DNA of 33,905 bases, taken from NCBI GenBank assembly GCA_023259115.1, contig JAHFQW010000017.1:1-33905 (forward strand), written 5' to 3'. The DNA is from an archaeon. Lineage in GTDB: Archaea; Nanobdellota; Nanobdellia; Woesearchaeales; GW2011-AR9. Within the stretch, counting starts at the first letter, position 1. Every line of letters starts with the position of its first letter. Made by a program: the position numbers and the translations under genes. Shown piece after piece: positions 1-33,905 of the stretch. The notes below the pieces were generated by a model. It was not told the DNA's origin, did not search any database, and saw only the letters and a program-made list of their open reading frames with translations.

Positions 1-4
1 TAAG

Positions 5-176
5 TTAAGTCTGCCCACTTTGCCAAAAGGTGAACCGAAAACTACAATTATGAATGAGAATTGTTGGTGCAAGAAAAACAACGGTTTTTCTGCACAGAAG
101 GAGTAACCTTCTTGTGCTCCTCCTAAAAGATACATTCAAGAGGAGCATGAGGTTCACGGCATGTGGGCAGACTTAA
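5..176. repeat. Multi-hairpin structured element: composite ~25-bp outer stem enclosing four hairpins
   Basis: Outer arms TTAAGTCTGCCCAC (5-18) / GTGGGCAGACTTAA (163-176), then TGCC (21-24)/GGCA (158-161), GTGAACC (30-36)/GGTTCAC (151-157). Inner hairpins: 44-49/59-64; 67-79/84-95 (one bulge); 96-101/107-112; 115-122/140-147. Confidence 0.8.
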
Positions 177-200
177 TACATACGTGCAGACTTATTATAG

Positions 201-287
201 TAAATTGCAATAATAATGGAACTTTTCTATTGCAATTTAATATTCTAGCAAATCTCACAAATGTTCTATAATTAATGAGATTTGCTA
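201..287. repeat. Two consecutive perfect 12-bp hairpins
   Basis: TAAATTGCAATA (201-212)/TATTGCAATTTA (228-239); TAGCAAATCTCA (246-257)/TGAGATTTGCTA (276-287). Confidence 0.8.
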
Positions 288-291
288 TTAC

Positions 292-648
292 GTGCAAAAA
301 ATATCGCTGCCTGATTTAATAATTATTCTCATGTTTCATCAAAAATATAAACCTCATTTTTATTTAAGGATTATGCAAAATGTACAAAGTGAGTTAGAAA
401 ATGTAATCAAATCAACATTAAACACTCAAGGACCTCTTGAAGGGGTTAGACTATATACTGCCGTTCGAGATACATCTGATAGTAGAAATGATTCTGATTT
501 TCCAACTGTATATCACACTGAATTGAAAGATCTTCAAGAAAAAGGAGATATCCTCTTTCAAGAAAAAAGCAAATATTTTTCTGCTGGTAAATGGCATAAA
601 TCAGGTATTTATTCTCTTGTGGTTAGAGAAGAAGCTATTAAAAGATAA
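292..648 (+). CDS. Small hypothetical protein (GTG start in the ORF track; ATG at 373 is a plausible alternative)
   Basis: ORF of 118 aa; no recognised motif. Confidence 0.5.
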   Translation: MQKISLPDLIIILMFHQKYKPHFYLRIMQNVQSELENVIKSTLNTQGPLEGVRLYTAVRDTSDSRNDSDFPTVYHTELKDLQEKGDILFQEKSKYFSAGKWHKSGIYSLVVREEAIKR

Positions 649-772
649 ATTCATTAATCGTATGCAATTGCTGTTAAATTCCCCGACGAAAAAAATGAGG
701 AGAAAAAGACTAATTTTTCTTCTTTATTATAGATTAATCAATTTTATAAATGAAGCATAATCAAACCTATTA

Positions 773-1699
773 ATGGGACAATCAATTGGAAAATATGGGG
801 AATTAAGTCTTTCTGATAAATGTAGTTATGTTCAATTATTGGGTAGAAGAGAAAAAAATAAAAGTGTTTTTGATCAATGGCAATTCTGGGATGATGTGTT
901 TACAAAGTTAAATGAAAAAGTTTTTGCTAAATTTAATCCGAATGATTTAGCTACCGCAGAAAAAAGCCCAGAAGATAAACCAGAACATTGGGGTATAATT
1001 ACTACTTTTCGTTTACCAAATCATGCGTCTGTTGAATATTGGAAAAGACAAGAAGGAGGTGTTGGCGTTCAATATTGGAAGAGAGGTAATAGTGAAGGAA
1101 GACCAGCGGAAAGTATTCAAGTAAGTAAAGATGGTAAAATTGATTTTTGGGATAGACATCTTTATGATGCAGATGGTAATCTACGCCATTATGCTCAAAC
1201 AACATTTACTGAACATTTTGGAAACAGGTCACATATTCTTGATTTAGATGGCAAAACACCGAAATTAGATCGGTTGTTGTTTGAAGAAGACGAAATTACA
1301 ATCCAGTTGTTTCGTCGTGCCCCAAGCTATACAGGGGGAGTTGGTTATACTTTAAAGAGAGGAGAAAGAAAAAACGCTTTGGTTAGTGAGATTTATTTTG
1401 CTCGCCCACTGATGGATGTAGAAAACTATCATAATGTTTTTGTTAATCACAGGACTCTTGAAAGATGTGATAAACCAGAGTCAGAAAGTTCGCCAGTTGA
1501 TTCATCTGGACCAATTGGATTTACAGAACATCCCGTCGGCTCAATACGCAGAGGAAGTATTTATCTTTTAGCAGCAGGAAAAGACAAAGTTAAATTTCAC
1601 TTCCCTGAACTTCCAGATGAAGAAATATCATTTCCGTTAGAATTGAACGTTGAAGAATTTTTACGAGATTATAGGCAGCGGTTATTTGAGCGGTTATAA
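773..1699 (+). CDS. Hypothetical protein, 308 aa
   Basis: Long ORF; no recognised family; internal similar phrases VEYWKRQEGG / VQYWKRGNSEG. Confidence 0.75.
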   Translation: MGQSIGKYGELSLSDKCSYVQLLGRREKNKSVFDQWQFWDDVFTKLNEKVFAKFNPNDLATAEKSPEDKPEHWGIITTFRLPNHASVEYWKRQEGGVGVQYWKRGNSEGRPAESIQVSKDGKIDFWDRHLYDADGNLRHYAQTTFTEHFGNRSHILDLDGKTPKLDRLLFEEDEITIQLFRRAPSYTGGVGYTLKRGERKNALVSEIYFARPLMDVENYHNVFVNHRTLERCDKPESESSPVDSSGPIGFTEHPVGSIRRGSIYLLAAGKDKVKFHFPELPDEEISFPLELNVEEFLRDYRQRLFERL

Positions 1700-1749
1700 T
1701 TAAAAACACAAACTTCACCCTCTTTCATAAAAAACACACTTCTCTTTCC

Positions 1750-2898
1750 CTACATAATTCTTGGACTTTCTTGCAGCAGCGCAGCTCGAGGCGGCTTCTC
1801 ATCAAATAGGCTATGATAAGCACCCACAAAACGGTTATAATACGCTCCTCCATTTGCCGCCCCTTTTGTCAAATAATCTGTTCGCCCCTGGTTATAAGAG
1901 TACAGTGCTCGTTCTAATGCATCCGGCAATTTTGTTTTTCCCCGTCGTTGCTTGTTCCTAAAATAATCCGCTTCTATGGATAAAGTCAAATCACCAAATA
2001 CCATATTCAACTCTGTATTTGCCATATCACATGTCTTTCGACGAACCTCTGCAATCATCTGACGTTCTCTAGCAACATACGAAACCCACGGTAAATCAAA
2101 TTCACTCGCTCTCTTAATATACGTATCTGCCCCAGGCACACTCTCTAAAAACGCCACTCGTTCATCATATACTCCCTTCGCTCCTGCATCAAATAAAAGA
2201 TAGCCATGTTTCACCGCGGAGGAAAATTGGCCTAATACTTTTTGTTCTTCTTTTAGTTTGTTGATACGCAACTTCACTTCTCGCGCAATCTCCACATCAC
2301 CCGCAAATAATTTTTTTTGCCGTTGTAGATGTGCATATTCCGCTTTAATTACCTCAATACGTGCTACCGCTCTTTGTGCACCATGCTCTAAGATAGCAAA
2401 ATAATTATCTGTCACTCCATCAATTAAACTTTTCTTTGCATCAAGTGCTCCGGCATACTTCTCCCGAAACTCATCATGTCTTGTGGTTGGGCTGTATAAC
2501 CGTGATAACCCTCCGGCGATCGCAGGAAGCGTTAACTGCATAACTCCACAGCCATTACCTCTGCTCTTAATCTCCAGATTTCCCCCTGATTCCACTTGAA
2601 TAACCGCTTCTAAGATTTCAGCTGGAACAATCATGCTCTCTTTTACCAGCAATTGGTCTAATACCGCTTGTTGTCTTTTCTTTTTTTCTTCTTTCTTATT
2701 TGATACTTGATTATTAGCTTGATTATCCCCAACTCTACACTGCCCTATTTTTTGTTCTAAAGAATCCTGCACACACATATTCGAATTATAATGTTGTTGC
2801 TCAACCGCAGGCGTACAACTACTTACCACCAAACTACACAGTCCCGATAGTACATTTTGAGCTAATCCCAGCATATCTTTTAATTTTCGAGTACCCAT
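1750..2898 (-). CDS. Predicted lipoprotein with lytic transglycosylase (SLT/lysozyme-fold)-like domain
   Basis: N-terminal hydrophobic segment ending SLVVSSC (lipobox-like); VPAEILEAVIQVESGG...SRGNGCGVMQLTLPAI...ALYSYNQGRTDY matches the SLT pattern (catalytic Glu, G-x-MQL, YN-G). Confidence 0.7.
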   Translation of the reverse strand: MGTRKLKDMLGLAQNVLSGLCSLVVSSCTPAVEQQHYNSNMCVQDSLEQKIGQCRVGDNQANNQVSNKKEEKKKRQQAVLDQLLVKESMIVPAEILEAVIQVESGGNLEIKSRGNGCGVMQLTLPAIAGGLSRLYSPTTRHDEFREKYAGALDAKKSLIDGVTDNYFAILEHGAQRAVARIEVIKAEYAHLQRQKKLFAGDVEIAREVKLRINKLKEEQKVLGQFSSAVKHGYLLFDAGAKGVYDERVAFLESVPGADTYIKRASEFDLPWVSYVARERQMIAEVRRKTCDMANTELNMVFGDLTLSIEADYFRNKQRRGKTKLPDALERALYSYNQGRTDYLTKGAANGGAYYNRFVGAYHSLFDEKPPRAALLQESPRIM

Positions 2899-2988
2899 AT
2901 TATCAATGTATCTCCATTAATTTTGTATAAATATAACTTTTTTTCGTTTATTTAGCACTTTTTACAAATAAAAGTTTATTTTAATAGG

Positions 2989-3774
2989 TTAATTCTTCTT
3001 TCTCTTCTCTTCTTCAAAGAAATGAGTGGTATATATCATCACCAAATCACTATAAGTCAAATCTAAATTAGGTATATACGTTCCCCCAATCCGAGGGTCT
3101 TCTTTGCCAAAACTCTTCTTATTAGTAAACGCAAAGCCGTTATATAATGTAACATGTAACGCTACCCGTTCTCCAAAAGAATGAATTGTAGTAAATGGAA
3201 ATGCATAAATATCATACCCTGCTTTAGTCCATAATACTTGATGCAAGCGTAATACTTCTGCGGCATTTACGATTTGTTGTTCTTGTTGAGATGTAGTAGT
3301 CATGTGTGTCAATTTAGCCGATAATGGATGTTGCAGTGCTTGTTCAAGCGTCTCTGCATGAACATGCCCATATCCTGTAGATCTTCCCATCATTTTGAGT
3401 ACCCTCTCTCCCAAAGAGCTGGTAGTCAGAATTGATTTAATATAAGTACGAACACCCTCTCGCGATCGTGTTACATCCTCAATTGTTGACGTATGCATGC
3501 GAACATATTCTACATACCCCGCTGCAAGTATTGTCTCTTCCGGCACAGTATAATTAGTACTCGTTTGGTGAATAAATGGTTGTAAAAGCAACATTTCCTC
3601 ATCAAATGCTTCTGTCACTTCTCTTAGCACTCTTTTCATCTTCACATCAAGATTATCAACCGACTTAATAACATGAGATTTCTCCTCTAGTATTATTCTT
3701 TCTGGAAGAAAGTAATAATAGAGAGGCATACTTATTCCAACAGCTAACAGCGCATTTCTTAATTTTTTATTCAT
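2989..3774 (-). CDS. N-terminally anchored protein, possible divergent lysozyme-fold domain
   Basis: N-terminal TM segment (LLAVGISMPLYYYFL); VPEETILAAGYVEYVR...STGYGHVHAETLEQAL...VALHVTLYNGF follows the order of SLT motifs. Confidence 0.45.
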   Translation of the reverse strand: MNKKLRNALLAVGISMPLYYYFLPERIILEEKSHVIKSVDNLDVKMKRVLREVTEAFDEEMLLLQPFIHQTSTNYTVPEETILAAGYVEYVRMHTSTIEDVTRSREGVRTYIKSILTTSSLGERVLKMMGRSTGYGHVHAETLEQALQHPLSAKLTHMTTTSQQEQQIVNAAEVLRLHQVLWTKAGYDIYAFPFTTIHSFGERVALHVTLYNGFAFTNKKSFGKEDPRIGGTYIPNLDLTYSDLVMIYTTHFFEEEKRKKN

Positions 3775-3823
3775 TGTCTCCTAATAGCTCTTGATTCTTT
3801 TCTAATTCTTTCAATTTTTCAAC

Positions 3824-4675
3824 TTAGTCCCGTCTCATATATTTCTCATTCACATATTTTTTAAGTTCATATTTTATTGGCCGCATTACCATATACCCTA
3901 ACAAACCTACTTTAAACATAAAAGGCAAATTAGTATCAAACATCGCAAAAATATTTTGCGCAATTCCTTTTATAGAACTATTAATAAAATCTCTGCGCAC
4001 CGCCATAGGATAATCTGTTTCAATCTCTTCAAAATTTGTAATCCCCTGTTCTGCCAATAATTCTTGCGGCACTTGTGGTAAATGTGATGCTAAATCTTTT
4101 TTATAATCTATCATATGAGCATAACTATTATGATAAAAACATAACTCTCTAAATTGTTCCGAAGAATTGAATTCTCCTCCTCCTAAAGTATAAAGTAAAA
4201 TCTGGTACGCTGGAAATAATAAAGATGCCGCTCTCTCTTTTAATTCAGGTGTATTCATCAATTTCCTCTCTATTGCTCTAGTCGCATCTTCTTTAACTAA
4301 GTTAATCAATTTAGCAATTTGCGGTAAATATACCTCGAAATTAGGAATTACCTCTTTGTAACTATAGATCCGTTCAATAGAAGCATCTACTTGGGCAGAG
4401 CCGGTAGGGAGCAACTGTTCAGAATTCAAACTCATATTCTGCAAACTTCCTTCAAGTATGGGAATAGCCTCTCGAGGATCCCCCAAATCAACTAAATCAT
4501 CTAATGTTCGAAGAAATTCATACGATGAAAAGAAAAATGTACGTCGTGTAGAATCTATCCCCGTCAGTAATAGAGATAAATCATATAATCCTGAAAAATT
4601 ATCTCTACTAAGACCTAATTCTTCCAGCTCTTGTCCAACGCCCGTCCAGCGTAATAATATCTCTCGTAATGCCAT
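3824..4675 (-). CDS. Divergent squalene/phytoene synthase-like protein
   Basis: RRTFFFSSYEFLRTLDDLVDLGD (first Asp-rich motif) and YAHMIDYKKDLASHLPQVPQELLAEQGI (second region resembling NilRDv..D..gR.YLP). Confidence 0.5.
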   Translation of the reverse strand: MALREILLRWTGVGQELEELGLSRDNFSGLYDLSLLLTGIDSTRRTFFFSSYEFLRTLDDLVDLGDPREAIPILEGSLQNMSLNSEQLLPTGSAQVDASIERIYSYKEVIPNFEVYLPQIAKLINLVKEDATRAIERKLMNTPELKERAASLLFPAYQILLYTLGGGEFNSSEQFRELCFYHNSYAHMIDYKKDLASHLPQVPQELLAEQGITNFEEIETDYPMAVRRDFINSSIKGIAQNIFAMFDTNLPFMFKVGLLGYMVMRPIKYELKKYVNEKYMRRD

Positions 4676-4680
4676 TTTCG

Positions 4681-4873
4681 TATAGAGGAATTTGAATAAA
4701 TCCTATATTATAGAGGACTTTGAATAACCCCTATATTCATCAATATAATAAACCGCAGTTTATTTATTAGATAACTGTGTCAAATATTATATCTTCTACA
4801 CAATTATCTATATTCAAAGTACTTCTTAGAGGGGTTTGACAATTTTTATAGGGTTAATCAAACCCCTCTATAG
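4681..4873. repeat. TATAGAGG-family structured intergenic element, with partial tandem copy of its edge
   Basis: TATAGAGGAATTTGAATAAATCC (4681-4703) and TATAGAGGACTTTGAATAACCCC (4710-4732); stem ACTTTGAATA (4717-4726)/TATTCAAAGT (4811-4820); stem AGAGGGGTTTGA (4828-4839)/TCAAACCCCTCT (4858-4869). Confidence 0.8.
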
Positions 4874-4972
4874 TAAATCACAATGAGATTTGCTATTAGA
4901 AGCTAAAACCAAACGCTATTTATAAACATTTCTTTAATTTTGTCACTTTAAAGTAAAAAACTAGTTCATTAT

Positions 4973-6622
4973 TCAAGCGACTTTGGGCAATTCTATTAAA
5001 GCAGGTATAACTCTCTCTCCAATTATAAACCCATCAATTTGCTCCAAACTATATTGCACATCCCGCGCTTTATTGAGCTCTTTTTCAGTAAAATACGTTT
5101 GCACATCTCTATACCCTCCTTGAAAGAAAACTGCAACAGAACTAACGTTCTGGGCAAATACCGTATTACCTGCTATCAACTGCTTCACTTTATCAATGAG
5201 TGGTTTAGCACTATTAATGATAATACTATAAATAATCAAGTTGTACAAATCCACTCCGCGTAACTCTATCCCTAAAATAGTTTTATACCCACTCAAAAAA
5301 GCTTGCACCAACTCTTCAGTAAATCTTTGTTCGAAATTTAAGCGAAAACATTGATATCGTATTGCACTAATCATTCTACCCACATCCGCAAGTGGATCTC
5401 CCGGTTTTGTATAATCATAATCAACAATGATGATACTATCAATCGTATCCACATAAAAATAATTTGTTAAGTTAACATCACTCACAATAATAGATAAGTA
5501 ATCCGGATAATATTTCTTACGTACTTTCAAGAATTGAGCATACTTTTTTTGATCCAGAACACCCAAAGTTACAAATTTTTCCATTCTTTTTTTTAAATTA
5601 AGATAGTCAAGAATATATTTATGGCGAATAATCGCGCGTGGATTATAAAAAGAAAGCTCCTGCAATGTATTTTTATGAATTGTTGCAATCGATTTACCAA
5701 ACGTATAACATGCTCTCAACGCCAGAGTAGGGTCTGCAGTTAGTATATCTAAAATAGCTCTCCCTTTTACTTTCTCACAAATAATCTCATTTTGTGATAC
5801 TCGTATAAGTGGCGCCACTAGTCCTCCTGCCGCCGTTACAAATTTTCGTGCTTGCATAGAGAGTTTAAATTCACCTGCAGGTCGAAATGATTTCGCAACA
5901 AACTCTGTTTTATCATTTGTTTTTACTAACACCACATGATTCGTAAATCCCCCCCGCAGTTTACTCACCTCATCAATCATAAACTCTGCTCGTTCTTTTT
6001 CAAATTCTATCAATTCCCCCTGTAACTCTTTTTCACAATCTTCTGCCGTACGTGCTCGTAGAGCTGTGAAATTGTATTTTTCCAAAAGCAGATGAATCTG
6101 TTGGATCATATCCTTCAAATCAGTTGAGTTTATATCAAAGAGCACATCACCCTCCCTACGAATAAGATTAATCAACTCATTTTTCTTGATATTTTTATCT
6201 AATACACTCTGATTCACTTGAAACCATTTCTGTTGAAGAGAAACATTCTTTTCTAATATGCCTAACTTTCGTAAAAACGAGCTGAATTTTTTATATATTA
6301 TGGTTTCAGTCTTTCCTCTCCGTTTATCTAATTCTTTTTGAACAATTCTCTGCAGTTCTTGCAACACTTGGATAATACTTTTTCTCTCATTCAATATCCT
6401 CTCTTCTTCTGAGCTAACAAGAATCGTTAATTCTCCCATCACCTCTTTTAATCGTTGTATTTGTCCGTGTGTCCACTCCGTTGAAAAAGCATCCAAAAGC
6501 TGAAGTTTACGATGATAATTTTTGAGATACACTTTCACTATCTCTTGTTGTTCCTGAGCAAATTTCGCTAAGGTATGAGATATATTTCTATCCGATAGAA
6601 TGTCTAACAACGCATCAGCCAT
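4973..6622 (-). CDS. APH/protein-kinase-like phosphotransferase with long helical N-terminal region
   Basis: GGFTNHVVLVKTNDKTEFVAKSF ... FGKSIATIHK ... IIVSDVNLTNYFYVDTIDSIIIVDYDYTKPGDPLADVGRMISA (catalytic/metal-binding loops of the APH fold). Confidence 0.65.
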   Translation of the reverse strand: MADALLDILSDRNISHTLAKFAQEQQEIVKVYLKNYHRKLQLLDAFSTEWTHGQIQRLKEVMGELTILVSSEEERILNERKSIIQVLQELQRIVQKELDKRRGKTETIIYKKFSSFLRKLGILEKNVSLQQKWFQVNQSVLDKNIKKNELINLIRREGDVLFDINSTDLKDMIQQIHLLLEKYNFTALRARTAEDCEKELQGELIEFEKERAEFMIDEVSKLRGGFTNHVVLVKTNDKTEFVAKSFRPAGEFKLSMQARKFVTAAGGLVAPLIRVSQNEIICEKVKGRAILDILTADPTLALRACYTFGKSIATIHKNTLQELSFYNPRAIIRHKYILDYLNLKKRMEKFVTLGVLDQKKYAQFLKVRKKYYPDYLSIIVSDVNLTNYFYVDTIDSIIIVDYDYTKPGDPLADVGRMISAIRYQCFRLNFEQRFTEELVQAFLSGYKTILGIELRGVDLYNLIIYSIIINSAKPLIDKVKQLIAGNTVFAQNVSSVAVFFQGGYRDVQTYFTEKELNKARDVQYSLEQIDGFIIGERVIPALIELPKVA

Positions 6623-6772
6623 AATTTCTAGAAGTAAGTCCTGCTACTTAAATATTCCTCTCAAGCTAGTTCTCTGAAGCATTACCAACTAATCCTCACA
6701 ACAATCAACAGGTCAATGAGTAACTTCTAATAAATAGTAACATTTATATATACTCTCTCTAATTTTAAAAAT

Positions 6773-7438
6773 ATGGCCAGTAAGTATCTATTATGGGATC
6801 AAGATAACTTTGTACTCAGAGGATATTATGAACATCCCTCTAAAATTAAACTCAACCCTACCGTACGAAGCGTACTCACAGAACTTCGCGATAGAGGATA
6901 CATTAATCTAACCTTATCCAATAAATCAGCCATTATTTCCCGAGAAAAAGCCAGAATTGTGGGTATTGAGGACTTATTTGATGATTTTTTTGATGGCCGA
7001 GATGTACCCAATTTTAAAAGTACCGCTCCAATAAGAGAGAAATATAATCTGAGCATTAAACAACTAGCCAATCATGCTCTCTATTTGGGAGACAGTTTTA
7101 ATGAAGATATCATTTATGATATTCCTTCTATGGTTCATATTTTCGATGCACACGGTTATGAACATGATTTCCATATTTTTCATCAAATAATTGATCTGCT
7201 TAATCAAAAAGATAGTTCCAGCTTTAAAAAAGCCTATGAGCTCCTTGAAGCTGATAATAAAGATAAACATGATAAGACTTCTATTCCAGGCATCACTTTC
7301 TCAAATAAAACATACAACCTTCAAGAATTCCTGCTCCAAAGAAATAGTCTATCAAAATATCAAGATAAAAACATCCAAGGGGAATCACATGTTGTAACAG
7401 TTAAAAAAGCAACAAAAAGATTCCAACTAAAGATTTAA
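6773..7438 (+). CDS. HAD-like hydrolase
   Basis: YLLWDQDNF near N-terminus, LTLSNKS motif II, YLGDSFNEDI motif IV. Confidence 0.65.
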   Translation: MASKYLLWDQDNFVLRGYYEHPSKIKLNPTVRSVLTELRDRGYINLTLSNKSAIISREKARIVGIEDLFDDFFDGRDVPNFKSTAPIREKYNLSIKQLANHALYLGDSFNEDIIYDIPSMVHIFDAHGYEHDFHIFHQIIDLLNQKDSSSFKKAYELLEADNKDKHDKTSIPGITFSNKTYNLQEFLLQRNSLSKYQDKNIQGESHVVTVKKATKRFQLKI

Positions 7439-7439
7439 A

Positions 7440-7493
7440 AAATGTGTAGAGTTTGACAAACAAGGATAGTTATTCAAACTCCTCTATACTTCT
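7440..7493 (-). repeat. Single-hairpin copy of the TATAGAGGAnTTTGAATAA element, overlapping the 3' end of the deacetylase CDS
   Basis: Minus strand TATAGAGGAGTTTGAATAACTATCCTTGTTTGTCAAACTCT; GAGTTTGA/TCAAACTC stem; gives codons TAT AGA GGA GTT TGA (...YRGV*). Confidence 0.7.
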
Positions 7494-8781
7494 CAATAGT
7501 CAACCCTTTCCCGGTAATATCTTTGCATAAAGGGTCTAAAAATTGACTAATTGTTCGAGGAAATTCATGGATTAATACAATATCTCCATTGCGTACAGAA
7601 GAGACCTGTTGAATAACCGATGAAATGGTTGCTTCTTTCTTCCAATCGTTAGTATCTTTCGACCAGAACATAATCTGATAACCACGTTGTTTAATTCCTC
7701 CATACACTTCTACACGCTCAAAAAATGTCGGACGATCACCATAAGGAAAACGTAATAGTTTAACAGAGCGTTGAACTCCTGCATTTTTGTACAACCAATC
7801 AATTAATGTATCAGTTTTATCTATTTCATTTAAAATCTCTTGACTGGATAACACCGAAAACGGCCGATGAGTATAAGAATGATTACCTATCATAAATCCA
7901 CTCCGAACACAATCTACAAGTATCATTCTATATTCATCATCACGTAATGCCTCTTCAAGACGTTGTCCTACCCAGAAAAAAATTGCTCCATATCTATGTT
8001 CAGTCAAATAATCAAGCATTGTTTTCAAATTTGCTTTTCGCTCTTCTAAATCAAATCTTTTTTTCCCCTGTATAAATGGACCATCGTCAATGGTTAAAAA
8101 CACTCCTTGAACCGGCAATTTGTAGATTTCATTTGACCCAAAGATATGTTTATCAAATAACCCACTTCCTCTATGAAACGCTTTTGTTTTTCGTTCAAAT
8201 TCCATCGTTGCCGCAGCCGCACCCATAACCAAAGCACTTTTCAAGAAATCTCTGCGCGTCATGCCTGTTTTTAGTGTGGGAATTCTTCTTAAAACTGCAT
8301 CAAGCATGGCAAGCCATTTCTCCAAATCCTCAATTTCTAATTTTTGATTTTTAATTTCCTGTGTTATTTTTGATTGGTATGCCTTATTTCTCTGTTTTCT
8401 TTCAGCCGCAATGAGTACTCTTGTTCTATCTACTCTTTCACGAAGCGCACCAAGATATTTTGATCCATTCTTCAACAATTGAGCGGCAGGAACTTCTAGT
8501 TGTTGTAATAACTCAGGTAATGGCACCAAAGAAATTTTTCCGTCCCCTTGTTGTAATTCTCTACGTATCCTTTCTAAGTCTCGTTGTACAACCCGTTCGG
8601 CATTTCCAATATAATGTATGACCCGTATATTTTTTTGTAAATCTTTTTCTTGTTCAGAAATATCTTCTCTCTCAATTTTTTCTAAATCTTTATGCAATTG
8701 TTCTAAGAAATAATATTCTGCCGCCAGCCATTTTAGGACATGTTCAACATCTTTGGTTATTTCTTCTACCACTCTATCCAC
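7474..8781 (-). CDS. NodB-type polysaccharide deacetylase with internal twin-arginine motif and coiled-coil N-terminal region
   Basis: FLTIDDGPF, GNHSYTHRPF, LLRFPYGDRP, DIVLIHEF motifs; internal MTRRDFLKSALVMGAAAA. Confidence 0.8.
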   Translation of the reverse strand: MDRVVEEITKDVEHVLKWLAAEYYFLEQLHKDLEKIEREDISEQEKDLQKNIRVIHYIGNAERVVQRDLERIRRELQQGDGKISLVPLPELLQQLEVPAAQLLKNGSKYLGALRERVDRTRVLIAAERKQRNKAYQSKITQEIKNQKLEIEDLEKWLAMLDAVLRRIPTLKTGMTRRDFLKSALVMGAAAATMEFERKTKAFHRGSGLFDKHIFGSNEIYKLPVQGVFLTIDDGPFIQGKKRFDLEERKANLKTMLDYLTEHRYGAIFFWVGQRLEEALRDDEYRMILVDCVRSGFMIGNHSYTHRPFSVLSSQEILNEIDKTDTLIDWLYKNAGVQRSVKLLRFPYGDRPTFFERVEVYGGIKQRGYQIMFWSKDTNDWKKEATISSVIQQVSSVRNGDIVLIHEFPRTISQFLDPLCKDITGKGLTIEKYRGV

Positions 8782-8797
8782 TCATTTTTCTCTCTTC

Positions 8798-10627
8798 TCA
8801 TTTATGCCCCTGCTCCAACAACTTCTTGAGCTCTTGTGAAATCGTCTTGCCATCTGCCTGGCCAGAAAATTTCTTCATGCACAACCCCATCAACGCTGAA
8901 AACGGCGCATTCTTATTCTCTTGAATCACTTCAAGAATTCCTCTATGCAACACCTCCGTTGATAAACGTGCATAACGATGAATATCAAATGTCCCTTTAA
9001 TCATATCAATTAACACATCTAATACAATATCTTTGTGAATTTTATCTTGCGATAAATACAAAAATAAATTCAAAAAATCTTCCTCCACTAGCTTCTCCGG
9101 ATCTACATCATATTTTCGTTTAATTTCGAGTATTGTTGATGTCAGCGTCTCCGCAATAAACCCCGGCTTAAGATCAGGATATTTCGCCACAATTTCTTCA
9201 AAGAGCATCATCTTATCCGACTTTGCTACAAACTCTGCTAAATCCCGACTCAACCCCATCTCTCGTTGATATCGCACACTTTTCTCTTCTAATGATTCTG
9301 GTATAACAACCCCATCTAACACAGGGCGCACCAGTGGCACATCCGTTTCCGGATACATACGCGCCGCCCCCGGCATTGGTCTCATATACGCTGTAGTGCC
9401 ATCTGGATTCGCTCTGCGTACTTCTTTAGGCACACCCACATATAACTCTTGCAACCGTTCATACACTGCCTCTAATGCTCGTTGCGCTTTTCTCTCATCA
9501 TCTGCTACCAAAATAAACCCATCTTTATCTGAACAATTTAATTTACGTTGCACAACTCCCACTTCCTCAGCCGTGATACCATAATTAGGTAATTCATCAC
9601 AATGAAATATGCCACCCACTCCTCCTTTTACTTTCGCGCGACCCGCAAGTTCCGTACCCAACCTATAATTAGGCACAAGCTCCCTTCCCAATCTTCCCGC
9701 AAACCAATTCACGCGTATACCCATCACTCTTCCTCTCTTCTCAAGCGTTTTGAGCATAATCTTCGAAGTTGACTTCAAAAATAAGCCTGTCAAATCAACA
9801 ATTTCCAGTGTATTTAACTTCACCGCACTCAACTCTTGCCGCAATTTTAACAACTCTTCTTGACGTTTTGCTTCCAATTCAACATACAGTGGTAATAAAC
9901 GTAATTCCTGCGCGCCTTTAATTTCCACTCTCGTGCCGCCAACAATGGAGACGTTTATATCCTGACGTATTGTTCCAAGTCCCCGTTTCACTCCTGGCAA
10001 CGAACGTAACAACAATCCTATTTTTTTTGCTGCATCTAAACACTGCGCCGGACTCTTAATATCTGGTGCCGTACCAATCTCAATTAACCCCACTCCTAAC
10101 CGATCTAACTTATACACCTTTTCCTCTCCTCGTTCTTCCACAATTTTACACGCATCTTCCTCAATATTAATCCCTGTTATCCTAATCTCTCCCTCAGACG
10201 TCATCATCGTACCATTACGGGCAACTAACGCCGTGCGCTGAAACCCCGACGTATTTGAACCATCTGCCACCGTTTTGCGCATAACCTGCACCACAGGCAC
10301 AACATCCGCATGAACCATTCTAGAAAATTGCAACACCGTATACAACGCATCTTGATTCAGTGGATGCGGCGGCTCAGAATCCGTTTCCACCAAACACGTC
10401 GTATCATGATAGCCTTGATAGACAAAAGTTTTATCACGCAGTTGTTCTTGTTTAGCAGCAATATCAACTTCTCCTGATTCACCGGCAACAGCGCGGATTT
10501 TTCTCTGAATCGTAAAATCTGGCACATCATCCCGTAATAATGTAGGACAATCACAGAATAGTTTTTTTCCTTCTAATTGCTGATGAATTTCTATCCCGCA
10601 TTTTAAGCCCAGCTTCTCATATGACAT
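8798..10627 (-). CDS. gatE: Glutamyl-tRNA(Gln) amidotransferase subunit E
   Basis: GLKCGIEIHQQLEGKKLFCDCP N-terminus, LGTIRQDINVSI, GatB/Yqey-like C-terminal tail; full length 609 aa. Confidence 0.93.
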   Translation of the reverse strand: MSYEKLGLKCGIEIHQQLEGKKLFCDCPTLLRDDVPDFTIQRKIRAVAGESGEVDIAAKQEQLRDKTFVYQGYHDTTCLVETDSEPPHPLNQDALYTVLQFSRMVHADVVPVVQVMRKTVADGSNTSGFQRTALVARNGTMMTSEGEIRITGINIEEDACKIVEERGEEKVYKLDRLGVGLIEIGTAPDIKSPAQCLDAAKKIGLLLRSLPGVKRGLGTIRQDINVSIVGGTRVEIKGAQELRLLPLYVELEAKRQEELLKLRQELSAVKLNTLEIVDLTGLFLKSTSKIMLKTLEKRGRVMGIRVNWFAGRLGRELVPNYRLGTELAGRAKVKGGVGGIFHCDELPNYGITAEEVGVVQRKLNCSDKDGFILVADDERKAQRALEAVYERLQELYVGVPKEVRRANPDGTTAYMRPMPGAARMYPETDVPLVRPVLDGVVIPESLEEKSVRYQREMGLSRDLAEFVAKSDKMMLFEEIVAKYPDLKPGFIAETLTSTILEIKRKYDVDPEKLVEEDFLNLFLYLSQDKIHKDIVLDVLIDMIKGTFDIHRYARLSTEVLHRGILEVIQENKNAPFSALMGLCMKKFSGQADGKTISQELKKLLEQGHK

Positions 10628-10783
10628 ATCCTCTAGAAAAGAAACATGGTTTAAAAATGTTTAGGCTTATAACCCAGTGGAACGAACTCCCCAAAAACTG
10701 ATTGCAGGGAAATAGTTTTAGGATAACGCATATTTTCTAATAGAATACCTTTATTAATCCTCTCCCACTCATTATACTCCTCC

Positions 10784-12562
10784 ATGTCTAAACATTCCTC
10801 TATCGATACTCGCTACAATCTCAAACTCTATTGGAGCATCTTACGAGAATATAAATTCCTCTTCTTCTGTTTACTCTTCATTATTCTCATAATTGAAGCC
10901 ATCAACTTAGCGGATAAATTCCTCTTCAAAATAATCATTGATAACGGTACCCAATTTATCAATAAAACACTTCCTCAAACTCAACTTATCCATATCCTGC
11001 TCATCATCGCTCTCATTTTCATCGCTCTTATCATCTCTAAAACAGTATTAAGATGGTATCAATTGCATTTACTCAACATTCTCGATAGCGAACTCATCGC
11101 CAATTTAAAACGAAAATTCTTCAACCATATCATTATGTTATCCTATAATTTTCATACCACCCATCGTACCGGTTCATTAATTTCCCGTTTAGTGCGCGGC
11201 GGTCGTTCCATTGAAAGCATGACTGATGATATCCTCTTCAATTTCGCCCCTCTCATTTTTCAACTGCTCATCGTTGGTTCATCTATTCTCTACTTCGATT
11301 GGCTTCCCGCTCTTATCATTCTCGTAACTATTATCCTATTCATCAGTTATAGCTACCTCATTCAGCAAATACAGCGTAAGCATAACATCGCCGCAAATGA
11401 TGCGGAAGATCTCGAAAAAGCCAATATCAGCGATTTCTTTACCAATATTGATTCCATAAAATACTTCGGCAAAGAATCCCGTATCATCCACACGTTTCAT
11501 AACATCAGCGAACAAACCAAACAAAAATACCGACGATTCTGGGATTATTATCGCTGGTTAGAAGCCGGACAAGCATTAATCCTCGGAATTGGGACTTTTT
11601 TCGTCATATATTTCCCTCTTCTCTCCGTTTTGCACGGCACAATGACCTTGGGCACATTAACATTTATCTATGCCTCTTATATCAGTATGACTCCTCTTAT
11701 TTGGGGTTTTGTACGCGGCATGCGTGAGTATTATAAAAACATGGCCGATTTTGAATCATTATTTCAATATTATAAGATAGAAAACGAAATCAAAGATAAA
11801 CCACACGCTAAACCCCTCACCATTCAAAGAGGTGAAGTCAAATTTTCTAATCTGACCTTTGGCTACCACAAACGCCCATTATTTACTCAATTTAACCTCA
11901 CCATCGCCCCAAATCAAAAAGTAGCAATAATAGGTCACTCTGGCTCTGGCAAGACCACGTTGGTCAAATTATTATACCGCCTCTACGATCTAAAACAAGG
12001 AAGTATTCTCATTGACCATCATAACATCAAAGATATCCAACAAGAATCATTGCGCTGCGAACTCAGTATTGTCCCACAAGAATGTATTTTATTTGATGAC
12101 ACTATCTATAATAACATTGCATTTTCAAATCCTAAAGCCTCACGTACCGATGTATTTGCCGCCATCAAATTCGCTCAATTAGACAAACTCATCATGAACC
12201 TCCCTCTCAAAGAAAACACCATTGTGGGCGAACGTGGCGTTCGTTTATCCGGTGGAGAAAAACAGCGCGTCTCCATTGCCCGAGCCCTCTTAGCCAATAA
12301 AAAAATCTTAATCCTCGATGAAGCCACTTCCTCTTTAGATTCCAAAACCGAACATGAAATCCAAACAGATTTAGCCAAACTCATGAAAAACCGCACAACT
12401 ATAATCATCGCCCATCGCCTCTCAACCATTATGAACGCAGATAAAATCGTCGTACTACATCATGGAAAAATTGTCCAGACCGGCACCCATGCGCAATTAA
12501 TCAAACAAAAAGGCAAATATAACGAATTATGGAATCTGCAAAGAGGTGGGTATATCACTTGA
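10784..12562 (+). CDS. ABC transporter, fused TM and ATPase domains
   Basis: Six-TM N-terminal domain; Walker A GHSGSGKTT, signature LSGGEKQRVSIARA, Walker B ILILDEATS. Confidence 0.92.
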   Translation: MSKHSSIDTRYNLKLYWSILREYKFLFFCLLFIILIIEAINLADKFLFKIIIDNGTQFINKTLPQTQLIHILLIIALIFIALIISKTVLRWYQLHLLNILDSELIANLKRKFFNHIIMLSYNFHTTHRTGSLISRLVRGGRSIESMTDDILFNFAPLIFQLLIVGSSILYFDWLPALIILVTIILFISYSYLIQQIQRKHNIAANDAEDLEKANISDFFTNIDSIKYFGKESRIIHTFHNISEQTKQKYRRFWDYYRWLEAGQALILGIGTFFVIYFPLLSVLHGTMTLGTLTFIYASYISMTPLIWGFVRGMREYYKNMADFESLFQYYKIENEIKDKPHAKPLTIQRGEVKFSNLTFGYHKRPLFTQFNLTIAPNQKVAIIGHSGSGKTTLVKLLYRLYDLKQGSILIDHHNIKDIQQESLRCELSIVPQECILFDDTIYNNIAFSNPKASRTDVFAAIKFAQLDKLIMNLPLKENTIVGERGVRLSGGEKQRVSIARALLANKKILILDEATSSLDSKTEHEIQTDLAKLMKNRTTIIIAHRLSTIMNADKIVVLHHGKIVQTGTHAQLIKQKGKYNELWNLQRGGYIT

Positions 12563-12598
12563 TTCTTTTAGTAAAACTTGGATCCAAATGCCAAATTC

Positions 12599-13165
12599 TC
12601 ACCCAATCGAAAACGTCACCGCTCCCGCCATTGCTGCATACGACCCAATAATCAATACTTTAACAAGTACCACAAACGAACCCGGTACCGCCAAAAATAA
12701 CCACAACGACAAAAACTCAACCAGAAGTGAAATAACATACAAAAAAAACAACCTTCGCAATATTATTCCAAAGCCTCTCTTTTTCACAAAAGATTTCTCA
12801 TTTTTATAGATCAACAACCCCGATATAATTAAAATAAAACACATAATCCCAATCACATTCCACCACGGCAATTTTTGTGCTAAATCTTCTGTATTCAACA
12901 AAATCCTCCCTAACCCCACTCCTAAAAATGCCCCTGCCGTGCCTCGAATCAATTCCAATAAATGTCGCCGGCGAAACGTAAAATTTCCAATTTGAAATAA
13001 TACCCTCTCTACTTTCTCTTGCTCTTTTTGAATAGCTGTTTCTTTTGATTCCACACTTCTCTCTTCACGTTCAATCTTCTTCTCCTCACGTGCAATAGAA
13101 TCCACTTTAAGATTTAACTTATCCAGCTTACGCAGAACTCTACTAGACGACCCTCTTTTTTTCAT
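12599..13165 (-). CDS. Membrane protein with charged coiled-coil N-terminus
   Basis: 188 aa; coiled-coil region ([28 protein letters not shown]) then four hydrophobic segments. Confidence 0.65.
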
Positions 13166-13227
13166 ATCCTCTAGGATAAGAACACTCTTTTTATACTTTT
13201 CTTAAAAATCAACACCCAGAATCTTCC

Positions 13228-13914
13228 CTAAAACACTCCTCTTCCCACTAACTTGCCCAAATTCTCAAATTGATCTGGAAACCACACCATTTGACGCTTG
13301 GGTTTGGGTATGCCATGACTTTGCATAAAATCACGCAATTGTTCATTTGTCGCATAAATCTCATCAACCATCACCGGAGGCACACGCAGGGTTTTATCTC
13401 CTGATGCTTCATACATTCGTACAACCGCATCCGTACAATTATTATAAAAGAGATTATACTTTGTCCCACGAAGATAAATTCTAAACCACGCAACCGCTTT
13501 CTCAGCATTACCATTAATCTCTATCTCGCGTATTTCATAAGGCACGCCACGAAACTCTCGTTGCAACTCCGCTATATTCATTTGGTCGCATTGTGGTGGT
13601 CGGCAGCCATACACCAATCCATTGCGTACAACTTCAATATGACCATAATGTCCAGAAAAACCTGCCGCTTTTGATAATTGTTTCACATCATCATAGGCTG
13701 CAATTAATACAATATAATTCTTTCCCAAAGATAATTTTGGAAAAGCAGTTGAAGATTCCCCCAAAACACGATCATCTAGAGGAGAATGAGCTTGTTGCCC
13801 AAATACCACACCACTCGACGGCGCGAGTCCTACTTCTTCAGAACGAGAATGATACGCTGGTCCGCATGCTGCAATTAAACTAGTCGTCAATAAACTACAT
13901 AAAGTTGATTTCAT
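13228..13914 (-). CDS. Predicted lipoprotein, possible papain-fold (NlpC/P60 or permuted) hydrolase
   Basis: LLTTSLIAAC lipobox-like; GHIEVVRNGLVYGCRP and YNLFYNNCTDAVVRMYEAS. Confidence 0.5.
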   Translation of the reverse strand: MKSTLCSLLTTSLIAACGPAYHSRSEEVGLAPSSGVVFGQQAHSPLDDRVLGESSTAFPKLSLGKNYIVLIAAYDDVKQLSKAAGFSGHYGHIEVVRNGLVYGCRPPQCDQMNIAELQREFRGVPYEIREIEINGNAEKAVAWFRIYLRGTKYNLFYNNCTDAVVRMYEASGDKTLRVPPVMVDEIYATNEQLRDFMQSHGIPKPKRQMVWFPDQFENLGKLVGRGVF

Positions 13915-13983
13915 AGAATTATCTACACTGCTTTAATTTATAAATGTTTCTATTTGTAATCACTTAAAAAGAATAACTATTTT

Positions 13984-14577
13984 TCATAAAAATCGTCTCA
14001 CTCTCTTCTTATAATCCCCGTACTCCCTGCCAAATATCTCTTCTAAAAACCGCTCTTCCGTACGAATAACAACTCTCATAAACAATAACAACACCAACCA
14101 CAGAACTAACGCAGCAGGAATTTTCATCAGTAAAAACAAACCCCCCGTTTGCAACAAAATAGCCAAGTAAACTGGATTCCGGCTGATACTAAACAATCTC
14201 TCTTGCACTAAATTAATCTTACCCCCCCTATCCACTCCCATGCGCCACTCCTCCCCCATATGCGCATGCGCCATCACCATCATCACAAAACCCATAACGC
14301 TAAAAGCCATCCCTAGAAAATTAATCCACGCTGTATCTAATATAACCCACTCCTCACCCATATTTTTACCAAGAAACATCAACACAATCAAAACTCCATA
14401 CACCACCAAAACCATCATAAGCCCAATCCATGCACAAAATTGCACTTTCTCTTTGTAATGAGAAAATTGCACTGGATTGATGTGAAACTTCTTGTGGAAA
14501 ATAATCGTTTTCCCAGTTAAATAGACCAAAAATACCACCAAAAATAATAAAAGATATTGGGGAAGAGTAATAAACAT
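13984..14577 (-). CDS. Isoprenylcysteine carboxyl methyltransferase/PEMT-like membrane methyltransferase
   Basis: LFSISRNPVYLAILLQ and EERFLEEIFGREYGDYKKRVRRF signature plus TM segments. Confidence 0.75.
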   Translation of the reverse strand: MFITLPQYLLLFLVVFLVYLTGKTIIFHKKFHINPVQFSHYKEKVQFCAWIGLMMVLVVYGVLIVLMFLGKNMGEEWVILDTAWINFLGMAFSVMGFVMMVMAHAHMGEEWRMGVDRGGKINLVQERLFSISRNPVYLAILLQTGGLFLLMKIPAALVLWLVLLLFMRVVIRTEERFLEEIFGREYGDYKKRVRRFL

Positions 14578-14680
14578 ATGATATATACCTATCGATTATC
14601 TTATAATATTTATGTTTATTTAATATATAGTGTAAAATAGGCGTATTGTAAACCTCAAAATAAGAAAAAAGAGGTTAAAT

Positions 14681-15283
14681 TTATTTTTTTAAATAATTAC
14701 ATTTTTCTAAATAATCACAGATGGTATCAATTACCTCATTTTTTTTCAAATTATTCGTATTGAGTGTATAGTGGAACACTTCGTAGTCTTTCTTAATATC
14801 AAATCCATACAATCTCTTAAATAATATTCTTGTTTCTTCATCTTTCATAGTAACAACATCCAACGCTCTTTCATAACTAATCTCACTTCGTTTGGCAACT
14901 CTTTGAGCTCTGATTTCTAAATCGGACTGCAAGTAAATTTTTGGTCCTATATCTGTAAGCCACGGGAGACTCCAACTATCAATGACAACATTTCCTTTTC
15001 TAACTTCTTGTACTAAAATTCTATCTGAAACAACATCTAACGGTTCTTTTTCATCTAACCTACTTCTAAATAATCTAACTCCTTCTTCACTTTCCCAAAA
15101 ACCCGTATTGTATCTTGTATTTTCCATATCAACTTCTTTCTGTTCATATAAATCTCTCAAAATTCCTGAGGGGTGGATAATCCGCAAACCATATCTCTCA
15201 CCAATAAGATTCGCAAGAGTTGATTTACCAGAACCAGAGAATCCAAAAATAATAACTACATTCTTCCCCGCATTGCATCTCAT
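14681..15283 (-). CDS. Cytidylate-kinase-like P-loop nucleotide kinase
   Basis: VVIIFGFSGSGKSTLANLIGERYGLRIIHPSGILR; RAQRVAKRSEISYERALD. Confidence 0.65.
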   Translation of the reverse strand: MRCNAGKNVVIIFGFSGSGKSTLANLIGERYGLRIIHPSGILRDLYEQKEVDMENTRYNTGFWESEEGVRLFRSRLDEKEPLDVVSDRILVQEVRKGNVVIDSWSLPWLTDIGPKIYLQSDLEIRAQRVAKRSEISYERALDVVTMKDEETRILFKRLYGFDIKKDYEVFHYTLNTNNLKKNEVIDTICDYLEKCNYLKK

Positions 15284-16635
15284 TTTCTCTCCTCAATTAT
15301 TCTCTCCTCTCTCAATTTCACCGAAATCCAATATGATTGCTCTCTTCGTAATGCCTCATCAGAAAAGAACACATTTACTATTAATTCTCGATATTTCAAT
15401 CCTTCAGACGTCAACCTAAATATTCCTCTCTCGTATCCTGCTAATCCTCGTTCTAATAACATAGAATACAAATCAGAAAAAGCCTCATAAAACTCCAAAC
15501 CAAACTCTTCTTTAAAATCTCTCATACCTAAATGATCAATCCTCCCAATCACATATCTACGCATCCTCTCATCCGTATCAAGAAAAAATGCTGTCTGAAT
15601 GGGATGCTCACTCTGTGACATTTTCTGCATATATCTTCGAATTGCGTCTTTGGGAAAAGTCATATCAAAACAATTTCTATAATGAACATTAACTGCGTAC
15701 GTCCTAGCTCCCGCCCCAAAACCAACTAAACTCTGCCCCCGAGAAACATTTACCTGTTGAGCATAAAATCCCCGTGTCGGAAGAATAAAGCGCAAATGTG
15801 AATCATGAATATATCCTGCTTCCAACAATAAATCACGAGCAATCTCATAGGAGTAATATTTATCTACATTATTCATGATTTTCCTCGGCTTTACTCCCAA
15901 AGAAGTGTGAGGTTGCACTGCGAGTGCATATAACTCAATTGTTTCAGGCATATATTCTAATAAACCCTGAACTGATTCTTTCCAACTATCAATCGTCTGC
16001 CCTTCAATCCCATACATTAAATCACAACACACATTAGGGATTCCAGCTCTTCGTAATGCTTCTATTGCATTCGTTGAAACTCGAGCCCAATTATGTCTCT
16101 TTGACAATGCTATCTCTTCATCATGAAATGTTTGGATACCAATGCTTACTCTATTCACCCCCGATTCTCTAAATTGTCTGAATTTTTCATATTCTACAGA
16201 TTCAGGTGTCGCTTCAATGCTTACCTCTTCAGCTGTTTCCAACAAGCTTGGATTTATTTCCAGAAGTTTGTAAAAAACTCGTTCAAATTGATCTGTTGTA
16301 AGAAGAGATGGCGTTCCACCTCCAAAATTCACCGAAGTCACATTTCTTGATTCAAATAATCCTCTCCTCATTTCTAATTCAGATAATAATGCTTCAACAT
16401 ATGCTTCTTGAAAATCTCCTTTTCCATCAATTGTTGTTAAATATCCACAAAAAGTACATTTTTGTTCACAGAAAGGAATGTGCAGATAGACATTTACCTT
16501 ATCTGTTAGAACCACTTCCTCTACATTAAAATTATCAACTGGTCGATACATCCTAGTAGGAGGGTAAGTGTAGGCATAGGGTGGGAAATCGTGCCTCTCT
16601 ATTCTCTCAACTAAAGTTTGAGCAGCATTTGTCAT
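15280..16635 (-). CDS. HemN/HemW-like radical SAM protein
   Basis: VYLHIPFCEQKCTFCGY (CxxxCxxC), VNFGGGTPSLL, VSIGIQTF, CDLMYGIEGQT. Confidence 0.85.
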   Translation of the reverse strand: MTNAAQTLVERIERHDFPPYAYTYPPTRMYRPVDNFNVEEVVLTDKVNVYLHIPFCEQKCTFCGYLTTIDGKGDFQEAYVEALLSELEMRRGLFESRNVTSVNFGGGTPSLLTTDQFERVFYKLLEINPSLLETAEEVSIEATPESVEYEKFRQFRESGVNRVSIGIQTFHDEEIALSKRHNWARVSTNAIEALRRAGIPNVCCDLMYGIEGQTIDSWKESVQGLLEYMPETIELYALAVQPHTSLGVKPRKIMNNVDKYYSYEIARDLLLEAGYIHDSHLRFILPTRGFYAQQVNVSRGQSLVGFGAGARTYAVNVHYRNCFDMTFPKDAIRRYMQKMSQSEHPIQTAFFLDTDERMRRYVIGRIDHLGMRDFKEEFGLEFYEAFSDLYSMLLERGLAGYERGIFRLTSEGLKYRELIVNVFFSDEALRREQSYWISVKLREERIIEERK

Positions 16636-17031
16636 TTACATCAACCCCCTCTTAATTAAAGCAGGAATAATTTGATCTCTTAACATTGGAGCAACAGAAA
16701 TATCTTGATAATCACGTCCGATCCAACAATAATCATCAATAGTATCATGTGGATTAATATGGACTGAGCCATCTATATTCCCCAAGTAGCATCGTTGCAC
16801 AAGAGAATCATTCCTAAAAGTATCAAAATATTCTACATTTCTCACCTTGCAACCTATTTCTTCTTGTATTTCTCTCTCAAGACATTGCTCGTCTGATTCT
16901 GATGGCTCAATTTTTCCACCAGGAGTGATGTAAAGTCCGATATTTCCTTTGTGGACTACTAAGAGTTTTCCATCTTCAATACAGAGCAATCCAACTTTAT
17001 TGATTTGTTTCATACATTCTATCACTCTCAA
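16636..17031 (-). CDS. NUDIX hydrolase
   Basis: GGKIEPSESDEQCLEREIQEEIGC matches the Nudix box; in-frame Met at MKQINKVG is a likely alternative start. Confidence 0.85.
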   Translation of the reverse strand: MRVIECMKQINKVGLLCIEDGKLLVVHKGNIGLYITPGGKIEPSESDEQCLEREIQEEIGCKVRNVEYFDTFRNDSLVQRCYLGNIDGSVHINPHDTIDDYCWIGRDYQDISVAPMLRDQIIPALIKRGLM

Positions 17032-17047
17032 GAGAACTTAAACTTTC

Positions 17048-17068
17048 ACTACCCCAAAAAGAGGTAGT
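17048..17068. promoter_or_regulatory. Candidate operator in the divergent NUDIX/TrmB intergenic region
   Basis: Inverted repeat ACTACC (17048-17053) / GGTAGT (17063-17068) with 9-nt spacer. Confidence 0.35.
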
Positions 17069-17107
17069 CATAGAAAAATTAATAAATAAGCTTACTTTCT
17101 CATAAAT

Positions 17108-17821
17108 ATGATTGAAAAAATCTTGCAGGAATTAGGACTTAATAGAAGAGAAAGTAGCTGTTATACTGCCCTTCTGGAGTTAGGTTCTTCTAAAGTAGGT
17201 GATATCATAAAGAAAACAAGTATTCCTTCGTCTAAGATATACGAAATTTTAGACAAACTCATACAACGAGGATTAGCTTCTTATGTTATCAAAAGCAATG
17301 TCAAACACTTTCAGGCATCCGATCCAAAATCACTCTTAAATTATATTGAGGAAAAGAAAAAGAACGTAGAGAAAATATTGCCCGAACTTCTATTAAAACA
17401 ACAATTATCAACAAAACAAAGCGTAGAAATGTATGAGGGACAAAAAGCAATATTTACTCTCTTTACTAATCTGATTGCAAATGCAAAGCTAAAAGAACAA
17501 TATTTAGTATTCTCCATAAATGAAGAAAATAAGACAGATCAAGCAAATCTATTTTTTAAAAATTTGGCAATACGAAGAAAAGAGAAGAAGTTAGATGTTA
17601 GGTTATTAAAGAATATTAAATTTTATATCAAAGAAAAACACACAAAAGTAAAACTCAGATATACAAAGTTTAATTTACCCCAAGGAACAACTTTATTTAG
17701 GAATAATGTCATTCTTCTATCTTGGGGTGAGTCACCCGTGGCAATTAAAATAGAAAGTGAAGTATTTGCCAAACAACAAAAAGAGTTCTTCTTAGATTTA
17801 TGGAAAATGGCCAAAGAATAA
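17108..17821 (+). CDS. TrmB-family transcriptional regulator
   Basis: LGLNRRESSCYTALLELGSSKVGDIIKKTSIPSSKIYEILDKLIQRGLASYV winged HTH followed by a TrmB-like effector domain. Confidence 0.85.
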   Translation: MIEKILQELGLNRRESSCYTALLELGSSKVGDIIKKTSIPSSKIYEILDKLIQRGLASYVIKSNVKHFQASDPKSLLNYIEEKKKNVEKILPELLLKQQLSTKQSVEMYEGQKAIFTLFTNLIANAKLKEQYLVFSINEENKTDQANLFFKNLAIRRKEKKLDVRLLKNIKFYIKEKHTKVKLRYTKFNLPQGTTLFRNNVILLSWGESPVAIKIESEVFAKQQKEFFLDLWKMAKE

Positions 17822-17847
17822 AAATTCATCAAAGAATTCTTCCAACC

Positions 17848-19572
17848 CTACCTCTTTCCCACCATCTGCACAACTTCCAAAGAAGTAGTCGCCTGCTCCG
17901 CTTTCTTATCCTCTCGAAATTTGATAAAGCGCGGAAAACGCAGCGCATATCCTCCTCCCGCCGTATGAAACGGACTCTTGGTAATTTCCGCTGCCAACAC
18001 TTCAACCACCACTCGCGGCTCAAACCACACATCCGCCTCCATCTCTTTTTTCACAAGTAAGCGCGCCGCTTTATGCTCAATTTTATACTTTCCCAACTTC
18101 ACAGGCAATTCTTCCAATAACTCATCTGTTAAACCCGTTCCCAGTTTACACAATGTCTCAAACCTATCTGTTTTCTCATTATATGTTGCGCATAATAACG
18201 CTCCATACTTCCCGCTTCTTCTCCCACGGCCAATAAACGCCCCAACAATCACCAAATCAAACGTATCACTCAACTCTTTCACATATTCTTTTTTCCATTT
18301 GATCCAATTCCAGCCGCGCGTCCCCGCTTGATATTCTGAATCAGTAGCCATCGATTTGATGATAACTCCTTCAAAACCATCTTTTAACATCTTTTGAAAA
18401 AAATCATTCACTTCCTCAATATCTTCCGTCACAATCTTATCCGCAAGCGTAATATGTTTTCCTCTATGCACAATCTTCTCCAACAATCCTATTCGTATAT
18501 CATACGCCTCATGTAAATAGGATTTACCATTACAGTACAATAAATCAAATAACTTCAACTGCACGGGCACTTTTTTAACAAATTCCTCAACATCATACTT
18601 TCGTTTGCGCTGCATTAACGTCTGAAAGGGCAAACACTTGCCCGAAGAATCAATCGCAATCACTTCTCCTTCCATCACAAATTCTGTTGCATCAATATGT
18701 TTATCCAAATAACCAACTAAATCTGGAAACTGCTCGGTGATATTCTCTAATCGTCTTGAAAACAATGTAATTTTTCCTCTCTTATCTTTATGCGCCTGAA
18801 TACGCTCCCCATCATATTTTCCTTCCACCGTCAATTTTCCGGGTATTTTCTCTGACACCTCTTCTAATTCTTCCACTCTCTGTGCCAGCATCATTTTAAT
18901 CGGTCTGCCTACCGTAACATCAATCTTCTCAATTCCTAATAGTCCCTGTTTTGCCAATGTCTCTGCAATCACACCCACATCCGGACAGATATTGTATGCT
19001 TTCTCCAAAATCTCTTTATTCTTCTTCTCACCAGTATACGCAATTGCTAACCCATCTAACACTGTCATATCCCCCACACCCATACGTAACGTGCCAATCA
19101 CCATGCGTGTAATATATTTCGCCCCCGCCGCACTTGCTTTCTGCAGCAATTGCGCAATCGTATTCATCTTCACCTCTTGTGAACCACTCCCTCCCATCAC
19201 CGCAATCGTATGCAACCTCTCAAATACCTCCTGAATCGTGAGTGTACCTAACGGCACAAGCGTCATTGGCTTTTTGAGTAACGCTTTTTCCGCCGTCAAA
19301 CCAATATCCCCCGTTTCATCTAATATCTTCTGTAGTTTTCCCTGCTCAATACCCGATGCAATTCCAATCGCTTTTAACACCGATTTCTCCGCCATTCCCA
19401 GAACCACTCCCTCATATTCCGAAGAAATCTGCCCTAATGTTAAATAAGACACAATACTAATGTCCTCCACGGGTACATTCTTAAAAAACTGTGCTAAAAT
19501 CTCCCGCATCGTATTCCCAGAAGCCGTCTTCTCCAACTCCGCATACACATCCACTAACTTCTGAAAATCCAT
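17848..19572 (-). CDS. lig: ATP-dependent DNA ligase (archaeal type)
   Basis: Adenylation motif VEGKYDGERIQAHK; FVMEGEVIAID; EGVIIKS; WNWIKWKKEY; 574 aa. Confidence 0.93.
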   Translation of the reverse strand: MDFQKLVDVYAELEKTASGNTMREILAQFFKNVPVEDISIVSYLTLGQISSEYEGVVLGMAEKSVLKAIGIASGIEQGKLQKILDETGDIGLTAEKALLKKPMTLVPLGTLTIQEVFERLHTIAVMGGSGSQEVKMNTIAQLLQKASAAGAKYITRMVIGTLRMGVGDMTVLDGLAIAYTGEKKNKEILEKAYNICPDVGVIAETLAKQGLLGIEKIDVTVGRPIKMMLAQRVEELEEVSEKIPGKLTVEGKYDGERIQAHKDKRGKITLFSRRLENITEQFPDLVGYLDKHIDATEFVMEGEVIAIDSSGKCLPFQTLMQRKRKYDVEEFVKKVPVQLKLFDLLYCNGKSYLHEAYDIRIGLLEKIVHRGKHITLADKIVTEDIEEVNDFFQKMLKDGFEGVIIKSMATDSEYQAGTRGWNWIKWKKEYVKELSDTFDLVIVGAFIGRGRRSGKYGALLCATYNEKTDRFETLCKLGTGLTDELLEELPVKLGKYKIEHKAARLLVKKEMEADVWFEPRVVVEVLAAEITKSPFHTAGGGYALRFPRFIKFREDKKAEQATTSLEVVQMVGKR

Positions 19573-19594
19573 AATAAAAATACCTATTTTTTTC

Positions 19595-19631
19595 TAAATG
19601 ATTATAGGAGCTTTGAATAAACCCCTCTATA
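19595..19631 (-). repeat. Short/degenerate copy of the TATAGAGG element edge
   Basis: Minus strand ATATAGAGGGGTTTATTCAAAGCTCCTATAAT; its TAG (19627-19629) is the stop of the asparaginase gene. Confidence 0.55.
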
Positions 19632-20724
19632 TCAATTCATTCTCAATAATAATCTCCCCATGTAAATCTTCTGCCATTTTCTGTTTAATCTGTTCATAAC
19701 TGCACTTTTGCGCAAGTAACCAGGCCAATTTTGTTGTTATTGATTCAATACTCATATCAAATGCGGGAATTGCCAAATCATGCTCTTTTAAATATTGTCC
19801 TGTCTCATTCACTTGAAAACTCGCAACACCACTAGGTGCCTGCGTTGTAACCACAATAGGGATTTTCTTCTCCTTCAAATAGTTAAATACCTGGAATAAA
19901 TGAGAGCTTGGATCACCCGCACCAAATGATCTAAGAATAAACGCTTTAATATTATTTTTCTCCACTAATGATTGGAAAATGTCTGGCGACATCCCTGGAA
20001 ATTCTGTAAGTGACGCAATACTTTTTGTATCAAAATATTTTTTCACACTCAAAACTCTCAATTGAATTGCTAAAGGTTTAAATTTTGATAAATAACTAAC
20101 ATGTTTTTGTAATGCCTCTTCATCTATTCTCATAAAACGTCCAATTTTTCCCAATTCCCCTCGTTGAAAAGATTTAAACGGGTCATAATCAAAATCAGTT
20201 CCTTTTTTAACTCTGGTTCCTGTGATTATTTTACTTCCAAAAACCGCCATGACCCCTTTCACATCATGATAACTCCACACCGCAAGCCGTAACGAATTAA
20301 CTAAATTAGTTGTCGCATCACTTCCTAAATATCCCAGTGGAACTTGTGCTCCGGTGATAATAACTGGTTTATTGATATTTTCCAACGCAAAAGAAAGTGC
20401 AGCAGCGGTATAACCCATAGTATTTGTACCATGCAAAATAATAAATGCATCAAATTCATCATACCTCTCTTGAATTTTTTCTACCAGCATAGTCCAATTT
20501 TCTGGTTGCATATTTGAACTATCTATATTAAATAGTTCTACAACCGATGTCATCACTTCAATGTTCCAAGTTTGCTTAACAATCTCTGTCGAATTATGTA
20601 ATATGGACATGAATGAATTTGGGTCTGATTTCACATCTAACGACACATTACTTTTTGCAACATTACCCGCAACCGTCCCCCCTGTAAAAATAATCAATAT
20701 TCTTTTTGTAGTGTAACTAGCCAT
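19627..20724 (-). CDS. Type I (AnsA-like) L-asparaginase
   Basis: IIFTGGTVAGN, ILHGTNTMGYTAAALSF, PVIITGAQVPL..SDATTNLVNSL, AFILRSFGAGD; starts directly at the asparaginase domain. Confidence 0.8.
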   Translation of the reverse strand: MASYTTKRILIIFTGGTVAGNVAKSNVSLDVKSDPNSFMSILHNSTEIVKQTWNIEVMTSVVELFNIDSSNMQPENWTMLVEKIQERYDEFDAFIILHGTNTMGYTAAALSFALENINKPVIITGAQVPLGYLGSDATTNLVNSLRLAVWSYHDVKGVMAVFGSKIITGTRVKKGTDFDYDPFKSFQRGELGKIGRFMRIDEEALQKHVSYLSKFKPLAIQLRVLSVKKYFDTKSIASLTEFPGMSPDIFQSLVEKNNIKAFILRSFGAGDPSSHLFQVFNYLKEKKIPIVVTTQAPSGVASFQVNETGQYLKEHDLAIPAFDMSIESITTKLAWLLAQKCSYEQIKQKMAEDLHGEIIIENELI

Positions 20725-20859
20725 ACCATCTAATCTTCAATTAAAGTATATAAAGACTGTGCTTTTCCATATTTTTACAAAAACGTCACTAACTCTATAG
20801 TTCAGAGTATGCAAATTACACCCACAATCTTTTTAAACAAACACTACTTTTTAGGAGTA

Positions 20860-21333
20860 ATGGTAAAAAGTACAACCCTCAGCTATATTCTTCTTTTATC
20901 TTTACTCTTAATCTCATTAACCTATATCTCCGTTGCCGAAAAACCGCCTCTTGATCAAAAAAACATCACCAAAATACAAGCACCCGCCGATCGCGTAACC
21001 CCCGATCAGATTAAAGTCTATCCGAATCAAATAGTTCTTAATGTCAAAGGAGCTTCTTGGGCATCATTCACCCCAACTCATTCCATGAATCCCGTGTTAG
21101 ATGAACATACCAATGCCCTTGAAGTAAAACCGCAATCACCCCTGGACATTCATCTTGGAGACATCATCGCTTATACCAGTAATGATGGAGTTATAATCCA
21201 TCGCGTAATTGAAATAAACTCTGATGCCCAAGGAACCTATTATATTGTAAAAGGCGATAACAACGATATAGCCGATCCCCTCAAAGTCCGCTTTACCGAT
21301 ATACAAGGAGTTGTCGTTGCCGTAATTTATTAA
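20860..21333 (+). CDS. S26 signal-peptidase-like membrane protein (ORF track extends upstream to 20809)
   Basis: N-terminal TM, THSMNPVL (Ser), GDIIAY, VIIHRVIEI (His), VKGDNNDIADP motifs; AGGAG directly before ATG 20860. Confidence 0.7.
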   Translation: MVKSTTLSYILLLSLLLISLTYISVAEKPPLDQKNITKIQAPADRVTPDQIKVYPNQIVLNVKGASWASFTPTHSMNPVLDEHTNALEVKPQSPLDIHLGDIIAYTSNDGVIIHRVIEINSDAQGTYYIVKGDNNDIADPLKVRFTDIQGVVVAVIY

Positions 21334-21377
21334 GAATTCACGAAACATTTTTAACCATTTTTACTTTAATTGAAATT

Positions 21378-22004
21378 ATGTCTACAGTATCACAATGGTT
21401 AAATTTTTCATCACTCCACCCCTCTATTCTCAAAACCCTGCAAATCAAACTCCATAAAAAAAAACCATTCCCTCACCTTATCATTCCCCATTTTCTCCCT
21501 GAAGAAAAAGCCCTCTCTCTGCTTCAAGCTCTCACGCAAGAACATTTTGAACTCAAAGAATCCGATCTCTTCACTCTATATCAAACAAAAGACTTCATCT
21601 CCTCCAAAAATAAAATTCTCCGGCAATTTCGCTCAATGCTCTGTTCAACAGAATTCCTATCACCACTCGAAGCAATCACAAATCTCAAACTCAAAATCCA
21701 CACCCTCGATATTGCCGGAACCATCTACACCGACACAAACTATCTTCTCCCTCATGATGATCAACTCGACAATCGTAAAATCGCCTTTATCTACTACCTC
21801 TCAACATTAAAAAAAAGTGACGGTGGTGCATTAGCGTTCTACCAATCAAAAAACCATGAACCAACCACCATCGTTAAACGTACTCAACCCACATTCAACA
21901 CCTTCCTCCTCTTCCCCGTCACCTCCACCTCTTTTCACCAAGTCGAAGAAGTACTCACCAATACTCAGCGTATCGCAATAAGCGGGTGGTTCCATGGAAA
22001 TTAA
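21378..22004 (+). CDS. 2-oxoglutarate/Fe(II)-dependent oxygenase (prolyl-4-hydroxylase-like)
   Basis: LLPHDDQLDNRKIAFIYYLS...DGGALAFY...FNTFLLFPVTSTSFHQVEEV...RIAISGWFHGN. Confidence 0.75.
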   Translation: MSTVSQWLNFSSLHPSILKTLQIKLHKKKPFPHLIIPHFLPEEKALSLLQALTQEHFELKESDLFTLYQTKDFISSKNKILRQFRSMLCSTEFLSPLEAITNLKLKIHTLDIAGTIYTDTNYLLPHDDQLDNRKIAFIYYLSTLKKSDGGALAFYQSKNHEPTTIVKRTQPTFNTFLLFPVTSTSFHQVEEVLTNTQRIAISGWFHGN

Positions 22005-22548
22005 TCCTATTTATGTCAAAGAGGAAACTATTACAAAACTAAAACAGTTATTCCAGACAGATAAAGACATCCCTCATCTCCAACTCCATCAATTCTTCAC
22101 CCCAAACTCATTTCAACTCTTGCAAAAACAGTTTCTCAACCAAAAATACTCCTCACACAAAAAACCACTTTTATTCTCTTATAGTATAGGGAAATCCCCT
22201 CATTTAATTGACCTCTCCGTTCTCTCTTCCATCATCAAACAGAAGATTTCACAAATTCCCTTCAAGTCCTACCAATTCCAACACAAAGAGTACATTTTGC
22301 GTAATGATAAAACAAAAAAATCCGTAGGCATAGACCTCATCATCGATCTCACTCCTCACTGGTCCGATTCCTATGGTGGTGTACTCTCCTACACCCAGGG
22401 TAAGCACACCATTATCCTCCCCTCCCATCCCAATAGTCTCACCTTAATCAAAAAAAACCAACACACCCAAAAATATCTCACCTACATCAACCATTACGCA
22501 AAGAAACATAAACGCACTCTATTAGTTGCATCAATACACCGTAAGTAA
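21994..22548 (+). CDS. 2OG-oxygenase-fold-like protein, apparently lacking the HxD iron ligands
   Basis: Overlaps the previous gene by 11 nt; YILRNDKTKKSVGIDLIIDLTPHWSDSYGGVLSYTQG aligns by eye with the HxD region of the upstream gene. Confidence 0.55.
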   Translation: MEINPIYVKEETITKLKQLFQTDKDIPHLQLHQFFTPNSFQLLQKQFLNQKYSSHKKPLLFSYSIGKSPHLIDLSVLSSIIKQKISQIPFKSYQFQHKEYILRNDKTKKSVGIDLIIDLTPHWSDSYGGVLSYTQGKHTIILPSHPNSLTLIKKNQHTQKYLTYINHYAKKHKRTLLVASIHRK

Positions 22549-22654
22549 TCTCGCTTCTCTTTCATCCAGAAAAGAAACCATTCAATAATAGTAAATAAAC
22601 CATAACATTTATAAATAAAAATGGTCACTCTAGTATTTTTGTGGAGGAATCAAC

Positions 22655-23665
22655 ATGACTATACCAATTAACGTAGAAAAAGTAAACTTACCCGAAGGAT
22701 TTCAAGTTACTAAAAGAGTTGAGAAAGAAACTCTCCATTTTGAATTTACTTTACCCATCGCTCTACCCTATGATAATGGGAGTTTAAATACGTATAGAGA
22801 AAATGTTCAAGGCCCTAGTCACTGGGATAGAGGTTTTCTTTATAGTGATTTAACCAAATTGACCTATGAAGTTATGCAAGCTACACTTCCCGAATTTACC
22901 GGTGGCAATGGTTTTTATCAAGCAAGATTTAATGCTTCTGATCTGTATGGTCTGGGTATAATGGAAGAGGGGCATTTATACCTTACCCATTCAATCGATG
23001 ATCAACCAAGAGGAGAATTAAAATTAAGCGTTCATAGTGCTGGAAAGTTCATTCCTGTTCTAACTGAAAGTGGGGTTGAAAGACCAACCATTGATAGAGT
23101 AACCATGCAAGGAAAAATATATCTTGATACAAAGATTCCTTTTCCTACTAAAGAAAGCTATACTACATATAACGCGGAGATTAGTGCAGCAATAATTGCA
23201 TCTCTTGCACACAATCAACCACTAACCTTAGAAAAAAATCAGCTGGTAAGAAGCGGTTATGAAACAATTTCAGGATCAGAAGTATATATACAGATTGATA
23301 ATCCTACCCTAGAGAGGATGCAAGCTGCATTATTAGAAGAGAGAATTCTTGCCAAATATTTTGCACAACATTTAGAACCAATAACAGAAGCAGCTAGAAT
23401 TTTCGGTGAAGCTCAAATAGTAGACCGCAATTACAAACAAGAAGTTGTTTCTGCCCATAGTACATTAGTTGGTCAAGTGAACAGAGCGAAAAAAGAGGTA
23501 GATTCTCAAATTCCTCTTCCCGCAAATATCGATGCCCTAATTGCTCAAATAGACCTAAATATTAATGCAAAGTTACAAGAAGCAACAGGGAAAATTGCTC
23601 ACTTATCCACCGGATTTCCCCGAGGGTTTCTGACCTATGCCACTGCAGAAAATAGTAAAAGATAA
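22655..23665 (+). CDS. Hypothetical protein, 336 aa
   Basis: Clear SD-like GGAGG ~10 nt upstream of ATG; no recognised family. Confidence 0.75.
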   Translation: MTIPINVEKVNLPEGFQVTKRVEKETLHFEFTLPIALPYDNGSLNTYRENVQGPSHWDRGFLYSDLTKLTYEVMQATLPEFTGGNGFYQARFNASDLYGLGIMEEGHLYLTHSIDDQPRGELKLSVHSAGKFIPVLTESGVERPTIDRVTMQGKIYLDTKIPFPTKESYTTYNAEISAAIIASLAHNQPLTLEKNQLVRSGYETISGSEVYIQIDNPTLERMQAALLEERILAKYFAQHLEPITEAARIFGEAQIVDRNYKQEVVSAHSTLVGQVNRAKKEVDSQIPLPANIDALIAQIDLNINAKLQEATGKIAHLSTGFPRGFLTYATAENSKR

Positions 23666-24527
23666 AAGTATTTATTCTGTCCTATTTGATTTTTGTCAAG
23701 AGCATAACTTTTGGATTGATAGGAATAGATTGTATCATGCTTTAGGAAAAATAGTTTTTTCTCAAGGAGAAATATATACTCTTGAGGAACTTAATGTTCC
23801 CATTCAAAAGTATAAGCTTATCCCCCTTGCTCTCTCAAAAAAAGATGTAGTGCCCAATAATCTCACACCAAACGATTTAACAATATTAACCCCTGAAGAG
23901 ATCGCCTCCATTTCAAAATTAAAAGGAAATGAGGTGGAATATATTGCCTTGAACACCCATATATTTCCCATCTTAGGTAATGACTACTGGGAAAATTGGA
24001 ACGCTCTAGATCAACATGACGGCCATCAAGAAATTTATAAAAAAATATTGACCACCATTAATCATTGTATTAGGAAAAAAAGTAAGATAGTAGTCCTTGG
24101 TTGTGGCACAGGAGAATTTCTGGATGTCTTAACAGAGCAAGGCTATCAAGCAATAGGAATAGACTCAAATAACACCAATGTACACCTTGCTCTATCCCAA
24201 GGGCGTACTGTTATCCAAAAAAGAATAGACGAAATTACATTCGATCACCCCGTTGATCTTGTTCTAGATCCCGGCGTTCTTAGTGCCGCAGTGGTGGAAA
24301 GAGCGTATGTAGCACAAGTGCTTCCAAAAATATCCGCCATGATAAAACCAGATGGATATTTCATTCATGCGCCTTTCTCGCGAAGTTTGTTTTCCTCAGA
24401 AGATTTAAGCCGTTCTGGATTCATCGTTTGCAATATGACTATCCCTCAAAATCTATTTGGATACGAGCGGCCACAACAGTTTTATGTTGCCCAAAAAACA
24501 AACGTTCCTCACACTTACAATCTATAG
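23637..24527 (+). CDS. Class I SAM-dependent methyltransferase
   Basis: SKIVVLGCGTGEFLDVLTEQGYQAIGIDSNN (motif I / post I); overlaps the preceding ORF. Confidence 0.7.
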   Translation: MPLQKIVKDKSIYSVLFDFCQEHNFWIDRNRLYHALGKIVFSQGEIYTLEELNVPIQKYKLIPLALSKKDVVPNNLTPNDLTILTPEEIASISKLKGNEVEYIALNTHIFPILGNDYWENWNALDQHDGHQEIYKKILTTINHCIRKKSKIVVLGCGTGEFLDVLTEQGYQAIGIDSNNTNVHLALSQGRTVIQKRIDEITFDHPVDLVLDPGVLSAAVVERAYVAQVLPKISAMIKPDGYFIHAPFSRSLFSSEDLSRSGFIVCNMTIPQNLFGYERPQQFYVAQKTNVPHTYNL

Positions 24528-24776
24528 AGGACTTTGAATAACCATATCTTTCAACGATTATTCAAAGTATACCAAAGGCACTAATTAATTCCAAAAATAG
24601 TTAGTGCCTTTGTATATACCAGAAAATAAGAAACACTTATTTTCTGTACAGAAAACAAATCGTTGTTTGTTTTCTTGTACAACGAACATAACTATTTTAA
24701 TTAAAAATTAGGTTCGTTGGTATACTTCTTAGAAAGTTTTGATAATTTATATGGTTATTCAAAACTTTCTATAACC
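24523..24776. repeat. TATAGAGG-family structured element containing a nested multi-hairpin module
   Basis: Stems 24531-24541/24558-24568; 24566-24575/24717-24726 (outer arms of nested module); 24573-24584/24601-24612; 24620-24630/24636-24646; 24651-24659/24666-24674; 24680-24687/24712-24719; 24731-24742/24759-24770. Confidence 0.85.
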
Positions 24777-24825
24777 AAAATTTTAAATAACCTCTTCACT
24801 AATCAACCAAAATAACCCTCAACAC

Positions 24826-25275
24826 ATGTCATCACCAACCAAAAAAATATCGCAACAAGAAAAAATCCAGACGCTTCTCAAAAGCAATACCCTTATGGTT
24901 CTCTCCACCACAAACTCCCGTAATCAAAGCCAAAGCGCACTCGTTGCGTTCACCCAAACAGAAAACTTCGAAATAATCTTTGGTACATTTTGCACAACTA
25001 GAAAATATGCTAACTTGAAATGCAACCCTTCCGTCTCAATCGTTATCGGCTTAGACGAACGGCTCAACAAAACCATCCAAATAGAAGGAACAGCACAAGA
25101 AGCAGCAACACTACTCCAAGCCAAAGAATGGCAATCTCTCCAACTCAAAAAAAATCCAGCTTCAAAAAAATATGCTTCTCACCAACACCAACGCTATTTC
25201 AAAATCACACCCGCCTGGATGCGTTATTCCGATTTTTCCAAAACAACAGAAGAGATATTTGAAGTACATTTCTAA
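24826..25275 (+). CDS. Pyridoxamine 5'-phosphate oxidase-like flavin-binding protein
   Basis: NTLMVLSTTNSRNQSQSALVAF...NLKCNPSVSIVIG...YFKITPAWMRYSDF. Confidence 0.75.
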   Translation: MSSPTKKISQQEKIQTLLKSNTLMVLSTTNSRNQSQSALVAFTQTENFEIIFGTFCTTRKYANLKCNPSVSIVIGLDERLNKTIQIEGTAQEAATLLQAKEWQSLQLKKNPASKKYASHQHQRYFKITPAWMRYSDFSKTTEEIFEVHF

Positions 25276-25302
25276 ATGAAAACAAGAACAATTAGAAACT
25301 AC

Positions 25303-26220
25303 TCAACCCCAAGAATCCAAAACATGTTCCAAAAATCTCGTCACCGGAATAATTCTTTTCCGATAATACTCTTTTTTATAAGGCTGTGATTTTGATTTCA
25401 CTTTAGGATGATTTCCCGAAATCAATACCCCTGCAATATACTCTCGACCTGCCAACAAATGTCCCAGCACACGATGGCGTCCTTCATAAATAATATTTCT
25501 GCCTAATTTGTCATGATATACCCACAGAGGCTCTGTTTGCAATCGTTCATTACGCTGTAAAGAAAAAGCAATATCTGTAATATGAGGCGTCATTTTTTCT
25601 TCAACTATTTCTCCTGCTGGCCGTAAGCGTGTACTCTTCACATAAAGATCTTTGGTATTAAACCAATACGTCAAACCAATCTTACGCTCCTCACATCTAA
25701 AAAAAGAAAATCCCTCTCCCGATTCGGAATAAAACTCATTCTCAATACGCGCAAAAGGATAGTACAAATTAATCTCTTTTCCTTCTTGAGCAAACGCTAC
25801 AAGTACATTTGGTTTCAAATACGCTCTCCATCCCTTCCCCCCTCGCTCAAAATACCTCTCCCCTGCGTTACATTTTCGATCAATCTCTCTATAATCAAAT
25901 CCATCCCCTGTATCTTGCACACGAACAACCACTCCATATTTTCCCACATACTTCTCAATTCCTAGTGATTTATTTGGATTTCCTCTATTTCCTCTCTTAA
26001 GAGCATTGCCAATCGCGCCCAAAATTGCCCCCGGATCACTCACCTCCGTAAAAGCATCTCTAAGATATTCAGAAAATAATCTTCCAAAAGTTTTCTCTTG
26101 CTTGGGGGTATAATAATCTAACAGATTCTCTAAACTCAAATCCTCTCTCTGTACCACCTGTATTTTTTCAATCCAATTCTCCCCAGAATGTTGAAACGTA
26201 ATCATCTTTTTCTCATCCAA
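25303..26220 (-). CDS. GHKL-type ATPase domain with C-terminal ParB/sulfiredoxin-like segment
   Basis: ILGAIGNALKRG (N box), VVRVQDTGDGFD (G1), ERGGKGWRAYLKPNV (G2); C-terminal IIYEGRHRVLGHLLAGREYIAGVLISG. Confidence 0.6.
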   Translation of the reverse strand: MDEKKMITFQHSGENWIEKIQVVQREDLSLENLLDYYTPKQEKTFGRLFSEYLRDAFTEVSDPGAILGAIGNALKRGNRGNPNKSLGIEKYVGKYGVVVRVQDTGDGFDYREIDRKCNAGERYFERGGKGWRAYLKPNVLVAFAQEGKEINLYYPFARIENEFYSESGEGFSFFRCEERKIGLTYWFNTKDLYVKSTRLRPAGEIVEEKMTPHITDIAFSLQRNERLQTEPLWVYHDKLGRNIIYEGRHRVLGHLLAGREYIAGVLISGNHPKVKSKSQPYKKEYYRKRIIPVTRFLEHVLDSWG

Positions 26221-27020
26221 TCGTCAATTTCTTCTACAAAAAGAGGAGCAGACCTAATCAATTTCTCCAAATCACCTAATTCATTCTTGCCCCAATTCAA
26301 ACGCAACTCAAAACATCGTTCAATAATCTCTGGCTCACTAATAATCTGCTCAAAATTTCGCACCCCCATCTCAACAAAGCTCAAACGTCGATATGCAAAT
26401 TCCCTCCAGAACAGATTTCCATACATCACTATATCTAAAACACGATCGATAACTAATGATGCTTTCTCAATGCGGTAATCAATCTCTTTACACCTAAACG
26501 AAGGTGGCAGTGCCACATTCTTAAACGTCTGCCTAGTGGGCCCCATTTGCAGTAACACTTTTCGCAATTCTGAAATATACTTAGGAACAATCCTTTGCGC
26601 AAAACTCGCGCCATACCTCAAATAGTCCTCCTCAAGCGCATCAACATGTAAAATTATTTTTGGATCCTCACCTATTATTGGCTTATTATATTCACCTAAT
26701 AACCACGCAATAAACGGTTCAACTCTCACATCACCCCCACGAATCTGATAATTACAATTAATATCAAATTGTCGTGCAACTTCATTACTTAGCGTATTCA
26801 AGTCCGAATACAACTCTAATTCTATTCTCTCTGTGGGCAACGCTAAAAACACATCAATATCAGAAAAACCCGCAACATGCTCATTAATGGCATAAGAACC
26901 ATAAAAAAAAGCTGATTCAATCTTTTTATTTTTCTCTAAATCAGTACAACACTCTACAATATAATTTGCAGCAATATCATATTGCGAGCGCGTTGGAAAG
27001 TAAGAATCAAGAGATCTCAT
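26202..27020 (-). CDS. Pol-beta superfamily nucleotidyltransferase
   Basis: AFFYGSYAINEHVAGFSDIDVFLALP (GS...DxD) motif. Confidence 0.75.
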   Translation of the reverse strand: MRSLDSYFPTRSQYDIAANYIVECCTDLEKNKKIESAFFYGSYAINEHVAGFSDIDVFLALPTERIELELYSDLNTLSNEVARQFDINCNYQIRGGDVRVEPFIAWLLGEYNKPIIGEDPKIILHVDALEEDYLRYGASFAQRIVPKYISELRKVLLQMGPTRQTFKNVALPPSFRCKEIDYRIEKASLVIDRVLDIVMYGNLFWREFAYRRLSFVEMGVRNFEQIISEPEIIERCFELRLNWGKNELGDLEKLIRSAPLFVEEIDDWMRKR

Positions 27021-27915
27021 CTAACTCCTCGCACGTAGCATGAAACAGACCGTTATGTCTAACCGCCACGCTTCCGGCCTTTGTAGCTCTCTCTGCAACA
27101 GACCTCAAATTCTCACCTTGCAAATAAAAATGTACCATCACCGCAAGTGCCGTATCCCCTGCCCCCGTTTCATCAACTATTTTTTTCCCAGTATGTTTTA
27201 ATCTAGTATTACAAATAAGAAATGGTTTTGCTAAATCTCTTAAAAACAAAGCCGAACCTCTCATACCTCGAGTAAGAAAAATATCTGTATTCAATTTTCG
27301 TTGCAACTGTTGTGCAGAACATATATCTTCTGTATGTGGTACGACCATTTGACAATCAGCACTATTCATCTTAACTATCGTAGCTCCTCTGCATGCCAAA
27401 ACATTCTCTGGCTTCGCATCAATAAAAATAGGTTTCTTAATTTTTCGTTGTTGTGCTAACAACTTCTTAATCAACGGTGGTGTTATCATGCCATTTTGAT
27501 AATCTACCACAACCAAAGCATCATATTCCCTGCATTTCTCAAGTATCTTTTTTATGTGTTCTGAAGTAATCGGCATTCTATCTTCATACGCCACACGAAA
27601 TATTTTATTGTTATTCTCAATAACTCTTTGTCGCACTGATGTTCGTCTGGAATTATCAACGAGTACGTTAAAGTTTACTTTTTTCTCACAAATCAGTCCA
27701 TCCAATAATTTTCCTTCCACATCATTACCTACAACTCCAAATAAATCTACATTATTTCCTAGAGTTACAAGATTAATTGCCACATTAGCCGCTCCTCCTG
27801 CCTGCCATAGCTCTTGCCTGGCATCATACACCGGCGCACTTTCTCTATGACGTACATATTGGACAAACACATTCTTATCTAAAATAACATCTCCAATTAC
27901 CGCAACTGTTGCCAT
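27007..27915 (-). CDS. PfkB-family sugar kinase, HldE N-domain-like
   Basis: AVIGDVILDKNVFV...AGGAANVAINLVTLG...DETGAGDTALAVMV. Confidence 0.85.
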   Translation of the reverse strand: MATVAVIGDVILDKNVFVQYVRHRESAPVYDARQELWQAGGAANVAINLVTLGNNVDLFGVVGNDVEGKLLDGLICEKKVNFNVLVDNSRRTSVRQRVIENNNKIFRVAYEDRMPITSEHIKKILEKCREYDALVVVDYQNGMITPPLIKKLLAQQRKIKKPIFIDAKPENVLACRGATIVKMNSADCQMVVPHTEDICSAQQLQRKLNTDIFLTRGMRGSALFLRDLAKPFLICNTRLKHTGKKIVDETGAGDTALAVMVHFYLQGENLRSVAERATKAGSVAVRHNGLFHATCEELDEIS

Positions 27916-27931
27916 TTCACATAAAATCTAA

Positions 27932-27967
27932 ACTACTTTTTTAAATCTTTCTCTTTTAAAAAGTAGT
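27932..27967. promoter_or_regulatory. 10-bp inverted repeat in divergent intergenic region
   Basis: ACTACTTTTT (27932-27941) / AAAAAGTAGT (27958-27967). Confidence 0.4.
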
Positions 27968-28031
27968 AACAAAAAAGCAAATTTTTCTTTAATAAGAAAA
28001 CCTATTTATATCCATACAAAAATCAACATAC

Positions 28032-28622
28032 ATGTTTGATTACAAAATCGCTCTTGGTATTACTGCGGTCATTATGGGAATTCTAAGTTACATCCCCTAT
28101 TTTCGTGACGTATTCACAGGAAAAACCAAACCTCACGCATTTACCTGGTTTGTCTGGTCACTATTAACTGCTATTGCTTTTTTTGCTCAACTCATTGAAC
28201 ATGCTGGCGCAGGTGCATGGGTCACCGCAACAACCTCTCTATTTTGCTTCATCGTATTCTTATTTGCATTAGTCAGAGGCCATAAAGACTTCCCTATTGT
28301 AGATTGGCTTTGTTTGGCCTCAGCACTATTCTCCTTGGCACTCTGGTTTTTCACAAAAAATCCCCTTGTCGCAATCATTCTTATAACTCTCACCGATGCC
28401 ATAGCGTTCATACCTACATTTCGTAAAAGCTTCTCCCATCCTTGGGAAGAAACAATTATGTTATATGCCATTGCCGCAATAAAATTTGCCCTTGGTCTAT
28501 TCGCATTAGAAACAATAAATCTAACCACCTATCTCTATCCCGCATCTTTAGTCATTATGAACTCTCTATTTACCCTAACTCTTTTCATTCGCCGTAAACA
28601 GCTCAAAAGAAAATCTGTATAG
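28032..28622 (+). CDS. Multi-pass membrane protein with PQ-loop-like repeats
   Basis: SYIPYFRDVFTGKTKPHAFTWFVW and AFIPTFRKSFSHPWEET in a ~7-TM protein. Confidence 0.7.
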   Translation: MFDYKIALGITAVIMGILSYIPYFRDVFTGKTKPHAFTWFVWSLLTAIAFFAQLIEHAGAGAWVTATTSLFCFIVFLFALVRGHKDFPIVDWLCLASALFSLALWFFTKNPLVAIILITLTDAIAFIPTFRKSFSHPWEETIMLYAIAAIKFALGLFALETINLTTYLYPASLVIMNSLFTLTLFIRRKQLKRKSV

Positions 28623-28714
28623 ATGAGTTTGAATAACCTTATTTTTCATCAACATTCAAACTCATTCTTAGAGAAGTTTGACTAAAAATATGAATTAATC
28701 AAACTTCTCTATAG
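28618..28714. repeat. Compact (minimal) copy of the TATAGAGG-family two-hairpin element
   Basis: ATGAGTTTGAAT (28623-28634)/ATTCAAACTCAT (28654-28665); linker TCTT; AGAGAAGTTTGA (28670-28681)/TCAAACTTCTCT (28699-28710). Confidence 0.85.
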
Positions 28715-28749
28715 GTAGCTTTGAACACCACTAATCTTAAACAGAAACC

Positions 28750-28757
28750 TTTATAAA
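28750..28757 (+). promoter_or_regulatory. Archaeal TATA box of the small eL41 gene
   Basis: TTTATAAA about 30 nt before ATG at 28781. Confidence 0.55.
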
Positions 28758-28780
28758 ACACCTCTATCTTTTCACGCTAC

Positions 28781-28888
28781 ATGAAACGAAGTTCACGACG
28801 CTGGAAGAAAAAAGGTCAAATGCGCTGGAAATGGCAGCGCAAAAAGATCAAAAAGGAAAAGCGCCGTAGAAAGTTAAGTGCTGCATAA
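28781..28888 (+). CDS. rpl41e: Ribosomal protein eL41 (35 aa), absent from the ORF track
   Basis: ATG...TAA translates MKRSSRRWKKKGQMRWKWQRKKIKKEKRRRKLSAA; the MRWKWxRKKxKKxKRRRKxxxA part is the eL41 pattern. Confidence 0.8.
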   Translation: MKRSSRRWKKKGQMRWKWQRKKIKKEKRRRKLSAA

Positions 28889-28939
28889 TTTCAATTTTAT
28901 TTCTCAACACATTTTTAGAGTTTTATTCATTTGTTGTGA

Positions 28940-29038
28940 TACCCCGCTGCTTGCAGCGATTGGGTACCTCTGATAATCATATCGAGCGGGGTTCATAACA
29001 TTAAAAATACCCCGCCCCTTGGGGCGATTGGGATTTTT
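28940..29038. repeat. Two REP-like GC-rich bulged hairpins
   Basis: TACCC-CGCTGC-TT-GCAGCG-att-GGGTA (28940-28966) and ACCC-CGCCCC-TT-GGGGCG-att-GGG (29009-29032), same architecture with different paired bases. Confidence 0.75.
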
Positions 29039-29072
29039 ATTTCATTAACATCATAATTAAAATTTTATCTTT

Positions 29073-29699
29073 CTACAACAACCCTTCTTTATTCAATTCC
29101 CTAAGTGCTTCATTCAAATATAAAATAGCCCAATTTCGCAAAAACAACGCTCCCTGATAATAATCAACATTATGCATGCTATACATAAACATCTTATTGC
29201 AACCCTCTTCTGGATTGATACAATACTTCTCATTCTTCTCCACATTAAATTTAATTAATTTTCCAAACATCAATTTCTCTCGTTCCAACTCACTCTCTAG
29301 ATATAAGCTCCCTCCCGCATTGCGGCTAATAGAAAAATCAGTTACAAATCCTCGTTCATCAGACAAGACCAAATCCTCCCAAAACCCCAACCGTTGCCGT
29401 CCATATTTATCTTTCACAACAATCGCAGATTCATTCAAATAACTCTCTTTAATCCACTTTTTTCTCTTTATCTCTTCAGAATTATTCTCAGGTAAAGTGC
29501 TAACATACTCAGACAAATCAGCATACCACTCCGTAGCTGCTTGTCTAAACACTTCCGCCGCCATTTCTTTTTTAAACATAATCTTCGCACGCAACAACGT
29601 CGGATAAATCGGAATTTGAAAGCGGTTTTCCCCAATAATTGGCAGCTCCTCTTTGTGTAACAACAATTCTTCTAATAACATAATCTCACTCGAGCTCAA
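29073..29699 (-). CDS. Hypothetical protein, 208 aa
   Basis: Long ORF; no recognised family. Confidence 0.7.
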   Translation of the reverse strand: MSSSEIMLLEELLLHKEELPIIGENRFQIPIYPTLLRAKIMFKKEMAAEVFRQAATEWYADLSEYVSTLPENNSEEIKRKKWIKESYLNESAIVVKDKYGRQRLGFWEDLVLSDERGFVTDFSISRNAGGSLYLESELEREKLMFGKLIKFNVEKNEKYCINPEEGCNKMFMYSMHNVDYYQGALFLRNWAILYLNEALRELNKEGLL

Positions 29700-29785
29700 A
29701 ACGTTTTATAAAAAAGAGTATGATACAAAACAACTATCGGTGTTCATTTTTTCTGACGATAAGCATTTTCCCCAAAAGAGAAACA

Positions 29786-29793
29786 TTTATAAA
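29786..29793 (+). promoter_or_regulatory. Likely rRNA operon promoter TATA box
   Basis: GAGAAACATTTATAAATAAG, ~190 nt upstream of the 16S; no gene between. Confidence 0.5.
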
Positions 29794-29976
29794 TAAGTGA
29801 CCTTCCCAAAATAAAACAATATGTGTGCTCAATTAATCTTGAGTATGAATTAGGTGATCCAATTTCCTTGATACGACGATAAACGACGTAAATCTTTAAG
29901 TTTTAAGTATGTGGCCGATAACTGTGAGTAATACAGGATCAAGAAATTCTAATCTTAGATTTCTAACAAACAATGA

Positions 29977-31446
29977 GTTCCCGTTGATCCTGCGGGAGAG
30001 TGCTGCTATTGGAGTTCGATTAAGCCATGCAAGTCGGAGGCCAGCAATGGCCAGGCTGAAGGCTCAGTAACACGTCAATAATCTGCCCTACAGTTCGGGA
30101 TAACCTTGGGAAACTGAGAGTAAAACCGGATAGATACTTGGTACTGGAATGTTCTTGTATTGAAAAGTAATGCTGTAGGATGAGTTGGCGGCTGATTAGG
30201 TAGTTGGTGGTGTAACGGACCACCAAGCCTTCGATCAGTACGGGCCGTGAGAGCGGGAGCCCGGAGAGGGGTGCTGAGACACTAGCCCCAGCCCTACGGG
30301 GTGCAGCAGGCGCGAAAACTTTACACTGTACGGAAGTGCGATAAGGGAACTCCAAGTGCTCATACACTGTATGGGCTTTTGCCAAGTGTAAATAGCTTGG
30401 CGAATAAGTGGTGGGTAAGACGGGTGCCAGCCGCCGCGGTAACACCTGCGCCACAAGTGGGACTCACTTTTATTGGGCCTAAAGCGTTCGTAGCCGGACA
30501 AGCCAGTCTTGAGTGAAATCGATGCGCTTAACAAATCGACGTGCTTGAGATACTACTTGTCTAGAGACTGGGAGGGGTTAGGGGTATTCCGGAGGGAGCG
30601 GTAAAATGTTATAATCTCCGGAGGACCACCTGTGGCGAAGGCGTCTAACCAGAACAGGTCTGACGGTGAGGAACGAAAGCTAGGGGAGCAAACCGGATTA
30701 GATACCCGAGTAGTCCTAGCTGTAAACGCTGTGAACTAGATGTGGCATATTCTTCGGGAATGTGCCGTGTCGGAGTGAAGACATTAAGTTCACCGCCTGG
30801 GAAGTACGGTCGCAAGGCTGAAACTTAAAGGAATTGGCGGGAGAGCACCACAAGGGGTGCGGCGTGCGGTTTAATTCAACTCAACGCGGGGAATCTCACC
30901 AGCAGCGACGGCAGAATGAAGCTCAGTCTAAAGGGCTTAGCTAACGAGCCGAGAGGTATTGCATGGCCGTCGTCAGCTCGTGCCGTAAGGTGTCCTCTTA
31001 AGTGAGGTAACGAGCGAGACCCATACCCATAATTGCTAGCAGGTGCTTTAGCATGACTGAGCACTTTATGGGGACTGCCGTGGAAACACGGAGGAAGGTG
31101 TGGGCAACGGTAGGTCTGTATGGTCCGAATCTGCTGGGCTACACGCGCGCAACAATGGCGATGACAATGGGATGCAACACCGAAAGGTGGAGCTAAACCT
31201 CTAAACATCGTCTTAGTTTGGATTGAGGATTGTAACTCATCCTCATGACAACGGAATCCCTAGTAATCGGGCTTCATCACGGCCCGGTGAATATGTCCCT
31301 GCTCTTTGCACACACCGCCCGTCAAACCAACCGAATTGGGTTCAGGTGAGATTCAGCTTCAAGTTGCATCAAATCTGGATTCGGTGAGGTGGGTTAAGTC
31401 GTCACAAGGTATCCGTAGGGGAACCTACGGATGGATCACCTCCTTT
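29977..31446 (+). rRNA. rrs: 16S ribosomal RNA (ends approximate)
   Basis: Starts GTTCCCGTTGATCCTGCGGGAG, contains GTGCCAGCCGCCGCGGTAA, ATTAGATACCCGAGTAGTCC, ends GGATCACCTCCTTT. Confidence 0.97.
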
Positions 31447-31510
31447 TTTTTATTTTTACATCGATGTCAATACTAATCTTTTGGCATCATCTCCAAAAAT
31501 ACAATCGTTT

Positions 31511-31646
31511 GGGCCCGTAGCTCAGGGGTACTTCGCATATTTGTGAAGCTCAAAAGAGCGCCTGCCTTGCAGGATATATGTATCTCAGAAAGCAGGAGGC
31601 CTCGGGTTCAAAAAGATCAACATCATTGAAAGTCCCGACGGGTCCA
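31511..31646 (+). tRNA. tRNA-Ala(TGC) precursor with three predicted introns (31531-31555, 31572-31590, 31611-31630)
   Basis: Exons joined: GGGCCCGTAGCTCAGGGGTAGAGCGCCTGCCTTGCAAGCAGGAGGCCTCGGGTTCAAGTCCCGACGGGTCCA (72 nt), canonical cloverleaf; in the 16S-23S spacer. Confidence 0.9.
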
Positions 31647-31865
31647 TTCACTTTCATCAAAAAAATACCCGTAGAAATCAATAAACTAATATCCTCAAAA
31701 CATCAAATCCCCAATTAACAACATCCTATTCCTTACTTCAAAGATAAGGTAACCGTTTTCAAGAAAACAGATGTTTCTTGGCAGCGACGTGGTTGAGATA
31801 TGAAGTTTTTTTCCGGATGGAAAAAAAATCTTTGCATCATATTAATGAACCATATGTAGAGTAAC

Positions 31866-31933
31866 ATGTCAAAAGGTAATTTCATTATCTTTTGGCATCT
31901 CAAAAATTTGTCTAACAAATTTTTGGGATCTTA
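31866..31933 (+). other. Two adjacent stem-loops immediately before the 23S (probable pre-rRNA processing structures)
   Basis: TGTCAAAAGGTAAT...ATTATCTTTTGGCA and TCAAAAATTTGT...ACAAATTTTTGG, allowing G-U pairs. Confidence 0.6.
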
Positions 31934-31934
31934 G

Positions 31935-33905
<1,971 letters not shown>

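What the first reader, a model, noticed from the sequence alone, without database searches (positions are those of the whole stretch)
24523..24776. Six/seven-stem intergenic element with a nested module that looks like an insertion
Between the methyltransferase and PPOX genes nearly every base is in a stem. The outer two hairpins match the compact element at 28618-28714 (…TTTGAATAACC…TTATTCAAA… TTCTT AGA…TTTGA…TCAAA…TCTATA). Between 'CAAAGTA' and 'TACTTCTT' sits an extra ~150-bp block bounded by 10-bp arms AGTATACCAA/TTGGTATACT and holding four hairpins of 12, 11, 9-13 and 8 bp. The compact copies lack this block, so it reads like a non-coding mobile module inserted in another one, with TA at both ends (possible TA target duplication, IS630/mariner-like; inference only).
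Basis: partly seen in the sequence, partly recalled or inferred. Interest (0 to 1): 0.8.

Follow-up and report, generated by a model that had tools for sequence, protein, structure and literature searches.

The report
Nested hairpin jumping elements in archaea
This gap between two archaeal genes holds three tiny gene-free mobile DNA elements nested one inside another, and relatives of the innermost one carry in their middle the complement of the two bases they inserted into, which would be an unusual way for DNA to move if the reading holds.

Summary
Window 24523-24773 folds into six hairpins (DNA z = -12.6). The genome, a 1.57-Mb Woesearchaeota-like archaeon, holds at least 36 copies of the outer element A: about 15 compact (97 bp), three with B inserted, and seven or eight with A(B(C)). 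The 'inner block' is therefore two successive insertions. Paralogous empty sites give exact 2-bp duplications.

The largest result lies beyond the finding. C-type double hairpins, NN-[CAAGAAA..TTTCTG-N'N'-CAGAAA..TTTCTTG]-NN, are scattered through DPANN archaea. They duplicate an arbitrary dinucleotide (CA/TG, TA, CG, AG, AA and others), and the central dinucleotide is its reverse complement. This holds at both flanks in 33 of 45 independent sites. For 33 non-palindromic centres the right flank is the complement in 27 and a direct copy in none. B obeys the same rule. Identical hairpins at independent sites share the dinucleotide no more often than chance (5/26), so it seems to be written at insertion, not inherited.

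Another own-genome module (G) shares its ends with IS630 transposons of sister genera. No transposase of four common families was found in the own genome, so the enzyme is unknown. The mobile, nested nature is shown; the mechanism is inferred.

The parts
24523..24773 (+). Whole nested element A(B(C))
   Evidence: near full-length copies elsewhere in the genome at 91-94% identity.
24523..24541 (+). A left terminal repeat TATAGAGGACTTTGAATAA; has stop codons in all three forward frames and supplies the stop of the methyltransferase ORF (ends 24527)
   Evidence: 118 genome matches of the short end pattern against 2 control.
24532..24567 (+). A hairpin 1
24568..24569 (+). TA, left copy of the target duplication around B
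   Evidence: A copies without B read AAAGTACTTCTT at this point.
24570..24722 (+). B element, with C inside: TACCAA...TTGTA-TA-TACAA...TTGGTA
   Evidence: A(B) without C in L094:2007-2197, L099:10035-10225, L112:2076-2265.
24570..24614 (+). B hairpin 1
24615..24616 (+). B central dinucleotide TA (equals the reverse complement of its flank TA)
   Evidence: B flanked by TC has centre GA, B flanked by TA has centre TA.
24617..24618 (+). TA, left copy of the target duplication around C
   Evidence: Sequence; the same C-type insertion in module G of L109 against the empty TTTATTTATTAGAT.
24619..24677 (+). C element; this copy reads CCAG where other copies read CAAG at its left end
24647..24648 (+). 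C central dinucleotide TA (equals the reverse complement of its flank)
24678..24722 (+). B hairpin 2; 24678-24679 is the right TA copy around C
24723..24724 (+). TA, right copy of the target duplication around B
24731..24770 (+). A hairpin 2 (right terminal repeat to 24773)
28618..28713 (+). Compact A copy without B/C; supplies the TAG stop of the upstream ORF (ends 28622)
4709..4872 (+). A copy with module G (about 4746-4810) inserted in the loop of hairpin 1 with a TA duplication
4681..4699 (+). Solo left end of A just before the 4709 copy
7466..7488 (-). Solo left end of A; supplies the TGA stop of the minus-strand ORF 7474-8781

Best explanation
The intergenic block is a three-level nest of non-autonomous mobile hairpin elements: C inserted at the centre of B, and B inserted near the centre of A. 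Each is a double hairpin; B and C duplicate two target bases. In the B/C type the target dinucleotide is also written, as its reverse complement, between the two hairpins, so each hairpin stem continues into the target by two base pairs: NN-u1-N'N'-rc(u2)-NN. Most likely mechanism: an unidentified enzyme acting in trans joins hairpin-form ends to the two strands of a 2-nt staggered cut. Each hairpin then primes a 2-nt copy of the overhang, and the two ends are sealed through the shared complementary dinucleotide. Shown: nesting, copy number, 2-bp duplications against empty sites, the centre-flank complementarity, lack of detectable inheritance of the dinucleotide with the hairpin sequence, and preference for fold-prone target DNA. 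Inferred: the enzyme, the strand chemistry, and that the hairpin rather than the whole double hairpin is the unit that is joined.
For: Copies and nesting: (A alone, A+B, A+B+C, A+G, A+D). Empty sites with one dinucleotide: L211:952 (TG) against L245, 50/50 nt identical; L189 (CA) against L200, 50/50; L173 (CA) against L220, 42/42; L163 (CG) against L181, 90%; C in G with TA. Complement rule: 210 hairpin units, outer dinucleotide = reverse complement of inner in 183. At 45 independent sites the right flank matches in 36 against 9.4 in permutations, 0/20000; 33 non-palindromic centres give 27 complements and 0 direct copies. B follows the rule for TA/TA and TC/GA. Dinucleotide not inherited: identical units at independent sites agree in 5 of 26 pairs, permutation mean 5.03, P = 0.57. 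Hairpins re-assort between double hairpins in G060. Flanks of C fold better than control positions in the same loci (-18.4 against -11.6 kcal/mol, P = 8e-9).
Against: No enzyme was found: DDE_3, Y1_Tnp, Transposase_20 and DDE_Tnp_1 are all absent from the own genome, and no gene-bearing C element turned up. 27 of 210 units break the rule. The non-inheritance test rests on 26 pairs and could be blurred by hairpin exchange between existing copies or by convergent hairpin sequences. In the own genome nearly all C and most B sites are TA, where complement and copy cannot be told apart, so the rule rests on relatives and on B at TC/GA. A differs: its two empty sites show four bases (TATA/TACA) rather than one TA.
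Confidence: 0.55

Rival explanations
1. DNA-guided targeting. The central dinucleotide is an inherited guide that pairs with the cleavage and target dinucleotide, as in IS200/IS605 and REP/BIME elements; the element moves only into matching sites, and one guide serves both hairpins.
For: Guide-target pairing and predictable retargeting are established for IS608 (PMC5934647). TnpAREP chooses a cleavage dinucleotide through its guide tetranucleotide and can need an irregular hairpin stem (PMC8266576). C hairpins have a one-base bulge near the foot, and the centre does pair with both flanks. REPINs are also double hairpins (PMC3116915).
Against: Identical hairpins at independent sites do not share the dinucleotide more than chance (5/26). 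Y1_Tnp is absent from the own genome and from many C-rich genomes (G016, G017, G030, G075, G077).
Confidence: 0.3
2. Ordinary IS630/Tc1-mariner MITEs at TA sites that happen to be nested; the centre-flank match is a by-product of TA being its own complement.
For: TA at all own-genome junctions of the focal element; IS630 transposons in sister genera share ends with own-genome module G; A has TATAGA ends.
Against: C in relatives duplicates CA/TG, CG, AG/CT, AA/TT and TC/GA with matching centres. B uses TC/GA in the own genome and in another genus. IS630-type transposases use TA (established knowledge). No DDE_3 in the own genome.
Confidence: 0.1
3. A conserved regulatory RNA or transcription-end structure rather than a mobile element.
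For: Very strong folding. All classified A ends are intergenic and 19 of 79 supply the stop codon of a neighbouring gene.
Against: Copies differ by whole inserted modules with exact target duplications; no Rfam match at this place; presence is patchy, with C in 22 of 49 family genomes and 0 of 47 genomes from other families of the order.
Confidence: 0.05

Closest known systems
IS630/Tc1-mariner-derived MITEs (e.g. Correia/NEMIS, RUP; recalled from general knowledge)
   Same: Short, non-coding, inverted terminal repeats, TA-associated, dispersed between genes; module G shares ends with an IS630-type transposon of sister genera.
   Different: B and C are double hairpins with arbitrary 2-bp duplications and a centre complementary to the target; three-level nesting; no DDE_3 gene in the genome.
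REP/BIME/REPIN elements moved by TnpAREP (RAYT), and IS200/IS605 ends
   Same: Paired short hairpins, irregular stems, target dinucleotide complementary to a short motif at the hairpin foot (PMC8266576, PMC5934647, PMC3116915).
   Different: No GTAG-type guide seen at the C hairpin feet (by eye), duplication on both sides, centre shared by two hairpins and apparently not inherited, and no Y1 transposase in most C-rich genomes.
Nested MITEs of plants and double-hairpin elements of fungal mitochondria (recalled, not tested)
   Same: Small palindromic elements inserted into each other or consisting of two hairpins.
   Different: Other domain of life; the target-complementary centre is not known to me for either.

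Membership tests
IS630/Tc1-mariner MITE (for B and C) | Target duplication of TA only | tested here: not met
   C flanks CA/TG, CG, AG/CT, AA/TT, TC/GA; B flanks TC/GA as well as TA.
IS630/Tc1-mariner MITE (for A) | TA duplication against an empty site | tested here: inconclusive
   Flanks are TATA; two paralogous empty sites read TATA and TACA, compatible with a 4-bp duplication or an excision footprint.
IS630/Tc1-mariner MITE (for G) | Ends shared with a transposon that encodes a DDE_3 transposase | tested here: met
   L139, L140, L146: about 1.1-kb elements with DDE_3 and ends TATAGATAACTGCG/TATAGATAATTCTG, against own-genome G ends TATAGATAACTG(T/C)G.
IS630/Tc1-mariner MITE | Cognate transposase in the same genome | tested here: not met
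   No PF13358 match in the own genome; assembly 96% complete.
IS200/IS605 or REP/BIME/REPIN (TnpAREP) | Y1 HUH transposase (PF01797) available in the genome | tested here: not met
   Absent from the own genome and G016, G017, G030, G075, G077; presence not tied to C.
IS200/IS605 or REP/BIME/REPIN (TnpAREP) | Target motif complementary to a guide at the hairpin foot | tested here: met
   Outer dinucleotide = reverse complement of inner in 183 of 210 units.
IS200/IS605 or REP/BIME/REPIN (TnpAREP) | Guide inherited with the element | tested here: not met
   Identical units agree in 5/26 independent pairs, as by chance; small sample.
IS110/IS1111 (bridge RNA) | IS110-type transposase (PF02371) | tested here: not met
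   Absent from 11 of 12 C-bearing genomes including the own one.

The most novel reading that the evidence does not exclude
A previously undescribed mode of transposition in DPANN archaea in which the target dinucleotide is copied, as its complement, into the middle of the element at every insertion. Hairpin ends would be joined one by one and filled in, so each copy carries a record of where it landed.
Probability: 0.45. Interest if true: 0.9.

Novelty: new variant of a known kind. Interest (0 to 1): 0.75.

Why it matters
Transposons duplicate a few target bases, but I know of none that also stores the complement of those bases inside itself. If the centre is written at each insertion, the sequence constrains the chemistry tightly (hairpin-form ends, a 2-nt stagger, fill-in) and points to an unknown enzyme in tiny archaeal genomes that lack the common transposases tested. 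If it is instead an inherited guide, it would be a minimal DNA-guided transposon in archaea. The elements also shape these genomes: copies sit between genes, supply the stop codons of neighbouring genes, and appear to break assemblies.

Tried and rejected
IS630 transposase as mover of all modules: no DDE_3 in the own genome, and C and B use non-TA dinucleotides. Y1 transposase as mover: presence not linked to C; Y1 loci inspected only for C-end motifs, no paired C-type hairpins seen. IS110 and DDE_Tnp_1: absent from the own genome and most C-rich genomes. Gene-bearing C element: a listing of hairpin units in five genomes showed no pair enclosing an ORF (list truncated for G000). Inherited guide: not supported by identical hairpins, kept as a rival. 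Rewriting of an outer element's centre with nested C (L174 against L153): outer flanks were not clean enough to decide. Viral contigs: no C pattern. Rfam: only the rRNAs. Literature searches gave nothing on such elements in DPANN (the library holds open-licence papers only). The bacterial hits (Aquimarina, Halomonas) look like chance pattern matches and were left out of the final test.

Full report
WHERE IT LIES. The window is contig C40 of a 1.57-Mb archaeal genome (96% complete, 54 contigs) with archaeal SSU and LSU rRNA genes at its end. Two genomes of its family coincide in contig coordinates with records named Candidatus Woesearchaeota (G075 = L178's genome, G010 = L150's genome), so the host is most likely a Woesearchaeota-type DPANN archaeon. 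That is an inference; no name is given for the genome itself. The element lies between a methyltransferase-domain ORF (23637-24527) and a PNPOx-like ORF (24826-25275).

CHECK OF THE OBSERVATION. The six stems are real and far beyond chance (z = -12.6; compact copy z = -6.8). In the own genome the end pattern TATAGANNNNTTTGA occurs 118 times against 2 for the reversed control. BLAST finds near full-length copies at several other places and many partial ones.

ANATOMY. A is TATAGAGGAC..hairpin..GTCCTTCTTAGAGG..hairpin..CCTCTATA. B is TACCAA..hairpin..TTGTA-NN'-TACAA..hairpin..TTGGTA. C is CAAGAAA..hairpin..TTTCTG-NN'-CAGAAA..hairpin..TTTCTTG. In B and C the inner arm lacks one base of the outer arm, so each hairpin carries a bulged base near its foot. 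C hairpins also have a similar oriented loop (AAACTA, CAACGA, AGAATA and the like; by eye).

INSERTION SITES. Within the genome A copies without B read AAAGTACTTCTT or AAAGTCCTTCTT; those with B read AAAGTA[B]TACTTCTT or AAAGTC[B]TCCTTCTT. A C-type copy sits in module G as TTTATT-TA-[C]-TA-TTAGAT against the empty TTTATTTATTAGAT. In relatives, empty sites for C were found at single-base resolution, for example L211:952 against L245 (50 of 50 nt, TG), L189:5026 against L200 (50 of 50 nt, CA), L173:2644 against L220 (42 of 42 nt, CA) and, at 90% identity, L163 against L181 (CG). So C makes a 2-bp duplication of an arbitrary dinucleotide.

THE COMPLEMENT RULE. Among 210 distinct hairpin units the dinucleotide outside the outer foot is the reverse complement of the dinucleotide inside the inner foot in 183. 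After reduction to 45 independent insertion sites (two bacterial chance matches left out), both flanks match in 33. The right flank matches in 36 against 9.4 in permutations (0 of 20000 as high). Among 33 sites with a non-palindromic centre the right flank is the complement in 27 and a direct copy in none. Departures fall about equally on centre, left and right (7, 4, 5), as expected of mutation after insertion. B follows the same rule for TA/TA and TC/GA.

GUIDE OR COPY. If the centre were an inherited guide, identical hairpins should share it. Identical units (29 nt, in one case 24 nt) at independent sites agree in 5 of 26 pairs; the permutation mean is 5.03. This favours writing of the centre at each insertion. 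Limits: 26 pairs, possible exchange of hairpins between existing copies (combinations do re-assort in genome G060), and possible convergence. A later correction of the hairpin from its outer arm is unlikely, because such a correction would also remove the retained bulge (reasoning, not a test). I give centre-writing about 0.45-0.55 and an inherited guide about 0.3.

WHO MOVES THEM. Not known. The own genome has no DDE_3, Y1_Tnp, Transposase_20 or DDE_Tnp_1 match. C is found in 22 of 49 genomes of the own family and in none of 47 from other families of the order; Y1_Tnp presence does not follow C. IS630-type transposons with ends TATAGATAACTGCG/TATAGATAATTCTG occur in sister genera, and the own genome carries G modules with the same ends, so some of the nested modules are IS630-derived. 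C prefers fold-prone DNA: joined flanks fold at -18.4 against -11.6 kcal/mol for control positions.

CONTEXT. By a simple ORF count all classified A ends are intergenic, and 19 of 79 place a gene's stop codon in the first 20 bases of the repeat; the A end has stops in all three frames. Whether this is selection or tolerance was not tested.

STATUS. Shown: the structure, copy number, nesting, duplications and complement rule. Inferred: mechanism, enzyme and host name. The literature search covered an open-licence library only, so 'not described before' is not established.

Noticed in passing
L131:3914-4010 against L133, L127, L101; L105:6833-7002 against L101: Paralogous empty sites of A read TATA or TACA where the filled site reads TATA[..]TATA, so A may duplicate four bases or leave a footprint.
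   Followed up: partly
L093, L101, L105, L113, L123, L127, L130, L133: Module D (GTAAAAATCAC..GTGATTTTTAC plus a second hairpin) is inserted in the loop of A hairpin 2 without a clear 2-bp duplication; it seems to follow another rule.
   Followed up: no
G017:C2:234146-234227: Chain of three hairpins (u1-AT-hairpin-CA-hairpin), suggesting hairpins can be added one at a time.
   Followed up: no
L195:781: A C copy flanked by TT with centre AA appears to lie in the loop of another C hairpin.
   Followed up: partly
L181 (record named Candidatus Nomurabacteria): A C element nearly identical to archaeal ones in a bacterial bin: mis-binned contig or transfer between domains.
   Followed up: no
G000 contigs C20, C32, C42, C47: Several contigs end at or near A(B(C)) copies, so the repeats probably break the assembly and copy number is underestimated.
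   Followed up: no
L174 and L153 around the C copies: Two outer copies with the same C (centre TG) but flanks TA/TA and CG/CG; both flanks changed together while the nested centre did not.
   Followed up: partly
L019, L023, L025, L026, L029: Further hairpin modules (E: TACTAAAAGCAC..; F: CACAAAATGTG..) pair with B hairpins or sit in their loops.
   Followed up: partly
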